Assembly (NCBI RefSeq): GCF_020531905.1
Contig: NZ_JAJAWG010000007.1
Coordinates: 110,133-174,132, forward strand
Reading direction: 5' to 3'
Source of the DNA: Deefgea salmonis
Lineage (GTDB): Bacteria; Pseudomonadota; Gammaproteobacteria; Burkholderiales; Chitinibacteraceae
DNA length: 64,000 bases
The notes below the pieces were generated by a model. That model had not been told where the DNA came from. It searched no databases and saw nothing but the letters and a program-made list of their open reading frames with translations. Positions within the stretch are counted from its first letter, which is position 1. Each line of letters begins with the position of its first letter. Positions 1-64,000 of this stretch are shown piece after piece. A program made the translations under genes and the position numbers.

Positions 1-685
1 TCGATAGAGGGTTGTCGGCGTATTGCCATTCTGGATGCCACTGCACCGCCAGATTAAAGCTTGGCGTGTCGGCCAAGCGAAACGCTTCGATTAAGCCGTC
101 AGGTGCAATCGCTTCGGCGACTAAACCGTGGCCTAATTGTTTGACGCCTTGTTGATGCAGCGAGTTGACCATTGCTTGTTGCTGTCCGTAGAGGCGGTGC
201 AGTAAGCCGTCAGCCACCAGCTCGATCGGGTGAGCCAAACCATACATGGTGTCGATATCCCCTTCGGGTTCGCGGTGATCGAGCATGTGATCCAAGGTTT
301 GAATTTGTTGATGCAGGCTGCCACCGAAAGCGACATTGATTTCTTGAGCGCCACGGCATAAGCCCAATATCGGGATGTGGGCGGCAATGGCGGCGCGAAT
401 TAAGGGCAGCGTGGTGGCGTCGCGTTCGGCATCGTTAAAATCATCGGCTAAGGGCGTGCCGCCATAATGCTCGGGTTCAATATTGCTATTGCTACCGGTA
501 AACAGCAGCCCGTCGACCAGTGATAAAATTTGCGCGTGATCGCGAGCGCCTAGTGCGGGGATCAATAGCGGCAAGCCGCCGGTTCCGGCGATGGCGGCGA
601 GGTATTTTTCACCGACTAGATGATAAAAATGGCCACTTTCTAAGCGCCAGCGGCAGCAAACAATACCAATGATGGGTAGACCCAT
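1..685 (-). CDS. puuD: gamma-glutamyl-GABA hydrolase (PuuD-like), 3' end outside window
   Basis: Class I glutamine amidotransferase-like peptidase (C26 family) that hydrolyses gamma-glutamyl-GABA to GABA and glutamate in the Puu putrescine pathway. Reading the minus strand from the ATG at 685 gives MGLPIIGIVCCRW, then the nucleophile elbow GLCRGAQEIN and, near the window edge, QWHPEW holding the catalytic His. The reading frame is open to position 1, so the last residues lie outside. It is followed upstream, on the same strand, by ald and divergently by a puuC-like dehydrogenase, which fits putrescine/GABA catabolism. Family assignment is firm; the exact substrate is inferred from family and neighbours. 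Confidence 0.85.
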   Translation of the reverse strand, partial: MGLPIIGIVCCRWRLESGHFYHLVGEKYLAAIAGTGGLPLLIPALGARDHAQILSLVDGLLFTGSNSNIEPEHYGGTPLADDFNDAERDATTLPLIRAAIAAHIPILGLCRGAQEINVAFGGSLHQQIQTLDHMLDHREPEGDIDTMYGLAHPIELVADGLLHRLYGQQQAMVNSLHQQGVKQLGHGLVAEAIAPDGLIEAFRLADTPSFNLAVQWHPEWQYADNPLS

Positions 686-699
686 AATGATCTCTTTAT

Positions 700-1824
700 T
701 TAAATCATGGTCTCAATGACTTGTTCACTCGGGGTGTAATCGAGCGCTAAATCCCGCGCCACCGCGGCATAAGTGAGCTTGCCACGGCAGATGTTGAGGC
801 CATTGCGTAAGTGCGGATCATTTTGCAAGGCGCGTTGCCAACCTTGATTGGCGATAGCCAGCGCAAACGGCAAAGTGGCATTAGTCAGCGCCAAGGTGGC
901 GGTTCGCGCCACGCCGCCGGGCATATTGGCGACGCAGTAATGAATCACATTGTCGACCACATACGTTGGCGACTCATGCGTGGTGGCGTGCGAGGTTTCA
1001 AAGCAGCCGCCTTGATCGATCGCCACGTCGACTAACACCGAGCCCGGTTTCATGAGCTTAAGCATTTGCCGAGAGATTAATTTGGGCGCCGCAGCACCGG
1101 GGATGAGCACTGCACCAATGACTAAATCGGCGCTGGCGAGCGCGACTTCGATGGCGTCGGTGGTCGAAAACAGCGTGGTCAGTTGCGGACCAAATTGAGC
1201 GTCTAGTTCTTTAAGGCGCGCTAAAGACACATCAAACAGCGATACGTTGGCACCTAAACCCAGCGCCATTCTGGCGGCATTGATACCGACCACGCCACCG
1301 CCTAACACGATCACATTGGCCGGCGCGACGCCGGGCACGCCGCTCAGCAAAATCCCCGAGCCGCCTTGGGTTTTTTCTAGGCAATGCGCGCCAGCTTGAA
1401 TCGACATTCGCCCAGCCACTTCGGACATCGGCGCTAATAATGGCAAACCACCGCGTGCATCGGTGACGGTTTCATAGGCAATGGCAATGCATTCGCTGGC
1501 CAGCAGGCCTTGGGTTTGTTCTGGATCAGCGGCGAGGTGCAAATAAGTAAACAAGATTTGCCCGGGCCGCAGTTGGGCAATTTCACTGGCTTGCGGCTCT
1601 TTGACTTTGATAATCATCTCGGCGCGTTGGTAAATTTCTTGCGCCGAATCGACGATCTGCGCACCGGCGCCGATGTAATGGTGGGCGGTAAAACCCACCG
1701 CGTCGCCTGCGTATTGCTGGATTAACACTTGATGGCCGTGTTTGACGAGTTCTTTCACCCCGCTTGGAGTAAGGCCAACACGATATTCGTGATTTTTAAT
1801 TTCTTTCGGTATGCCGATCAACAT
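700..1824 (-). CDS. ald: alanine dehydrogenase
   Basis: NAD-dependent interconversion of L-alanine and pyruvate plus ammonia, cytosolic. The 374-residue product begins MLIGIPKEIKNHEYRVGLTP, the family signature, with R15, K75 (VKEP) and H96 (TYLHLA) at the positions of the known catalytic residues, and a Rossmann loop VLGGGVVGINAA near residue 170. Length is standard. The ATG at 1824 is preferred to an in-frame start at 1845 because AAGGTG lies about 7 bases upstream and the protein then starts as in the family. It ends 15 bp before the puuD start on the same strand, so the two may be cotranscribed. Confidence 0.93.
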   Translation of the reverse strand: MLIGIPKEIKNHEYRVGLTPSGVKELVKHGHQVLIQQYAGDAVGFTAHHYIGAGAQIVDSAQEIYQRAEMIIKVKEPQASEIAQLRPGQILFTYLHLAADPEQTQGLLASECIAIAYETVTDARGGLPLLAPMSEVAGRMSIQAGAHCLEKTQGGSGILLSGVPGVAPANVIVLGGGVVGINAARMALGLGANVSLFDVSLARLKELDAQFGPQLTTLFSTTDAIEVALASADLVIGAVLIPGAAAPKLISRQMLKLMKPGSVLVDVAIDQGGCFETSHATTHESPTYVVDNVIHYCVANMPGGVARTATLALTNATLPFALAIANQGWQRALQNDPHLRNGLNICRGKLTYAAVARDLALDYTPSEQVIETMI

Positions 1825-2192
1825 CTGATTCACCTTGGCGCGCAATGGCGATGATTATTTTTAACGAGCTTACTTAGAGTGTAGCTAGGTAATTGCCTTT
1901 TCCAAGGTCGGTTTCTTAGCATTGCTGACGATTGATTGACCAAGCGACTTTTAGATTGCAGGTTCGGCAGAGTATTGCTGGCATCAGCGCCAGTGCGCGA
2001 CAAAACCCGCGTCAACAGTTTCTGGCCATGGTGTATGCTAAAAGTCAGCTTGTTTTGGTATTAACCAACAGTTCAATAGGGTATTTGATCGATAGCGCGG
2101 CCAGTCAATCGAGTTCACTTGGCCGCATTGCTCGTTGCTCAATCGCGCAATCTGCGCCGCATTGTATAAAGTCACCTTACAAGAGATGCATC

Positions 2193-3671
2193 ATGGCAAA
2201 AACTCAGCAAGATTGGTCGGCGCTCGCCGCGCAGTTGCAGTTTGAAGGGCGCGCTTTTATTGATGGCGCGTATTGCCAAACCGCGAATACTTTTCCTTGT
2301 ATTAATCCAGCCACGCAGCAGGTTTTGGCCGCAGTGAGTCTGTGCACGGACATTGAAGTGAATACCGCGGTGCGTGCGGCGCGCGCAGCGTTTAATGATC
2401 AGCGTTGGGCGGGCTTGGCGCCTGCTGTGCGTAAAGGTATTTTGCTGCGTTTGGCGGCGTTGATTCGTGAGCACGCCAATACGCTGGCCTTGCTGGAAAG
2501 CCTCGACACCGGCAAGCCGATTTCGGACGCTTTAGCGGTGGATATTGCCGGTAGTGCGTATTGTATTCAGTGGTATGCCGAGGCGATTGATAAAGTCGGT
2601 GGTGAGGTGGTGCCCGTGGCGGGCAATATGCTGGGTATGGTGACGCGAGAGGCAGTGGGCGTGGTCGCTGCGGTGGTACCCTGGAATTTTCCACTTTTGA
2701 TGAGTAGCTGGAAAATCGCCCCAGCTTTGGCCATGGGTAATTCGGTGATTTTAAAACCATCCGAAAAATCGCCACTAACGGCGATTTATATTGCGGCTTT
2801 AGCCAAAACAGCGGGATTGCCCGATGGCGTGTTGCAAGTGCTACCGGGCGCGGCTGAAACTGGGCGCTTATTGGCTGAGCATCTTGACGTGGATTGCATC
2901 ACTTTTACCGGCTCAACCGCAGTGGGTAAAGCGATTATGCAAGCGGCGGCACAGAGTAATTTAAAGCGCGTTTGGCTCGAGCTGGGCGGCAAATCGCCAA
3001 ATATTATTTTGGCCGATTGCCCTGATGTGCGCGTTGCCGCTGCAGCCGCAGCGGGGGGGATTTTTTATAATCAAGGTGAAATGTGCTCGGCAGGCTCGCG
3101 GATTTTAGTGCAAAAGGCGATTTATCCTGAATTTATGGCCGCCTTGCAAGCGGCGGCTAAGGATTATGCGCCAGCTAATCCGCTCGATCCAGCTTGTAAA
3201 ATGGGCGCGATCATTGATCAGATTCAATACCAAAAAGTATTGGCTTGGATTGAGCTTGGCAAGCAAGAGGCCGAGTGGTTGGGCGGTGGTGAAGCGGTGC
3301 ATGTGGCGTCGGGTTGGTTTATTACCCCGGCGATTTTTAAAGCCAGCCCATCAGCGCGCATTGCGCGTGAAGAAATTTTTGGCCCGGTGGCGACGGTGCT
3401 GGTGTTTGATACGCCAGATGAAGCGATTGCCATGGCCAATGACAGCGAATACGGTTTGGCCGCCGCAGTGTGGACGTCGGACTTAAATACTGCGCATCAA
3501 ATGGCCAAGCAATTGCGCGCCGCAACGGTGTGGATTAATTGCTACGACGAAGGGGGAGATATGAACCTGCCTTTTGGTGGCTATAAGCAATCGGGCAATG
3601 GCCGCGATAAGTCGCTACACGCATTAGAAAAATACACCGAATTGAAATCGACTTTGATTAAATTGTTTTAA
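2193..3671 (+). CDS. puuC: gamma-glutamyl-gamma-aminobutyraldehyde dehydrogenase (aldehyde dehydrogenase)
   Basis: NAD(P)-dependent aldehyde dehydrogenase of 492 residues. The general base Glu is in WLELGGKSPN (E263) and the nucleophile Cys in NQGEMCSAG (C298). The substrate-binding core VVPWNFPLLM and the C-terminal FGGYKQSGNGRDKSLHALEK closely match E. coli PuuC, which oxidises the gamma-glutamylated aldehyde made from putrescine. The frame is open upstream to 1932, but the ATG at 2193 is chosen because AGAGATG precedes it and the family N-terminus starts here. It is divergent from ald-puuD; the shared 370-bp gap would hold both promoters. A long hairpin follows the stop. Confidence 0.88.
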   Translation: MAKTQQDWSALAAQLQFEGRAFIDGAYCQTANTFPCINPATQQVLAAVSLCTDIEVNTAVRAARAAFNDQRWAGLAPAVRKGILLRLAALIREHANTLALLESLDTGKPISDALAVDIAGSAYCIQWYAEAIDKVGGEVVPVAGNMLGMVTREAVGVVAAVVPWNFPLLMSSWKIAPALAMGNSVILKPSEKSPLTAIYIAALAKTAGLPDGVLQVLPGAAETGRLLAEHLDVDCITFTGSTAVGKAIMQAAAQSNLKRVWLELGGKSPNIILADCPDVRVAAAAAAGGIFYNQGEMCSAGSRILVQKAIYPEFMAALQAAAKDYAPANPLDPACKMGAIIDQIQYQKVLAWIELGKQEAEWLGGGEAVHVASGWFITPAIFKASPSARIAREEIFGPVATVLVFDTPDEAIAMANDSEYGLAAAVWTSDLNTAHQMAKQLRAATVWINCYDEGGDMNLPFGGYKQSGNGRDKSLHALEKYTELKSTLIKLF

Positions 3672-3727
3672 AACAAAGAAATTGGCAATTGATCCACTGT
3701 ATTACGATGCACTGCATTTAAAATAGT

Positions 3728-3782
3728 AAAGGGTATTGAACGCTAGGCCTTATTTTAATAAGTCTAGCGTTCAATACCCTTT
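3728..3782 (+). terminator. puuC terminator; GGGTAT-family long palindrome
   Basis: Perfect 19-bp inverted repeat (3728-3746 with 3764-3782) starting AAAGGGTATTG and ending CAATACCCTTT, with a further 6-bp inner stem CTTATT/AATAAG and a T-rich tail. It should terminate puuC and is the most perfect member of a recurrent intergenic palindrome family in this window. Confidence 0.75.
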
Positions 3783-3859
3783 TGTTTTTTTGAGGTTTAT
3801 TGGCATCGATTGCCGCTGCTTTTCAAATTGCGGCTTTTTTTAGTATAAAATCATTGCCG

Positions 3860-4168
3860 ATGGATTCCCAGCGAGCGCGCATCTTATTTTGCTCTAAACA
3901 GCGGCATTGTTTTCATCGGCGCAAAGCCAAAGTGTTCCGCTGCCAGCAGCTGGTGAGTGAATTGGCGTTGCTTGGCGTGGCTGTATTTGCGCCGCAATGG
4001 ACTGTTGGAACGGCCTATTTGCATTGCGATGCGGGCGATCTGGCTGCGCTACGCGTGGCGATTGAGATGTTGATTCGGGATGTTGTGATTCAGGATGCTG
4101 TGATTCGGGCATCAATGCCCAAGGTAAGACAAAGGATAAACAATGAGTACCCGAGTATTATTTGTTGA
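3860..4168 (+). CDS. possible small hypothetical protein upstream of rstA
   Basis: A 102-residue reading frame starting at ATG 3860 and overlapping the next gene by 26 bp. The middle part (ALLGVAVFAPQW, DAGDLAALRVAIEML) looks protein-like and amphipathic, but no family is recognised, the N-terminal third is rich in Arg/Lys/Cys, and no clear Shine-Dalgarno is present. It may be real and coupled to the response regulator, or simply an open frame in the rstA leader. Confidence 0.3.
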   Translation: MDSQRARILFCSKQRHCFHRRKAKVFRCQQLVSELALLGVAVFAPQWTVGTAYLHCDAGDLAALRVAIEMLIRDVVIQDAVIRASMPKVRQRINNEYPSIIC

Positions 4169-4862
4169 AGACGACGCTGAATTAGCCGAATTAATTGGCG
4201 GTTTTTTGCGCTCGTTTGAGTTTACCGTCGAAGTACTCGGCGATGGTTTAGGGGTGAATGACAATGTGAAAGCCAATCCTCCTGATTTGATTTTGCTCGA
4301 TATTATGTTGCCCGGTAAAGATGGCTTGACCATTTGCCGCGAATTGCGTGAGTTTTATACTGGACCGATTGTGCTGCTCACCTCGCTCAATAGCGATATG
4401 AATCAGATTTTGGGCTTTGAAATCGGCGCGACTGATTACGTAGTTAAAACCACGCCGCCTTCGGTGCTATTGGCGCGGATTCGTTCTCATTTACGCCACG
4501 CCGGTAGTGGCAGCCTGCTGGCGGCAGTGCCGGTGCAAGATCAATCACGGCTTAATTTTGGACGTTTGCAAATTGATGCCCGTAATCGCAGCGCGGTGTA
4601 TCGCGGCGAACAAATGGGTTTGTCCAGTAGCGATTTTGATTTGCTGTGGGAATTGGCCAGCCACGCCGGCGAGATTTTAAGCCGTGATCATTTGCTGAAA
4701 AAACTGCGCGGTATTGAATACGATGGCCTAGATCGCAGTATGGATGTGGCGATTTCTCGCTTACGTAAAAAACTCGACGACGATCCGATTGACCCCCGCA
4801 AAATCAAAACCATTCGTAACAAAGGGTATTTGTTTGCGAGCGATATCTGGCAAGACGAGTAA
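4143..4862 (+). CDS. rstA: OmpR-family response regulator, RstA-like
   Basis: Two-domain transcription regulator of 239 residues. The receiver domain (about 3-115) has acidic pair D10/D11, phosphoacceptor D53 in LLDIMLPGKDG, T80 and K102. The C-terminal winged helix (about 135-235) ends with the typical AISRLRKKL...IRNKGYLF segment that contacts DNA. The partner kinase lies 220 bp downstream on the same strand and is clearly RstB-like, which supports the RstA assignment. Its target genes cannot be told from this window. A hairpin and a CACAGAG repeat lie between the two genes. Confidence 0.82.
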   Translation: MSTRVLFVEDDAELAELIGGFLRSFEFTVEVLGDGLGVNDNVKANPPDLILLDIMLPGKDGLTICRELREFYTGPIVLLTSLNSDMNQILGFEIGATDYVVKTTPPSVLLARIRSHLRHAGSGSLLAAVPVQDQSRLNFGRLQIDARNRSAVYRGEQMGLSSSDFDLLWELASHAGEILSRDHLLKKLRGIEYDGLDRSMDVAISRLRKKLDDDPIDPRKIKTIRNKGYLFASDIWQDE

Positions 4863-4868
4863 TCATAT

Positions 4869-4897
4869 ACCCTAGTATTTATTCTAAATACGAGGGT
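4869..4897. repeat. short hairpin after rstA
   Basis: Inverted repeat ACCCTAGTATTTA / TAAATACGAGGGT (12 of 13 pairs, 3-nt loop), 7 bp after the rstA stop. It may attenuate read-through into rstB. Its ends resemble the GGGTAT-type family in reverse order. Confidence 0.5.
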
Positions 4898-4910
4898 GAA
4901 AAAATGATTT

Positions 4911-5036
4911 ACCACAGAGGCACAGAGACACAGAGAAAACCATTAGATTGGGTGCTGTAGCGAAACCAAAACTGATTTTGTTCAAAGGTGTCTTTTGTTT
5001 TTCCTCTGCGTCTCTGCGTCTCTGTGCCTCTGTGGT
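4911..5036. repeat. CACAGAG inverted-repeat element
   Basis: Left arm 4911-4936 reads ACCACAGAGGCACAGAGACA and onward; right arm about 5001-5036 is its near-complement (CTCTGCGTCTCTGCGTCTCT and onward). Each arm is built from degenerate 7-9 base units of CACAGAG type, with about 65 bases between the arms. It sits between rstA and rstB. Similar elements are at 31280-31308 (half) and 55090-55185. Confidence 0.8.
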
Positions 5037-5082
5037 GAGGTTTTTCTAGCCATATTCTAATATTTCGCCCCTCGGATTTTTC

Positions 5083-6378
5083 ATGCGCCAAGTTTTTTTG
5101 CGATTTTATTTGACCGTTGTCGTGTGTTTTTTGGCCACGTCTTTACTGATTGGCGGCATTTATAAGCAGCTGATTGAGCGCACTAATCAGCGCTACCTCA
5201 CCGATATTTTTAAATCGACGGTGTCGATTATTGAAGAAGAACTTGGCGATTTGCCGCCGTCGTTATGGCATGACGAAGCATCGCGTTTGCGCGGTAAATT
5301 GCCAGTGCCGGTGCAAATTGAAAAGCTCGGCGAATACAGCTTAAGCGCCGAGAATCAACGATCTTTAGAAAAGGGCGACATTATTTTATTGCTCGATAAA
5401 GGGCTTTATATTCACCGGATTCACAAAACCGATCAAATGGTGGTGTTGGGGCCGATTCCATTTTTGACCGATTTGGATAATATTTCTTGGCTCGATTTTC
5501 TGGCCTTATTGATGATGGGGGCGGCGCTGGGCTTGCCAACGTGGCTTTGGTTGCGACCATTTTGGCGTGATTTATTGCAAATCATTCAACAAAGCCGCCG
5601 CGTAGGGCAGGGCGATTTTGCCGCCCGAGTCAAACTCGACGAAAGCTCGGCCTTGGCGTCTTTGGGCGTGACCTTCAATAGTATGGCGCAAGACGTTGAG
5701 CAGCTGACCAGCTCGCGGCGCGCCATGATTGATGCGGTCTCGCATGATTTACGCACGCCGTTAGCGCGGATGCGTTATCGCTTAGAGGCGATTAAATCCG
5801 GCACCGACAGTGGCCCGCAAGTGGCGGCGTTAGAGCGTGATTTAGGGCAGATTGACGCCTTGATCGAAGAATGGCTAACGATGTCGAGCTTAGATAGCCC
5901 GCAAATGCAGATGAATATCCAGCCGCAAGCGATGTTGCCTTGGCTGGGTAAACTTGCCGCAGAGTTGAGCTTGAGTGGCAAAGCGCCGGTGGTCGTGAAT
6001 CAAATCGATCTGCTTGACCCATATCTGGAAATGGATAGTTATTACTTTGGCCGTGCGGTGAGCAATGTGTTAAGTAATGCCCGCCGCTATGGTGGCGATA
6101 CTATTGTCATGACTTTGAAGTGGCATGAAGGCATGGCGCAATTAATGATTGATGATAATGGCGAGGGGATTCCAGAGGAGCAACGCAGTCGTTTATTGCA
6201 ACCTTTTACGCGCATGGAAGGCAGCCGTAATAAAGCCACCGGTGGTTTTGGTTTGGGGTTGGCGATTGTGGCGATGATTTTGCGTGGCCATGGCGGGCAG
6301 GTGAGTATTGAGAGTGCGCCAGCGGGCGGGGCGCGGATTATTTTGGCGTGGCCTTGTGCTTTACGGCTCGACCTGTAA
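5083..6378 (+). CDS. rstB: sensor histidine kinase, RstB-like
   Basis: Inner-membrane sensor kinase of 431 residues. TM1 is about 5-26, a short periplasmic domain (about 27-133) includes GPIPFLTDLDNISWLD as in RstB, TM2 is about 134-157, HAMP about 158-208. The phosphoacceptor is H221 in AVSHDLRTPLARMRYRLE, and the ATPase domain shows N, G1 (DNGEGIPEE) and G2 (GGFGLGLAIV) boxes. Domain sizes and the periplasmic motif match E. coli RstB well. It should phosphorylate the regulator encoded just upstream. Confidence 0.85.
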   Translation: MRQVFLRFYLTVVVCFLATSLLIGGIYKQLIERTNQRYLTDIFKSTVSIIEEELGDLPPSLWHDEASRLRGKLPVPVQIEKLGEYSLSAENQRSLEKGDIILLLDKGLYIHRIHKTDQMVVLGPIPFLTDLDNISWLDFLALLMMGAALGLPTWLWLRPFWRDLLQIIQQSRRVGQGDFAARVKLDESSALASLGVTFNSMAQDVEQLTSSRRAMIDAVSHDLRTPLARMRYRLEAIKSGTDSGPQVAALERDLGQIDALIEEWLTMSSLDSPQMQMNIQPQAMLPWLGKLAAELSLSGKAPVVVNQIDLLDPYLEMDSYYFGRAVSNVLSNARRYGGDTIVMTLKWHEGMAQLMIDDNGEGIPEEQRSRLLQPFTRMEGSRNKATGGFGLGLAIVAMILRGHGGQVSIESAPAGGARIILAWPCALRLDL

Positions 6379-6529
6379 GTAAACTGCAAGTAATGTAACT
6401 TAACTACGTACTTTCAGTTACAAGACGCAACCAAGGTCCACTTCTCTCTTTAGTACGCCCAACGCATAATCCGTTCCGTCAAAGCTGCGATACAAATCCA
6501 GCTAACCCCAATTTTAAGAGATGATCAAA

Positions 6530-7141
6530 ATGAACAAATTCCTCGCTATCATTGCAGCTGCTGTTTTGTCTTCTACTGTTGCTATCGCTGCTGCGCCAGC
6601 TTCTTCTGCTTCTGCAGTAAAAGAAGTGAAAGTTGAAAAACACGCTAAGAAAGCTTCTACTGCACAAAAAGCACAAGCTAAAAAAGCTTCTGGCGCTTCG
6701 GTAGCTTCTGCTGCTCAAAAAGCTCAAGCTAAAAAAGCTTCTGGCGCTTCTGTAGCTTCTGCTGCACAAAAAGCTCAAGCTAAAAAAGCTTCTGGCGCTT
6801 CTGTAGCTTCTGCTGCACAAAAAGCCCAAGCTAAAAAAGCTTCTGGCGCTTCTGTAGCTTCTGCTGCACAAAAAGCCCAAGCTAAAAAAGCTTCTGGCGC
6901 TTCTGTAGCTTCTGCTGCACAAAAAGCTCAAGCTAAAAAAGCTTCTGGCGCTTCTGTAGCGTCTGCTGCACAAAAAGCTCAAGCTAAAAAAGCTTCTGGC
7001 GCTTCTGTAGCTTCTGCTGCGCAAAAAGCACAATCTAAAAAAGCTTCTGCTGTAGCTTCTAAAGCATCTGCTGCTCAAAAAGCACAATCTAAAAAAGCCT
7101 CTGCTGTAGCTTCTAAAGCTTCAACTGTTGCTGCTAAGTAA
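6530..7141 (+). CDS. secreted Ala/Lys-rich protein with seven 17-residue repeats
   Basis: No family recognised. A signal peptide (about 1-24, MNKFLAIIAAAVLSSTVA, cleavage near AAAPA) is followed by seven tandem copies of AQKAQAKKASGASVASA, then two variants with AQSKKASAVASKASA. The product is almost only A, K, S, Q, G and V and should be strongly basic, resembling histone H1-type tails in composition. At DNA level this is a 51-bp tandem repeat. The ATG at 6530 is chosen because TAAGAG lies 9 bases upstream; the ATG at 6521 abuts it. A strong terminator follows. A periplasmic or surface role (polyanion, DNA or LPS binding) is only a guess. Confidence 0.8.
   Translation: MNKFLAIIAAAVLSSTVAIAAAPASSASAVKEVKVEKHAKKASTAQKAQAKKASGASVASAAQKAQAKKASGASVASAAQKAQAKKASGASVASAAQKAQAKKASGASVASAAQKAQAKKASGASVASAAQKAQAKKASGASVASAAQKAQAKKASGASVASAAQKAQSKKASAVASKASAAQKAQSKKASAVASKASTVAAK
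6662..7018 (+). repeat. 51-bp tandem repeat, 7 copies
   Basis: Seven near-identical in-frame 51-bp units inside the repeat protein, differing mainly at third positions (for example gcc/gct/gca). The low divergence implies recent expansion or homogenisation, so copy number is probably variable between strains. Confidence 0.9.
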
Positions 7142-7161
7142 TTAGCCGCATCGTTGTAAAC

Positions 7162-7188
7162 AAAGGGGACGCGCTAGCGTCCCTTTTT
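7162..7188 (+). terminator. rho-independent terminator
   Basis: GGGACGC-GCTA-GCGTCCC followed by TTTTT, directly after the repeat-protein gene. Confidence 0.9.
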
Positions 7189-7208
7189 GCATTGTGGATT
7201 GGGTCAAA

Positions 7209-8102
7209 ATGAAAATTGAAGAAAAAATCGCCGTCGCATTGGGCTTAACTGTGAGTGCCTGCACGCTGATCGGTGCCTTGGCGCTGGCATTCAATCCGCC
7301 GCGATTGAATACGACCAAGCCGATGGCGAGTATGCCGCCGGCCTCTTTTGTTCGTGCTGCGAGTATGCCAGACAAACAAAATCCCGAACTTTCACGGCAA
7401 CAACAGATTCTATTTTTTGGCACGGATGACCGTTTGGTGATTCCAGCGCCGTATCCTGCGCCGTTTGCTGCCATTGGCCAGCTCACCACCAAAAATGATT
7501 ACAACTGCACTGCCACCCTGGTCGCCCCCGATTTAGCGGTGACCGCCGCGCATTGTTTTATGATGGAAGCACGTAAACCCGATGCCGGTTTATGGTTTAA
7601 AGCCGGTTTTCATCAGGGTGAATATCAAGCCAAATACCAAGTGCTCGATCAAGTATTTCATCCGGCGTTTAAGCGTGGTTTGCAATACAAAGGCAATGAT
7701 GTGTATATCTTGCCGCAAGCGGCTGAACACGATATTGCTTGGCTCAAGCTCAAATTGGTTGAAGGCGTGGCACCCGCACCAATGCCTTTGTTTAAAGGCG
7801 AGCGGGCGGCTTTAGAGTTGGCGTTTAAAACGGCGAACATGCAGCTTAATCAAGGTGGTTTTGCCGAAGATCATGATCAATTACTCACTGCGCATTTGGG
7901 TTGCAGCTTAAGCAAATTTCGTCAAAACAATACCTTGTTTCATCGTTGCGACACCTTATCGGGTGATTCTGGGTCGCCGATTTGGTTAACGACCGATAAC
8001 GGCCCGCTGTTGATCGGCGTACAAAGCTCGGCACCCGATTGGTTTAATCGCCAAAAAGCCGACAATGTGGGCGTGACGGTTTTGCAATTGCCTGCGCTGT
8101 AA
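7209..8102 (+). CDS. secreted or membrane-anchored trypsin-like serine protease
   Basis: S1-family (chymotrypsin fold) peptidase of 297 residues. A hydrophobic N-terminal segment (about 7-28) acts as signal or anchor. The triad is visible: H115 in VTAAHCF, D175 in EHDIAWLKL, S254 in SGDSGSPIW; C100 and C116 could form the usual disulfide beside His. A GTG start at 7194 is possible; ATG 7209 is preferred. It lies 67 bp after the Ala/Lys repeat gene but beyond that gene's terminator, so it has its own promoter. Substrate unknown; a Lys-rich neighbour is a tempting target for a trypsin-like enzyme, but that is speculation. Confidence 0.85.
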   Translation: MKIEEKIAVALGLTVSACTLIGALALAFNPPRLNTTKPMASMPPASFVRAASMPDKQNPELSRQQQILFFGTDDRLVIPAPYPAPFAAIGQLTTKNDYNCTATLVAPDLAVTAAHCFMMEARKPDAGLWFKAGFHQGEYQAKYQVLDQVFHPAFKRGLQYKGNDVYILPQAAEHDIAWLKLKLVEGVAPAPMPLFKGERAALELAFKTANMQLNQGGFAEDHDQLLTAHLGCSLSKFRQNNTLFHRCDTLSGDSGSPIWLTTDNGPLLIGVQSSAPDWFNRQKADNVGVTVLQLPAL

Positions 8103-8145
8103 GTGCTTGCAGGCCATTCAATACTGCAGGTTGGTTAAAAATGGT

Positions 8146-8194
8146 GGGTATATTGCCATAAGTATTATCTAATAAGGCTTATGGGCATATACCC
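8146..8194. repeat. GGGTAT...ATACCC palindrome
   Basis: GGGTATATTGCCATAAG (8146-8162) pairs with CTTATGGGCATATACCC (8178-8194), 15 of 17 positions, 15-nt loop. Located just after the protease gene. Member of the intergenic palindrome family. Confidence 0.75.
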
Positions 8195-8361
8195 GTAACT
8201 TTAGCTGAAGGCCGTCGCTTTGTTTTGTCATAAACGCCTCAGCCTGCTGGCTGCAAACCGATCGCATTGATCGCCATCGGCGTAGCTGGGGGTTTTGCGT
8301 GAGATTTCCTGCGACTAGCGCCTTTCCGCTACAATTGAATTCAATTTTTAGGGAGTCATCG

Positions 8362-9618
8362 ATGGATATCCAACAATATATGCAAGACGTTGGCCGCGCC
8401 GCGCGTGCTGCCAGCCGTTTAATGGCCAAAGCCAATACCGGCGCCAAAAATGCCGCACTGAATGCGATTGCTGATGCCATCGAGCGTGATGCCGCGCTTT
8501 TACTCGCCGCCAACCAACAAGATATGGATCAAGCGCGTGCCGATGGTTTAGATGCGGCGATGCTCGATCGCTTGCAACTCACGCCAAAAACCATCGCCAC
8601 AATGGCGCAAGGCCTGCGTGAAATGGTGGCCTTGCCAGATCCAATCGGCAATATGGGTGATTTTAAATACCGTCCGAGCGGGATTCAGGTCGGCAAAATG
8701 CGCGTACCACTGGGCGTGATCGGCATTATTTATGAAGCTCGCCCGAATGTGACCGCGGATGCGGCGGGGTTGTGTATCAAATCGGGTAATGCGACGATTT
8801 TGCGCGGTGGCCGCGAGGCATTTAACTGTAATCAAGCCATTGCGGCCTGCGTTAAAGAAGGTTTATCTGCGGCAGGTTTGCCAGCCAGCGCGGTGCAAAT
8901 TATCGAAACGCTAGATCGCGCTGCGGTTGGCGAGCTGATTACGATGAATGAATTTGTCGATGTGATTATCCCGCGCGGTGGCAAAGGCTTGATTGAGCGA
9001 ATTAGCCGTGATGCCCGCGTGCCAGTAATTAAGCATTTGGACGGTATTTGCCATGTGTATATCGACAATGAAGCCGATCCAGTAAAAGCGGTTCGTATCG
9101 CTGACAATGCCAAAACGCATCGCTATGCACCATGTAATACCATGGAAACGCTGCTGGTGAATGAAGCCATTGCGGCAACGATTTTGCCGCAAATTGCCGC
9201 GATTTATCGCGAAAAAGGCGTAGAAATGCGCGGTTGCTTAGCTACACAAGCGATCTTGCCAGATGCTTTGGCGGCGACAGAAGCCGATTGGCGCACCGAA
9301 TATTTAGCACCGATTATTGCCATTCGGATTGTTGACGATCTGGATCAGGCGATGGATCACATCAATACCTATGGCAGTCATCATACCGACGCCATCGTGA
9401 CCGAAAATTACACTAAATCACGCCAGTTTTTGCGTGAAGTTGATTCGGCTTCGGTGATGATTAACGCGTCAACGCGCTTTGCCGATGGTTTTGAATATGG
9501 CTTAGGCGCTGAAATCGGCATCTCAACCGACAAAATCCACGCCCGGGGTCCAGTCGGTTTAGAAGGGCTGACCAGCGAAAAATGGATTGTGTTTGGCGAT
9601 GGCGAGATTCGAGTTTAA
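8362..9618 (+). CDS. proA: gamma-glutamyl phosphate reductase
   Basis: Second enzyme of proline synthesis: reduces gamma-glutamyl phosphate to glutamate semialdehyde with NADPH, in the cytosol. 418 residues, the family length. The catalytic Cys is in [12 protein letters not shown] (C258), with [16 protein letters not shown] and [16 protein letters not shown] at the C-terminus as family marks. The ATG at 8362 has GGGAG 7 bases upstream; the longer open frame from 8299 has none. proB is not in the window. Three short-spaced genes follow (chorismate mutase-like, nadD, rsfS), probably one transcript. Confidence 0.95.
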
Positions 9619-9621
9619 GTG

Positions 9622-9897
9622 ATGAGCGTGCCCGCTGAGCTACTCGCATTGCGCGAGCAAATCGACGCGCTCGACCAGCAATTGTTTGTGCTGCTGGCCG
9701 AGCGTTTTAAAGTCACCGCCCAAGTGGGGGCATTAAAAAAACAGTGTCAGTTGCCCGCGCAAGACGTGGCGCGCGAAACGGCACAATTGCAAAAAATACA
9801 GCGTTTGGCGAGCGAAACCGGCCTTGATCCCGACTGGGCGCTGCGATTGCAGCGATTGATTTTGGATCAAGTTGTTATGCAGCATCAGCAGTGCTGA
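9622..9897 (+). CDS. chorismate mutase type II (AroQ) domain protein
   Basis: A 91-residue all-helical protein: LLALREQIDALDQQLFVLLAERF, then AQVGALKK and DVARETAQLQ, is the AroQ-fold pattern with the conserved first-helix Arg and the Lys/Arg of helix 2. Such proteins convert chorismate to prephenate for Phe/Tyr synthesis; isochorismate pyruvate lyases share the fold. It starts 3 bp after the proA stop (GTG 9619 is also possible) and ends 12 bp before nadD, so it is cotranscribed with them. Substrate not decided by the sequence. Confidence 0.78.
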   Translation: MSVPAELLALREQIDALDQQLFVLLAERFKVTAQVGALKKQCQLPAQDVARETAQLQKIQRLASETGLDPDWALRLQRLILDQVVMQHQQC

Positions 9898-9909
9898 TTG
9901 AATTTAAGT

Positions 9910-10545
9910 ATGCAAAAAATCGGCATTTTTGGCGGTACGTTTGATCCCATTCATGACGGGCACTTGGCTTTGGCGCGCTGTATGCGCGATCAATTGCAGC
10001 TCAATGAAGTGCGCTTAATCCCCACCGGTTTACCGCCGCATCGTCCGATATCGCCAGTATCCCCCGCGCAGCGTTTGGCGTGGGTGAAGGCGGCGATTGC
10101 TGGCGAAGCGGGTTTGCTGGCCGATGATCGAGAAGTGCGTCGGGCTGGTTTCTGTTACACCGTCGATACGTTGCGCGAGATTCAAGCAGAAAATCCGCAA
10201 GCCTTGCTGGTTTGGTTGATTGGCGCTGATTCTTGGCAGCATTTACCAACGTGGCATGCTTGGCGTGAATTATTGGATTTGGGGCATTTACTGATCGCAG
10301 CGCGGCCTGAGTTTGATATTGACGTGGAAAATTCACGCTTAAGCCCTGATTTAGCAGAAGAATTTGCCAGTCGGCACGTAATAGCCAACACCGAGACACT
10401 GTCTCGGGGTAAAATCAGTTTATTATCCAGCCCGCTTATGGCTATCTCGTCGACGCAAGTGCGTGATTTATTATCACGCGGGGAAGATGTTTCAGCGCTC
10501 ACCCCCGTGTTCGACCTGTTAGATCAAAGTGGGCTTTATCGTTAA
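9910..10545 (+). CDS. nadD: nicotinate-nucleotide adenylyltransferase
   Basis: Adenylates nicotinate mononucleotide to deamido-NAD. 211 residues with the nucleotidyltransferase motif GGTFDPIHDGHL at the N-terminus, GADSWQHLPTW for substrate binding and the C-terminal ISSTQVRDLL. ATG 9910 is taken; TTG 9898 is in frame. rsfS follows 82 bp downstream, the conserved nadD-rsfS order. Confidence 0.94.
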   Translation: MQKIGIFGGTFDPIHDGHLALARCMRDQLQLNEVRLIPTGLPPHRPISPVSPAQRLAWVKAAIAGEAGLLADDREVRRAGFCYTVDTLREIQAENPQALLVWLIGADSWQHLPTWHAWRELLDLGHLLIAARPEFDIDVENSRLSPDLAEEFASRHVIANTETLSRGKISLLSSPLMAISSTQVRDLLSRGEDVSALTPVFDLLDQSGLYR

Positions 10546-10627
10546 ATTATAATGCTGCGCCGTAAGTGGCTGATTGGGTTAAAAATCAGCTTCGGCGGTG
10601 GCGATGAAGCTTTTACAAGGAAATACA

Positions 10628-10999
10628 ATGACAGAATACGTCGACGCAATGCGTGATATCGCCGTTTTGGCGCTTGAAGATATTAAAGGTAAAGAAATCC
10701 AAGTTTTGGATACCACTACACTGACTGATTTATTCGATTGCATGATCGTCGCAACTGGCGAATCAAACCGCCAAGTTCGCGCATTGGCCAATAATGTGGC
10801 GGTTGATTTGAAAGCCAAAGGTTATGAAATTCTCAGCACTGAAGGTGAAGAGACTGGCGATTGGGTTTTGGTTGATGCCGGTAGTTTGATTGTGCACGTG
10901 ATGTTGCCTGCAGTGCGTGATTATTATGACCTTGAGCAATTATGGGGTGGTCAAAAACCAACCTTTAACCCAATGGGTAAAGCTTGGTCTGCAGTGTAA
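10628..10999 (+). CDS. rsfS: ribosome silencing factor RsfS
   Basis: Binds ribosomal protein uL14 on the 50S subunit and blocks subunit joining in poor nutrient conditions. 123 residues with the family segments LDTTTLTDLFDCMIVATG, EGEETGDWVLVDAG and the C-terminal YYDLEQLWG. ATG 10628 has CAAGGA upstream. It follows nadD as in most proteobacteria; rlmH, often next, is absent here and a terminator follows. Confidence 0.94.
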   Translation: MTEYVDAMRDIAVLALEDIKGKEIQVLDTTTLTDLFDCMIVATGESNRQVRALANNVAVDLKAKGYEILSTEGEETGDWVLVDAGSLIVHVMLPAVRDYYDLEQLWGGQKPTFNPMGKAWSAV

Positions 11000-11010
11000 T
11001 TACTGCACAA

Positions 11011-11047
11011 GGTGAGTTCCAGCTTTGCTGGACTCGCCTTTTTTTAC
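11011..11047 (+). terminator. rho-independent terminator after rsfS
   Basis: GGTGAGTTCCAGC-TTT-GCTGGACTCGCC (one bulge, one G-U) followed by seven T residues. Confidence 0.85.
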
Positions 11048-11274
11048 GCCTGCGTGGTTCAGACGCAGGCCGTATCTACGCAAAAGTTGGATAAACAAAC
11101 CGCGCTGCTGCAGCTCGTATATTCAGTACGATTTGGGCTGCGATGATGCGCGAAATTAATTTATTCAATTGGATGCGGATCCGGCATTATATCTATATAA
11201 GCAAATGATCTTTTTTATTCGCTTAATATTCCGTACAGTTCATCTATTCCCAGATCATCTTGATTGTAGGCGCT

Positions 11275-12201
11275 ATGAATACTTTGTCCGAAGCAAGGCT
11301 GACGCACTTAAAGCAGCTTGAAGCCGAATCGATCCACATCATTCGTGAAGTGGCCGCTGAATTTGAAAATCCCGTCATGCTGTATTCAATTGGCAAAGAT
11401 TCTGCCGTGATGCTGCATTTAGCTAAAAAAGCCTTTGCGCCGGGCAAACCACCATTTCCGTTGATGCACGTCGATACGACGTGGAAATTCCAAGAAATGT
11501 ATAAGCTGCGCGATAAACAAATCGCAGACGGTTGGAATTTGATTCGCCACGTGAACGAAGATGGCGTCGCGGCGGGGATTAATCCGTTTACCGCTGGCTC
11601 AGCCAAGCATACCGATGTGATGAAAACCGAAGGCTTAAAACAAGCGTTAAATAAATACGGTTTTGACGCGGCTTTTGGTGGTGCACGTCGTGACGAAGAA
11701 AAATCGCGCGCCAAAGAGCGGGTGTATTCATTCCGCGATAAAAACCATCGTTGGGATCCAAAAAATCAGCGCCCCGAGCTGTGGAATATCTACAACTCGA
11801 AAGTCGACAAAGGCGAATCGATTCGCGTATTTCCGATTTCGAATTGGACTGAGCTCGACATCTGGCAATACATCTATATGGAAAACATCGAGATCGTGCC
11901 GCTGTATTTGTCAGAAGAGCGTGAAGTCGTTGAATACAACGGTTCTTTGGTGATGGTCGACGATGACCGCATTTTGCAATATCTGACGCCAGAGCAAAAA
12001 GCGACGATCAGTAAAAAATGGGTGCGTTTCCGAACGCTAGGTTGCTATCCATTGACTGGTGCCGTGGAGTCAAAAGCCGCCACCTTGCCTGAAGTGATTC
12101 AGGAAATGCTGCTGGCGACCACCTCCGAGCGCCAAGGCCGCGCCATTGACCATGACTCATCTGGCTCGATGGAAAAGAAAAAAATGGAAGGCTATTTCTA
12201 A
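11275..12201 (+). CDS. cysD: sulfate adenylyltransferase subunit 2
   Basis: Small catalytic subunit of ATP sulfurylase, making APS from sulfate and ATP with CysN. 308 residues with the PP-loop variant [41 protein letters not shown] and the C-terminal [15 protein letters not shown], all CysD signatures. ATG 11275 is chosen over an in-frame TTG at 11260. cysN follows after an 88-bp gap filled by a repeat. The AT-rich region upstream (11160-11250) is where a CysB site would be expected; none was proved. Confidence 0.96.
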
Positions 12202-12205
12202 CATC

Positions 12206-12281
12206 GGGGAATAGGGAATAGGGAGTAGGGAGTTGAGCTTAGCTCCTCCGACTCCCCAATCCCCACTCCCCACTCCCGGGG
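12206..12281. repeat. GGGAGT/ACTCCC inverted-repeat element between cysD and cysN
   Basis: Left arm 12206-12237 is a degenerate run of GGGAATA/GGGAGTA units; right arm 12243-12281 is the complement (CTCCCCAATCCCCACTCCCC and onward). It fills nearly the whole cysD-cysN gap. The terminal GGGG at 12278-12281 lies 8 bases before the cysN ATG and is the only Shine-Dalgarno-like sequence there. Confidence 0.8.
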
Positions 12282-12289
12282 TTTTACAC

Positions 12290-13720
12290 ATGTCAAATCA
12301 ATCAGAACTGATCGCCAGCGATATCTTGGCGTATTTGAAGCAACACGAAAACAAAGACATGCTGCGTTTTATTACTTGCGGCAATGTGGATGACGGTAAA
12401 TCGACTTTGATCGGTCGTTTGCTGCATGACTCAAAACTGATTTTTGAAGATCACCTCGCGGCGATTCAAAAAGACAGCCAAAAATTTAACACCACCGACC
12501 AAGAAATCGACTTGGCGCTGCTGGTTGACGGCTTGCAAGCCGAGCGTGAGCAGGGCATTACCATTGACGTGGCTTACCGTTATTTCAGTACTGAAAAACG
12601 CAAATTCATCATCGCCGATTGCCCAGGGCACGAGCAATACACGCGCAATATGGCAACGGGTGCTTCAACGTCTGACCTCGCAATTATCTTGATCGATGCG
12701 CGTTACGGCGTGCAAACGCAAACGCGTCGCCACAGCTTTATTGTGTCACTGCTCGGTATCAAGCAAGTCATCGTTGCCGTGAACAAAATGGATTTGGTTG
12801 AGTTCTCGGAAGCGCGTTACCAAGAAATTTGCGCGCAGTATCTCGATTTTGCTAAAGATTTGGCGATTGAAGACATCGAATTCGTGCCATTGTCGGCGCT
12901 GCGCGGCGATAACGTCGTCAATGAGTCCGACAAAACGCCGTGGTACGAAGGCCAAACTTTGATGGGCTTGCTCGAATCAGTCCAAATCAATAAAAACGCT
13001 AAGCTCGATGCATTCCGTCTGCCAGTGCAATACGTCAATCGCCCGAATCTCGATTTCCGTGGCTTCTGCGGCACGATTGCCGCTGGCCATGTGTTGCCGG
13101 GCGACGAAATTATCGCGCTGCCATCAGGCAAAAAATCGACAGTCAAAGCGATTGTCGCGTTTGAAGGCGAGCAGCCCGCAGCGTATTCTGGCCAAGCGAT
13201 CACGCTCACGCTGGAAGATGAAATCGACATTTCTCGCGGCGATATGATTGTTCGGGCCCAAGACGCGCAGCCACATGTGGGCAGTGCGTTTGATGCGCAT
13301 TTGGTGTGGATGAACGAAGCGCCGTTGGTGGTTGGCAAGGAGTATATGGTCAAGCTCGGCGGTAAACAATGCTTCGGGCGCGTTACCTCCATCCAGTATC
13401 GTATCGACGTGAATAGCCTTGATCATCTGAACGTGCAAGAACTCAAACTCAATGAGATTGGTTTGGTGCGTATTGATTTGACTGCGCCGATAGCATTTGA
13501 TACCTACCGCGAATGCCGTGGTACGGGTAATTTGATCATTATTGATCGCTTAAGCAACGCCACGTCTGCCGCTGGTATGATCCATGCCCCAGCAGTGGCG
13601 GCGGTGGCTGAAGTCGATGAATTGACGCGTTTACGTGCTTTTGAGGCCGATTTGAATGTGCTGGTTCGCAAACATTTCCCGCATTGGGGCGCAAAAGACG
13701 TTTTGGATTTATTGAAGTAA
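12290..13720 (+). CDS. cysN: sulfate adenylyltransferase subunit 1 (GTPase)
   Basis: EF-Tu-like GTPase subunit that drives APS formation by CysD. 476 residues: P-loop [13 protein letters not shown], switch [18 protein letters not shown] specificity motif, then two beta-barrel domains. There is no C-terminal APS kinase (CysC) extension. ATG 12290; the frame is open upstream to 12233 only through the repeat element. Operon with cysD. A terminator follows. Confidence 0.95.
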
Positions 13721-13741
13721 TTGCTGGAGTTTTAGCCATTG

Positions 13742-13767
13742 AACCCGCGTTATCGCGGGTTTTTTTA
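13742..13767 (+). terminator. rho-independent terminator after cysN
   Basis: AACCCGCG-TTAT-CGCGGGTT followed by T residues. Confidence 0.9.
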
Positions 13768-13898
13768 TGGCGATGCGGCCAGCGCAGCGAAAATAATGTG
13801 GATTAAATTCGCAGTGAAAGCTTACCGAATGTAGATTCAGCATCTAAACTGAGGCCATGAGTTTACCCGCTGACGCGCCAATAATAGGAATACTAAAG

Positions 13899-14501
13899 AT
13901 GTCGCTGGCCATTGATTTTTATTTTGATTTTTCCTCACCTTATGGCTATATCGCCTCCCAATTGATCGAACCCCTTGCAGAAAAATACGGTCGCTCGAGT
14001 CGTTGGCATGCGATTGTGTTAAATGATCATTTTCAATCGATTGAGCGGATGAAACTGGCCGGCAATATGATGCGAACCGATTATATGAAGCGCGATGCTC
14101 AGCGTTTGGCGGCTTATTACGGCATTGCTTATCAAACGCCGACTTTAGTTGGCGTGAATACCGAACAGGCGGCACGGCTGTTTCACACCATTCATGATCG
14201 TGATCCGCAGCAAGGCACGGCTTTTGCCAGCTTGGTGCTGAAGGCTTATTTTGTCGAAAATAAAAACATCGCCATCTTAGAAGAGCTGCAAGCGCTGGCA
14301 AGCCAAGTGGATATTTCTGCAGCAGAATTTCACGAGGCCTGCAGTAATCCAAGCAGTCGTGCTCGGGTCAAGGCCGAGGTCGATATGGCTGAGGCGCGCG
14401 GTGTCTTTGGCTCGCCATTTTTTATGGTGGGGGGCGAGCGCTTTTGGGGCAATGATCGTTTGCCGCAACTCGAGCGCTGGCTGGCTACTGGGCCATACTA
14501 G
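13899..14501 (+). CDS. DsbA-like / 2-hydroxychromene-2-carboxylate isomerase family protein
   Basis: Thioredoxin-fold kappa-class GST relative of 200 residues. The N-terminal DFYFDFSSPYGYIAS has Ser in place of the DsbA Cys pair, as in HCCA isomerases (naphthalene pathway enzyme family), and the C-terminal ARGVFGSPFFMVGGERFWGNDRL is the family GSH-site signature. Most chromosomal members have no proved substrate, so the isomerase name is by homology. ATG 13899 has AGGA about 9 bases upstream. It stands alone, convergent with the FKBP gene. Confidence 0.8.
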   Translation: MSLAIDFYFDFSSPYGYIASQLIEPLAEKYGRSSRWHAIVLNDHFQSIERMKLAGNMMRTDYMKRDAQRLAAYYGIAYQTPTLVGVNTEQAARLFHTIHDRDPQQGTAFASLVLKAYFVENKNIAILEELQALASQVDISAAEFHEACSNPSSRARVKAEVDMAEARGVFGSPFFMVGGERFWGNDRLPQLERWLATGPY

Positions 14502-14521
14502 CGCTCCACCGCAGATGCGGC

Positions 14522-14860
14522 TTAGTCGCGCGTTAATACTTCTAATAATTCAATTTCAAAATACAAATCAGAATTGGGTTTGATATGTTCGCCAATTTGC
14601 CGCTCGCCATAGGCCAAATGCGCTGGGACGAATAACTTGCGCTTGCCGCCGACTTGCATCCCCATCAGCCCTTGATCCCAGCCTTTAATCACTCGGCCAG
14701 TCCCAATAACGCATTGAAATGGCTTGCCTTTATGGTGTGAAGAATCAAACACCGTGCCGTCAAGCAAAGTGCCGGTGTAGTGGGTGGTGATTAAAGCGCC
14801 TTTCACTGCGGCCTTGCCTTGCCCAACGACGAGGTCTTCGATGATGAGTTCTGTAGTCAT
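14522..14860 (-). CDS. FKBP-type peptidyl-prolyl cis-trans isomerase
   Basis: Single FKBP domain of 112 residues, no signal peptide, so cytosolic. Typical segments are VKGALITTHYTGTLLDGTVF, FDSSHHKGKPF, VIGTGRVIKGWDQGL and AYGERQIG. It catalyses proline isomerisation in folding. The ATG at 14860 gives the usual N-terminus (MTTELIIEDL); the upstream ATG at 14875 would add five residues. Confidence 0.9.
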   Translation of the reverse strand: MTTELIIEDLVVGQGKAAVKGALITTHYTGTLLDGTVFDSSHHKGKPFQCVIGTGRVIKGWDQGLMGMQVGGKRKLFVPAHLAYGERQIGEHIKPNSDLYFEIELLEVLTRD

Positions 14861-14911
14861 AGTCTTTAAATTCATGAGTGAATAAAAATCGGTATTGCAG
14901 TGCTGCAGTCT

Positions 14912-15526
14912 TTAACGTTTGGCAAAGGCTAAAGCCCCACCCACGGCAAAAAAAGCCAGCGCACAGCTACGATTAAACGCTTTAATTCTTTGGCCGCTGG
15001 CCAACCAGCGCGCTAGCGACATGCCGCCCAAGGCATAAATCAGCTGCCAACTAAGCTCAATCACAAAAAAGCTACTGAGTAAAATCAGCCACTGTGGGCC
15101 TTGCGGCAAACTGGGGTTAATAAACTGCGGCAAAAAAGCACCGGCAAATAAAATCGCTTTGGGGTTCGACAAGGCGATCGTCAGTCCGGTACGAAAGCGG
15201 GCGCGCGGCGTATCGGCGTTGGCATTCGGCAGCGACAGTTGGCTACCGGCATGCCAGCATTGATAGCCTAAATACAGTAAATACAAAGCACCAACCATTT
15301 TTAACGCGGTAAATAGCGGCGCTGAAGCCGCTAAAATGGTACTGACTCCCATCGCCGAAGCACTCAGTAGCAAGGCCAAACCGACAATCGTTCCCGCCAT
15401 CGTCGCCGTTGTTGCTCGCCAGCCATAGCGTGCACCGTGGCTAATCATCAGCAACATATTGGGCCCGGGCGTTGCCGAGATAAAGCAAGTGGTGGCAATA
15501 AAAGCCAGCCAAATCTGCAAAGACAT
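14912..15526 (-). CDS. LysE/RhtB-family amino-acid exporter
   Basis: Inner-membrane exporter of 204 residues with about six hydrophobic segments. Family marks are CFISATPGPNML in TM1, the GxxxG-rich second helix and LSNPKAILF in the middle. Members export Lys, homoserine, threonine or similar; specificity is not readable. Start supported by AGGAG seven bases upstream. The next gene upstream lies 146 bp away beyond a palindrome, so it is likely transcribed alone or by read-through from the J-domain operon. Confidence 0.9.
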   Translation of the reverse strand: MSLQIWLAFIATTCFISATPGPNMLLMISHGARYGWRATTATMAGTIVGLALLLSASAMGVSTILAASAPLFTALKMVGALYLLYLGYQCWHAGSQLSLPNANADTPRARFRTGLTIALSNPKAILFAGAFLPQFINPSLPQGPQWLILLSSFFVIELSWQLIYALGGMSLARWLASGQRIKAFNRSCALAFFAVGGALAFAKR

Positions 15527-15608
15527 TTTTTATCTCCTGAGGCGCTGTTGGCCTTGGCTTGCCGGTAGCACCAACACCAAAGGGCAAGCTAAAACCAAGT
15601 AGACTATA

Positions 15609-15657
15609 GGGTATTGCTCTGGGGCTATTTTTGCATAAAGGCTGTAGTCAGATACCC
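15609..15657. repeat. GGGTAT...ATACCC palindrome
   Basis: GGGTATTGCTCTGGGGC with GCTGTAGTCAGATACCC; the ends pair well, the centre imperfectly. Lies between the operon ending at 15672 and the LysE-type gene, in the position of a terminator. A further GGGTAT at 15666 is close by. Confidence 0.55.
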
Positions 15658-15671
15658 CATGAGATGGGTAT

Positions 15672-16877
15672 TTAGCTACGGCCTTTCCAGGTAGTATTGC
15701 AGTTGTTTTGCAGATATTTAAAAGCGCGTTCCATATACAGATCCGGAAAATCTGGGTCTTTATTGGCAAGAGCGGTGTCTGCGTCTTCTTTTAAATCGTT
15801 GAGCCAAAAATCAGTTAATTCTTCGCGCAATTCAACCGGTACATGCTGCTCGATAAATTCAATCACAGCGGCGTCGTTCAGGCCATTCTCGCGCAGCGCT
15901 TGCACCATGGCGGTGGCTTCGCGTTTGAGCATGCCTGATTTAACCGGCTGCCCGGTGGCGACCAATAAAAACAGCGTGGCAATCACGCTATTGTCATCGT
16001 TATGGCTAATGCGCTGCCAGTTTTTGGCAATGGCTGCATCGTAGTCACTAATCGCATCAATGCCGCCATGGAGGTAGTAATGGGCCAGATTCAATTGATT
16101 GCTGCGAATTTTTGGCCATTCTTGGGCGATAAATCGATCCATCTCTTGTTGGGCGATTTGCTCGATTTTTGTTGGCGCATCGCTAAAAAATAACGCGAAT
16201 CGCTCAGGGTTTTCGCTGATTTTTTTCGGTTTAACCGCTTTAAGCAAAGCATCAAACTCACTGCGTTTGGGCAGCTTCATCGCGGCTTTCGGTGCCAAAA
16301 TCAACAGCATTGCGGTGTTGATCAGTTGCTCGGCATCGCAAATTTCTTCGCTAGCTAATTTCAGTTTTTTGGCCAGCCAAAAGCCAAGGTCTAACTGGTT
16401 TTGAATCGCTTGTCCCCGCGCTAATTGAGCTTGGTAGTCGGGCCACGAAATCTGCGATTCACGGCTCATTTCATTGAGAAACGATTGCTGCTCTTCGGTT
16501 GATGCCGCGCCATATTGCAGCAGCAAGGTTTCCTTGGGCTGGCTATGCAGGCGGCGCAGCATATCGGCGCCTTGTTTTGAGTGCGACAACAACGAGTTAT
16601 TTTGCAGCGATTGCGCTGCGACTTGCACATCACCTTGAGCGTGATCTTCGAGGTAAATACTGATCAAATTGGTGATGCGGATAATCGCTAGCTCTAGATC
16701 GGGGCGCAGGTAAGCCGTGCCAAAATAATTGGCAATCTGCACCATGCCCTTGGCTAAATCGGCTTGAATCATTGTTTGCCGTTCAGCACTGATAATGCCG
16801 TGCTGAACGCCGTAGACAAAAGCTTTATCAAAAAAGCGGCGTGAGTCAAACGTGGTGACGGTGGTACTGATGCTCAT
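15672..16877 (-). CDS. uncharacterised protein, last gene of J-domain operon
   Basis: 401 residues, not recognised. No signal peptide or membrane segment; composition and helix-favouring stretches suggest a soluble alpha-helical protein, with QWPKIRSN-like and DADTALANKDPDFPDLYMERAF segments near the C-terminus. ATG 16877 lies 1 bp from the end of the upstream gene, so translation is coupled; the open frame extends upstream to 16904. It is the fourth gene of a compact same-strand set with a J-domain protein, which suggests a shared complex or Hsp70-linked task. Function unknown. Confidence 0.75.
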   Translation of the reverse strand: MSISTTVTTFDSRRFFDKAFVYGVQHGIISAERQTMIQADLAKGMVQIANYFGTAYLRPDLELAIIRITNLISIYLEDHAQGDVQVAAQSLQNNSLLSHSKQGADMLRRLHSQPKETLLLQYGAASTEEQQSFLNEMSRESQISWPDYQAQLARGQAIQNQLDLGFWLAKKLKLASEEICDAEQLINTAMLLILAPKAAMKLPKRSEFDALLKAVKPKKISENPERFALFFSDAPTKIEQIAQQEMDRFIAQEWPKIRSNQLNLAHYYLHGGIDAISDYDAAIAKNWQRISHNDDNSVIATLFLLVATGQPVKSGMLKREATAMVQALRENGLNDAAVIEFIEQHVPVELREELTDFWLNDLKEDADTALANKDPDFPDLYMERAFKYLQNNCNTTWKGRS

Positions 16878-16878
16878 A

Positions 16879-17646
16879 TTAAATTGCCGACTCCTCAGCA
16901 TCATCCGTTTTGCTAATCGCCTGCATCAGGCTCTCGAGTGCGCTATCGCTAATCGGTTTGCTGCGACGCTCATTGCGCATTGCTTGCATTAAAACGCGGC
17001 CTTGTAATTCGCCGATGAGTAATTCAAATTCATCGGGTAGCTCGTGAAATAGCAGCCAAATGGTTTCTTTCCAGTCGTTATCAGCCACTTCTGAGCGGGT
17101 ATAACTCCAGTTGGTTTTATCCAAAATATGTTCCAACGAATGAAACACATTAAAGAACTCGCGAATTTCATCGCTGGTGCTATCGCCATCGTCTGATAAA
17201 AAAGGCAGTGGTGTGGTGGTATTGCTGGCGTGCATCACAAAGTTGAGCACGTCTTCTAAACGGCCATAAAAATAATCCGCCATCGTCTCAACACCACCGG
17301 CGGCTTTAAAAATCGGCTCGAGATATTCGCTGGTTAAATCGGGATTTTTATAAATCACCGCATTGATCATGCCGCGCATTTTGTCTTTATTGCGCTCGCC
17401 ATAGTGCTTATCGAGCACGACTGCGCGGGCAAATTGCTCGGGGGTGACCATCATGCTCAGTAAAGATTCTTTGGATGAATCATATTCGCGCATAATGGCT
17501 AGCAAATCTTTGGGCGCAACATCGCCCAAAATTTGCATCAGCGCCGTATCGCCGTGTTGATCGGCAATATCGGACAGCACTTTTTCGGCGCCTAAAATAT
17601 CGCCAACCAAAATGAGTTGTGAGGCATTGATAATTGCTGGATGCAT
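16879..17646 (-). CDS. uncharacterised protein, third gene of J-domain operon
   Basis: 255 residues, not recognised. Soluble, probably mostly helical, acidic; segments such as VLDKHYGERNKDKMRGM and WLLFHELPDEFELLIGEL are distinctive for searching. ATG 17646 is preferred because AAAAGGA lies seven bases upstream; the frame runs on to 17682. The gap to the preceding gene (80 bp) contains a small ACCGAC-GCGG-GTCGGT hairpin without a T tract. Operon position links it to the J-domain protein; nothing else can be said. Confidence 0.78.
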   Translation of the reverse strand: MHPAIINASQLILVGDILGAEKVLSDIADQHGDTALMQILGDVAPKDLLAIMREYDSSKESLLSMMVTPEQFARAVVLDKHYGERNKDKMRGMINAVIYKNPDLTSEYLEPIFKAAGGVETMADYFYGRLEDVLNFVMHASNTTTPLPFLSDDGDSTSDEIREFFNVFHSLEHILDKTNWSYTRSEVADNDWKETIWLLFHELPDEFELLIGELQGRVLMQAMRNERRSKPISDSALESLMQAISKTDDAEESAI

Positions 17647-17726
17647 GATCAGTCCTTTTGCAGCGTTGAATTTTGGTAGCAAGAGCCAATGGTCAACCGA
17701 CGCGGGTCGGTACCGATTGCGGCCAC

Positions 17727-18290
17727 TTATTTACTCTCTGATTCGTGCGATTCAAAACCTTGCTCTGATAACCAAGATGCGCCAGATTCTTCTAAATCAC
17801 CCATCTGCCCGCCATCGTCGTCTGAATTGTAAACATCGTGATCGTCGTCAATTGACTCCGACTCGGCGTGACTTTCTGGCGCGCTACTGTAGTGGCCGCC
17901 TTTGAGTCGCAAATATTCCAGTGCCGCGGCGATCACTAAAAATTGCTCGCCACCATCGGCAGCAACCGCTGCTGCAGTGTATTGCTGCGCCCAATCGGCA
18001 ATAGTGAGATTGTCTTGCAATTGATCCCAAGAGATAAAATCATCGCCATCAGGCTCGCTAGTGATGAGTGCTTTCATCATGGCCGGTGAAGTAAAGCTAA
18101 ATGCATTGTAGAAAACCACCGCCACCATTTCAGGGCTGAATTCAATCATCGGCAATAGATGCGCAAATTGTTGGCGTTTTTCATTCAGGCGTTTTTTTAG
18201 CGCCGGACGACCTTCTGAATCGGTCATCAAGTCATCGAGCTCGGCGTCGTAAACGGGCATTAATTCGGCAAAAAAGGGTGAGATATTCAC
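17727..18290 (-). CDS. uncharacterised acidic protein, second gene of J-domain operon
   Basis: 187 residues, not recognised. The first two thirds look folded and helical (SPFFAELMPVYDAELDDLM, FLVIAAALEYLRLKGGHY). The last 45 residues are a low-complexity acidic/serine tail (SIDDDHDVYNSDDDGG). Its start overlaps the J-domain gene stop by 4 nt, so the two are translationally coupled. The coupling makes direct partnership plausible. Confidence 0.78.
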   Translation of the reverse strand: MNISPFFAELMPVYDAELDDLMTDSEGRPALKKRLNEKRQQFAHLLPMIEFSPEMVAVVFYNAFSFTSPAMMKALITSEPDGDDFISWDQLQDNLTIADWAQQYTAAAVAADGGEQFLVIAAALEYLRLKGGHYSSAPESHAESESIDDDHDVYNSDDDGGQMGDLEESGASWLSEQGFESHESESK

Positions 18291-18571
18291 TGAAACAAAC
18301 CTTGTAGATATTTGGCGCTAATCTCTTGGGCAATAGCCAAAGGATCATCAATTAAACTGCGCTGACGATAATCATCGTAAGCTTTGCGTTTTTCGCTATC
18401 AGATAGCACTTCGTAAGCCACTTGAATTTCTCGAAAACGCGCCGCCGCATCGGGGGCCGCGTTTCGATCGGGGTGAAATTTAGTCGCATTGCGGCGGTAG
18501 GCCGCTTTAATCAGTTCGATGCTGGCATTGGGCTGAACACCCAGCTGTGCATAATGATCGTGTAAAGACAT
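18287..18571 (-). CDS. small J-domain (DnaJ-like) protein
   Basis: 94 residues, nearly all J-domain: DHYAQLGVQPNASIELIKAA, the HPD tripeptide at 33-35 (KFHPDRN), and YEVLSDSEKRKAYDDYR. The HPD loop stimulates Hsp70 ATPase. There is no G/F linker, zinc centre or client-binding domain, so client choice probably comes from partners, and the three coupled downstream genes are the obvious candidates. No Hsp70 gene is nearby. ATG 18571 is used. About 40 bp upstream ends a structured RNA with its own terminator, which may control the operon. Confidence 0.9.
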   Translation of the reverse strand: MSLHDHYAQLGVQPNASIELIKAAYRRNATKFHPDRNAAPDAAARFREIQVAYEVLSDSEKRKAYDDYRQRSLIDDPLAIAQEISAKYLQGLFQ

Positions 18572-18612
18572 CAAGTAACCTCAATTTGTAGAGGGTGATC
18601 TTGTGAGCCAGC

Positions 18613-18740
18613 AAACAAAAAGCCCACTTCTTGCGAAGCGGACTTTGAAATTGATCACTGGGAGCGCCAAATTTGCTGAAGTGCTTAGCAAATCAAGGTG
18701 CTATCGGGCTAAACCCAGCTCAAAATAATAGCAACAAGTG
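18613..18740 (-). ncRNA. candidate structured small RNA or attenuator leader
   Basis: No protein frame. On the minus strand an extended -10 (TGCTATAAT) would start transcription near 18740. The transcript can fold a GCTGGGTTTAGCCCGATAGC hairpin (18700-18719), then a long hairpin AGCACC...ATTTGCT / AGCAAAT...GGCGCT (18663-18702), then a 12-bp stem with a GCAA tetraloop (18619-18646) followed by TTTTTGTTT. Either a free sRNA of about 125 nt or the leader of the J-domain operon, whose ATG is 48 bp beyond the stem. No known RNA family recognised. Confidence 0.6.
18619..18646 (-). terminator. terminator of the candidate RNA
   Basis: Minus strand AAAGTCCGCTTC-GCAA-GAAGTGGGCTTT, all 12 positions pair (three as G-U), followed by a T-rich tract. 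Confidence 0.85.
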
Positions 18741-18746
18741 GGCGCG

Positions 18747-18752
18747 ATTATA
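18747..18752 (-). promoter_or_regulatory. extended -10 promoter of the candidate RNA
   Basis: TGCTATAAT on the minus strand: consensus TATAAT with the TGn extension. No good -35 at 16-18 bp (GCAATA region), which is common for extended -10 promoters. Confidence 0.6.
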
Positions 18753-18802
18753 GCAGATTTTGACTGGCCTTATTGCCTTGCAAGCAAGGCGTGCTCGATT
18801 CG

Positions 18803-19582
18803 CTACTCAGGTTGCCAATCTTGATAAGGCTTATGGACTTTAACGTAGGCTTTTTCGAGTGCGCCGCTATCTCTTGCCGCTTTAATGGCTTTACTAATGG
18901 CGTCATTGACGAAGTCGCCACGCTCATTGCAAGAAAAAAACAATACATCGGGGTAGTCTTCAAAGTGGGCGCGGTGGATTTGGTGCAGCTTTAATTTTTT
19001 GATCAGATAGTCGCTTTCTTCTTGCGCCCACAGCACGCCTGCAATGCGACCGGCATTGAGTTTTTTGAGCGACTGCTCCAAATTTACTACGCTGCGCGTT
19101 GGAAACCCCCAGTCGGCTGGTGGCGCTTCAATAAGTAGTTTGGTGTCGTTATTGGCTTGGGTCACTTGCTCTTTGGGGATGATTTGTTTTTTGTTGGTGT
19201 ACAGCACGAAGGTGACTTTACCGAGCATTTCTTTGGAATATTGATACGGCGCGGCATTTTTTGCACCATCTTTGATCTTCATCGTAGGAAAGCGAAAATC
19301 CGCATTTTTGTTATTGATGTCGAGGTACACTCGTTTGACCGGTTCAAGGCTGAAGTCGATTTTGCCGGCGGGATAAAACTGATTGATGACGGCGATGAGC
19401 TCAGGAAATGGCCCTGTCTTACTGTTTTCTAAAATGCCCGGCAATTCAATGGCCACACCATGAAAATTGGGGTCATTGACGGGAAACGTGTAATTGGGCG
19501 TTTTGATGCCATTGCAATCATTGGCATAGCTTGTGGCTAAGCAAGCAAGACCAAACAAAGAAAATAATATTTTTGGATACAT
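18803..19582 (-). CDS. periplasmic solute-binding protein, family 3-like
   Basis: 259 residues with a clear signal peptide (about 1-20, FSLFGLACLATSYA). The body resembles the amino-acid/polar-solute binding fold (SBP family 3): LNAGRIAGVLWAQEESDYLI and the C-terminal ISKAIKAARDSGALEKAY. There are no ABC permease genes nearby, so it may be one of the orphan binding-protein-like proteins common in Neisseriales and Pseudomonas. Ligand unknown. It ends 60 bp from the candidate RNA promoter on the same strand. Confidence 0.75.
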   Translation of the reverse strand: MYPKILFSLFGLACLATSYANDCNGIKTPNYTFPVNDPNFHGVAIELPGILENSKTGPFPELIAVINQFYPAGKIDFSLEPVKRVYLDINNKNADFRFPTMKIKDGAKNAAPYQYSKEMLGKVTFVLYTNKKQIIPKEQVTQANNDTKLLIEAPPADWGFPTRSVVNLEQSLKKLNAGRIAGVLWAQEESDYLIKKLKLHQIHRAHFEDYPDVLFFSCNERGDFVNDAISKAIKAARDSGALEKAYVKVHKPYQDWQPE

Positions 19583-19770
19583 GATTATTTCGCCTCTACA
19601 CGATATGCCTTTGCCGGACTCAGTTAAGCATACAAGACGAGAAATGAAATAGACAGTTTTTGATCAGCTTGGCGGCGTTTTTCAAAGGGCGCTTCAACTG
19701 AGGTGGTTGGTCTTGCTGCTCGGTGATGTGTGATATAAAAAAACTAACGAGTCGATGTAAATATTTCATT

Positions 19771-19798
19771 TTAACTATCGATCAATTGTGGCTAGAAT
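19771..19798 (+). promoter_or_regulatory. probable ahpC promoter
   Basis: TTAACT, 16 bp, TAGAAT, followed by about 45 bp to the ahpC ATG. An OxyR site would be expected next to it but no convincing four-part OxyR motif was seen. Confidence 0.4.
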
Positions 19799-19843
19799 GG
19801 CTTCTGTCAATTACACACAACGCTGTTCACAAGGAGCTACACC

Positions 19844-20407
19844 ATGGCCATTATCAATACCGTTATCAAACCTTTCAAAGCAACTGCTTACCACGAAGGC
19901 AAATTTGTTCCTGTTAGCGATGAAACGCTAAAAGGTAAGTGGTCGATTGTTTTCTTTTACCCAGCTGACTTTACTTTTGTTTGCCCAACTGAGTTAGGCG
20001 ACTTGGCGGATGTCTACCCAGAATTCCAAAAAATGGGCGTTGAAGTGTACTCAGTATCGACCGATACCCACTTCACTCACAAAGCTTGGCACGATGCGTC
20101 TGACACCATCAAAAAAATCAACTACCCAATGATCGGTGATCCAACTGGTGCGATTACTCGCAACTTTGATGTGATGATCGAAGAAGAAGGCTTGGCATTG
20201 CGCGGCACGTTCGTGATCAACCCAGAAGGCGAGATCAAAGTGGCTGAAATTCATGACTTGGGTATTGGCCGTGACGCCAAAGAATTGCTCCGCAAAGTAC
20301 AAGCAGCACAATACATTGCGAGCCATCCAGGTGAAGTTTGCCCAGCAAAATGGACGCCAGGCGAAGACACTTTGAAGCCGTCTTTGGATTTGGTTGGCAA
20401 GATCTAA
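19844..20407 (+). CDS. ahpC: alkyl hydroperoxide reductase, peroxiredoxin subunit
   Basis: Typical 2-Cys peroxiredoxin of 187 residues that reduces H2O2, organic peroxides and peroxynitrite. Peroxidatic C47 in [10 protein letters not shown], resolving C166 in GEVCPAKW. Full length and canonical. AAGGAG lies upstream of ATG. The reductase ahpF follows 140 bp later on the same strand, making the complete NADH-dependent system. Confidence 0.97.
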
Positions 20408-20547
20408 TTCCTGCGCTGTAAACCTCCTGCTTTAGCGATCTAAGTAATCAGTATTTAGATCAGTCTGTTAATCCGTGCCGCCGCTGGCGGCATGGATTTC
20501 AGTGATCAAGTTTCCCTTGATCAGTGAAATTCAACCGGAGAATCCCC

Positions 20548-22095
20548 ATGCTCGATGCCCAAATTAGTGCCCAATTGCAGGGCTACCTCGAAAAACTACA
20601 ATATCCGATCGAATTGATTGCTTCATTAGATCAAACTGCCGCCGCCAATGAAATGGGCACTTTATTGCAAGAAATCGCCGCTTTAAATTCTAAAGTCACG
20701 GTGCGTATGGATGGCGTTGCTGCCTTGCGCCCATCGTTTGCTATTGCTCGTCTTGGCGATGCACCGCGCGTGCATTTTGCCGGTATTCCATTGGGTCATG
20801 AATTTACGTCTTTGGTCTTGGCTTTATTGCAAGTGGGCGGCCATCCACCACGGGTCGATGATGCGACGATTGCTACGATTAAATCATTGCCAGGCCCATT
20901 GAATTTTGTGTCGTTTATTTCTTTGTCTTGCCACAACTGCCCTGATGTCGTGCAAGCATTGAATTTATTGGCGGTGCTCAATCCAGCGATTACCCACACC
21001 ATGGTCGATGGTGCTTTGTATCAAGATTATGTTGCTGAGCAGCGCGTGATGGCGGTACCAACCGTGTTGCTCAACGAGCAGCCTTTTGGTCAAGGTCGGA
21101 TGACGATTGAAGAAGTCGTGGCCAAACTCGATACCCGCAGCGGTGAGCGTGCCGCGCAAGACATTAACGCCAAAGCAGCGTTTGATGTGTTGGTCGTCGG
21201 TGGTGGCCCAGCTGGCGCCTCGGCTGCGGTATATGCCGCCCGTAAAGGGATTCGTACTGGCGTGGTTGCTGAGCGTTTTGGCGGCCAAGTGCTCGATACC
21301 ATGGGCATTGAGAATTTTATTTCGGTTAAAGCCACCGAAGGCCCAAAATTGGCCAGCGCCTTAGAAAATCATGTCCGCGAATACGATGTGGATATTATGA
21401 ATTTGCAACGCGCTAGCAAATTAACTCCGGGCGATTTGATTGAGATTGAATTGGCCAACGGCGCAAAGCTGCAAAGTCGCAGCGTGATTTTGTCGACCGG
21501 TGCGCGCTGGCGTGAAATGAATGTGCCGGGCGAGCAAGAATACCGTGGTCGTGGCGTGGCGTACTGCCCGCATTGCGATGGTCCATTGTTTAAAGGCAAG
21601 CGCGTGGCGGTGATTGGTGGCGGCAATTCCGGCGTCGAAGCGGCGATTGATTTGGCGGGGATTGTGAGTCATGTGACCTTGCTTGAGTTTGGCGAACAAA
21701 TGCGCGCTGATGCGGTATTGCAAAGCAAATTGCGCAGCCTGCCGAATGTAACGATCTTGACGCAAGCGCAAACCACGGCCGTGATCGGCAATGGCGAAAA
21801 AGTAACGGCGCTCAACTACACCGATCGTGCTTCTGGTGAAGCGCGCAGCATTGAGCTAGAAGGCATCTTTGTGCAGATTGGTTTGTTGCCTAATACCGAT
21901 TGGTTAAAAGGCGTGGTCGATTTAAGCCCTAGTGGCGAAATCATCGTCGATGCTCGTGGCCAGACTTCGGTGCCGGGCGTATTTGCTGCCGGTGACGTGA
22001 CCACCGTGCCGTTTAAACAAATCATTATCGCCATGGGCGAAGGCGCCAAAGCCTCGTTATCAGCGTTTGATCACCTGATTCGCAGCGGGCATTAA
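20548..22095 (+). CDS. ahpF: alkyl hydroperoxide reductase subunit F
   Basis: FAD/NADH disulfide reductase of 515 residues that recharges AhpC. N-terminal double thioredoxin-like domain with CxxC C128/C131 (SCHNCPD), FAD motif [23 protein letters not shown] motif [17 protein letters not shown], redox pair in YCPHCDGPL, and C-terminal [16 protein letters not shown] 20548 has CCGGAG upstream. A strong terminator follows. Confidence 0.97.
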
Positions 22096-22114
22096 TCGCG
22101 AGATTAAAATGACG

Positions 22115-22146
22115 TAAAAAACGAGGCCAAGCGCCTCGTTTTTTTA
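22115..22146 (+). terminator. terminator after ahpF
   Basis: ACGAGGC-CAAGC-GCCTCGT flanked by A and T runs. Confidence 0.9.
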
Positions 22147-22252
22147 TGCGGATTAAAATCAGCGCAAGAGCAACTGCTTGTCGCGTGATCTCGGCCTATC
22201 GTAAGGCAGGCGCATGGCTACATAGCGTGCATGCTATATGCGTGTTTTTATG

Positions 22253-22300
22253 GGGTATGTGTTTGCATTGCTTTATTTTAAAGGCTTAGATAGCAATACC
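22253..22300. repeat. GGGTAT...ATACC palindrome
   Basis: GGGTATGTGTTTGCATTGC with GCTTAGATAGCAATACC, imperfect pairing, between ahpF and the tRNA gene. Member of the palindrome family. Confidence 0.5.
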
Positions 22301-22325
22301 TAGCTGGTCAATATCGAGCAGACAA

Positions 22326-22362
22326 CAAAAAACCCCGTAATCCTAAGATTGACGGGGCTTTT
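22326..22362 (-). terminator. terminator of tRNA-Met
   Basis: Minus strand GCCCCGTCAATC-TTAG-GATTACGGGG then TTTTTT. Confidence 0.85.
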
Positions 22363-22393
22363 GAATTCTCTGTGCTAGCCAGAGAATGATAAC

Positions 22394-22470
22394 TGGTGGC
22401 TATGGCGGGACTCGAACCTGCGACCCCAGCATTATGAGTGCTGTGCTCTAACCAACTGAGCTACATAGCC
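22394..22470 (-). tRNA. tRNA-Met(CAT), elongator type
   Basis: 77 nt including encoded CCA. Acceptor GGCTATG/CATAGCC, D-arm AGCTCAGTTGGTTAGAGC, anticodon loop CTCATAA (anticodon CAT), T-arm GCAGGTTCGAGTCCCGC. The sequence resembles the elongator tRNA-Met; initiator features (unpaired first base, three G-C pairs in the anticodon stem) are absent. The Ile-type lysidine tRNA also has CAT but a different body. Confidence 0.93.
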
Positions 22471-22550
22471 AAGAGAGGGCGCTATTATCACCGATGAATT
22501 TAATCTTGGCAAGCCCTTTTTTATAAATAATCAGATAAAACGCAAAATAT

Positions 22551-23864
22551 TTATAAAACCATCACCGCAACCCAACCAAATGCCATTAATGGCAGGTTGA
22601 AGTGCAAGAAAGTCGGTACCGAAGTATCCCAAATATGATTGTGCTGACCATCGACATTTAAACCAGCGGTTGGGCCCAGTGTTGAATCAGACGCTGGCGA
22701 TCCAGCGTCACCCAATGCACCCGCCGTGCCGACCAAGCAAACAATCGCTTCAGGGCTAAAGCCGAGCTGCATCGCCAGCGGTACGTAGATGGTAGCGAGG
22801 ATAGGGACTGTTGAGAATGAAGAGCCAATGCCCAAGGTCACCACTAAACCAACCAGCAACATCAAAAACGCCGCCAGTGCTTTGCTATTGCCGATCAGAT
22901 CGGCCGATTGCGTGACCAAGCTGCCTACGTCGCCCGTGGCTTTGAGCACTTCGGCCATGCCCGAGGCGGCAATCATAATCAGGCCAATGCCGGCCATCAT
23001 TTTCATGCCTTCGCTAAAGACACTATCGGCTTGTCGCCAAGGCACTGCGCCACCGAGTACACAGACGGTAAAGCCTGCTAGCGCCCCGAGCAGCATCGAA
23101 TCAACGCACAGTTGCACGATAAAGGTCGTGACCATCGCCAGTGCCGCCACGCTCAATGAGCGACGTGTATAGCGACTGTCTTCGCGCTCAACCGCTTTGA
23201 GCACGTCCATATTGTATTGGCGCGGTTTACGGTAAGTGACAAACACGGCGGTGAGTAAACCAAACACCATCCCCAATGCCGGCAGCGCCATCGCGTGCAT
23301 CACATTCACTTGGCTGACATCTAAGCCCGATTTGGTAATGCTGCCCAATAAAATTTGCGTTAAGAAAATCTCACCAAAGCCAACTGGGAACAACATATAC
23401 GGCGTAATCAAACCAAACGTCATCACACACGCCAATAAACGGCGGTCGACTTTAAATTGTGCCAGCGTAAAGAGCAGCGGCGGAATCACCAAAGGAATAA
23501 ACGCGATATGAATCGGCAAAATATTTTGCGACGAAATCGCCAGCGCCAAAACGGCCAACACAATGCCCCATTTAACCCGCTGGGTATTGCTGCTTTTGGC
23601 ACTTAATTTGGCCAAGCCATCGGCCATCGCGTGCGGTAAACCCGATTCGGCCAGCGCCAAGGCAAAAGCGCCCAGCAGCGCGTAAGACAGCGCAATCCCT
23701 GCACCACCACCGAGGCCGCCATTGAATGCGGCGATGGTTTTACTTAGCTCTAAACCGCCGACCAAACCGCCGACCACAGCACTAATGAGGATACTGACCA
23801 CCACATGAATGCGGCTCAAAGAGAGCGCGAGCATCAGTGTTACTGCAATTAAAACGGCATTCAT
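22551..23864 (-). CDS. Na+/H+ antiporter family (NhaC/YuiF-like) membrane protein
   Basis: 437 residues, about 11-12 hydrophobic helices. The segments ISSQNILPIHIAFIPLVIPP, FGEIFLTQILLG and the C-terminal GDAGSPASDSTLGPTAGLN are typical of the YuiF/NhaC-like group (ion transporter superfamily), several of which were later tied to amino-acid uptake. ATG 23864 is preferred to an in-frame TTG at 23882. It stands alone; lysP is divergent 200 bp away. Substrate (Na+/H+ or an amino acid) undecided. Confidence 0.82.
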   Translation of the reverse strand: MNAVLIAVTLMLALSLSRIHVVVSILISAVVGGLVGGLELSKTIAAFNGGLGGGAGIALSYALLGAFALALAESGLPHAMADGLAKLSAKSSNTQRVKWGIVLAVLALAISSQNILPIHIAFIPLVIPPLLFTLAQFKVDRRLLACVMTFGLITPYMLFPVGFGEIFLTQILLGSITKSGLDVSQVNVMHAMALPALGMVFGLLTAVFVTYRKPRQYNMDVLKAVEREDSRYTRRSLSVAALAMVTTFIVQLCVDSMLLGALAGFTVCVLGGAVPWRQADSVFSEGMKMMAGIGLIMIAASGMAEVLKATGDVGSLVTQSADLIGNSKALAAFLMLLVGLVVTLGIGSSFSTVPILATIYVPLAMQLGFSPEAIVCLVGTAGALGDAGSPASDSTLGPTAGLNVDGQHNHIWDTSVPTFLHFNLPLMAFGWVAVMVL

Positions 23865-24064
23865 AAGTAAAAACTTGGTCAAAAAGATGCCACTTTACCT
23901 GTAGAAGGGGGGATTTGTTTAGAGATAAATCATCAATTGATGTTTCGCTTGATTGCGTATATGGGATTTTATGGGTATTAGGAATCGATCTGAGCTGATA
24001 CCATCTTGTCCCCTTGGGGGTGAAGATTGGTTTTGCTCCCCGTTTTATGTTCAAAGGATTTAGC

Positions 24065-25528
24065 ATGATCGCAGAGGAAGCCCAGACGGCACCCCACCTC
24101 AAACGCAATTTGCGTGTACGTCATCTTTCCATGATTGCCATTGGTGGCTCGATTGGGACCGGTTTATTTGTGGCCTCGGGCGCGACGGTGGCCCAAGCGG
24201 GCGCTGGTGGCGCTTTGGCTGCTTACGCCGTGATCGGTTTGATGGTGTATTTCTTAATGACCAGCTTGGCCGAAATGGCCGCGTACATGCCGGTTTCAGG
24301 CTCGTTCTCGACTTACGGGGCTAAATTTGTTGAGCCCGGTTTTGGCTTTGCCCTCGGTTGGAACTACTGGTACAACTGGGCAGTGACCATTGCCGTTGAA
24401 TTGGCTGCGGCCAGCATGGTGATGAAGTTTTGGTTTCCAGACAGCTCGGGCATGCTGTGGAGCGCCTTGTTCCTTGCGATTATGTTTTCACTCAACTACC
24501 TCTCGGTGAAAGGCTTTGGTGAAGCTGAATTTTGGTTCTCGCTGATTAAAGTTGTGACCGTGGTGATCTTTATCATCACCGGTGTGTTGATGATTTTTGG
24601 CATCTTAAATGGCACGCACAGCGTTGGTTTTGAAAACTTCACCATGGGCGATGGTCCTTTTGTCGGTGGCTTCCCCGCCATGCTCGGGGTGGCGATGATT
24701 GCCGGGTTCTCATTCCAAGGCACTGAATTAGTCGGTATTGCCGCTGGCGAATCCGAAAACCCGCAAAAAAACATTCCGCGTGCGATCAAGCAAGTGTTTT
24801 GGCGCATCTTGCTGTTTTATGTATTGGCGATTTTCGTCATCGGCATGTTGATTCCCTACACTGACCCTAATTTGCTTAAAAGCGATTTGGCCAATGTTGG
24901 CGTTAGTCCGTTTACCTTGGTGTTTCAAAATGCCGGCATTGCCTTTGCCGCGAGCGTGATGAACGCGGTGATTTTAACGGCGATTTTATCGGCCGGTAAC
25001 TCTGGCATGTATGCTTCAAGCCGCATGTTGTATTCATTGGCTACAGAAGGCAAAGCGCCAAAAATGTTCGCCAAATTGTCAAATAATGGCGTGCCGCGTA
25101 ATGCTTTATACGCGACGACTTTGGTGGCCATGCTATGCTTTTTTGCCTCGGTCTTTGGTGAAAAAACCGTGTATTTATGGCTATTGAGCACCTCCGGGAT
25201 GACCGGCTTTATTGCTTGGCTCGGGATTGCGATTTGCCATTATCGCTTTCGTAAAGCCTATATCTTGCAAGGCCGTGACTTAAGTGATTTACCATATCGC
25301 TCAAAGTTTTATCCCTTTGGCCCGATGTTTGCCTTTGCCTTGTGCATGATTATTATGCTCGGCCAGAACTACCAAGCCTTTATGGCCGGAACTATTGATT
25401 GGGGCAGTGTGGTTGCTACTTATATCGGTATTCCACTGTTTTTGTTGATTTGGCTTAGCTATCGCTACAAAAACAAAACGCAATTTATCACGTATGAAAA
25501 AATGGATTTAGACAGCCAGCGCGATTAA
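24065..25528 (+). CDS. lysP: lysine-specific permease
   Basis: APC-superfamily proton symporter, 487 residues, 12 helices. The match to E. coli LysP is long: HLSMIAIGGSIGTGLFVASG, FGFALGWNYWYNWAVTIAV, FSFQGTELVGIAAGESENP, NIPRAIKQVFWRILLFY, LSAGNSGMYASSRMLY. It imports lysine. ATG 24065 with AAAGGA upstream; the 17 extra upstream residues are not family-like. A small GGTATTAG/CTGATACC hairpin lies at 23974-24002 in the leader. No lysine-riboswitch core was found. Terminator follows. Confidence 0.93.
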   Translation: MIAEEAQTAPHLKRNLRVRHLSMIAIGGSIGTGLFVASGATVAQAGAGGALAAYAVIGLMVYFLMTSLAEMAAYMPVSGSFSTYGAKFVEPGFGFALGWNYWYNWAVTIAVELAAASMVMKFWFPDSSGMLWSALFLAIMFSLNYLSVKGFGEAEFWFSLIKVVTVVIFIITGVLMIFGILNGTHSVGFENFTMGDGPFVGGFPAMLGVAMIAGFSFQGTELVGIAAGESENPQKNIPRAIKQVFWRILLFYVLAIFVIGMLIPYTDPNLLKSDLANVGVSPFTLVFQNAGIAFAASVMNAVILTAILSAGNSGMYASSRMLYSLATEGKAPKMFAKLSNNGVPRNALYATTLVAMLCFFASVFGEKTVYLWLLSTSGMTGFIAWLGIAICHYRFRKAYILQGRDLSDLPYRSKFYPFGPMFAFALCMIIMLGQNYQAFMAGTIDWGSVVATYIGIPLFLLIWLSYRYKNKTQFITYEKMDLDSQRD

Positions 25529-25547
25529 TTTCGCTAGCAAATGCAGA

Positions 25548-25577
25548 AATAGCCCCGCAGGTCGGGGCTATTTTTTT
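25548..25577 (+). terminator. terminator after lysP
   Basis: AATAGCCCCG-CAGGT-CGGGGCTATT plus T run. Confidence 0.9.
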
Positions 25578-25898
25578 GGGCAGAAAAAATCAAGGCGCAA
25601 TATCTAAATCATATGGGTATTGCTTGTAACGGTTGTGGCTCGTGGTCTGCAATCAAATACATTCATGTGTAGGGTGTATTCGACGCGCAGCGGCAATACG
25701 CCAATGCTGTTGTGACGTAATGTCTTTGGCGATGACGCCTTACTGAAGAGTGTGAGGTTGCGCTGTGTTAAACGTACATCGCTTCACGAAACACCGCGGC
25801 GAGTTATTAGCATCGTGGATTTGAAAACCTCATATTGAAAGACTGATGCCATTTTATGAGATAATAGTCCATCCTGTTATCTTACGCAGTTAATGCTG
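25578..25898. other. gene-free gap with two repeat fragments
   Basis: No credible gene. It holds a half-copy of the GGGTATTG palindrome family at 25615 and, at 25673-25702, a GGTGTATT...GCGCAGCGG...CAATACGCC imperfect palindrome of the kind common in proteobacterial intergenic DNA. The right end becomes AT-rich as the peptide cluster begins. Confidence 0.6.
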
Positions 25899-26510
25899 TT
25901 ACTTTGATGGCGATGTCAAGTAGGCTTCTTGTATTGTTGCGATACTTGTAATAATCAGAGCGATAAGGAAAATTATAAAACCGTTTCGTATGCATTGATA
26001 TGCAATTTCATTATTGACCTGTTTTATTAGGTTGATATTTTCTTGCCCTATGAGGGCTTTTATTATTTCTATTCGTTCATTTTTTGATTTCCTATACTCA
26101 AAAATACTACCATAGCCATATGTAGGCATTAATTTGAATGCCATTAAAGAGACTATTCCTCCAATTAGCATGTATATAGGTGATAGGCTTAGTAGAGCAA
26201 TGATAAATGGCTTGATTTCACTGTTTGGCAATGATCTTGTGGTTGTGTTAGCTATCACGCCTATGGCAGTTAAGCATAAACTTAACCCTAAATTAAATTT
26301 AGATGTTTTGTCATCAATTGTTTTTGACCTTGTGTGTTCTTCTTTTAATCTTTCGGTTAGTATTTTATTGTCTAATTCGTAATAAAATAGATTTTTCTCA
26401 CTCATGAAATCTTCCGCATCTACTTTTTTTCTTTGTTCAAAACCAAGTAAATGTACGAATGGGAATGAAATAAAAAATAAGTTTCTTGATGTTGTTATTA
26501 TTTTTTTCAT
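25899..26510 (-). CDS. small membrane protein of the ATP-grasp peptide cluster
   Basis: 203 residues, not recognised. A Lys/Glu-rich helical stretch (about 45-70, LTERLKEEHTRSKTIDDK) precedes hydrophobic helices at about 72-88, 102-125 and 176-194, with YQCIRNGF before the last; residues 9-23 are also hydrophobic. The start overlaps the ligase stop by 4 nt, with GGAGG six bases upstream. An inner start (M36 at 26405, GGAAG upstream) would remove the first hydrophobic stretch. It could be an immunity, export or effector protein; the 2-3 helix plus coiled-coil form recalls SLATT-type defence proteins, but no motif proves this. Very AT-rich, unlike the flanks. Confidence 0.75.
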   Translation of the reverse strand: MKKIITTSRNLFFISFPFVHLLGFEQRKKVDAEDFMSEKNLFYYELDNKILTERLKEEHTRSKTIDDKTSKFNLGLSLCLTAIGVIANTTTRSLPNSEIKPFIIALLSLSPIYMLIGGIVSLMAFKLMPTYGYGSIFEYRKSKNERIEIIKALIGQENINLIKQVNNEIAYQCIRNGFIIFLIALIITSIATIQEAYLTSPSK

Positions 26511-27436
26511 GATAGCGCCTCCGCAATGCAGAGCTCTATTTTTCTATCTTCGTTTGAGAGCCAACCCCATTCACCTGTAGGGTTTATTTCTATGAAGTAA
26601 TAATCTCCATTGCTCTCGATTAAGTCAATTGCGCCAAAATTAAGCCCTAGTGCCACCATTAATTTATAGCATTTTGATTTTATTTTTTTTGGTAGTTCGA
26701 TGTTGGTGTACTCTAATTCATCTTTTTTTAATAATCTCCAGTCGTCATCAATACCATATCCATTGGATGTTATTTTTACTGAAAAAATATGCTTTTTGAT
26801 TATTGTTACTCTAATATCAGTCTTGTTTGTTATATAGTTTTGGACTATTAAAGGTGCAGATCCAATTGTTTCATAAGTTAAATCGGATTTTTTAACGCTT
26901 GAAGTATATGTGAATAGACAGTCATCACCATCCCTGAGTAATACAGTATCTAAAGATTTTACTATTATCTTTTCTTGGAATGACTTGGCCTCATTAAAAC
27001 TATTGCTGATTTGTGTTTTTGGTATTTTAAATCCAATTTTTGATGCGATCATAAGTTGATATGGTTTGGATTCTGAAGAGTAGGTGTTTGCAGGCCAGTT
27101 CATCCAAAATGCATCATCAAAAATCATAAGACCTCGTAAAAATGCAGTCCATTGAGATTTAGATAGTTGATCTTCTAAGCTCAAAGATTTTTCTGGTGTA
27201 TTCCTTAAAAATATGGGCTGCCTAAACCAAATTGATTTTATTTTTTTGATTTTCCTGTTAATCCCATTTCCAGTGATTGATATTGTTTTTTTTTCTGGAT
27301 CAATGCTTATTTGATGCTTGTGAATATTTTCTTTGTTTAGTCTTATGTAATCAACTTTTGATTTTTCTAATTCTTGAATAACCAAATCAATAGAGAAGTC
27401 ATATATGCTTGAAATAATTAAACATGATTTTTTCAT
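26507..27436 (-). CDS. ATP-grasp peptide ligase, MvdD/graspetide-synthetase type
   Basis: 309 residues. The N-terminal region (about 1-95) follows the pre-ATP-grasp pattern of MvdC/MvdD enzymes: LIISSIYDFSIDLVIQEL, DYIRLNKE, then SIWFRQP. The middle has MNWPANTYSSESKPYQL and IASKIGFKIPKTQISNS, where family members bind precursor and nucleotide; the C-terminal GAIDLIESNGDYYFIEINP and GEWGWL provide Mg-ATP ligands. Such enzymes close side-chain ester or amide rings in ribosomal peptides. The gene overlaps a 67-residue ORF upstream by 4 nt, the expected place for a precursor. Its AAGGAGA is only one base from ATG; GAGAGG lies further up. Confidence 0.85.
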   Translation of the reverse strand: MKKSCLIISSIYDFSIDLVIQELEKSKVDYIRLNKENIHKHQISIDPEKKTISITGNGINRKIKKIKSIWFRQPIFLRNTPEKSLSLEDQLSKSQWTAFLRGLMIFDDAFWMNWPANTYSSESKPYQLMIASKIGFKIPKTQISNSFNEAKSFQEKIIVKSLDTVLLRDGDDCLFTYTSSVKKSDLTYETIGSAPLIVQNYITNKTDIRVTIIKKHIFSVKITSNGYGIDDDWRLLKKDELEYTNIELPKKIKSKCYKLMVALGLNFGAIDLIESNGDYYFIEINPTGEWGWLSNEDRKIELCIAEALS

Positions 27437-27636
27437 TCTCCTTTTTGATCCTCTCCAGTTTCTAAATCACACTTTTTTGTTGCTTGTACGCCAAATTCAG
27501 AGCTGTGTTGTATAAGTGGATTGTTGTTTTTTATCCAAAGGCCTCGTGTATTGTTAAAAAAACTACCTTCTGGCATTTCTGGTGTCTGATGGTAAGGTTT
27601 TCTTTTTGCTAACCTTATTAGTAAATGTTCTTGCAT
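27433..27636 (-). CDS. candidate precursor peptide for the ATP-grasp ligase
   Basis: 67 residues, no known family. ATG 27636 has AAGGA seven bases upstream. N-terminal MQEHLLIRLAKRKPYHQTP could be a leader helix; the middle is Asn-rich; the last 15 residues (TKKCDLETGEDQKGE, 53-67) mix donors T53, K54, K55, T60, K65 with acceptors D57, E59, E62, D63, E67, as needed for omega-ester or amide rings. The stop overlaps the ligase start (ATGA), so the two are coupled. The precursor role is inferred from position, size and composition. Confidence 0.7.
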   Translation of the reverse strand: MQEHLLIRLAKRKPYHQTPEMPEGSFFNNTRGLWIKNNNPLIQHSSEFGVQATKKCDLETGEDQKGE

Positions 27637-27882
27637 TCTTGTTCCTTGTTTAATTACTTCTAAATTAGAAAGGATACTAATTATTTATGATGACTTCTTT
27701 GAATAATTACATTGTTGAAAACTAGCTTATCACAAGAGTAAGTCTTGTTGTGCTTAAAGTTTCACCATAGCTTGGATAAGCCTGTGCAGCCCAACGTTTA
27801 CCACGCGTATATCAACCTTTGCTGTATTCGCTCACAGCCCTTGATCTAAAAAGCCCCGCCAGCCATACCCAGTAACTATCCC
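27637..27882. other. AT-rich upstream region of the peptide cluster
   Basis: No gene seen. On the minus strand TTGTGA, 18 bp, TGTAAT (around 27705-27735) is a weak promoter candidate for the peptide cluster. The region nearest 27882 returns to normal base composition. Confidence 0.35.
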
Positions 27883-28695
27883 TCACATCGTCGAGGTCAC
27901 CGCCTCATCCACACCTTGCGCGCAGGTTGGTTGCTGCGAAGCGCCAGTCGCCTGCAAGCTGTCATGTTTAGCGCGGATCATGGCTTCGACTTCTTTGTTG
28001 AGGCTGCGTCTATCGTGGCCTTCGGGTTTGATTGGCGTTAGAAAATGGAGTTCGATACAGAGGTGCTGCGCGCCGGTGATTTGCCACAGCGAGTCGACAA
28101 TGCTCATGTCGTCGATGTACGCTGCGTCGCTGGCGTATTGGCCGGCGGCGTTGGTGTAGCGCAGGTAGATGGGTTGGATGGTGGCGTTGGTTTCAAAGGC
28201 GCTTTGGATGAGCGAGGCTTTGAATGGGCGAATTGCTTGGCCGTCGCTGGTGGTGCCTTCGGGGAAAAAAGCGATGCATTCTTGATTATTGAGCGCGCTG
28301 CTGATGCTGGCATTGACGCGTTGGGTGTCGCGGGCTTTGCTGCGATCAATAAATACCGTGCCAGCGCCTTGGCACAGCATGCCGATGACTGGCCAAGTTT
28401 GCACGTCGGCGCGGGCGACAAAGCGGGCGACGGTGACGCTATTGATGGCAAAAATATCAAACCATGAGATGTGATTGGCCAGCAGTAGATGATTGGCAGG
28501 GTGTAGCGGGGTGGCTTGGCCAAAGACTTTGAGGGTGAAGCCGAGTTTTTGCGCTAATTGTTGCGACCAAGCTTGGGTTTTATTCAGCCGTGCTGCGTGA
28601 TGGAGTCGAGGAAACTGAAAGCGCACCAGCAGCATGCCGTAAATCACATGTCGTATAAATTGCTGCAATCGATGGATTCTCAACCAAGTTCTCAT
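27883..28695 (-). CDS. 1-acyl-glycerol-3-phosphate acyltransferase family protein (PlsC-like)
   Basis: Membrane-associated acyltransferase of 270 residues. It has the HX4D motif in LANHISWFDIFAIN, the substrate motif FPEGTTSDG and the IQPIYLRY segment of the LPLAT/PlsC family, with one N-terminal hydrophobic helix. It acylates lysophosphatidic acid or a related lysolipid. ATG 28695 follows a GTG at 28698. It lies between the peptide cluster and midA with no operon partner. Confidence 0.88.
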   Translation of the reverse strand: MRTWLRIHRLQQFIRHVIYGMLLVRFQFPRLHHAARLNKTQAWSQQLAQKLGFTLKVFGQATPLHPANHLLLANHISWFDIFAINSVTVARFVARADVQTWPVIGMLCQGAGTVFIDRSKARDTQRVNASISSALNNQECIAFFPEGTTSDGQAIRPFKASLIQSAFETNATIQPIYLRYTNAAGQYASDAAYIDDMSIVDSLWQITGAQHLCIELHFLTPIKPEGHDRRSLNKEVEAMIRAKHDSLQATGASQQPTCAQGVDEAVTSTM

Positions 28696-28902
28696 CACGA
28701 CTTACCCTTGTTCAATTGGCGTGCATTGGTGTTTGCGACGCGTATTGCTTACGCGGGCATCAACATACACCAACTGCGTGCGATTCAGTATTGTCTCGGG
28801 GTGTAAAGCGGATTTATCTGGTTTTGTGTGTGGTTTTGGCTGCGGTTTAGCGATAGCAAGCGTCGCAAGCCACGCCCCACTCAGCGGTGGGGCGTAAGGA
28901 TT

Positions 28903-30069
28903 TTATAACTCGCCAGAGCGATCGCGCCCGCGTAAACCGGGGGCGGTGTCGCCAGTGAGGCCTTTAGAAAAGGCGATCACTTTAAAAATCTCGCCCATTT
29001 CGGCGTGGGTAGTGAGTTTTTGAATGGCAGCAGCGCTTTTCATATAGTCGATGCTGGTGGTGGGTAATTGCTGGGCGAGGTCGAGAATGCCGGCATCGAG
29101 CAAATAGCTGGCCTGAGTGGTATAGCCCTCTAGGCTAAGTCCACTGCCTTCTGCAGCGGTATACATCGCGGTAAAATCAACGTGGCAGGTGATGTCAGTG
29201 AGCCCGGGGTAAAAGAATGGGTCGTGAATGGTGTGGTGGCGATAATGGCCAATCAGCGTGCCCATACTGCGTTCTGGATGGTAATACTCGCGCTGCGGGA
29301 AACCATAATCAATCAGTATGATCATACCGCGCAGTAAGCTTTGTCCGAGTGCGGCGATAAAGCCTTGCGCTTCGAGGTGAATTTCGCTGGTGTAGTTCGG
29401 AATCGTTGGCAAAGGCTCGCAAGCGGCGGCCAATTGCGCGGATTGGATCGGCCGATTTTGCATGGCAAAACCGTGCTCACTGACCATGACGCCGCGTTGT
29501 TGCCATTGCCCATCGGCCAGTTGCACCAGCTCGCACGGCATGGCGTCGAGCACTTCATTGCCAATGATGACGCCGACAAAATCCTCGGGCAGCGCATCAA
29601 GCCACTGCACGCGAGCGATTAAATGTGGTACTAAAGTAAGCAAAGTTTGACGCTGACGCTCGCGTAATTGGCCGGAAAGCTCCAAGATGGCATAGTGTAG
29701 GGGCAAGGCGTTGCGGCGCTCGAGTTCTTGCAAAATTTGAGCGGCCAGTTGGCCGGTGCCCGCGCCGACTTCCAAGATGCTGGCGCTGTTGTGACCGATT
29801 TCATCGAGCACATGCGCCAACGTGGCGGCCACCGTGGCACCAAAAAAAGGCGAGATTTCCGGTGCGGTGACAAAGTCGCCGGCACCACCAAACTTGGTCG
29901 CGCCGCCGCTGTAATAACCCAGCGCCGGGGTGTACATCGCCAAGCGCATAAAGTCGGCAAAAGAAATCCAGCCGCCGTGGGCGTCTATCGTTTCGGCAAT
30001 ATGCTGACATAAAGCTTGGCTGGCGTTGAGCGCGTCGCTCGATGGCACAGGTAATTGCAATTGATTCAT
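28903..30069 (-). CDS. class I SAM-dependent methyltransferase, MidA/NDUFAF7-like
   Basis: 388 residues. The COG1565 family marks are present: MYTPALGYYSGG, GDFVTAPEISPFFG, SAM loop LEVGAGTGQLAAQIL, and GNEVLDAMPCELV. The eukaryotic homologue NDUFAF7 methylates an Arg of a complex I subunit; the bacterial role is likely the same type of protein-arginine methylation but unproved. ATG 30069. A GC-rich palindrome (28872-28895) follows the stop but lacks a T tract in this direction. Confidence 0.9.
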   Translation of the reverse strand: MNQLQLPVPSSDALNASQALCQHIAETIDAHGGWISFADFMRLAMYTPALGYYSGGATKFGGAGDFVTAPEISPFFGATVAATLAHVLDEIGHNSASILEVGAGTGQLAAQILQELERRNALPLHYAILELSGQLRERQRQTLLTLVPHLIARVQWLDALPEDFVGVIIGNEVLDAMPCELVQLADGQWQQRGVMVSEHGFAMQNRPIQSAQLAAACEPLPTIPNYTSEIHLEAQGFIAALGQSLLRGMIILIDYGFPQREYYHPERSMGTLIGHYRHHTIHDPFFYPGLTDITCHVDFTAMYTAAEGSGLSLEGYTTQASYLLDAGILDLAQQLPTTSIDYMKSAAAIQKLTTHAEMGEIFKVIAFSKGLTGDTAPGLRGRDRSGEL

Positions 30070-30291
30070 GGCGAAGTCGATCCAGTTAAGGTGTCGCCGA
30101 TTTTAGCATTGTTGGTTCTCATCGCGTGGCGGGTGCGGTGCTTTTCGCGGCGACGCTGCCTGCTTGCCTGCGCAGTTAGCATGACGATGCGGCGCTGACT
30201 ACGCCGTGATTGGCGAAGAAAATCGATCCAGTGCAGCGGGAAACCCAACGTCAACAGACGCTAGCTTTTGTGGAGATATATTTTAAAAGTG

Positions 30292-31146
30292 ATGACTGAC
30301 AACGTAGAGGTATTAATTATTGGCGGCGGCGTTGGCGGGCTAACGTTGGCGCAATGGCTCACTGGGCTCGGGCGCAGCTGGCGCATTGTTGAGCGCGAAG
30401 CGTATTTGGGCGGCCCTTTGGCGCACAGCCAATATGTTTTGAAATGGATTCCGGGCTGGCCTGCGGTGTCGGGGCGCGATTATATGGCGGCTATTTTGGC
30501 GGGCATTGATACGGCGCACTGCGAGCTCAGTGGTGAATTAACGCAGATTGAGATGGATGAAATCGATCAAGGATGGCGCTGTCAGCTGAGCAATGGGCGC
30601 GCCATGCGGGCTAAAAAACTGGTGTTTGCCTGTGGCGCAGCGCCGGTTTCGCCGTTTGCTCCGGCTGAGCGGGTGATTGTTGGGCCGGGATTACAAAAAA
30701 TTGCCCACTTACAGACTGGGCATCGGGTGTTGGTTTTAGGCGGTGGCGATAATGCTGCGGAGCACGCACTGATTTTGCAAGAGATGGGCTGCTCGGTGGT
30801 GATGCTGGTACGCAGCGCATTGCGTGCATCGGCGGTATTAGCACAGCAATTACGCGCCGCGCAGATTGATCTTCGCGTGCATGGCGATGCTTTGCCTTTG
30901 AATGTTAGCGCGAGCGGGGTGGAGTTATTCGGTGAGTCTTACGATTATGCCGCAGTGTATTACGGCTATCAGCCATCGACCGCAGCGACAGTCTTTCCGC
31001 TGTTGTATGGCCCAGATCAGCGCATTAGCCGCGATGTGTTTATTCTGGGCGATATGAGCGGCCCCAGCTACCCCAATATTTTACTCACCCAAGGGCAGGC
31101 TGCGGTGGTGGCCAAGCAAATCGATCACGCGTTATCGGGTGACTAA
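30292..31146 (+). CDS. FAD/NAD(P)-binding oxidoreductase, thioredoxin-reductase-like
   Basis: 284 residues. N-terminal FAD motif VLIIGGGVGGLTLAQWL, second nucleotide motif VLVLGGGDNAAEHALILQ, C-terminal ILGDMSGPSYPNILLTQGQAA. It has the TrxR architecture but no CxxC redox pair, so the disulfide reaction is unlikely; it may be a ferredoxin/flavodoxin-type reductase. A GTG (30289) and TTG (30268) are alternative starts. Standalone gene. Confidence 0.75.
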   Translation: MTDNVEVLIIGGGVGGLTLAQWLTGLGRSWRIVEREAYLGGPLAHSQYVLKWIPGWPAVSGRDYMAAILAGIDTAHCELSGELTQIEMDEIDQGWRCQLSNGRAMRAKKLVFACGAAPVSPFAPAERVIVGPGLQKIAHLQTGHRVLVLGGGDNAAEHALILQEMGCSVVMLVRSALRASAVLAQQLRAAQIDLRVHGDALPLNVSASGVELFGESYDYAAVYYGYQPSTAATVFPLLYGPDQRISRDVFILGDMSGPSYPNILLTQGQAAVVAKQIDHALSGD

Positions 31147-31512
31147 ATGTGCAGTAAATTCTGCACCGATCTAGCCTTGGTGAGTTGTCTTGAGTTATTT
31201 ATTGGTGGGTATATTTATGTAGGCTTTGCATTATAAAGTCTGCATGAATATACCCATCTAATTGATTTAAAAACTTTTGACGCAGAGACGCAGAGAGGCA
31301 GAGAAAAGCAAAAACGGTTATTTCAGACGACCTCGATTTAAAAATCCGTTGCATTGACTCGTTTTTTCTTGGCATCTTTGCGTTAGTTTTTGATTTTAAA
31401 AGCTGTATTGGTACGAAGATATCTCGCTTTATTTTTGATAGGCCCTTGGTTAAAGCGTGCCAGATTGCGTTCGCTGGCGAAGACCATATCAGCGTCGATT
31501 GCTAGCTGAGTT
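31147..31512. other. gene-free gap with two repeats
   Basis: No gene. It holds the palindrome at 31207-31255 and a CACAGAG-type half element at 31280-31308 (units CGCAGAGA). Nothing else was seen. Confidence 0.6.
31207..31255. repeat. GGGTAT...ATACCC palindrome
   Basis: GGGTATATTTATGTAG pairs with CTGCATGAATATACCC (14 of 16, the rest G-U), with an inner CTTT/AAAG. One of the best members of the family, 60 bp after the oxidoreductase gene. Confidence 0.75.
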
Positions 31513-31836
31513 TCACGCATCCAGCTCAGTGGCCACAACACAGTCCGAATCGCAGCCTATCCCAGCCGCAATTGAGCGCTGCGCCCAGCGGCTAATCCGC
31601 CGATTTAGCCAAGGCCAATTGACGGGTAAATAGCGCGCAGGTTCGAGCAACATGCCGCACCAATACCGATGTTGCGCCTCATCCCAAACCAAAGCGGCAC
31701 ACCGCCCGCGCCGTTTGCGACTAATCAACACCCCCACCGGACAAGGCTCCGCCGCACAACACACCCCGCAACCATTACACACCGCCCCCACAGCGGGTTT
31801 GGTAGGGGCGAGTGGGTGCAGGTGGATGATTTGCAT
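31513..31836 (-). CDS. small Cys-rich, probable Fe-S or zinc-binding protein
   Basis: 107 residues. The motif CNGCGVCCAAEPCPVG (near residues 20-35) plus RCAALVW, a second YWCGML and IGCDSDC resembles YkgJ-type or ferredoxin-like clusters found in many betaproteobacterial small proteins annotated as 4Fe-4S binding. Function unknown. It stands alone on the minus strand. Confidence 0.68.
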   Translation of the reverse strand: MQIIHLHPLAPTKPAVGAVCNGCGVCCAAEPCPVGVLISRKRRGRCAALVWDEAQHRYWCGMLLEPARYLPVNWPWLNRRISRWAQRSIAAGIGCDSDCVVATELDA

Positions 31837-31894
31837 GGGATTGGTCGATGTTAAGTCGCGTTAGCAAATACCAGTACCGGATGGTTTGGCGCTA

Positions 31895-31924
31895 ATAAAA
31901 AGCCGCTGAAAAACAGCGGCTTTA
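31895..31924 (-). terminator. terminator of the Ig-like lipoprotein gene
   Basis: Minus strand AAAGCCGCTG-TTTTT-CAGCGGCTTT followed by TTATT. Confidence 0.85.
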
Positions 31925-31945
31925 GTGGTGGGTGACTGCGATTAG

Positions 31946-34048
31946 TTATGGCGTTATGGTGTAGTTATATGGGAAGGTGGTGATTTTTGCTGCTTGCCCG
32001 CCACCTGCAGGTGTGGTGACCGTGATAGTTAAAATACCGCTATTTTGCGTGGCAGGACAAGTTGTAGCAAATTGAAGCTTAAATCCAAAATTGGTTTGAC
32101 CTAAAACGATGGCATCGGTCGCAATTGCAGATGAGCCAATGGTATGGCTAGTACCAGAAAGCACAGAACCTTGCCCATTGGTACTTGCAATCGCGATCGT
32201 CGTACCTGCGGGCAAGATATTGCCTTTTTCATCCGGGATATAGATGGTGTAATCTTTGTTCGTTCCGCAGGTGCCAGTAACTGGTGCCGCAGGGCTGAGT
32301 ACAGGTGTTTTTGGCGTGTCACTAGAGAAAATAAATGTTGCCTGTTTGAAGATATACAGTGTTTTTTGGCTGGCGCATTTTGTAAATGTGGAGCTTTTAC
32401 ATAAAGACGCATTTAGCTTTCCATCTGCGGCTTGATAGATACCATCAAAGTTAAAGTCAATTAATTGATCGTTATTATTAAATACTGTGTCTTCATCTTT
32501 ATCTATGAACGCTTCGCCAATATCTGTTGATTTACCTGTATCGTCTTTTAGCTCACTATCTTGATCCGCAACAAGATTAAAACCAATTGCTTTGCTGGTT
32601 AATGGATCAATTGTTGGATTGTAGCGGTCAAAGAAACTTTCTTCGCCAATGGCATATGCCACCACGTGAACTCGACCATTGATGGGGCGTGGGTTTTGCG
32701 AAGTTAAAGTGATTTGGCAGCTGCTATCCACCGTAGTGCAACTACCTTGGGTGCCTGTGCCAATACGGCCACCGTCGGTAATAAAGTTAATCGCGGTGCC
32801 GTCCGGCACAGGGTTATTAAAGTGATCGGCAAAGCGCATGGTGATTTTGGCTTCGGTGCCATCATAATTCCAGCCATTGATATTGTATTTATCCGCAGCC
32901 AATGAAATTGAATCTTGGTCTGGGAAGCCCGAGCTAATCGCTAATTTTCCTGAGGTACTACTTAAGGCTCCCGCTGTGGCAGTTACACGGATTGAAGTCG
33001 GTTGATTGCCAGAAATCACTGTGGCATTTGCAATGCCATTGCTGTCGGTGGTTACGGTGACCTTACCTGATACGGCATTGAGTAAAGTAACGCCGCCAGC
33101 TGATGTGTCTAAGGCAAAAGTGACCGCTTGACCGGGAATTGGCGCTCCGGTGGCATCGACCACTTTGAATTGCACCTGGGCAGTATCAGGGCGCGTTGCG
33201 CTGGCATAGCCCTTGAGGGTGATTACGCCATCAGTAGGGGTAATCGCATTAAATGAGAGGGATGCTGCTGTGGGCGGCGCAATGGCGACTTTTACGTTTT
33301 GGCTTTGTCCGTTAGATAGTGTTGCAGTAATCGTATCGGTGTTGGCGCAGCCTTTGTCAGTAAATGAAGCAATCGCTTTACCGCTGGCATTGGTGACGGC
33401 TGTTGCGTCGATGGTGGCTTTGTTAGCTTGCGCGCATTGCGATGAAAAATTAACAGTTTGCCCAGAAATTGGCTTGCCATTGGCACTGACCAGCACTTCT
33501 ACGCTGGTATTGGCATTGGCACTGATGCTGGTTAGGCCAGCCAGCATGCTATCAATTTTTAATGTGGAAGAACCAATTTGATACGCCATCGAATTGGTAA
33601 TGGTTTGATCGGTGCCAGTAGCGCCTTTATATTTGGCGCTGGCAATCAATTCGCCTACTTTGCCACTGGCGCTGATATTGGCCACACTGAGTGTGGTCGT
33701 CATTTGGCCAGCAGCGTTGGTTAGACCTGCATTCGGGCTTAGCAAGCCTAAGGTTGTATCGGTCGTAAAATTCACCACCGCGCCAGCAATCGGGCTGTTA
33801 TTGGCATCGACGACTAGCGCAGTCACTTGAATGGTTTCGCCAAGGGCAAGGGTGGCTTGTGTTGGTGTTAGAACGATTTTAGCAACCGCAGGAATGGGCG
33901 TCGGCGTTGCGCCACCACCTCCGCCACTACTGCCTCCCGCAATCAGGTCGGCGCCACTGGGGCCGCCGCCGCCGCAGGCGGTGAGTGTACTGGCGATTGC
34001 TGCGGCAATGGCCAGATGAATAAGGGCTTTACGGTGGGTTGAATGCAT
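31946..34048 (-). CDS. lipoprotein with tandem bacterial Ig-like (Big_1/invasin-type) domains
   Basis: 700 residues. Signal peptide with lipobox LTACGG (Cys about 25), then a Gly-rich linker and at least three to four Ig-like repeats of about 95 residues with the Big_1 pattern (IVLTPTQATLALGETIQVTA, NSPIAGAVVNFTT, TNAAGQMTTTL; GKPISGQTVNFSS; GAPIPGQAVTFAL; NPVPDGTAINFIT). A later stretch with many D/N residues (DKDEDTVFNNNDQLID) looks calcium-binding. Such proteins sit in the outer membrane and serve adhesion or biofilm. Single gene with its own terminator; start ATG 34048. Confidence 0.88.
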   Translation of the reverse strand: MHSTHRKALIHLAIAAAIASTLTACGGGGPSGADLIAGGSSGGGGGATPTPIPAVAKIVLTPTQATLALGETIQVTALVVDANNSPIAGAVVNFTTDTTLGLLSPNAGLTNAAGQMTTTLSVANISASGKVGELIASAKYKGATGTDQTITNSMAYQIGSSTLKIDSMLAGLTSISANANTSVEVLVSANGKPISGQTVNFSSQCAQANKATIDATAVTNASGKAIASFTDKGCANTDTITATLSNGQSQNVKVAIAPPTAASLSFNAITPTDGVITLKGYASATRPDTAQVQFKVVDATGAPIPGQAVTFALDTSAGGVTLLNAVSGKVTVTTDSNGIANATVISGNQPTSIRVTATAGALSSTSGKLAISSGFPDQDSISLAADKYNINGWNYDGTEAKITMRFADHFNNPVPDGTAINFITDGGRIGTGTQGSCTTVDSSCQITLTSQNPRPINGRVHVVAYAIGEESFFDRYNPTIDPLTSKAIGFNLVADQDSELKDDTGKSTDIGEAFIDKDEDTVFNNNDQLIDFNFDGIYQAADGKLNASLCKSSTFTKCASQKTLYIFKQATFIFSSDTPKTPVLSPAAPVTGTCGTNKDYTIYIPDEKGNILPAGTTIAIASTNGQGSVLSGTSHTIGSSAIATDAIVLGQTNFGFKLQFATTCPATQNSGILTITVTTPAGGGQAAKITTFPYNYTITP

Positions 34049-34363
34049 TTTGTCTTGCCTTTTACGATTTATTTACAAACAAACCAGCATCTTCTTTCTG
34101 CTGATTTTTTAATTCGTACATTTTAAGCAAGATATGCTGTTTGAATGTTGCTTTTCGCTTACTTTAACTAAAAGTGACACCTATTTGTCATGCGGGTCTG
34201 GCCGCCTATTGCGGCATGAGATTGCGCTGAAAAATCAAACACTCGGCAGCGTGTTGCTGTGAGCGAATGGCTTTGTGCGTACGTGTAGGGGTTTTTCAGG
34301 TAAAATCACTGCCAATTCAATTACCTATAGCGGGGCGTCCTTTGGGCGTCCCGTATTTATTCT
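34049..34363. other. divergent promoter region, no gene
   Basis: 315 bp between the divergent lipoprotein and ttcA genes. No credible coding frame. Near ttcA there is a direct repeat of GGCGTCC (about 34333-34351) in the leader. No other structure was seen. Confidence 0.5.
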
Positions 34364-35314
34364 ATGAACGCAATGACCGAACAAGCGCAAGAAAAACCGC
34401 AACTGACTGAGGCGGAACAAAAGCAGAAATATAATTTCAATAAGTTGGTGAAACGCTTGCGCCATAACGTGGGCGACGCGATTAACGATTTTAATATGAT
34501 CGAAGATGGTGATCGGGTGATGGTGTGTTTGTCGGGCGGTAAGGACAGTTACACCATGCTGGATATTTTGCTGAGTTTGCAAAAATCAGCGCCGATTGAT
34601 TTTTCGATTGTTGCGGTAAATCTGGACCAAAAACAACCGGGTTTTCCTGAGCATATTTTGCCGACGTATCTGGCCGAAATCGGCGTTGAACATCGAATTA
34701 TCGAAGAAGATACGTATTCGATTGTGACGCGAGTGATCGAAGAGGGCAAAACCACCTGTGGTTTGTGTAGCCGTTTGCGTCGTGGCATTTTGTACCGCGT
34801 GGCCGATGAATTGGGTGCGACCAAGATTGCGCTGGGCCATCATCGGGATGACATTTTAGAAACGCTGTTTTTGAATATGTTTTACGGTGGCAAGCTCAAA
34901 GGCATGCCGCCCAAATTGGTGTCGGACGATGGCAAGCATATGGTGATTCGCCCGTTGGCGTATTGCCGTGAAAAAGACATTGAAAAATACAGCGCAGCGC
35001 GTGAATTTCCGATTATTCCGTGTAATTTATGCGGCTCGCAGCCCAATTTACAGCGGCAAGTGATTGGCGATATGTTGCGTGATTGGGATCGACGTTTTCC
35101 GGGGCGTTTGGAAACGATGTTTACCGCGATGTGCAATATTGTGCCATCGCATTTGGCGGATCCGAAGCGGTATGATTTTGTGAATGCCAAGGCCGATGGC
35201 ACGCCACGCGCCGATGGTGATAAAGCGTTTGATCGCGAAACGTTTACTGATCCAAGCCGAATTTCGATTTTGTCGAGTAAGCCAGCAGCGAGCGCGTGTG
35301 GAGATGCGTCATGA
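34364..35314 (+). CDS. ttcA: tRNA 2-thiocytidine(32) synthetase
   Basis: ATP-dependent thiolation of C32 in several tRNAs using a 4Fe-4S cluster. 316 residues with the PP-loop [13 protein letters not shown] (near 55-67), C132/C135 in [12 protein letters not shown] and C220/C223 in [22 protein letters not shown] is conserved. The next gene overlaps its stop by 4 nt. Confidence 0.96.
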
Positions 35315-36102
35315 TGTTATCGCGTACTCGGCGTCGCCCGAAAAATTTTGATGATGAGCTGATGATCGATGTCTCTGAAGAGGGCGGTGTTCGTAAGCTG
35401 CATTTTGGTAGTGATGACACGCAAAGTGCGATGAAAATCAATGCGCCCAATGAATTGCTGCTGGCGTATTCGCGCTGCGTATTTGGCAGTTTATTGTTTT
35501 TAGAGCCACCGCAAAAAATGCTGTTGATTGGCTTGGGCGGCGGCTCGATTGCCAAATGGGTGCATGAGTATTTGCCGACGACGCATTTGACGTGCGTTGA
35601 GCTATTTCAGCAGGTGGTGAATGTGGCGCGTTCGATGTTTTTTTTGCCGCCAGACGATGCGCGTTTGGAGGTGATTACCGGCGATGGCGCGGCGCATGTT
35701 TACAATATGGCGGATGAATCGGTCGACATGATTATGATGGATGCGTATTCGGCAACCGGCATCGCTGCACCATTGGCCAGTACCGATTTTTTTACCGCGT
35801 GCAAACATAAGCTGACTGATAACGGCGTTTTGGCGGTGAATCTATGGAGTATTGATCGCCGTTTTGAGCAGTATTGCGCACAATTGTCCGAAGTGTTTGA
35901 AGGTCGATTGATTTGCTTGCCAGCACGGCAAAAAGGCAATGTGATCGCTTTTGCTTTTATGCGGGGACAAAACAATCCGCAGTGGGAGCGATTGGCTGAT
36001 AAAGCCAAAAAACTCGAAGCTGAGTATGGTCTTGAATTTAATGAGTTTGTTAGTGATTTGGCGCGGATGAATCCACATAACGATCGACGTTTGTTTATCT
36101 GA
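35311..36102 (+). CDS. spermidine synthase-like protein
   Basis: 263-residue Rossmann methyltransferase-fold protein. SAM-type loop [14 protein letters not shown], acidic residue in CVELFQQVV, and [12 protein letters not shown] near the site where polyamine synthases place their catalytic Asp. Members of this divergent SpeE-like group often lack proved aminopropyltransferase activity. ATG 35311 overlaps the ttcA stop, so translation is coupled; GGAG is 8 bases upstream. Confidence 0.8.
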
Positions 36103-36107
36103 TGAAG

Positions 36108-36194
36108 GCGGGGAGTTGGGAGTGAGGGAGTAGGGAGTAAAAGCAGAAATGAAAGGTTTTCTTCTCTCCCGATTCCCTACTCCCCACTCCCCGC
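36108..36194. repeat. GGGAGT/ACTCCC inverted-repeat element
   Basis: Left arm 36109-36138 of GGGAGT units (GGGAGTGAGGGAGTAGGGAG) and right arm 36165-36194 of the complement (CCCTACTCCCCACTCCCC), with about 26 bp between. Same class as the element between cysD and cysN. Confidence 0.8.
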
Positions 36195-36270
36195 GTTAAT
36201 AAAGGTTTTCAAGTGCTCGCGAATGTGAAAAAATCAGGGTAATCAACGAAATCTTAAATAGGTCGTACTT

Positions 36271-36765
36271 ATGCTCGATCGTGACGGCTATCGGCCAAAC
36301 GTCGGCATCATTATCATTAATCAACAGAACCAAGTGTTTTGGGGGAAACGCGTGCGAGAGCATTCGTGGCAGTTTCCGCAAGGCGGCATTAAGCAGGGGG
36401 AGACTCCTGAGCAGGCGATGTTTCGAGAGTTGGCTGAAGAAGTTGGCTTGCTGCCGGAGCATGTAGAAATTGTGGGCCGCACGCGGGACTGGATGAAATA
36501 TGATGTGCCGACCAATTGGGTGCGCCGTGAATGGCGCGGGACTTACAGAGGACAAAAACAAATTTGGTTTATGCTCAGGCTAGTCGGGAAGGATTCTGAC
36601 GTTTGCTTGCGTAAAACCACGCATCCTGAGTTTGATGCATGGCGCTGGAATGAATATTGGTCGCCGCTTGAGGCGGTGATTGATTTCAAACGTGGCGTGT
36701 ATGAAGCGGCTTTGGGTGAGTTAGCGCGATTGATTGGTCAACATCCGCCATCTGTCGTCAACTAA
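36271..36765 (+). CDS. rppH: RNA pyrophosphohydrolase
   Basis: Nudix enzyme that removes pyrophosphate from the 5' end of mRNAs and so starts their decay. 164 residues: [40 protein letters not shown] with the Nudix helix RELAEEVGL, and [11 protein letters not shown]. Start ATG 36271. A terminator follows. Confidence 0.96.
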
Positions 36766-36776
36766 AACAGCATTAG

Positions 36777-36806
36777 AACGGGCGGCTTGGGTCGCCCGTT
36801 TTTTTA
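36777..36806 (+). terminator. terminator after rppH
   Basis: AACGGGCG-GCTTGGGT-CGCCCGTT plus T run. Confidence 0.9.
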
Positions 36807-36816
36807 TTTGGATTTT

Positions 36817-38403
36817 ATGCCCGATTTCAATCGCTCATCGAGTGAGCATCTATGGCAATCGCTCTCCCTTTTTAATATTTTCCGGCTATTAATCGTGATT
36901 GGCTTGATGGTGGGCGCGTTTTTGCTCACCGGCGAGAGCTTGCTGGAGCGGGATCATTTTTGGGTGGTGATTTGGATTTTAGGGTTTTATACCTTGTGCG
37001 GGATTGTTTTTGCCTTTGGTATTGCCAAAAAATGGCCGCGTTTTGACGTGCAATTGTCGATTCATGTGTTGATTGATGTGATTTTTATTGTCACGTTGAT
37101 GCATCTGGGTGGGGGGATTAAAAGCGGATTTGGGATTTTATTATTACCTTATTTAGCCGGTGCCGGTTTGATTGCACGTGGGCGAATGACGATTTTTCAT
37201 GCCGCGATTGCCAGCATTGCTTTGTTGTGCGAAATGCTGTGGAGCGCGATTCACGGTGATTTAGAATCTACCATACCAATGTCGACGGTATTTCTCTGTA
37301 TCGCTTCATTTGCGGTGGCTTGGCTGGCATACCGCCTCTCTCGTTATGCCGAAGAGAACCGTGAATTGGCGGAACGACGCAGTGTGGATATTGCCAATTT
37401 AGGCCAGCTCAATACGCGGATTTTGCAAGATGTTTCAGATGGCGTATTGGTGGTCGATCATCAAAATTTAATTCAACAATTTAATGAGCAAGCGGTTCGT
37501 GTGACCGGGGTGCGGGCTGATTTAGGTGGGCCTTTAGCGGCGGATTTCCCCGAGCTGGCTGGGCCTTTACAGCGCTGGCGCGAGTTTCCTGAGCTGGGCA
37601 ATAGTGAATTAGTGCAAACGGCGGGTGGACGCAATACTTTGCGCGCGCGCTTTGTCTCGTTGACGCAGGATTCGAGCGGGAATGTGCTGATTTATCTTGA
37701 AGATATGGCGCGCTTGCGCCGTGAATCACAGCAATTAAAACTCGCAGCGCTCGGGCGTTTAACGGCCAATTTAGCGCATGAAATCCGCAATCCATTAGGG
37801 GCGATCAGCCATGCTGCTGAGTTGATGCGCGAAGAGGCGAGTGACGATCCCTTATTGCAAAAACTGACGCGAATTATTAACGACAACAGCCTGCGCCTTG
37901 AGCGAATGGTGAAAGACGTTTTAGAGCTCAATCGTCGTGATCGAGTCGAGCGCATCGATATTCATTTGGCCGATTGGCTGGCTAATTTTGTCGATGAGTT
38001 TCGGCAGCAAGAAAAAATCCCAGTTCAATTGGCGGTGGTTTGTCCGCCTCAGGCGATGGTGCGGTTTGATGTGGGGCATTTGCATCAAGTGCTGTGGAAT
38101 TTATCGCGTAATGGCTGGCGCTATTGTTTAAAGCAAGATCATAGCCTGCGTTTTTCAGTGAGTGTTTTTCGCTCCGCGTGGATGCTCAGTGTGACCAACG
38201 ATGGCCCGCCCGTGCCAAGCGACGCGCAAAGCCAGCTGTTCGAACCGTTTTTTACCACCGAAAGTAAAGGTACCGGTTTGGGTTTGTATATTGCGCGGGA
38301 AATTTGCGCGGCCAATGCCGCTTTGCTGGAATATCAATCGCCGCCTGATGGCGGGGCTTGTTTTCGAATTTTATTTGGATATACCGATGGCGAAAAAATC
38401 TAA
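36817..38403 (+). CDS. pilS: PilS-type sensor histidine kinase
   Basis: 528 residues. Several N-terminal membrane helices (about 20-190), a PAS-like region (about 195-310), H-box NLAHEIRNPLGAISHAAELM and ATPase motifs (TNDGPPVP, GTGLGLYIAREI). The order membrane-PAS-HisKA-ATPase and a directly overlapping PilR fit the type IV pilus pair PilSR, though the pilin is not in the window. ATG 36817; the frame opens at 36787. Confidence 0.88.
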   Translation: MPDFNRSSSEHLWQSLSLFNIFRLLIVIGLMVGAFLLTGESLLERDHFWVVIWILGFYTLCGIVFAFGIAKKWPRFDVQLSIHVLIDVIFIVTLMHLGGGIKSGFGILLLPYLAGAGLIARGRMTIFHAAIASIALLCEMLWSAIHGDLESTIPMSTVFLCIASFAVAWLAYRLSRYAEENRELAERRSVDIANLGQLNTRILQDVSDGVLVVDHQNLIQQFNEQAVRVTGVRADLGGPLAADFPELAGPLQRWREFPELGNSELVQTAGGRNTLRARFVSLTQDSSGNVLIYLEDMARLRRESQQLKLAALGRLTANLAHEIRNPLGAISHAAELMREEASDDPLLQKLTRIINDNSLRLERMVKDVLELNRRDRVERIDIHLADWLANFVDEFRQQEKIPVQLAVVCPPQAMVRFDVGHLHQVLWNLSRNGWRYCLKQDHSLRFSVSVFRSAWMLSVTNDGPPVPSDAQSQLFEPFFTTESKGTGLGLYIAREICAANAALLEYQSPPDGGACFRILFGYTDGEKI

Positions 38404-39754
38404 AGTATTACCCCGAGTTCTGGTGGTGGATGATGAGCCGGATTTGGCCGATTTACTTGAATTAACTTTGCTCAAAATGGGGCTGGCGGTTGAAACCGCC
38501 AATGGGGTGATCGCCGCGAAAGCCTTGATTGATCGCCAGCATTTTGATTTGTGTTTGTCCGATATGCGCATGCCCGATGGTGAAGGCTTGGACTTGGTTC
38601 GGTATATTCAAAGTAAAGGTTTAGATTTACCGATTGCGGTGATTACCGCGTATGGCAATACCGAGAACGCCGTTGCGGCACTCAAAGCCGGTGCGTTTGA
38701 TTATTTGGCCAAGCCGGTGGCGCTAGAGCAGTTGCGCGCTTTAGTTAAATCAGCACTTAAAATCGAAGCCACGCCAGCGGTGAAAGCGGCGCGTCGAGAT
38801 CGTCCGCTGTTGGGCGATTCGCCGGCATTGCAACACGCTTTGGTGTTAATCGAAAAACTAGCGCGCAATCAAGCGCCAGTGTATGTCACTGGAGAATCTG
38901 GCTCTGGTAAAGAGCGGGCAGCGCGAACGATTCATAGCTGTTCAAGCCGAGTGGATCAGCCATTTATTGCGGTGAACTGTGGGGCGATTCCAGAGAATTT
39001 GATGGAAAGTGAGTTTTTTGGCTACCGCAAAGGCGCGTTTACCGGCGCGATGGAAGACCGTGATGGCTTTTTTCAAGCCGCGCATGGCGGTACGTTATTT
39101 TTGGATGAAGTCGCCGATTTACCCTTGCTGATGCAAGTGAAACTGCTGCGCGCCATTCAAGAGCGCAAAGTGCGTAAAGTGGGCGGGGTGCAAGAAGAAG
39201 ACGTGGATGTGCGGATTATTTCGGCAACGCATCAAAATCTCTCGCGCTGCGTTGAGGCTGGGCGTTTTCGGCAAGATTTGTATTATCGACTGAATGTGAT
39301 CGAGCTAAAAATGCCGGCGCTGCGCGAAATGGGCAACGATGTCTTATTAATCGCCCAGTTTTTAGTCGAAGACATCGCTGCGCGGCATGGTATGCCGGTG
39401 CTGGCTTTTACTGCCGCTGCCAAAGATGCGCTATGCCGTTATGATTTTCCCGGTAATGTGCGTGAATTAGAAAATCTACTTGAGCGGGCAATGGCTTTGG
39501 CCGATGGCCAGCAGATCGATATTGATGATCTGCAATTGCAGCACGCCTCTTGCGATAAGGCCGAAGCCGTTGCGGCCAATTTGGGCGACACCTATCCATT
39601 ACAAGATTATCTAGATCGGGTAGAAAAAGCCGCCATTATCGCTGCGCTGGATAAAACCGGCTTTAATCGAACGCAGGCGGCCAAATTACTCGGCGTGACT
39701 TTTCGCAGTTTGCGTTATCGCTTAGAAAGACTAGGGATTACGCAAGATGAGTAA
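38387..39754 (+). CDS. pilR: sigma-54-dependent response regulator, PilR-like
   Basis: NtrC-type activator of 455 residues. Receiver phosphoacceptor D59 in LSDMRMPDGEG, AAA domain with GESGSGKE, the sigma-54 contact loop GAFTGA (KGAFTGAMEDRDG), FLDEVADLPL and a C-terminal Fis-like helix-turn-helix ending RSLRYRLERLGI. Overlaps pilS by 17 bp. Classic target is the sigma-54 pilA promoter. ampD starts within its last codons. Confidence 0.9.
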   Translation: MAKKSKVLPRVLVVDDEPDLADLLELTLLKMGLAVETANGVIAAKALIDRQHFDLCLSDMRMPDGEGLDLVRYIQSKGLDLPIAVITAYGNTENAVAALKAGAFDYLAKPVALEQLRALVKSALKIEATPAVKAARRDRPLLGDSPALQHALVLIEKLARNQAPVYVTGESGSGKERAARTIHSCSSRVDQPFIAVNCGAIPENLMESEFFGYRKGAFTGAMEDRDGFFQAAHGGTLFLDEVADLPLLMQVKLLRAIQERKVRKVGGVQEEDVDVRIISATHQNLSRCVEAGRFRQDLYYRLNVIELKMPALREMGNDVLLIAQFLVEDIAARHGMPVLAFTAAAKDALCRYDFPGNVRELENLLERAMALADGQQIDIDDLQLQHASCDKAEAVAANLGDTYPLQDYLDRVEKAAIIAALDKTGFNRTQAAKLLGVTFRSLRYRLERLGITQDE

Positions 39755-40406
39755 GTCGCTTGCGCGGTTTGAATCCACGCCAATCACATCGAGTGATCTA
39801 ATGCCGCAATTTGAAATTGATTTTGAAATGGATGAATTGGGCTGGTGCAATGCGGCCAAGCGCATTCCTAGCCCCAATTGCGATGCGCGCCCAGCGGGGC
39901 AAGCGCCCGATATGCTGGTGATTCATAATATTCATTTGCCTGCGCTACCGGCTGGCGCGCTTGAGTTTACTGGTCCGGATATTGAGCGGCTATTTACCAA
40001 TACGCTGGATGTGATGGATCATGCCGACTATGCCGAGCTGGCAAAACTACGCGTCTCGGCGCATTTTTTGATTCGCCGCAGTGGTGAAATCCTGCAATTT
40101 GTACCGTGTACGCTGCGCGCTTGGCATGCTGGCGTTTCACGCTGGCAAGCGCGTGAGCGCTGTAATGATTTTTCGATTGGCATTGAATTGGAAGGCTCGG
40201 ACTTTGTACCGTTTATGCCTGCGCAATATACGGCGTTAAATTTACTGGCTGCAGCATTGCAGCGACACTATCCTTTGGCTTTTTTGCTCGGGCATAGCGA
40301 GATTGCACCCGGGCGAAAAACCGATCCTGGCCCTTATTTTTATTGGGATTTGCTGTCGGCAACGATTTTGGAATTACGCCAAACTGGCAACATCAGCCAA
40401 AGCTAA
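39747..40406 (+). CDS. ampD: 1,6-anhydro-N-acetylmuramyl-L-alanine amidase
   Basis: Cytosolic zinc amidase of peptidoglycan recycling. 219 residues; zinc ligands H60 (LVIHNIH), H183 (GHSEIAPG) and D193 (RKTDPGP); RVSAHFLIRRSGEI and GIELEGSDF are conserved. The first 18 residues are longer than E. coli AmpD; M19 (39801) is a possible later start. Start overlaps pilR by 8 bp. Confidence 0.94.
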   Translation: MSKSLARFESTPITSSDLMPQFEIDFEMDELGWCNAAKRIPSPNCDARPAGQAPDMLVIHNIHLPALPAGALEFTGPDIERLFTNTLDVMDHADYAELAKLRVSAHFLIRRSGEILQFVPCTLRAWHAGVSRWQARERCNDFSIGIELEGSDFVPFMPAQYTALNLLAAALQRHYPLAFLLGHSEIAPGRKTDPGPYFYWDLLSATILELRQTGNISQS

Positions 40407-40508
40407 TGTTTATGCTGCGTTGCCGCAACGATTGTCGTTTATTCATGCCCCTGCTGGGTATCACAGGACTATAATCCGCATCCTCTACTTGGTTTGATAG
40501 AAATACAC

Positions 40509-42401
40509 ATGTCGACTTCTCAAGCGCAGGATCCAAAAAAGCTAGCCGGACTGATCGTAGGTGCAATCGGTGTGGTCTATGGCGATATTGGTACTAGCCC
40601 GCTGTACACTTTGAAAGAATGCTTTAACGGCCATGTGGCTCTGGATTTAAATCCAGCGAATATTTTAGGGGTTTTATCGCTGATTTTTTGGAGCCTGATG
40701 ATCGTCGTCTCGACCAAATACATCATGTTTATTATGCGTGCGGATAATCGCGGTGAAGGTGGCATTTTGGCCTTGATGGCCTTGGCGGCGCGTAATGCGA
40801 CGCCGGGTTCTCGCAAGGCGATGTGGATCACCATTATTGGTTTATTTGGTGCAGCGTTGTTTTATGGCGATTCCATCATTACCCCAGCGATTTCAGTGCT
40901 TTCGGCGCTAGAGGGGATTAGCGTGGTTTCGCATACCTTTGATCCTTATATTATTCCGATTGCCATTGTGGTGATGGTGGCGTTGTTTGGGATTCAAGCA
41001 CGCGGTACGGCCAGTATGGGCAAGTTATTTGGTCCGATTACCATCGTGTGGTTTTTGGTGTTGGCCGGCTTAGGGATTGCGCAAATTATTCAAGCGCCTG
41101 AAGTGTTAAGAGCGCTTAGCCCTTTATATGCGATTGATTTTTTTATCACCAGTCCAAATATTGCCTTTATTTTACTTGGCGCGGTGGTGCTCGCGTTGAC
41201 CGGTGCAGAAGCCTTGTACGCCGATATGGGCCACTTTGGTCGTCCGGCAATTCGCTATGCTTGGTTTGGTTTGGTGTTACCGGCATTGATGCTCAATTAT
41301 TTGGGGCAGGGCGCTTTATTGTTAACCACGCCAGAAGCGATTAAAAATCCATTTTATTTGATGGCACCATCGTGGATGGTGATGCCTTTGGTGGTCTTGG
41401 CCACTTGCGCATCAATTATTGCTTCGCAGGCGGTGATTTCTGGGGCGTATTCGGTGACTAGCCAAGCGATTCAGCTTGGCTTTGTACCGAGGATGGATAT
41501 TCAGCACACGTCTGAGCGTGAAATTGGCCAGATTTATATGCCGGGGATCAATTGGTTCTTATTGGCCTCGGTGATTTTGCTGGTGATTAGCTTTAAAACC
41601 TCGAGTAATTTGGCTGCCGCGTATGGTTTTGCGGTGACGTGCACCATGGTGATGACGACTTTGCTGGCGTTTATGGTGTTGGGGCGTGGTTTGGCTGGCT
41701 GGAAAAAATATGGCTTATACGCGATGTTAAGCTTATTTTTAGTGGTCGATTTGGCGTTGTTTGCGTCAAATTCGCTCAAAATCCATGAAGGAGGCTGGTT
41801 CCCATTGGTGATTGGTTTGGTGGCCTTTATCTTGATGACGACTTGGAAGCGGGGTCGTAAGATGCTTTCAGCCAAGTTGCTCGAAGGTGAAATGCCATTA
41901 ACTGGCTTTGTGGAAAACCTTGAAGCACACCCGCCGCAACGTGTCGAAGGCGTTTCAATCTTTATGACCGCCAATACCGATACGGTGCCGCATGCCTTAC
42001 TGCATAATTTAAAACACAATAAAGTGCTGCACGAGCAGGTGGTGTTCTTGACGGTGCAAACCAATGATATTCCTTATGTGCCACTCAAAGAGCGGGTCAC
42101 GGTGCGGCGATTGGGGGATAGTTTTTATCAAATTGTGGCGACGTTTGGGTTTAAAGAAGAACCCAATGTGCCCGCAGTATTGCAGCAAGTGACGCAGTTG
42201 CAGCCAGAATTGGTGTTTGATGAAATGAATACATCGTTCTTCTTATCGCGTGAAACGATTGTTGAGGCGAAATATCCATCCATGAGCTGGTGGCGTCGCC
42301 GCTTGTTTAGTTTGATGAGTCGCAATGCCACGCGGGTTACCAACTTCTTTAAAATTCCTCCGAACCGAGTGGTTGAAATGGGGATGCAGGTCGAGCTATA
42401 G
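40509..42401 (+). CDS. kup: low-affinity potassium transporter Kup
   Basis: 630 residues, about 12 helices then a cytosolic C-terminal domain. K+/H+ symporter with the family motif GVVYGDIGTSPLYTLKECF, YGDSIITPAISVLSALEG and LTGAEALYADMGHFG. Standard length. ATG 40509 (frame open from 40494). A terminator follows. Confidence 0.95.
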   Translation: MSTSQAQDPKKLAGLIVGAIGVVYGDIGTSPLYTLKECFNGHVALDLNPANILGVLSLIFWSLMIVVSTKYIMFIMRADNRGEGGILALMALAARNATPGSRKAMWITIIGLFGAALFYGDSIITPAISVLSALEGISVVSHTFDPYIIPIAIVVMVALFGIQARGTASMGKLFGPITIVWFLVLAGLGIAQIIQAPEVLRALSPLYAIDFFITSPNIAFILLGAVVLALTGAEALYADMGHFGRPAIRYAWFGLVLPALMLNYLGQGALLLTTPEAIKNPFYLMAPSWMVMPLVVLATCASIIASQAVISGAYSVTSQAIQLGFVPRMDIQHTSEREIGQIYMPGINWFLLASVILLVISFKTSSNLAAAYGFAVTCTMVMTTLLAFMVLGRGLAGWKKYGLYAMLSLFLVVDLALFASNSLKIHEGGWFPLVIGLVAFILMTTWKRGRKMLSAKLLEGEMPLTGFVENLEAHPPQRVEGVSIFMTANTDTVPHALLHNLKHNKVLHEQVVFLTVQTNDIPYVPLKERVTVRRLGDSFYQIVATFGFKEEPNVPAVLQQVTQLQPELVFDEMNTSFFLSRETIVEAKYPSMSWWRRRLFSLMSRNATRVTNFFKIPPNRVVEMGMQVEL

Positions 42402-42450
42402 GTATATGACGCAAGGCCTCATTAATTAAGGGCTAGCGCCCTATACATCA

Positions 42451-42477
42451 ACGCAGCCTACGGGCTGCGTTTTTTTA
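42451..42477 (+). terminator. terminator after kup
   Basis: ACGCAGCC-TACG-GGCTGCGT plus T run; the T tract reaches the stop region of the convergent nucleotidase gene. Confidence 0.9.
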
Positions 42478-43095
42478 TAGCTGTTTCAGTTGTGTGATAC
42501 AGCGATCGGCTGCGGGATGATTTTTACTGCCATGACGCAGCCAGACTGTTTGCATGCCTAATTTTTTGGCGGTGATTAGATTGTCGATACTGTCTTCAAC
42601 CATGATGCAATCGCGGGCTTGGCGTTTAAATTGGCGCAGCATTTGGTGATAAGCCTTGGGTATTGGCTTGGGGGTGAGATTGAGTGTGTCGATGGCGGCG
42701 ATACCGATGAAATATCGTTCGATATTCAGTGCTGCCAGCATGGCTTGAGCGTAAGCGATGGGCCCATTGGTAAATACAATCTTGTCGCCAGTCAGTCTGG
42801 CCAGCGTGGATTTAAGCTGTGGCATTGGATGCACTTGGCTCAGTAGTTGCGGCAATGGGTGGCAAGCGGCTAAAAAATGATGCGGGTTCAGATGCGGATG
42901 GTGGCGAATTAAGCCCAATAAAGTCGCGCCATAGCGCCGCCAGTAATCTTGGCGTAGCTGATTGGCGGCCGATGGCTGTAGTTGCAATTCACGTTGTAAC
43001 CAAGCGGTCATGGCCGAATCGATAACGGGAAAGGCATGCCGGCTGGCGTGATGCAGCGTATTGTCGAGATCAAAAATCCAAGTGGGTTGGGGCAT
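42475..43095 (-). CDS. HAD-family pyrimidine 5'-nucleotidase
   Basis: 206 residues. HAD motif I FDLDNTLHHASRH (nucleophile Asp), motif II KIVFTNGP, Lys in TPKPIPKAYH and motif III VEDSIDNL. The fused NTLHHAS pattern is that of SDT1/YjjG-like pyrimidine nucleotidases, which dephosphorylate UMP/CMP. Convergent with kup. Confidence 0.87.
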   Translation of the reverse strand: MPQPTWIFDLDNTLHHASRHAFPVIDSAMTAWLQRELQLQPSAANQLRQDYWRRYGATLLGLIRHHPHLNPHHFLAACHPLPQLLSQVHPMPQLKSTLARLTGDKIVFTNGPIAYAQAMLAALNIERYFIGIAAIDTLNLTPKPIPKAYHQMLRQFKRQARDCIMVEDSIDNLITAKKLGMQTVWLRHGSKNHPAADRCITQLKQL

Positions 43096-43158
43096 AGCAG
43101 AGAAAATGGCCGATAAGATCGGCCATTGTGTCGAGTTTACTCAAGATAAACAATGTGT

Positions 43159-43590
43159 TTAGCTGTAAATATATTGCTCAAGTTGTTCGATGGTAAATTC
43201 TTGCTCGGCCATTTTTTCATGCACTAAATCACCGATTGATAACACGCCCAGTACGGTATCGCCATCGAGTACCGGTAAGTGACGAATGCGTTTTTCAGTC
43301 ATTAAGCCCATGCATTGATTGGTGGTGGCATCCGGTGGAACGCACAGCAATTTATGCGTCATGATTTCTGCAACCGGGGTGTTGGATGAGGTTTTTCCCA
43401 TTAAAACAACTTTGCGTGCGTAATCGCGTTCCGAGAAAATACCGACGAGTTTGTTGTTTTCCATGACCAAAATGGCACCGATATTGGCATCAGCCATCAT
43501 TTGTAAGGCTTGATACACCGTCGCGTTCGGCGAGACTGCGATGGTCTCGTGTTTGTTTTTGGCGGCGAGCATTTGACGAGCGGTAGTCAT
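43159..43590 (-). CDS. two-CBS-domain protein
   Basis: 143 residues, essentially a CBS pair (about 10-65 and 75-130): VYQALQMMADANIGAILVM, KLVGIFSERDYAR, TNQCMGLMTEKRIRHLPVL, GVLSIGDLV. Such pairs bind adenosine ligands. No effector domain, so a free regulator. Function in the cell unknown. Confidence 0.9.
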   Translation of the reverse strand: MTTARQMLAAKNKHETIAVSPNATVYQALQMMADANIGAILVMENNKLVGIFSERDYARKVVLMGKTSSNTPVAEIMTHKLLCVPPDATTNQCMGLMTEKRIRHLPVLDGDTVLGVLSIGDLVHEKMAEQEFTIEQLEQYIYS

Positions 43591-43651
43591 TTCTAGTTTT
43601 CCCTTGGCTAAGCAGTGTTTTTACTGTAGCTGACAGGGTTTAACATGCAAG

Positions 43652-43679
43652 AAAAAAGGGCGACTTTCGCCGCCCTTTT
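43652..43679 (-). terminator. terminator of argB
   Basis: Minus strand AAAAGGGCG-GCGAAAGT-CGCCCTTTTTT. Confidence 0.8.
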
Positions 43680-43697
43680 GGAGGTATTTATACCGGT

Positions 43698-44627
<930 letters not shown>

Positions 44628-44712
44628 TCAGAAATCTGGGGGTGGATTGTGTCGCAAAATAAATACTAGATGAATACCTTTGAATGATTGACGTTGAAAT
44701 CGCGAGTGTAGA

Positions 44713-44736
44713 TAATAAATGAACGTTCATTTATTA
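44713..44736. promoter_or_regulatory. probable TetR operator
   Basis: Perfect 24-bp palindrome TAATAAATGAAC-GTTCATTTATTA, 10 bp before the tetR ATG. It has the TGAAC-GTTCA core frequent in TetR operators of efflux operons, and should let the repressor control itself and the RND genes. Confidence 0.8.
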
Positions 44737-44746
44737 GCGAAATGTC

Positions 44747-45394
44747 ATGTGCCCTATTAAATGTTGGTCGCGGCGTAAAGAAGCGCGGCCACAGGAAATT
44801 ATCGAGGCCGCTTTGGCCTTGTTTGTCGAAAAAGGCTATGCCGCCACCAAGATCGAAGACATTGCCCGTGCCGCCGGCGTGACCCGTGGCACGCCTTATT
44901 TGTACTTTGCCAATAAAGAAGAAATCTTTAAATCGGTGATTCGTTCTTTGCTGTTACCGCAGCTAGCGATTGGCGCGACGCTATTGCAAGACTGGCAAGG
45001 CAGTGCGCGGGATTTGTTGCAAGAATTATTTCATTTGTGGTGGCGCAATGTGGGCGCCACATCGCTATCAGCATTGCCCAAGTTGATGATTGCTGAAGGG
45101 GGCAATTTCCCTGAAGTGATGCAACTTTACAATGAAGAAGTGACTGCGCCGGGTCAGGCAATGTTGCGTCACGTGCTAACACTGGGCGTGGCGCGTGGTG
45201 AGTTTGTCATTAACGATATCGACTATGCCGCGCATATTTTATCTAGCCCGATGGTGATGGCTATGCTGTTGCAAAACACCCCCTTACATTGTTTACCCGC
45301 TGATTTTTGTGCCCAGCGTTATGTGCAATGCACGGTGGATTTATTTTTAACCGGCCTTTTGGCCCGTCCTATGGATGTTTCTCATGCTCAATAA
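44747..45394 (+). CDS. TetR-family repressor of the RND efflux operon
   Basis: 215 residues. The DNA-binding helix-turn-helix is at about 15-60 (IIEAALALFVEKGYAATKIE, IARAAGVTRGTPYLYFANKE); the rest is the ligand-binding domain. The downstream membrane-fusion gene overlaps its 3' end by 11 bp. With the palindrome just upstream this is a self-controlled efflux repressor; the inducer is unknown. Confidence 0.9.
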   Translation: MCPIKCWSRRKEARPQEIIEAALALFVEKGYAATKIEDIARAAGVTRGTPYLYFANKEEIFKSVIRSLLLPQLAIGATLLQDWQGSARDLLQELFHLWWRNVGATSLSALPKLMIAEGGNFPEVMQLYNEEVTAPGQAMLRHVLTLGVARGEFVINDIDYAAHILSSPMVMAMLLQNTPLHCLPADFCAQRYVQCTVDLFLTGLLARPMDVSHAQ

Positions 45395-46469
45395 ATGGTC
45401 AGTACCTCTGCTGGTCGCGATGGTGGTTTTAGCCGGTTGCAAATCCGAACAAAAGCCAGTCGAAGAAATTCGTCCGGTGCGCACCATGCTGGTGGGCGGG
45501 GCTTTACCTGCGGCGGCGGAGGTGTATAGCGGCGAGGTTAAGGCACAGCATGAAGTGCCAATGGGCTTTCGGATTGCCGGCAAAATGATTTCGCGCGCTG
45601 TGAGTGTCGGCGACACGGTGAAAAAAGGTCAGGTGTTGGCGCAACTGGATGCCGGTGATGTGACGCTGAACGCCACTGGTGCCCGAGCGGCTTTGTCTTC
45701 AGCGCAAGCTCAGCTAGCGCAAGCCAAGCTCGATTATCAGCGCTCGCAAGATTTGCATGCGCAGAACTTTGTGAGCCAAGCCGAGGTCGATAAACGGCAA
45801 ACGGCGCTGATTTCGGCGCAAAAACTCAGCGAGCAAGCCAAGGCACACGTTGATTTAGCGAATAATCAGTCTAGCTATGCGCAATTAATTGCGGATGGCG
45901 ATGGCGTGATCACGCAAACTTTGGCCGAGCCCGGCTCGGTGGTTTCGGCGGGGCAGTCGGTGCTGATGTTGGCCAAAGCTGGGCAGTATGAAGCGGTGAT
46001 TGATGTGCCAGAGAATCGTGTGCACGCTTGGCAGCCGGGGCAAAAAGTGGCGGTGCAGTTGTGGGCCGATGCTGATCGAGCGTTGGTCGGCACGGTGAGC
46101 GAAGTCGCGCCTGCGGCTGATAGCAAAACTCGAACCTTTCGCGTGAAGGTCGCGCTGCCAGAAAAAAATACAGCTGCACTGGGTATGACGATACAAGTGA
46201 GTCAGGTATTTGCTTCTAAAGCAATACCCAATGAAATATCGCTACCGATGTCGGCAGTGTTTGGTAAAGAGCAAATGATGCGAGTGTGGTTAGTTGATGA
46301 TAAAAACACCGTGCATAGCCAAGCCATTACCGTGTTGGGTCATCAAGGTCAGCAAGTTCGAATTCAAGGTATTCCAGCCAAATCGATCGTGGTGACTGCT
46401 GGGGTGCATTTATTGCGTGAAGGGCAAAAAATCAAAGTCTTGCCATTAGTGCAAGGAGCGCAGCAATGA
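45384..46469 (+). CDS. RND efflux periplasmic adaptor (membrane fusion lipoprotein)
   Basis: 361 residues. Lipobox VVLAGCKS (Cys about 19), barrel/lipoyl segment MGFRIAGKMISRAVSVGDTV, helical hairpin (LNATGARAALSSAQAQLAQA and onward), second lipoyl half YAQLIADGDGVI. It bridges the RND pump to a TolC-like channel. ATG 45384 (GGAT upstream) is preferred to 45375. The stop overlaps the pump start by 4 nt. A palindromic stretch GGTATTTGCTT...AAGCAATACC lies inside the coding sequence at 46205-46229. Confidence 0.92.
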   Translation: MLNKWSVPLLVAMVVLAGCKSEQKPVEEIRPVRTMLVGGALPAAAEVYSGEVKAQHEVPMGFRIAGKMISRAVSVGDTVKKGQVLAQLDAGDVTLNATGARAALSSAQAQLAQAKLDYQRSQDLHAQNFVSQAEVDKRQTALISAQKLSEQAKAHVDLANNQSSYAQLIADGDGVITQTLAEPGSVVSAGQSVLMLAKAGQYEAVIDVPENRVHAWQPGQKVAVQLWADADRALVGTVSEVAPAADSKTRTFRVKVALPEKNTAALGMTIQVSQVFASKAIPNEISLPMSAVFGKEQMMRVWLVDDKNTVHSQAITVLGHQGQQVRIQGIPAKSIVVTAGVHLLREGQKIKVLPLVQGAQQ

Positions 46470-49400
46470 ACGAGCAACGGCAGCCGTTTAATTTATCCGC
46501 TTGGGCGCTCACCCATCAGTCTTTAGTGCTGTATCTGATGGTGATCCTTTCTGTAGCTGGCATTCTGGCGTATACCCAGCTGGGGCAAAAAGAAGACCCT
46601 GAGTTTACTTTTAAAGCGATGGTGGTGCGCAGTTTTTGGCCCGGCGCTTCGGCCGCCGAGGTTGAGCTGCAAGTGACGGATAAGCTCGAAGAAGCATTGC
46701 AAGGCATTCCGGAGATCGACTTTACCAAGAGCTATTCTCGCTCGGGTGAAGCGCTCATTACCGTGATGCTCAAAGAAAGCATTCGTGGCAAAGAAGTCAA
46801 CGATGCGTGGTATCAAGTCCGTAAGCGGATTAATGATGCTAAAGGCAAAATGCCATCTGGCGTGGTGGGGCCATTTTTTAATGATGAATTTGGTGAAACC
46901 TACGGTAGTTTGTACGCCTTTACGCGCGATGGGTTTAGCGATGCGGAGTTAAAAAAATACGTCGAGAACGTCAGAACCGAGTTGCTGCGGATTCCGGACA
47001 TTAATAAAGCCACGTTAATTGCCCCGCAAGACGAAAAAATCTATGTTGAATATCGCAGCGCTAAGCTGGCCACGCTCGGCATTACGCCGTTGCAAATCAA
47101 TCAAGTGCTGGCCGCGACCAATACGGTGACGCCGGCTGGTGTGGTTGAAGGCCGTGACGAGCGGGTGTTTTTACGCGTCAGTGGTGAGTTTGACGTCATC
47201 GCTGCGATTAAAGCCACGCCGATTACCGTCAATGGCAAAACCTTTCGCGTAAGCGATGTGGCCGAGGTGTATCGCGCTTCACTCAATCCAGCGGAAACGC
47301 GGATGTATTACCAAGGACAGCCGGCGATTGGCTTGGGTATTTCAATGCGCAAAGGCGGCAATGTGCTCAAAATGGGCGAGCAAATTGATGCTGTACTGCA
47401 GCAAGCCAAGCAAAATTTACCGGTTGGTGTTGAGATTCAAGCGGTTTCGGATCAGCCCGCTGTGGTGAAATCAGCGGTGCATATCTTTATGAAATCTTTG
47501 CTTGAAGCGGTGGTGATTGTGCTAGCGGTGAGCTTTTTGGCGCTGGGGTTTCGGATGGGGATTGTGGTGGCCCTTTCGATTCCGCTGGTGCTGGCGCTGA
47601 CCTTTTTGTGCATGAAAATCTTTAATTTGGAATTACAGCGAATCTCATTGGGGGCGCTAGTGATTGCCCTCGGGCTATTGGTCGACGACGCGATTATTGC
47701 AGTTGAAATGATGGCGTTGAAATTAGAACAAGGCTGGGATCGCTTTAGTGCCGCCACTTTTGCCTATAGCTCGACGGCGTTTCCAATGCTAACCGGTACT
47801 TTAATTACCGCAGCGGGGTTTTTGCCGGTCGGCCTGGCTAAATCGAATGCCGGTGAATATACCTTCTCGATTTTTGCTGTGGTGGGTATTGCATTGATTA
47901 TGTCGTGGATTGTTGCGGTGCTGTTTACGCCGTATATGGGCTATCACTTGTTGCCAGAAAACCTCAAAGAGCATCCGCATGACGCGCATGGTGGCAAGTT
48001 TTACACCGCGTTTCGCCGCTGGGTGACGTGGTGCATTACTTGGCGTAAGACCACGATTGCGCTGACCTTGGGCGCGTTTTTGATGTCGGTGATTTTATTT
48101 GCCATTGCCGTACCCAAGCAGTTTTTCCCAGCTTCAAGTCGGCCAGAATTGATGGTGGATTTATGGCTGCCGTATACCGCGTCATTTAACGCCACCGAGC
48201 AAGAAGTCAAAAAAATCGAAGCGATTTTGATGCAAGCCCCCGATGTCGCCAGCGTGACTAGCTATGTTGGCGTCGGCTCGCCGCGTTATTACATGCCGCT
48301 TGATGAGCAAATGCCGAACTTAAACTTTGGCCAGCTAACGGTGATGACCAAAGACGAGCACGTGCGCGAGAATGTCTATAAGCGTGTGAAGCAGTTATTT
48401 GATAACGACTTTCCGAATGTCCGTGGTCGAGTGACGCGCTTAGAAAACGGCCCGCCAGTGGGATATCCGGTGCAATTTCGCGTCATTGGGGCCGATCAAC
48501 GCGAGCTGAAAAAGATTGCCAATGAGGTTGCCAATGTCATGCGGCAGAACCCAAACCTGCGCCAAGTGCACACCGATTGGGGCGAGCAAGTTAAAGTGCT
48601 GCGTTTGGACGTGGATCAAGATAAATTGCGTGCTGCCGGTTTAACGTCGCAGCAATTGGCGCAATCACTGCAAATGGCCGTCTCGGGCGTGACCGCAACG
48701 GCGCTGCGTGAAGATAACTTGCAGATTGAAGTCATTAGTCGTTTAGCACCCGATGAGCGCACACGGCTTGATTACTTAGCCAACTTGCCGATTCCTTTGC
48801 CATCAGGACCTAGCGTGCCTTTGTCGCAGCTGGCAAAAATCAAGTTGGAAAGCGAAGAGAGCATTATCTGGCATCGCAACCGCGTCCCCGCGTTAACGGT
48901 GCGGGCCGATGTGATTGGCAAAGCGCAAGCGCCGGATGTGTCCAATGCTTTGTGGCCCAAAATGCAAGAGATTCAAGCCAAACTACCGGTGGGTTACCAT
49001 ATCGAAGCCGGTGGCACGGTGGAAGCGTCGAAAATATCGCAAGAATCCATCGCTGCGGTGATGCCTTTGATGCTGATTGTGGTGATGACGTTGTTAATGA
49101 TTCAACTGCAAAGTATTCAAAGAATGATTATGGTGTTGCTGACCGCGCCATTGGGGATGATTGGGGTAACGATTGCTTTGTTATTATTCCAAGCGCCATT
49201 TGGCTTTGTTGCTACCTTGGGGGTGATTGCGCTATCGGGAATGATTATGCGTAATTCGGTGATTTTAATGGACCAGATTGAGCAAGATATTCATCATGGC
49301 AGTGCGCCATGGGATGCGGTGATTGATTCGGCAGTGCGCCGTTTTAGACCGATTATGCTCACTGCGCTGGCGGCGATTTTGGCGATGATTCCACTGACGC

Positions 49401-49531
49401 GCGATACCTTTTGGGGCCCGATGGCGATTGCAATTATGGGTGGCCTGTTTGTGGCTACGATTTTAACGCTGCTATTTTTACCTGCGCTGTATGCCGCGTG
49501 GTTTAAATTAAAGCCCGCTCAAGCGGCGTAG
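46466..49531 (+). CDS. RND efflux pump inner-membrane transporter
   Basis: 1021 residues, 12 helices in two halves with large periplasmic loops. Proton-relay Asp pair in LGLLVDDAIIAVEM; QLGQKEDPEF and WPGASAAEVELQVTDKLEEAL mark the AcrB/MexD-like (HAE) family. Proton-driven drug or metabolite export. Coupled with the adaptor. Confidence 0.94.
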   Translation: MNEQRQPFNLSAWALTHQSLVLYLMVILSVAGILAYTQLGQKEDPEFTFKAMVVRSFWPGASAAEVELQVTDKLEEALQGIPEIDFTKSYSRSGEALITVMLKESIRGKEVNDAWYQVRKRINDAKGKMPSGVVGPFFNDEFGETYGSLYAFTRDGFSDAELKKYVENVRTELLRIPDINKATLIAPQDEKIYVEYRSAKLATLGITPLQINQVLAATNTVTPAGVVEGRDERVFLRVSGEFDVIAAIKATPITVNGKTFRVSDVAEVYRASLNPAETRMYYQGQPAIGLGISMRKGGNVLKMGEQIDAVLQQAKQNLPVGVEIQAVSDQPAVVKSAVHIFMKSLLEAVVIVLAVSFLALGFRMGIVVALSIPLVLALTFLCMKIFNLELQRISLGALVIALGLLVDDAIIAVEMMALKLEQGWDRFSAATFAYSSTAFPMLTGTLITAAGFLPVGLAKSNAGEYTFSIFAVVGIALIMSWIVAVLFTPYMGYHLLPENLKEHPHDAHGGKFYTAFRRWVTWCITWRKTTIALTLGAFLMSVILFAIAVPKQFFPASSRPELMVDLWLPYTASFNATEQEVKKIEAILMQAPDVASVTSYVGVGSPRYYMPLDEQMPNLNFGQLTVMTKDEHVRENVYKRVKQLFDNDFPNVRGRVTRLENGPPVGYPVQFRVIGADQRELKKIANEVANVMRQNPNLRQVHTDWGEQVKVLRLDVDQDKLRAAGLTSQQLAQSLQMAVSGVTATALREDNLQIEVISRLAPDERTRLDYLANLPIPLPSGPSVPLSQLAKIKLESEESIIWHRNRVPALTVRADVIGKAQAPDVSNALWPKMQEIQAKLPVGYHIEAGGTVEASKISQESIAAVMPLMLIVVMTLLMIQLQSIQRMIMVLLTAPLGMIGVTIALLLFQAPFGFVATLGVIALSGMIMRNSVILMDQIEQDIHHGSAPWDAVIDSAVRRFRPIMLTALAAILAMIPLTRDTFWGPMAIAIMGGLFVATILTLLFLPALYAAWFKLKPAQAA

Positions 49532-49660
49532 CGTCATCCAAAGTGGCACTTAAGACGTTAGTACTGCGGTACTGGTGAGTTGCGCCGTGCGATTGCATCT
49601 ATCGCGGCGCAAATTCTGGCGTTAACAGACCCTGTTTACGAATTGATAATTGGATTAAAA

Positions 49661-50989
49661 ATGAAAAAAAACGTATTGATATTGAGCTTGGCTTTGTTCA
49701 GTACGCCCAGTTTTGCCGCTGATTTATTGGCAGCTTGGCGGGCCGCTCAGCAATATGATGCTAGTTTTTCTGCCGCACGGTATGCGCAGATTGCGGGGAG
49801 CGAAAAAAAGCAGCAGGGCCAATCTTTATTGCTGCCAACGGTGACACTCGGTGCCAATGTAGCGCATTCGGACAATGAATATTTACCCGGTAATGCCAAT
49901 TCTAGCGTTTCGACCAATCAAAGTGGCCATGGATATAACTATGGTGTAACGGCCACCCAACCGATTTATCGTGTTGATGCATTTGCTTCGGCGGATCAAT
50001 TAAAAACCCAAGCTAAATTGGCCGATGTGGCTTTTAAAGCGGCTGAACAAGATCTGATTTTACGCGTGGCAAAAACGTATTTTGAAGTTTTGGCTGCCGA
50101 TGAAAAAGTCGTTTTAGCGATGGCAGAAAAAAAAGCCATTGGCGAGCAATTGGCTTTTGCTAAAAAAGCTTTTGAAGTCGGCGTAGCCACCATTGCCGAC
50201 ACCGATGAAGCGCAAGCGAGTTATGACAGTATTTTGGCCGAAGAAGTGGTCGCAAAAAATGACTTAGTCGTAAAACAAAATGCATTTACATTGCTGACAG
50301 GACTTAATGCTCAATCGATTGCGCGTTTACGCGAAAATATCGAGCCGACTTTAGCTGCGCCCAATGATATTTCGGTCTGGTTGAAAAAATCGAGTGATAC
50401 CAGTTTAAATATTGGTAGCCAATTATTGCAATTAGATATTGCCAAGCGTGAAGTCGATAAATATCGATTTGAAAGCAGCCCGCAAGTTAATTTAGTGGCG
50501 AATTATGGCCAGAATTGGGAGGCGAGCGGTATCTCTCGATCTGGCGGTTTAGATCAAACCAGTAAAGGTGCAATTACGTTACAGCTGTCTATTCCACTGT
50601 ATACCGGTGGTCGTCGTTCATCTGAATTACGCGAAGCCGCTGCCAAAGAGTCTGAACAAAAACAAACATTAGAAGCCACTCGGCGCAGTACTGAGCAATC
50701 CACCACGCAAGCCTTTTTAGGGGTTAATGCCGGTGCAGCACAAATTAATGCTTTAGAACAGGTATTAAAGTCGAGTCAAAGTTTATTGGCCTCGAGTAAA
50801 TTAGGTCGTGATGTTGGCGTAAGAACAACAGTCGATGTATTGAATGCAGAACAAAAACTTTATAATACGCGTTATGCATTAACTGTTGCCCGATATACCT
50901 ATCTTTACACTCGATTGCAGCTCGCTGCCGTTGTTGGTGATTTAGACGAAAAACAACTGTATGCAGTAAATCAATGGTTGATGCAATAA
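49661..50989 (+). CDS. TolC-family outer-membrane channel protein
   Basis: 442 residues with a signal peptide (about 1-19, SLALFSTPSFA). Two long helical repeats, LLAAWRAAQQYDASFSAARY at the start and YTYLYTRLQLAAVVGDL at the end, fit TolC-type type I/efflux channels. It lies 130 bp after the pump and is likely its outer-membrane partner. ATG 49661; the longer open frame from 49580 lacks support. Confidence 0.92.
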   Translation: MKKNVLILSLALFSTPSFAADLLAAWRAAQQYDASFSAARYAQIAGSEKKQQGQSLLLPTVTLGANVAHSDNEYLPGNANSSVSTNQSGHGYNYGVTATQPIYRVDAFASADQLKTQAKLADVAFKAAEQDLILRVAKTYFEVLAADEKVVLAMAEKKAIGEQLAFAKKAFEVGVATIADTDEAQASYDSILAEEVVAKNDLVVKQNAFTLLTGLNAQSIARLRENIEPTLAAPNDISVWLKKSSDTSLNIGSQLLQLDIAKREVDKYRFESSPQVNLVANYGQNWEASGISRSGGLDQTSKGAITLQLSIPLYTGGRRSSELREAAAKESEQKQTLEATRRSTEQSTTQAFLGVNAGAAQINALEQVLKSSQSLLASSKLGRDVGVRTTVDVLNAEQKLYNTRYALTVARYTYLYTRLQLAAVVGDLDEKQLYAVNQWLMQ

Positions 50990-51082
50990 ATATTGAATGC
51001 AATATTCGCCTTGAATTATTAGAATTGAGGCCGCATAATCAATTGGTATTGATCAAACATAGCATTATACGAGGAGTAACAA

Positions 51083-51400
51083 ATGGATTTATCAACTTTA
51101 GGTTACCAAGAATTAGTTGAGTTACGTGCACAACTGGATGGTGAATTAGTTCGTCGTAAAGAACAAGAAAAAAGCCGTATTTTGAGCCAATTGCAAAGCG
51201 CAGCTGCGGCTAGCGGTTTTACTATTGCTGAATTATTGGGTGAAGTATCTGGCAAAAAAGGCGCGAAGAAAGCACCTGCAGCCGCTGCGTATATCAATCC
51301 AGCAGATGCCAGCCAAACTTGGTCTGGTCGTGGTCGTAAACCACAATGGGTTCACGATGCAATCGCCAATGGCGCAACATTGGATACATTAAAAATCTAA
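51083..51400 (+). CDS. H-NS-like DNA-binding protein
   Basis: 105 residues. N-terminal coiled-coil (about 1-50, LVELRAQLDGELVRRKEQEK), linker rich in K/A, and C-terminal YINPADASQTWSGRGRKPQW, the H-NS family DNA contact (RGRKP). Such proteins silence AT-rich foreign DNA; the AT-rich peptide cluster in this window is a natural candidate target. Strong promoter elements not proved; GAGGAG lies upstream of ATG. Confidence 0.93.
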   Translation: MDLSTLGYQELVELRAQLDGELVRRKEQEKSRILSQLQSAAAASGFTIAELLGEVSGKKGAKKAPAAAAYINPADASQTWSGRGRKPQWVHDAIANGATLDTLKI

Positions 51401-51426
51401 GTATTGATTTTTAAATAATGTAATTA

Positions 51427-51454
51427 AAACAGGGCGCTTGGTCGCCCTGTTTGT
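51427..51454 (+). terminator. terminator after the H-NS gene
   Basis: AAACAGGGCG-CTTGGT-CGCCCTGTTT then TG. Confidence 0.85.
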
Positions 51455-51487
51455 ATTTCTAAAGTTGTAATTATTTACCATTGATTA

Positions 51488-53659
51488 ATGTCGAGCCAAG
51501 CTATGTCCCATGCTTTAACTGCTAAATTAAATCCCCAGCAAGCGGCTGCGGTTGAATTACCCGCTGAACACGCTTTAATTTTAGCTGGAGCAGGGAGCGG
51601 TAAAACTAGTGTATTAACCTCACGAATTGCATGGCTATTATCCACCGGACAAATAAGCCCTTCGGGTTTATTAGCGGTGACATTTACCAATAAATCAGCC
51701 AAAGAAATGTTATCGCGAATTACCGCCATGTTGCCACTCAATCCGCGTGGATTATGGGTGGGGACATTTCATGGTTTATGTAATCGAATGTTACGTTTAC
51801 ATCACCGTGATGCCGGATTGCCCGAAGCGTTTGCGATTTTGGATCAAGCAGAGCAATTGAGCGCGATTAAGCGGGTATTAAAATTACTGACTTTAGATGA
51901 CGATCAATATCCTCCGCGTACCGTACAGCAGTATATTAATGGCCATAAAGAAAATGGCCGGCGTGCTGCTGATGTTGAGGCGTGGGATGATTATTCTCGC
52001 CAATTGAAATTGGCATATGAAGAATATGAAAAACAATGTAATCGAGAAGGTGTGGCTGACTTTTCCGAGCTACTCCTTCGGTGTTATGAATTGTTGTCGT
52101 ATAAGCCTGAAATTCGAGCGCATTACCAACAGCGTTTTGCGCATATTTTAGTTGATGAATTTCAAGATACCAATCGATTGCAATATGCTTGGCTTAAATT
52201 ATTAGCCGGGCAAAATTCAGCTATTTTTGCGGTTGGCGATGATGATCAATCTATTTATGCATTTCGCGGTGCGAATGTGGGCAATATGATTGATTTTCAA
52301 TCGGATTTTTTAGTCAAACATGTGATTCGTTTAGAGCAAAACTATCGCAGCCACGGCAATATCCTCGACGCTGCCAATGCAGTGATTAGCCATAATACCC
52401 AGCGCTTGGGAAAAGAATTATGGACTCAGGCCAGTGCTGGTGAATTGATTCGGGTTTATGAGGCCAGCTCTGATTTTGAAGAAGCACAATTTATTGTTGA
52501 AGAAGCGCAAGCTTTAATTCGCGATGGCATGGCGGCGAGTGAAATTGCGATTTTGTATCGCAGTAATGCGCAATCGCGAATTATTGAGCATGCGCTGTTT
52601 TCTGCTGGCGTGGCTTATCGGGTGTATGGCGGTTTACGCTTTTTTGAGCGCCAAGAAATCAAACATGCTTTAGCGTATTTGCGCTTAATGGCCAATCCCA
52701 GCGATGACAACGCCTTGCTGCGGGTGATTAATTTTCCAACTCGCGGCATTGGCGCACGCAGCGTAGAGGCGATGGTTGAAAAGGCCCGCTTAGAAGGCTG
52801 CTCACTCTGGCAGGCCGCGTGTATGGGCGCAGCAGGACGTGGCGCGGCAGCCTTGGGCAAGTTTGTGAGCATCATTGATGCCATGCGTAATCAAATTGCC
52901 GGTTTGGCGATGACCGACGTGGTGCGGGTGATGCTAGAGCTTTCTGGACTGCTGGCGCATTATCAAAAAGACAAAGACGGCGAAGAGCGGGTCGCCAACT
53001 TGGAAGAACTGGTGAATGCGGCAGCAACGTTTATTAGTGAAGATGAAAATAATCTGATCGCCTTTTTATCGCATGCCAGTTTAGAGGCGGGCGATCATCA
53101 AGCGGGTGAGCATGAAGAAGCCTTGCAATTGATGACGGTGCATGCGGCCAAAGGCTTGGAGTTTAACGCGGTGTTTTTATCTGGCCTTGAAGAAGGCTTG
53201 TTTCCACATGAAAACAGCAGTAAAGATCAAGCCAGTGTCGAAGAAGAACGGCGCTTAATGTATGTGGCGATTACGCGCGCTCGCCAGCGTTTATACCTGA
53301 CTTTGGCGCAAAGCCGCATGCTGCATGGGCAAACGCGCTATGGGGTGGCGAGTCGCTTTTTGGATGAAATCCCGCAAGTGCTATTAAAGTATTTAAATCG
53401 CGGTTATGCGCCCAGTAGTTATAGTTCGGCCGCGCCGAGTAGTTTTAATGCGGCGGCGACAGCAAAACCGGTGGCAGCACCCAAAAAATCCACGCCCGAG
53501 CATGGCTTGGCGATTGGCTGCAAGGTGGAGCATCCTAAATTTGGCCTTGGCGTGGTGACGGATCACGAAGGCGGGGCTACGGGGAATGTGCAGGTGAACT
53601 TTGCACAGCATGGCAGTAAATGGTTGGCGGTTGCCTACGCTAAATTGAAAGTCGTTTGA
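51488..53659 (+). CDS. uvrD: DNA helicase II (UvrD/Rep family)
   Basis: 723 residues, SF1A helicase. Walker A LAGAGSGKTSVL, motif II VDEFQDTNRLQYAWL, motif III GDDDQSIYAFRGA, motif V/VI MTVHAAKGLEFNAVF and YVAITRARQRLYL, C-terminal tail with a Tudor-like end (HPKFGLGVV). It unwinds DNA in repair and mismatch removal. Starts at ATG 51488 or, with similar support, ATG 51503. Confidence 0.93.
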   Translation: MSSQAMSHALTAKLNPQQAAAVELPAEHALILAGAGSGKTSVLTSRIAWLLSTGQISPSGLLAVTFTNKSAKEMLSRITAMLPLNPRGLWVGTFHGLCNRMLRLHHRDAGLPEAFAILDQAEQLSAIKRVLKLLTLDDDQYPPRTVQQYINGHKENGRRAADVEAWDDYSRQLKLAYEEYEKQCNREGVADFSELLLRCYELLSYKPEIRAHYQQRFAHILVDEFQDTNRLQYAWLKLLAGQNSAIFAVGDDDQSIYAFRGANVGNMIDFQSDFLVKHVIRLEQNYRSHGNILDAANAVISHNTQRLGKELWTQASAGELIRVYEASSDFEEAQFIVEEAQALIRDGMAASEIAILYRSNAQSRIIEHALFSAGVAYRVYGGLRFFERQEIKHALAYLRLMANPSDDNALLRVINFPTRGIGARSVEAMVEKARLEGCSLWQAACMGAAGRGAAALGKFVSIIDAMRNQIAGLAMTDVVRVMLELSGLLAHYQKDKDGEERVANLEELVNAAATFISEDENNLIAFLSHASLEAGDHQAGEHEEALQLMTVHAAKGLEFNAVFLSGLEEGLFPHENSSKDQASVEEERRLMYVAITRARQRLYLTLAQSRMLHGQTRYGVASRFLDEIPQVLLKYLNRGYAPSSYSSAAPSSFNAAATAKPVAAPKKSTPEHGLAIGCKVEHPKFGLGVVTDHEGGATGNVQVNFAQHGSKWLAVAYAKLKVV

Positions 53660-53660
53660 T

Positions 53661-53708
53661 GGTATTGGGCTGCAGCCATTGTTCAGTCTGTGATAGCTGC
53701 CAATACCC
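53661..53708. repeat. GGTATTGG...CCAATACC palindrome
   Basis: GGTATTGGGCTGCAGC pairs with GCTGCCAATACC around a 19-nt centre, directly after uvrD. Member of the family. Confidence 0.6.
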
Positions 53709-53889
53709 GCTAAAAATCGTCATGCGCCAAGTTCATCCTGATGCGTTGACCGAGCGTGCCGCGATGACAGGCACTGCGGTTGGTACGGCGGAAAGTGATA
53801 TTTCGGCGTATCAAATGGTTTGTTGAACAAAGCGCAGCAATGCGTCGCCCTTGGGCATGATGTTGGGTTGGGTGCAACGCAGACCGCAG

Positions 53890-53926
<37 letters not shown>

Positions 53927-53980
53927 GCCAGCGTGAAGCTGCGCTGCTTGGCGTAAGGCCTGTTCTAGAGATAGCGCTGC

Positions 53981-54052
53981 TAGAACCAGAACCAGAACCA
54001 GAACTAGAACTAGAACTAGAACTAGAACTAGAACTAGAACTAGAACTAGAAC
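53981..54052. repeat. 6-bp tandem array
   Basis: Twelve units of (T/C)AGAAC: one TAGAAC, three CAGAAC, eight TAGAAC. A CTAG-containing perfect array, able to slip in replication. Confidence 0.95.
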
Positions 54053-54234
54053 TAGACGCGTGATCGCGGCAAGCGCTCACGTAGCCCAACTTGGGCCGAG
54101 TTCGGGTTGATGTGATTCTTGCGGCGATTTGCCATTTTTTTTGCCTTCCAAATGCAACTGACTTGCACCAAGGGCGGTTTTTTGTATATCCTTGCCGCTA
54201 ATTGCAGCGACTTTGGCCTGCGTGGAGTGGTGTT

Positions 54235-54363
54235 TTGAAGCGTTTGTTGTCTCGATTTAATTTATTTGGCTTTTTTGCCATGGCCGGTTGGCAGCGATTA
54301 TTGTGTATCGCGCCGCTATTGGCCGCGTTGTGGGCGTTTACTTTTTGGGCGATGCAATCGTGA
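54235..54363 (+). CDS. 42-residue putative membrane protein upstream of the metal ABC ATPase
   Basis: TTG-start frame too short for the usual length cut-off. It has GGAG (54224-54227) seven bases before the start. The product has one hydrophobic segment (CIAPLLAALWAFTFWAM) after a basic N-terminus (KRLLSRFNLFGFF). The stop overlaps the GTG start of the ABC ATPase (GTGA), so translation looks coupled. Function unknown; a leader or helper of the metal importer is possible. Confidence 0.55.
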   Translation: MKRLLSRFNLFGFFAMAGWQRLLCIAPLLAALWAFTFWAMQS

Positions 54364-55076
54364 TCGAAGTTGAACACCTAACTTTATGCTACCGCGATCG
54401 CGCAGCAGTGCATGCGTTGACGGGGCGGTTTGTGGCAGGCAGCCATACTGCGGTGGTGGGGCCCAATGGCGCGGGTAAGTCGACGCTCTTGGCGGCGCTC
54501 GCGGGCGTCAAGCAGCCTGATGAAGGGCATATTCATCGGCATGGCGCGATTGCGTATTTGGCGCAGCTGTCGACGTTGGACAAACAGTTTCCACTCACGG
54601 TGCGCGAATTGGCCTTAGCAGGAACATGGCAGCGGCGCGGCGCATGGCGCGGTTTATCCAAAGCCGATTGCTTGCGCGCCGATGCGGCCTTGGATCGAGT
54701 CGGTTTGAGTGATTTTATTCAATCACCCATGGGTAATTTGTCCGGCGGGCAATTGCAACGCGCCCGTTTTGCCCGCTTGATTGTTGAAGACGCCGATGTG
54801 TTGCTGCTCGACGAGCCTTTTGCCAATGTGGATACCGAAACCATCGCCAATTTATTGGCAGTGCAAGACGACTGGCATCGGGCTGGAAAAACGCAAATTA
54901 CCGTATTGCACGATATGAGCCAAGTGCGCGCGCACTATCCGCAAACTTTATTATTGGCGCAGTCGGCTTTGGCGTGGGGCGAGACCGCTGAGGTGTTAAC
55001 GCCGGAAAATCTACAAGAAGCCAATCGCCGCGCGCAACATTGGCGCAATGATGCGACATGGTGCCAAGAGTGTTAA
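54360..55076 (+). CDS. metal (Zn/Mn) ABC transporter ATPase, ZnuC-like
   Basis: 238 residues. Walker A GPNGAGKSTLLAALAG, signature NLSGGQLQRARFARL, Walker B DVLLLDEPFANVD. Order ATPase, permease, binding protein fits the Znu/Mnt family. GTG start 54360 gives the family N-terminus (VIEVEHLTLCYRDR). The ORF extends upstream to 54288 only inside the small gene. Confidence 0.87.
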   Translation: MIEVEHLTLCYRDRAAVHALTGRFVAGSHTAVVGPNGAGKSTLLAALAGVKQPDEGHIHRHGAIAYLAQLSTLDKQFPLTVRELALAGTWQRRGAWRGLSKADCLRADAALDRVGLSDFIQSPMGNLSGGQLQRARFARLIVEDADVLLLDEPFANVDTETIANLLAVQDDWHRAGKTQITVLHDMSQVRAHYPQTLLLAQSALAWGETAEVLTPENLQEANRRAQHWRNDATWCQEC

Positions 55077-55089
55077 ATCAAAAACTTTC

Positions 55090-55185
55090 ACCACAGAGGC
55101 ACAGAGGCACAGAGACCCGCGCTGAGCTTGAGTCCCTGACTCGTGTGCCTGTTGTTTTTTCTCTGTGTCTCTGCGCCTCTGTGGT
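55090..55185. repeat. CACAGAG inverted-repeat element in the transporter operon
   Basis: Left arm 55090-55115 (CCACAGAGGCACAGAGGCAC and onward) and right arm 55160-55185 (TCTCTGTGTCTCTGCGCCTC and onward). It fills most of the 130 bp between ATPase and permease. Confidence 0.85.
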
Positions 55186-55206
55186 CGCTTTTAAAATGGG
55201 CGAGCC

Positions 55207-56082
55207 ATGCTAATTCCCGATATTGAATTATTTAACGCCCTCGGTGAATTTGCTTTTATGCGCCGCGCCTTAGTGGGTAGCTTGGCTTTGGCAGTGGGTT
55301 GTGCGCCAGTGGGGGTATTGCTCTTACTGCGGCGGATGTCCTTGTTTGGCGACGCACTCTCCCATGCGGTATTGCCCGGTGCGGCGATTGGTTTTTTGCT
55401 CGGCGGCTTATCGTTGCCGTGGCTAGCGGGCGGTGGTTTGGTTGCTGGCTTGTTGGTAGCGCTGGCCGCTGGCTTTGCGGCGCGTAAAACGCGGCTCAAT
55501 GAAGACGCGAGTTTTGCAGGATTCTATTTGCTGGCCTTGGCCATTGGCGTACTGATCGTCTCGAAATGGGGTAGTAGCGTTGATTTGATTCATTTGCTAT
55601 TTGGCTCGGTGCTGGCGATTGATGATCCATCGCTATTGATTGTGAGCTCCGTAGCGTCAATTACCTTGATTTGGCTAGCGCTGGAATACCGCGGCATTGT
55701 GCTCGAATGCGCGGATTCAGGTTTTATCGCGGCGACCACGGGCAATGGGGCGCGGTTTCATATTGGTTTTGTCATCATCGCGGTACTGAATTTTGTCGCT
55801 GCGTTTCAAGCCATGGGTACCTTAATGGCGGTGGGCTTGATGATGTTGCCCGCAGCAACGGCGCGTTTATGGGCTGAGCGTTTGTCGATGTTGTTTGTGG
55901 CCGCGTGGATTGTGGCCCTTGCGTCGTGTCTATTTGGCTTGATGGCGTCGTATCAATGGGATTTGCCTTCGGGGCCGGCGATTGTGCTGGTGGCGGGCGG
56001 CTTGTATTGTTTTTCTTTAGTCTTCGCACCATTTGGTTTGTGGGCGCAGCGCCGCAAAGCGCGCCGCCATCATGCGATTTAA
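55207..56082 (+). CDS. metal ABC transporter permease, ZnuB-like
   Basis: 291 residues, about eight helices of the ABC-3 family: LRRMSLFGDALSHAVLPGAA is the typical first-half motif, with FAGFYLLALAIGVLIV and QAMGTLMAVGLMMLPAATAR. Imports Zn2+ or Mn2+ with the ATPase and binding protein on both sides. Confidence 0.9.
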   Translation: MLIPDIELFNALGEFAFMRRALVGSLALAVGCAPVGVLLLLRRMSLFGDALSHAVLPGAAIGFLLGGLSLPWLAGGGLVAGLLVALAAGFAARKTRLNEDASFAGFYLLALAIGVLIVSKWGSSVDLIHLLFGSVLAIDDPSLLIVSSVASITLIWLALEYRGIVLECADSGFIAATTGNGARFHIGFVIIAVLNFVAAFQAMGTLMAVGLMMLPAATARLWAERLSMLFVAAWIVALASCLFGLMASYQWDLPSGPAIVLVAGGLYCFSLVFAPFGLWAQRRKARRHHAI

Positions 56083-56576
56083 TGGTAATTCAGTACGAGC
56101 CAAGCTCGATGTGGCTTTGTTCTGATTACGTGTTGATGATTTTAAGTGCCTGCGGCACATTGTTTTACAGTCGCAGTCCGCGACGGGGACCCCATTTTCT
56201 TTGACTCGCCAAAGAAAATGGGGGAAAAGAAAGGCGACCCGAGCGCGCCCAGCTCCGCTGTGCCCTCGATTGTCGTGAGCCAAACGATAAAGCCGTTTGT
56301 CTCCCTCCTTACTCGGTGCGCTTAGACGGGATTTTAAGCCCCAGTTCGACGAGCGCGGCACAGCATCAACACAAAACTGAACATTGCCCTCGATGTGTGG
56401 GTATAGGGCGGTAAGCTTTTTTGGCTAAGCGCTTGCTGTATATACATCGAGTTTTTTGTGCTGTCGCCATTAGCGGGTAGCACTTGTTTTAAGTTAGAAA
56501 AAGCATCACGTCGATGCGCTGTGGTTGCGTAACGTGGTTTTTGTGTCTGTGGACACGCTGATTAAATGGAGATGTT
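56083..56576. other. gene-free gap with a repetitive element
   Basis: No gene. It contains a perfect 13-bp inverted repeat CCCCATTTTCTTT-(8)-AAAGAAAATGGGG (56190-56223) followed by GGCGACCC-type sequence, a pattern common in betaproteobacterial intergenic DNA. A GTGTCTGTGGACAC palindrome lies at about 56540-56560, just before the binding protein. Confidence 0.6.
56190..56223. repeat. perfect 13-bp inverted repeat
   Basis: CCCCATTTTCTTT / AAAGAAAATGGGG with an 8-nt loop GACTCGCC. Between permease and binding-protein genes. Confidence 0.85.
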
Positions 56577-57452
56577 ATGCGCTCAATGTTTGCTGTGATG
56601 TGTTTGCTGCTGAGTTCGCTCAGCTTTGCCGCGCCGCTTAAAGTCGTTGCCAGCTTTAGTATTTTGGGTAATCTAGTGCAAGAAGTGGGTGGGGATCACG
56701 TGCAAGTGACTACGCTGGTGGGGCCGGGCGAGGATGCGCATGTGTGGCAGGCCAAACCCGCCGATCTGAAAAAACTGTCGGGCGCTTCGCTGTTTTTTGT
56801 TAATGGCTTAGGTTTTGAAGGCTGGCTCAAACGCGTCGAACAAGCCGCCGCCTACAAAGGCAAAGTGATTACGGTGACCCAAGGTCTAAAGCCTTTGGCA
56901 TTGGATGATAATCATGGCCACAGTCACGGCAAAGTGGATCCACATGCTTGGCATGATCCGCGCGCCGTATTGCTGATGGTGGATCAAATTAGCGCCGCGT
57001 TACAAGCGGCCGACGCCAGCCATGCAGCGGATTATCAAGCCAATGCGGCGGCGTTTAAGGCCAAAGTCACGCAGTTGGATCAACGCACCGCAGCGGCGTT
57101 TGCGGCGATTCCAAGTGGTAAAAAGAAAGTGGTTACGTCGCACGATGCCTTGGGCTATTTAGGCCATCGTTATGCGATTGAGTTTTTCCCTTTGCAGGGC
57201 ATTTCGACCGAAGCTGAGCCAAGCGCCAAAGAAATGGCGGTGTTAATTCGCCAAATGCGCAAAAGCCAAATCAAAGCGGTGTTTGCCGAAAATATCAGCA
57301 ATCCAAAATTGATTGAGCAAATCGCTCGCGAAACTGGGGCTAAAGTCGGCCCGCCGATTTACTCCGATGCCTTGGCCAAACAAGCGCCAGCCAATAGCTG
57401 GATGGGCTTATTTGAATACAATACCCAAGCTATTTTGCGCGCTTTACAGTAA
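56577..57452 (+). CDS. metal (Zn/Mn) ABC transporter substrate-binding protein, ZnuA-like
   Basis: 291 residues with a signal peptide (about 1-18). Cluster A-I fold: VVASFSILGNLVQEVGG, VGPGEDAHVWQAKPADL (metal His), a short His-rich loop DDNHGHSHGKVDPHAWHDPR, TSHDALGYLG and the C-terminal Asp/Glu region. His loop favours zinc, Mn not excluded. GGAG precedes ATG. A terminator follows. Confidence 0.9.
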   Translation: MRSMFAVMCLLLSSLSFAAPLKVVASFSILGNLVQEVGGDHVQVTTLVGPGEDAHVWQAKPADLKKLSGASLFFVNGLGFEGWLKRVEQAAAYKGKVITVTQGLKPLALDDNHGHSHGKVDPHAWHDPRAVLLMVDQISAALQAADASHAADYQANAAAFKAKVTQLDQRTAAAFAAIPSGKKKVVTSHDALGYLGHRYAIEFFPLQGISTEAEPSAKEMAVLIRQMRKSQIKAVFAENISNPKLIEQIARETGAKVGPPIYSDALAKQAPANSWMGLFEYNTQAILRALQ

Positions 57453-57523
57453 GCTGCGGCGCTGATCTCGGGGCAAGGCGCGGGTTTGATTTTTGCGCGC
57501 TGACTTGTTTTTTTTAATGCTAA

Positions 57524-57548
57524 CGCCGGCTATTGCCGGCGATTTTTT
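57524..57548 (+). terminator. terminator after the metal-binding protein gene
   Basis: CGCCGGC-TATT-GCCGGCG then ATTTTTT. Confidence 0.88.
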
Positions 57549-57558
57549 GTGTAATCGT

Positions 57559-58638
57559 ATGACGCATCCCAGCCCTAGGCATAAACATCGTTTCATTGTT
57601 TTAGATAGCTTTCGTGGCCTTTGTGCCTTGAGTGTGGTCGTGTTTCATCTGCATTTATGGCAAGGCTTTAGCGAATGGGACTTTTTTCGCTCGGCCGGCT
57701 TAATGGTGGAGTTTTTCTTTACCCTCAGTGGTTTTGTGCTGGCCTATCGCTATCAGCAAGAAGCGATGAATGGCCGTGGGTTTGCCCGCTATATGGTGAG
57801 CCGGTTTTTTCGGATTTATCCGCTGCATCTGGTGATGTTGCTGCTGTTTACCGTGTTGCTGTTGCTGCAAGTGGGCCATAACGCATGGGCGATGACTGGG
57901 CAATGGCTATACCAAATTGTCTTGCTGCAAGCTTGGTTGCCAGCGGCAGACCCGTTTGCCTTTAATGGCCCGGCATGGAGTATCAGCGTGGAGTTCTATC
58001 TCTATGTGCTGTTCGGGCTGATACTCTGGGCTAGCGGTCGTTTTCAGCGTTGGGCTTTTGCGCTGGTGCTGCTCGGTTGTTCGGCGTGTGTGTATTTGCA
58101 AGCCGATTTTGTTGGCAGCGGCGGGTTTCGCGGCATCACGTGTTTTTTCTTAGGCGCGTTGGCGTATCACGGTTTTGATGTGATCCATCGTTGGCAGATT
58201 GGCCGTGTTCTAGGCAGCATGATGGAGGTATTGCTCTTAATCGCTTTGTATTTGGTGATCACAGCGCAATACCCTATGAAGAGTTTTTTTGCTGCCTGGG
58301 CATTCGCGGTGGCGATTATCGGCTTTGCGTTTGAAAGTGGCATGATTTCTCGCGTCCTGCGGCAAGCGTGGTGGGTGAATCTGGGTAAATGGTCATTTTC
58401 AATTTATCTGACGCATTACGCCGTGGTGCATTTGATTCAAGCCGGATTTGAAACCTTTTTCCCGCAATGGCACCGCGTAGGCAATGGCTTGGTGTATCTC
58501 AGTAGCGGCAGTGCTTGGGGCGATAATTTACTCGGTTTGTCGATTTTGGCCTTGGTGCTATGGCTGTCACGCTGGAGCTATCAGGCGATTGAATTGCGCG
58601 GCATTCGTTGGGGCAAGCAAGTTTTGGCACGCGCTTAA
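57559..58638 (+). CDS. acyltransferase 3 family membrane protein
   Basis: 359 residues, about 10 helices. Family marks LDSFRGLCALSVVVFHLHL, FFTLSGFVLAYRY, RFFRIYPLHLVML and PAWSISVEFYLYVLFG. Such OafA/YrhL-type proteins O-acetylate LPS, peptidoglycan or exopolysaccharide. Standalone, ATG 57559 overlapping the previous terminator tail. Target unknown. Confidence 0.88.
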   Translation: MTHPSPRHKHRFIVLDSFRGLCALSVVVFHLHLWQGFSEWDFFRSAGLMVEFFFTLSGFVLAYRYQQEAMNGRGFARYMVSRFFRIYPLHLVMLLLFTVLLLLQVGHNAWAMTGQWLYQIVLLQAWLPAADPFAFNGPAWSISVEFYLYVLFGLILWASGRFQRWAFALVLLGCSACVYLQADFVGSGGFRGITCFFLGALAYHGFDVIHRWQIGRVLGSMMEVLLLIALYLVITAQYPMKSFFAAWAFAVAIIGFAFESGMISRVLRQAWWVNLGKWSFSIYLTHYAVVHLIQAGFETFFPQWHRVGNGLVYLSSGSAWGDNLLGLSILALVLWLSRWSYQAIELRGIRWGKQVLARA

Positions 58639-58729
58639 GCCACTTGTGGAATGCGACCGATAGTCGCTTACCCCGTCGATGGCGAGCTTCAGGTAAAATC
58701 GAACATTATTTGACGTGAACAAGACAGCC

Positions 58730-59185
58730 ATGTGGAAACCCAATGCCACCGTTTGCGCGGTGATCGAAAAAGACGGTCGATTTTTACTGGTTGAAGAGCG
58801 CATTGAGGGTGAGTTAAAACTCAATCAACCGGCGGGCCATATTGAATTTGGCGAATCAATTGTCGCCGCTTGCCAGCGTGAAACGCGTGAAGAAACCGCA
58901 TATGCATTCACGCCAACGGCATTTCAGGGGCTATATCAATGGACGGTGCCGGGCAGTGAGCGAACCTATTTGCGCTTTGCTTTTACTGGTATTTTGGGCG
59001 AATGCGATCTTACGCTGTCGCTTGATGACGGCATTGAGGCGGCGGTGTGGTTGACGCGTGACGAGATTGTGGCGCGAGCCGATCAGCATCGCAGCCCGTT
59101 ATTATTGGCGTGTGTGGACGATTATTTGGCGGGGCAGTCGTACCCGCTGGCGGTACTGAAAGATTTTGATAGGTTAGCGAAATGA
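58730..59185 (+). CDS. nudJ: Nudix hydrolase NudJ
   Basis: 151 residues. Nudix helix within [16 protein letters not shown] and REETAYAF; N-terminal [20 protein letters not shown]. NudJ removes phosphate from several nucleotide and thiamine-precursor phosphates. The gene overlaps mnmA by 4 nt, the known nudJ-mnmA order. Confidence 0.88.
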
Positions 59186-60246
59186 CAACAATTGTGATTG
59201 GATTATCCGGCGGCGTGGATTCGTCGGTCGCGGCGCATTTACTCAAAGCGGCGGGGCACGAAGTGCACGGCGTGTTTATGCAAAACTGGGAAGACGACAA
59301 TAGCGACGAATATTGCTCGATCAAAGAAGACAGCATGGATGCGATTGCGGTGGCCGATTTGCTCGGCATCGACATCGAACTCGTCAATTTTGCCACGGAA
59401 TACAAAGACCGCGTGTTCGCGCATTTCTTGGCCGAATACGCCGCTGGCCGCACGCCAAATCCAGATATCTTGTGCAATAGCGAAATCAAATTCAAATCGT
59501 TTTTGGAATTCGCCATCAAACTCGGCGGCGCAAAATTGGCAACCGGCCATTACGCTAAAACACGCCTGCGTGAAGACGGCCGTACCGAAATGCTACGCGC
59601 AGCCGATCAAAGCAAAGATCAAACGTATTTCTTGTATCGCTTGAGCCAAGAGCAAATTTCGCACGCGGTATTTCCACTCGGCGATTTGCAAAAAACCGAA
59701 GTGCGTGTGATTGCTGAAGAAATTAATCTGCCAAACGCCAAGAAAAAAGACTCCACCGGCATTTGTTTTATCGGCGAGCGGCCATTCCGTGAGTTTTTAA
59801 ATCGCTACCTGCCCAAAACACCGGGCAAAATGGTCACGCCGGAAGGTAAAGTGATGGGCGAGCATCAAGGCTTGATGTACCACACGCTCGGCCAGCGCGG
59901 CGGCCTGGGCATCGGCGGCACCAAAGGCAATACCGAACCATGGTTTGTCGCGGGCAAAAATCTCGAGACCAATGAGCTACTAGTGGTGCAGGGTCACGAT
60001 CATCCGCTGTTACTGAATACCACCATGATCGCCAAAGATTGCTCATGGATTTTGGGTGAAACCCCGCTTGAGGGGCGCTACACCGCCAAAACCCGTTATC
60101 GCCAACAAGACGCTGCGTGTACGCTGAGCTACGTCGACGGCGGCGTGCAGCTGGTGTTCGACGAACCCCAATGGGCGATGACGCCGGGACAATCGATGGT
60201 GTTGTATAAAGATGAAGTTTGCTTGGGTGGGGGGATTATTCAGTAA
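59182..60246 (+). CDS. mnmA: tRNA 2-thiouridylase MnmA
   Basis: Adds the 2-thio group to U34 in Lys, Glu and Gln tRNAs. 354 residues: PP-loop [19 protein letters not shown], catalytic Cys in [12 protein letters not shown] and [10 protein letters not shown], and [14 protein letters not shown]. Translationally coupled to nudJ. Confidence 0.96.
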
Positions 60247-60429
60247 AAACGGCGGAGCATCCCGTGATAGCGGGTCGGGCGGTGCGCGAAATCCTTATGT
60301 ACTAAAGTACATTTCGGGCTCGAAAGCACCGGTCTCTCCACTCTGACGGTCGCTCGCTGGTTTTTTAGGTTTTTATATTTCGCGTTGGCATGGTTAGAGT
60401 TCGGCCAGAAAGTAGCAACAAGGAAATAT
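60247..60429. repeat. hairpin-containing spacer
   Basis: A small perfect palindrome ATGTACT-AA-AGTACAT lies at 60297-60312, inside a weak GGTGC...GCACC frame. No gene. Part of a repeated type of intergenic element, unproved. Confidence 0.4.
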
Positions 60430-60900
60430 ATGAAAATTCGAAGATTCCAAGTTGGGGATGAGATTGCCTTATCCCTTGTTTTTTTATCTGCAGTCCATAA
60501 AGTGGCATCTCGCGATTATACGCGAGAGCAAATTCACGCATGGGCTCCTACCGATATGGATCTGGGCATTTGGGCAAAACACATACAAGTTTTGCAGCCA
60601 TTTGTCGCTGAAATTGATAATGAAATAGCCGGATATGCAGACCTCCAGCCTAGTGGTTATATCGACCATTTCTACGTATCAGGGAAATATGCTCGAAAAG
60701 GCGTTGGAAGCTTATTAATGAATCGTATTGATGAAGAGGCGAAGCGACTCGGTGTTAGTGAATTAACGTCAGACGTGAGCAAAACGGCAGAGCCTTTTTT
60801 TGTTCTTCATGGCTTTCACGTGGAAGAACGAAGACACCCAATCTGTCGTGGTGTGACTCTGCATAATGCAAGAATGCGTAAAAAAATGGCTGCTTGTTAA
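60430..60900 (+). CDS. GNAT-family N-acetyltransferase
   Basis: 156 residues. GNAT motif A YIDHFYVSGKYARKGVGSLLM, with LTSDVSKTAEPFFVLHGF at the C-terminus. Acceptor unknown. ATG 60430 with AAGGA just upstream. Confidence 0.85.
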   Translation: MKIRRFQVGDEIALSLVFLSAVHKVASRDYTREQIHAWAPTDMDLGIWAKHIQVLQPFVAEIDNEIAGYADLQPSGYIDHFYVSGKYARKGVGSLLMNRIDEEAKRLGVSELTSDVSKTAEPFFVLHGFHVEERRHPICRGVTLHNARMRKKMAAC

Positions 60901-60922
60901 CGACTGCCTAGAAGCATCGTAG

Positions 60923-60987
60923 CTCCGATTAGCGAAGCGTAATCGGAGGAATGTCATGCGTACGATTACGCTTCGCTAAATCGTACC
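60923..60987. repeat. GCGAAGCG palindrome pair
   Basis: CTCCGATTAGCGAAGCG...TAATCGGAG (60923-60949) and a second, inverted copy GTACGATTACGCTTCGC...ATCGTACC (about 60959-60987). Same class as the element near 25673. Confidence 0.75.
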
Positions 60988-61025
60988 TACTTGTTGCTAT
61001 TTTATGAATTTTTCACTTCTCTCAT

Positions 61026-61056
61026 TAAAAAAGCCACTCAATCGAGTGGCTTTTTC
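61026..61056. terminator. bidirectional terminator
   Basis: AAAAAGCCACTC-AATC-GAGTGGCTTTTT, between the GNAT gene and gpsA, which converge. Confidence 0.85.
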
Positions 61057-61058
61057 GT

Positions 61059-61106
61059 GGGTATTGCTACGCAGCCATTATCTGTAAATGGCTAGCGTTG
61101 AATACC
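61059..61106. repeat. GGGTATTG...GAATACC palindrome
   Basis: GGGTATTGCTACGCAGCCATT with AATGGCTAGCGTTGAATACC; well paired. It directly abuts the gpsA stop, in terminator position. Confidence 0.7.
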
Positions 61107-61107
61107 T

Positions 61108-62100
61108 CTATTGCAGCGTTTCCATCTTCGGGCTGCGGCCCATTAGGTCTGTGATGATTTCGCTGACCGGAACGTTTTCAAATAGCACTTGGCAAACGGC
61201 GCGGCTGATTGGCATTTCGATATTCAGTGCAGCCGCTTGGCTGACGACTTCACGTGCCGTCGGTACGCCTTCTGCGACGTGGCCGAGGTTTTTTAACACT
61301 TCGTCTAAATTCAAACCTTGCGCCAGCAACAGGCCAACGCGGCGGTTGCGCGATAAATCACCTGTTGCGGTCAGCATCAAGTCGCCAATCCCCGCCAAAC
61401 CCATCATGGTTTCGGCTTTGCCGCCCAGCGCAGTTGAAAAACGCGCCATTTCAGCCAGGCCACGGGTGAGTAATGCGGCGCGAGCGTTCAGGCCAAGGTT
61501 TAAACCATCGGCAACGCCAGCGGCAATCGCCATCACGTTTTTCACTGCAGCACCGATTTCAACGCCAATTAAATCGTCGCTGGCATAGAGGCGCAGCACG
61601 CTGGTATTTAAGTCTTGCACCACTTGTTGAGCAAAAGCGGCATCGCTCGATGCGATGGTCACGGCAGCGGGTAGGCCTTTGGCGACTTCTTGCGCAAAAC
61701 TAGGGCCAGATAACATGCCGCGTGGAATGGCATCGTCCATTTCTTCGAGCGCAACTTGATGCGGCAATTTCATCGTGCCGGCTTCAAGGCCTTTACACGC
61801 CCATAGCACTGGCGCAGTGCTGCCCAGTTCGCGCAGCGCTTTGAGCGTATTACGTAATCCGGACATTGGCGTCACGATCAGGATCAATCCCGCATCCGCA
61901 ACGGCGTCAGCAAGTGTTGCGGTCACGCTGAGATTGTCAGGAAAAGGCGCGTCGGCGAGATAGCGCTGATTACAGCGTTCTGCCTGCATGTGTGTGACTT
62001 GTTCGGCCTCACGCGACCACAGGCTGACGGTTTGGCGGTCAGCAAATCGAATGGCAAGGGCAGTGCCCCAAGCGCCAGCGCCTAAAACAGCAAGTTTCAA
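61108..62100 (-). CDS. gpsA: glycerol-3-phosphate dehydrogenase (NAD(P)+)
   Basis: Makes sn-glycerol-3-phosphate for phospholipids. 330 residues: [44 protein letters not shown] (catalytic Lys) and [14 protein letters not shown]. Start ATG 62100. An SH3-like gene and secB, grxC follow upstream in the usual order. Confidence 0.96.
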
Positions 62101-62136
62101 TGGGTATTCCTCTTGATTGCGCGGAGAGTCGACGCC

Positions 62137-62613
62137 TTAAGCGCCCCAAACATCTTCCATACGAATGAAGCCCGCTGGAGCGTCGCGATGTTTGACTTTT
62201 AGCCAGCCTGAGCCCGCAGAGTCGAGTAGTTCAAGTAGTACATTACGTTCTACTTTATAGATGGTCGCCGATGATTTATTCGCCGCTTGGTGCACGGCAC
62301 TCATACGGCTGACTTGGACGTAGCGACGCGCGACTACGTCGGTTTTTTTAATCCAGCTTAACGTGCCATCACGATCACGAACGCGAATCCAGTCGCCTTG
62401 CTCGCTGAGCATTTCGAGTGGAATGTTAGCGCTGAGAATAAAACGTTTGCTGGCTGTGTCGGCAGGGGCATCATAAACAATGACGCCGTGGCGTGCGGTT
62501 GAGCGGTAATCAACCGCCTGAGCGCCACTTGCCAAAACGGCAAGTAGGCTCATGGCGCACACTCGATTTAATAACGCAGATCGCGTTATCAAATTAATGT
62601 GTGATTTGTTCAT
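62137..62613 (-). CDS. periplasmic bacterial SH3-domain protein
   Basis: 158 residues: signal peptide (about 1-33, LLAVLASGAQA) then two SH3b-like repeats (VDYRSTARHGVIVYDAPADT and SAVHQAANKSSATIYKVERN). Such domains bind cell-wall or metal ligands. ATG 62613 overlaps the secB stop by 20 bp. Function unknown. Confidence 0.82.
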   Translation of the reverse strand: MNKSHINLITRSALLNRVCAMSLLAVLASGAQAVDYRSTARHGVIVYDAPADTASKRFILSANIPLEMLSEQGDWIRVRDRDGTLSWIKKTDVVARRYVQVSRMSAVHQAANKSSATIYKVERNVLLELLDSAGSGWLKVKHRDAPAGFIRMEDVWGA

Positions 62614-63073
62614 TGGCTTCTTGTGCTGCTGCTTCAGCTTGTTGGCGTTGTTGCATATAAATGCCTTCAAAGTTGATTGGCTGTAAGAGCAGTGGTGGGA
62701 AGCCTGCGCGAGTCGTTAAGTCAGAAACGGCTTCACGTAGGTATGGGAATAAAATACTTGGGCAACCAATGCCAAGCAATGGATCAAGTTCAGTTTCTGG
62801 CACGTTTTCGATTTGGAATAAACCGGCTTGAGTAATCTCAACCAAGAAAATAGTCCGATCTTCAGCAGTTGCAGTGGCAGTCACTGTTAAGCTGGCTTCA
62901 AAAAAACCATTGTCAAAGCTACGCGCTTGATTGCGGAACTGAATGTTAAATTCTGGCTGTTCTTGTTCCATAAATGCATTCGGTGCACTTGGTGATTCAA
63001 GCGAGATATCTTTTACATAGAGTTTTTGTACGGCAAAAATCGGTTGTTGTACTTCTTGAGTTTCTTCGCTCAT
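62594..63073 (-). CDS. secB: protein-export chaperone SecB
   Basis: Tetrameric cytosolic chaperone that keeps precursors unfolded for SecA. 159 residues: FAVQKLYVKDISLESPSAP, FLVEITQAGLFQIENVPE, CPSILFPYLREAVSDL. ATG 63073 with AGGGA upstream (an ATG at 63079 is next to it). Confidence 0.95.
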   Translation of the reverse strand: MSEETQEVQQPIFAVQKLYVKDISLESPSAPNAFMEQEQPEFNIQFRNQARSFDNGFFEASLTVTATATAEDRTIFLVEITQAGLFQIENVPETELDPLLGIGCPSILFPYLREAVSDLTTRAGFPPLLLQPINFEGIYMQQRQQAEAAAQEANEQITH

Positions 63074-63175
63074 GATCATCCCTTAAAAACGGTTGCGTAT
63101 ATATAAAATAGAATTTTACGGTGCTTCAATGGAAATCATCGCATAGTTTGCGATGTCGATGCCATCGAGACGATA

Positions 63176-63430
63176 CTATTTATTCAGTAATGGGTCGAGC
63201 TTACCGGCGCGATCTAGCGCAGCGAGGTCATCAAAGCCGCCCACATGAAAATCGTCGATATAAATTTGCGGCACAGTGCGCTGACCACGCTCTACCATCA
63301 CTTGTCTTTGGCTTGGGTCGAGATCCACCCGGATCTTAACTAAATCAGTAATGCCTTTATGCTGCAATAAGCGCTCAGCGCGGTCGCAGTATGGGCAAGT
63401 ACCGGTGCTATACATTGTTACTTTCGCCAT
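63176..63430 (-). CDS. grxC: glutaredoxin 3
   Basis: 84 residues: CPYC active site (C12, C15) in YSTGTCPYCDRAERLL, TVPQIYIDDFHVGGFDDL. GSH-dependent disulfide reductant. ATG 63430 with GGGGAA upstream. Next to secB as in many proteobacteria. Confidence 0.94.
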   Translation of the reverse strand: MAKVTMYSTGTCPYCDRAERLLQHKGITDLVKIRVDLDPSQRQVMVERGQRTVPQIYIDDFHVGGFDDLAALDRAGKLDPLLNK

Positions 63431-63724
63431 CAATTTATTCCCCAAACGGTATATCGCTTATTTAATCTTGTTAAGAACATAGGGGCAAATGAAGCGGAAA
63501 CAAGATCTAGGATTGTTTTTTCATGAGCGAGAGGTAGGAATATGGCTTTCAGTGCTTTAATTTTCATGCCGTTGGAATGATTTAGATGATCCCTTAGATA
63601 ATATACGAGCATTTGAATTTAATAAGATCTCTACCGTAGTTTTAAATCGATAAAATGTTTTAAATTAGATCGTATGTAATTCAATAACTTAGCGTCTTAA
63701 TGCAATTTTGTTTATCACAAGGTG

Positions 63725-63753
63725 TTGACGTGATTGGAGCTGGTGGGTATAGT
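63725..63753 (+). promoter_or_regulatory. strong rRNA-type promoter
   Basis: TTGACG, exactly 17 bp, TATAGT, followed by a GC-rich discriminator, as in rrn P promoters. Confidence 0.85.
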
Positions 63754-63892
63754 TCGGCCTCTCTGCTGCTGACACAGCAAACGAAACACCGGTTTCTAGG
63801 TTGTTTTGTGTGTCCTAAGCCACTGATCTTTAACAAAATACAGCCGATGAGTGTGAGTGCTTGGTTTGCCAGTCAAACAAGTGCTTACACTC
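63754..63892 (+). promoter_or_regulatory. rRNA leader with boxA
   Basis: boxA TGATCTTTAACA at 63824-63835, then a long hairpin with GAGTGTGAGTGCTTGG / AAGTGCTTACACTC (63849-63892), the normal processing stem region before 16S rRNA. The 16S start is not seen by position 64000; a GGGCGGG repeat lies after the leader instead. Confidence 0.75.
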
Positions 63893-63960
63893 TCAAAATG
63901 ATCAGTTAGATGAAAATCTGACGGGTCGCAAGAAGTGGAGGGTGGAGTTAAATCCATCCT

Positions 63961-63982
63961 GTAGGGCGGGTTTTAACCCGCC
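63961..63982. repeat. GGCGGGTTTTAACCCGCC palindrome
   Basis: GTAGGGCGGGTTTTAACCCGCC, a short perfect palindrome type seen widely in bacterial intergenic DNA, lying between the rRNA leader and whatever follows. Confidence 0.8.
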
Positions 63983-64000
63983 TTAAAGCCAAGTTGTACA

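What the first reader, a model, noticed from the sequence alone, without database searches (positions are those of the whole stretch)
25899..27636. AT-rich graspetide-like cluster: peptide, MvdD-type ATP-grasp ligase, membrane protein
Seen: three minus-strand genes with 4-nt overlaps at both joints, clearly AT-richer than all flanking DNA. Known: MvdC/MvdD-type ATP-grasp ligases close omega-ester/amide rings in ribosomal peptides, with the precursor gene next door. Inference: a transferred RiPP cluster whose third gene (a 3-helix membrane protein) is not a standard graspetide partner such as an ABC exporter or GNAT, so the whole may be a new class. No transposase or att site was seen.
Basis: partly seen in the sequence, partly recalled or inferred. 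Interest (0 to 1): 0.85.

Follow-up and report, generated by a model that had tools for sequence, protein, structure and literature searches.

The report
Peptide-cyclase defence cassette with membrane effector
A transferred three-gene cassette encodes a small peptide with a near-invariant tail, an enzyme predicted to tie that tail into rings, and a membrane protein; several relatives lie beside anti-phage defence genes or inside phage genomes, so it is likely a defence operon that would use a ring-closed peptide as its signal inside the cell.

Summary
Window 25899-27636 (-) carries peptide, ligase and membrane protein, joined by two ATGA overlaps, in a 2.17-kb insert of 33% GC (rest of window 50%) that a sister species lacks. 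The ligase is graspetide-type. The membrane gene is a fixed partner: the triad recurs on alphaproteobacterial plasmids, in Komagataeibacter and Pseudomonas lini, and in a Mu-like prophage. In 19 of 19 aligned precursors the C-terminus reads KKxDxETGEDQKG over varying synonymous codons, while the leader varies. No exporter or protease gene lies in the cassette. A sister group (several TKT...E.DD cores, related ligase, membrane protein) includes Leptospira phage LE1; two of its seven scanned membrane proteins match PycTM, the Pycsar pore effector, convincingly to moderately (4e-7, 3e-5), three weakly, two not; the window's own does not. Neighbours of about half of the loci are defence genes (Gabija, Lamassu, Shedu, AbiE, restriction-modification). 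Natural breaks argue against toxin-antidote and toxin-immunity pairs. Best reading: an anti-phage operon in which a cyclised intracellular peptide gates a membrane effector. Ring formation, gating and protection are untested. A published survey lists unexplained membrane partners of graspetides; my searches found no defence role in print.

The parts
25663..27835 (.). Low-GC inserted segment; sister genome G005 has 213 bp here instead
   Evidence: blastn of L031 against the window; GC 33.3% v 49.6%
27433..27636 (-). Precursor peptide gene, 67 aa
   Evidence: 19 of 19 aligned precursors share 16 invariant columns; no Pfam or NCBIfam family
27481..27636 (-). Variable leader region (residues 1-52) with the conserved H4, L6, P22, G32 and W34
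   Evidence: alignment A7; numbering; the role as leader is inferred
27436..27480 (-). Predicted core, residues 53-67 (TKKCDLETGEDQKGE); the last codons also carry the ligase's AAAGGAG ribosome-binding site
   Evidence: KKxDxETGEDQKG in 19 of 19; synonymous codons vary at ETGED in 11 loci
26507..27436 (-). Graspetide-type ATP-grasp ligase, 309 aa; D271, E283 and N285 of the FGAID and FIEINPTGEWGW stretches conserved
   Evidence: TIGR04187 7.8e-55, TIGR04185 1e-49, TIGR04184 3e-41; AMdnB 2e-31, CdnC 2.4e-27; the metal-binding role of these residues is recalled
25899..26510 (-). Membrane protein, 203 aa, predicted membrane effector
   Evidence: 25 relatives besides itself at E <= 1e-3; 33 aligned; model
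26304..26342 (-). Charged motif EEHTRSKTIDDKT (residues 57-69) at the start of the first long helix
   Evidence: E58, R61, D66 and K68 (and K71 just after) at least 90% conserved in 33 sequences; similar E..R..(D/E).K stretches in the sister group
27433..27436 (-). ATGA overlap peptide/ligase
26507..26510 (-). ATGA overlap ligase/membrane protein

Best explanation
The three genes form a transferred operon whose ATP-grasp ligase is predicted to close ester or amide rings in the near-invariant C-terminal core of the 67-residue peptide, and the ring-closed peptide would likely stay in the cell and switch the membrane protein on as an anti-phage effector. Shown: the operon, its insertion, the family of the ligase, the invariance of the core under varying synonymous codons, the fixed three-gene order in distant bacteria and in two kinds of phage, the defence-gene neighbours of several relatives, and a PycTM match of some of the sister group's membrane proteins. 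Inferred: that the ligase acts on this peptide; that the product is not exported (no exporter or protease gene in the cassette, and a core that does not diversify as a secreted weapon's would be expected to); that the membrane protein is the effector and the peptide its ligand; that infection triggers the system (how is unknown) and the outcome is membrane damage that stops the phage. The logic would be that of Pycsar (signal synthase plus membrane receptor), with a peptide cyclase plus precursor in place of the nucleotide cyclase.
For: Ligase family; the 8 window-type ligases form one clade (100/100 among 28 rows; 99/99 among 29 rows). Fixed triad with overlapping or abutting genes: L002-L005, L015 and L016, L017 between phage head/connector genes. 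Invariant core: 19 of 19; codons vary. Sister group B (8 ligases, 92/91): L008, L010, L011, L018, L019, L021, L022 and Leptospira phage LE1 L046. PADLOC PycTM: 5 of 7 group-B membrane proteins listed at E <= 1, best 4.1e-7, second known value 3e-5; none of 6 other membrane proteins at E <= 10. Defence neighbours by PADLOC: LmuA/LmuC (L004), Dsr1 and GajA (L005), AbiEi/AbiEii (L006), TmtA and a mad6/PD-T4-6-like kinase (L015); GajA+GajB (L049), SduA (L050), type II restriction-modification (L010), PDC-M01A/B (L018); by annotation SIR2 and PIN at L002, AbiE at L001. On four plasmids, 7 annotated systems in 63 kb around the cassettes v 1 in 200 kb of control stretches. Breaks: membrane gene intact with ligase destroyed (L001, L009), peptide and ligase intact with membrane gene frameshifted (L006, identical in L039). 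The ligase matches a phage family filed as 'moron' (phrog_2599, 2e-21).
Against: The PycTM link is modest: model PDLC02364 gives 27.5 bits (8.4e-6) for L021 and 19 bits (4.1e-4) for L008, only 0.02-0.11 for L018, L022, L019 and LE1, and nothing for L010, L011, L023's genome and the window's own genome; the same model rings at E <= 1 in 7 of 14 control genomes. The window's own membrane protein and its 32 aligned relatives match no PADLOC effector (best 0.19, an 'Effector 2TM' model, 3 of 33); profile comparison with the group-B proteins is not significant (probability 1.9%, p 0.026); no fold match separates from common helical bundles. In the window the neighbours read as housekeeping genes, not a defence island (by eye). 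No defence neighbour was seen at L003, L007, L009, L016, L008, L011 and L019 (annotation or ORF starts by eye; their neighbours were not scanned with PADLOC). I chose which neighbours to scan, and the control used annotation only; L001/L004/L006 share one neighbourhood and L002/L005 share the upstream side. Without the PIN gene the plasmid comparison is 6 v 1 (p 0.001); with type II and Fic toxin-antitoxin pairs counted too it is 7 v 5 (p 0.011). No experiment exists.
Confidence: 0.4

Rival explanations
1. A secreted graspetide (bacteriocin or protease inhibitor) whose membrane gene is its exporter or self-immunity protein.
For: Makarova et al. 2022 (PMC8939145; section 6 parts 1-2 of 3, section 7 and passages read) propose transport for the membrane proteins of thuringinin loci that mostly lack known transporters, and state that all graspetides characterised until then are protease inhibitors (passage).
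Against: Core invariant rather than diversified; the cassette holds no transporter or protease gene; peptide and ligase stay intact where the membrane gene is frameshifted (L006/L039), which would be surprising if the membrane protein were immunity to a toxic peptide; no Pfam transporter family matches the membrane proteins above its cut-off (a sub-threshold TauE match, best 0.0015, in 5 of 12 window-type members).
Confidence: 0.26
2. A toxin-antitoxin or addiction module: the membrane protein is toxic and the modified peptide neutralises it.
For: Small membrane protein, tight translational coupling, plasmids, phages and AbiE neighbours.
Against: The membrane gene persists intact after loss of the ligase (L001, L009), although these losses may be recent.
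Confidence: 0.13
3. An intracellular regulator: the cyclised peptide inhibits a host or phage protease and the membrane protein anchors it or is the protected substrate.
For: Graspetides characterised until 2022 are described as protease inhibitors (PMC8939145 passage); invariant core and no exporter in the cassette.
Against: Nothing ties the cassette to a protease gene; does not explain the PycTM match of part of the sister group.
Confidence: 0.14

Closest known systems
Graspetide loci with a single ligase and an uncharacterised membrane protein (thuringinin-type loci, 'cluster 18', and 'cluster 40' of Makarova et al. 2022, PMC8939145)
   Same: Precursor, ligase and a membrane protein of unknown role, mostly without known transporter (cluster 18)
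Microviridin clusters (MdnB/MdnC, MvdC/MvdD, CdnC)
   Same: Ligase family (AMdnB best solved relative, E 2e-31); precursor next to the ligase
   Different: The microviridin-type locus fetched has two ligases, an HlyD adaptor and a peptidase-containing ABC transporter (L048); here one ligase and a membrane protein; the core is not the microviridin TxKxPSD (recalled)
Pycsar (PycC cyclase + PycTM or PycTIR; PMC11224242, passages read)
   Same: Signal-making enzyme plus membrane effector as logic; part of the group-B membrane proteins match PycTM
   Different: No cyclase in the cassette; a peptide and a peptide ligase stand in its place; the window's own membrane protein does not match PycTM
Partner-protein-dependent graspetides (rosaritide, corallotide; Carter et al. 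2026, PMC13097080; abstract, passages and section 7 read)
   Same: Graspetide synthetase with a fixed partner protein; long repeat precursors in groups 34-35; several groups with partners of unknown family
   Different: The characterised partners are a PPIase-like chaperone and an oxygenase pathway; 'phage' and 'defense' do not occur in that text

Membership tests
Graspetide (omega-ester-containing RiPP) cluster | MvdC/MvdD-type ATP-grasp ligase | tested here: met
   below the curated cut-offs of the named subfamilies (and Pfam MvdD pre-ATP-grasp 23.4 v 27 bits), so a divergent member
Graspetide (omega-ester-containing RiPP) cluster | Adjacent precursor with conserved leader positions and a core holding Thr/Ser/Lys donors and Asp/Glu acceptors | tested here: met
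   core TKKCDLETGEDQKGE
Graspetide (omega-ester-containing RiPP) cluster | Side-chain ester or amide rings in the product | not testable with these tools
   needs co-expression and mass spectrometry
Pycsar | Pyrimidine cyclase (PycC) | tested here: not met
   the operon holds only peptide, ligase and membrane protein; no PADLOC hit for the three proteins
Pycsar | PycTM-type membrane effector | tested here: inconclusive
   sister group: 5 of 7 listed at E <= 1, best 4.1e-7, most of them weak and the model rings in 7 of 14 control genomes; window family no match
Anti-phage defence system | Found among defence genes or as phage cargo | tested here: met
   10 of 20 window-type and group-B loci beside defence genes and two more inside phage genomes, not the window's own site
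Anti-phage defence system | Protects cells from phage | not testable with these tools
   no plaque assay possible
Toxin-antitoxin module | Toxic partner lost or silenced when the antidote is lost | tested here: inconclusive
   membrane gene intact without ligase in L001 and L009; timing of the loss unknown

The most novel reading that the evidence does not exclude
A new type of anti-phage signalling in which a genetically encoded peptide, ring-closed by an ATP-grasp ligase, replaces the cyclic nucleotide as second messenger and opens a PycTM-like membrane effector: RiPP chemistry used for innate immunity inside the cell.
Probability: 0.28. Interest if true: 0.93.

Novelty: new variant of a known kind. 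Interest (0 to 1): 0.72.

Why it matters
A 2022 survey states that all graspetides characterised until then are protease inhibitors (PMC8939145, passage), and a later one, rosaritide, showed no growth inhibition of a small panel (PMC13097080, passage). A conserved triad of one core peptide, one ligase and one membrane protein that travels with defence genes and phages would give this chemistry a function inside the cell and add a peptide to the defence signals, which are nucleotides or nucleotide derivatives in the systems I can name (recalled). It is small, portable and testable in E. coli.

Tried and rejected

Search for print: 'ATP-grasp', 'RiPP', 'phage defense', 'transmembrane effector' (1 paper with three terms); 'graspetide', 'anti-phage', 'defense island' (20 of 198 listed, 'graspetide' 0 in these 20); 'graspetide' (31 of 37 listed, titles and abstract starts seen); 'ATP-grasp', 'antiphage', 'modified peptide' (12 of 64 listed); 'SLATT' with 'ATP-grasp' (one unrelated paper); mixed defence terms (5 of 497 listed); 'microviridin' with 'phage defense' (none). 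In what was listed I saw no paper proposing a defence role for graspetide loci. PMC11118758 (passages) links RiPPs in general with phage-related genes by co-expression. The main texts of DefensePredictor (PMC13092281) and of the E. coli functional selection (PMC9519451) do not contain 'ATP-grasp'. The library lacks most subscription journals.

Full report
Observation. The insert has 33.3% GC against 49.6% for the rest of the window, and the lowest of 1150 other stretches of that length is 41.5%. In a congener (G005) the flanks align at 92% and 93% and the segment 25663-27835 is replaced by 213 bp. Of seven genomes of the genus (own included) only the window's has the ligase (3 of 100 genomes match at E <= 1e-3, own included; the other two, L013 and L014, are at 31% identity, one over only part of the length). 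The place beside plsC is variable in the genus: two congeners carry an ORF that looks by eye like a transposase there, and one an ORF that looks like a DUF262/GmrSD nuclease (recalled motifs). The window's genome has a single ligase of this kind.

Ligase. NCBIfam gives TIGR04187 (GRASP_SAV_5884) 7.8e-55, MvdC 1e-49, MvdD 3e-41 and rimK_fam 2.7e-8; none reaches the curated cut-off. Pfam's RimK domain passes (25.5 v 21 bits) and the MvdD pre-ATP-grasp domain just misses (23.4 v 27). The best solved relatives are the microviridin ligase AMdnB (2e-31) and CdnC (2.4e-27). The FGAID and FIEINPTGEWGW stretches are kept (D271, E283, N285). It is a divergent graspetide-type ligase.

Peptide. Database search returned 8 relatives besides itself. 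With ten precursors read from loci the alignment of 19 shows 16 invariant columns, eleven of them in the last 14 residues: KKxDxETGEDQKG in 19 of 19, although overall identity to the window falls to 31%. The end of the gene also holds the ligase's ribosome-binding site, which could explain part of QKG; but in 11 loci the codons for E, T, G, E and D vary synonymously (GAA/GAG, four ACN codons, three GGN codons, GAT/GAC) while the residues do not. The selection there is on the peptide. A secreted weapon would be expected to diversify in its core; this one diversifies in its leader.

Membrane protein. Twenty-five relatives besides itself were found (names shown include Marinobacter, Marinomonas, Zhongshania and Halomonas); with the loci's own, 33 sequences conserve E-x2-R-x4-D-x-K-x2-K before the first membrane stretch at 90% or more. 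AlphaFold2 gives three long helices (pLDDT 83.5, pTM 0.72). No Pfam family above cut-off, no informative fold match, no PADLOC match at E <= 0.1.

The triad is a unit. Peptide, ligase and membrane protein occur in this order, overlapping or abutting, on plasmids of Rhizobium, Agrobacterium, Martelella and Azospirillum, in Komagataeibacter xylinus, in Pseudomonas lini beside a tRNA-Leu with a 300-nt direct repeat pair (84%, 5.8 kb apart), and in a viral contig (L017) between minor-head and connector genes on one side and head-protease and major-head genes on the other by PHROGs ('Mu-like' is my recall). The eight window-type ligases form one clade (100/100 of 28 rows; 99/99 of 29 rows). The family is sporadic: the membrane-protein profile found only the window's genome in 369 genomes of its class.

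Sister systems. A third type (L023) has yet another repeat core. Leaders of the groups share an aromatic-acidic pair followed by a tryptophan (by eye); the P-h-h that PMC8939145 describes for leaders (passages) follows it in groups B and C and in some window-type peptides only (for example the window's own, not L002's). Seven group-B membrane proteins scanned with PADLOC at E <= 1 gave PycTM in 5 of 7, best 4.1e-7; for the first member, L008, 3e-5 over 129 of 160 model positions. Six other membrane proteins gave nothing at E <= 10, but neither did LE1's or L023's. A second look with model PDLC02364 in the whole records gave 27.5 bits for L021, 19 for L008, 0.02-0.11 for L018, L022, L019 and LE1 and nothing for L010 and L011, and the model rings at E <= 1 in 7 of 14 control genomes. 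So the PycTM kinship is fair for two or three proteins and weak for the rest. The window-type proteins show a similar charged motif before the first helix without significant profile similarity to group B. PycTM is described as a receptor that disrupts membrane integrity on binding its nucleotide signal (PMC11224242, passages).

Surroundings. PADLOC models hit neighbours of window-type cassettes (LmuA 2e-268 and LmuC at L004; Dsr1 2e-56 over part of the protein and GajA 2e-272 at L005; AbiEi and AbiEii at L006; TmtA at L015 with a mad6/PD-T4-6-like kinase) and of group-B cassettes (GajA+GajB directly downstream at L049; SduA at L050; a type II restriction-modification pair at L010; PDC-M01A/B at L018), with weak hits beside the group-C cassette (L051). 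The system names Gabija, Lamassu, Shedu and Tiamat for Gaj, Lmu, Sdu and Tmt are recalled. With annotation (SIR2/PIN at L002, AbiE at L001) this makes 6 of 12 window-type loci (window, L001-L007, L009, L015-L017; L006 and L039 counted once) and 4 of 8 group-B loci (L008, L010, L011, L018, L019, L021, L022, L046). I did not scan every neighbour; I chose those that looked promising. L001/L004/L006 share a neighbourhood, and L002/L005 share the upstream side. As a control I read one 50-kb stretch of each of four of these plasmids: 1 system (AbiEii) in 200 kb, against 7 in 63 kb around the cassettes (binomial 3e-4, or 1e-3 without L006). That count leaves out four type II or Fic toxin-antitoxin pairs and an unassigned 1700-aa helicase in the controls; without the PIN gene it is 6 v 1 (p 0.001), and with the toxin-antitoxin pairs 7 v 5 (p 0.011). 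Two loci lie in phage genomes (L017, L046), and L010 comes from a record labelled as phage.

Natural breaks. In L001 the peptide and most of the ligase are gone behind a transposase-like ORF and the membrane gene is intact; in L009 IS66 genes interrupt the ligase and the membrane gene is intact; in L006, identical in the separate record L039, peptide and ligase are intact and the membrane gene is frameshifted in its second membrane helix; in L007 the ligase is cut off next to an IS630 transposase and no membrane gene was found. So the membrane protein can persist without the modified peptide, and the peptide and ligase can persist without the membrane protein. Neither partner behaves as the other's antidote or immunity gene; both being needed for action fits better. 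These losses may be recent.

Reading. I judge ring closure of the core by the ligase very likely (about 0.85), an intracellular role likely (about 0.6), and anti-phage defence through the membrane protein the best single account (0.40). What triggers it is unknown; a phage-sensed change of the peptide or of the ligase, or removal of the leader by a protease, are all open.

Known kinds. The chemistry belongs with the graspetides; membership is met on ligase and precursor and untested on the rings. It is not a Pycsar system (no cyclase), but it would work like one. One survey lists membrane proteins of unclear role (PMC8939145, section 7), and another lists partners without any HMM (PMC13097080, section 7); in the listings and passages seen I found no statement that links them to phage defence.

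Noticed in passing
L046 about 3740-5580 (Leptospira phage LE1, KF114876): Multi-core precursor read from the DNA in frame with the annotated 37-aa ORF, ligase annotated RimK-like, and a 207-aa membrane protein (phrog_21292) form the same triad in a named phage.
   Followed up: partly
L017 2639-4549: Full triad as cargo between connector and head-protease genes of a phage contig.
   Followed up: yes
L010 8330-10152: Type II restriction-modification pair directly next to a group-B triad on a scaffold deposited as phage.
   Followed up: yes
L033 2884-3801 (congener G004): ORF resembling a DUF262/GmrSD nuclease (by eye) at the same place beside plsC; the place looks like a small hot spot.
   Followed up: no
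L024/L027 (G218): Tandem pair of graspetide ligases with short precursors that carry a GG-type leader (ELTAEQTGQVAGG).
   Followed up: no
L044 3998-8093 (Pedobacter plasmid): Graspetide ligase next to lasso-peptide B2 and asparagine-synthase genes.
   Followed up: no
L045 3875-6044 (Ligilactobacillus salivarius plasmid): Divergent ligase followed by a SagB/ThcOx dehydrogenase gene.
   Followed up: no
window 31946-34048 (-): 700-aa lipoprotein-like protein with repeated Ig-like stretches (by eye); not part of the cassette.
   Followed up: no
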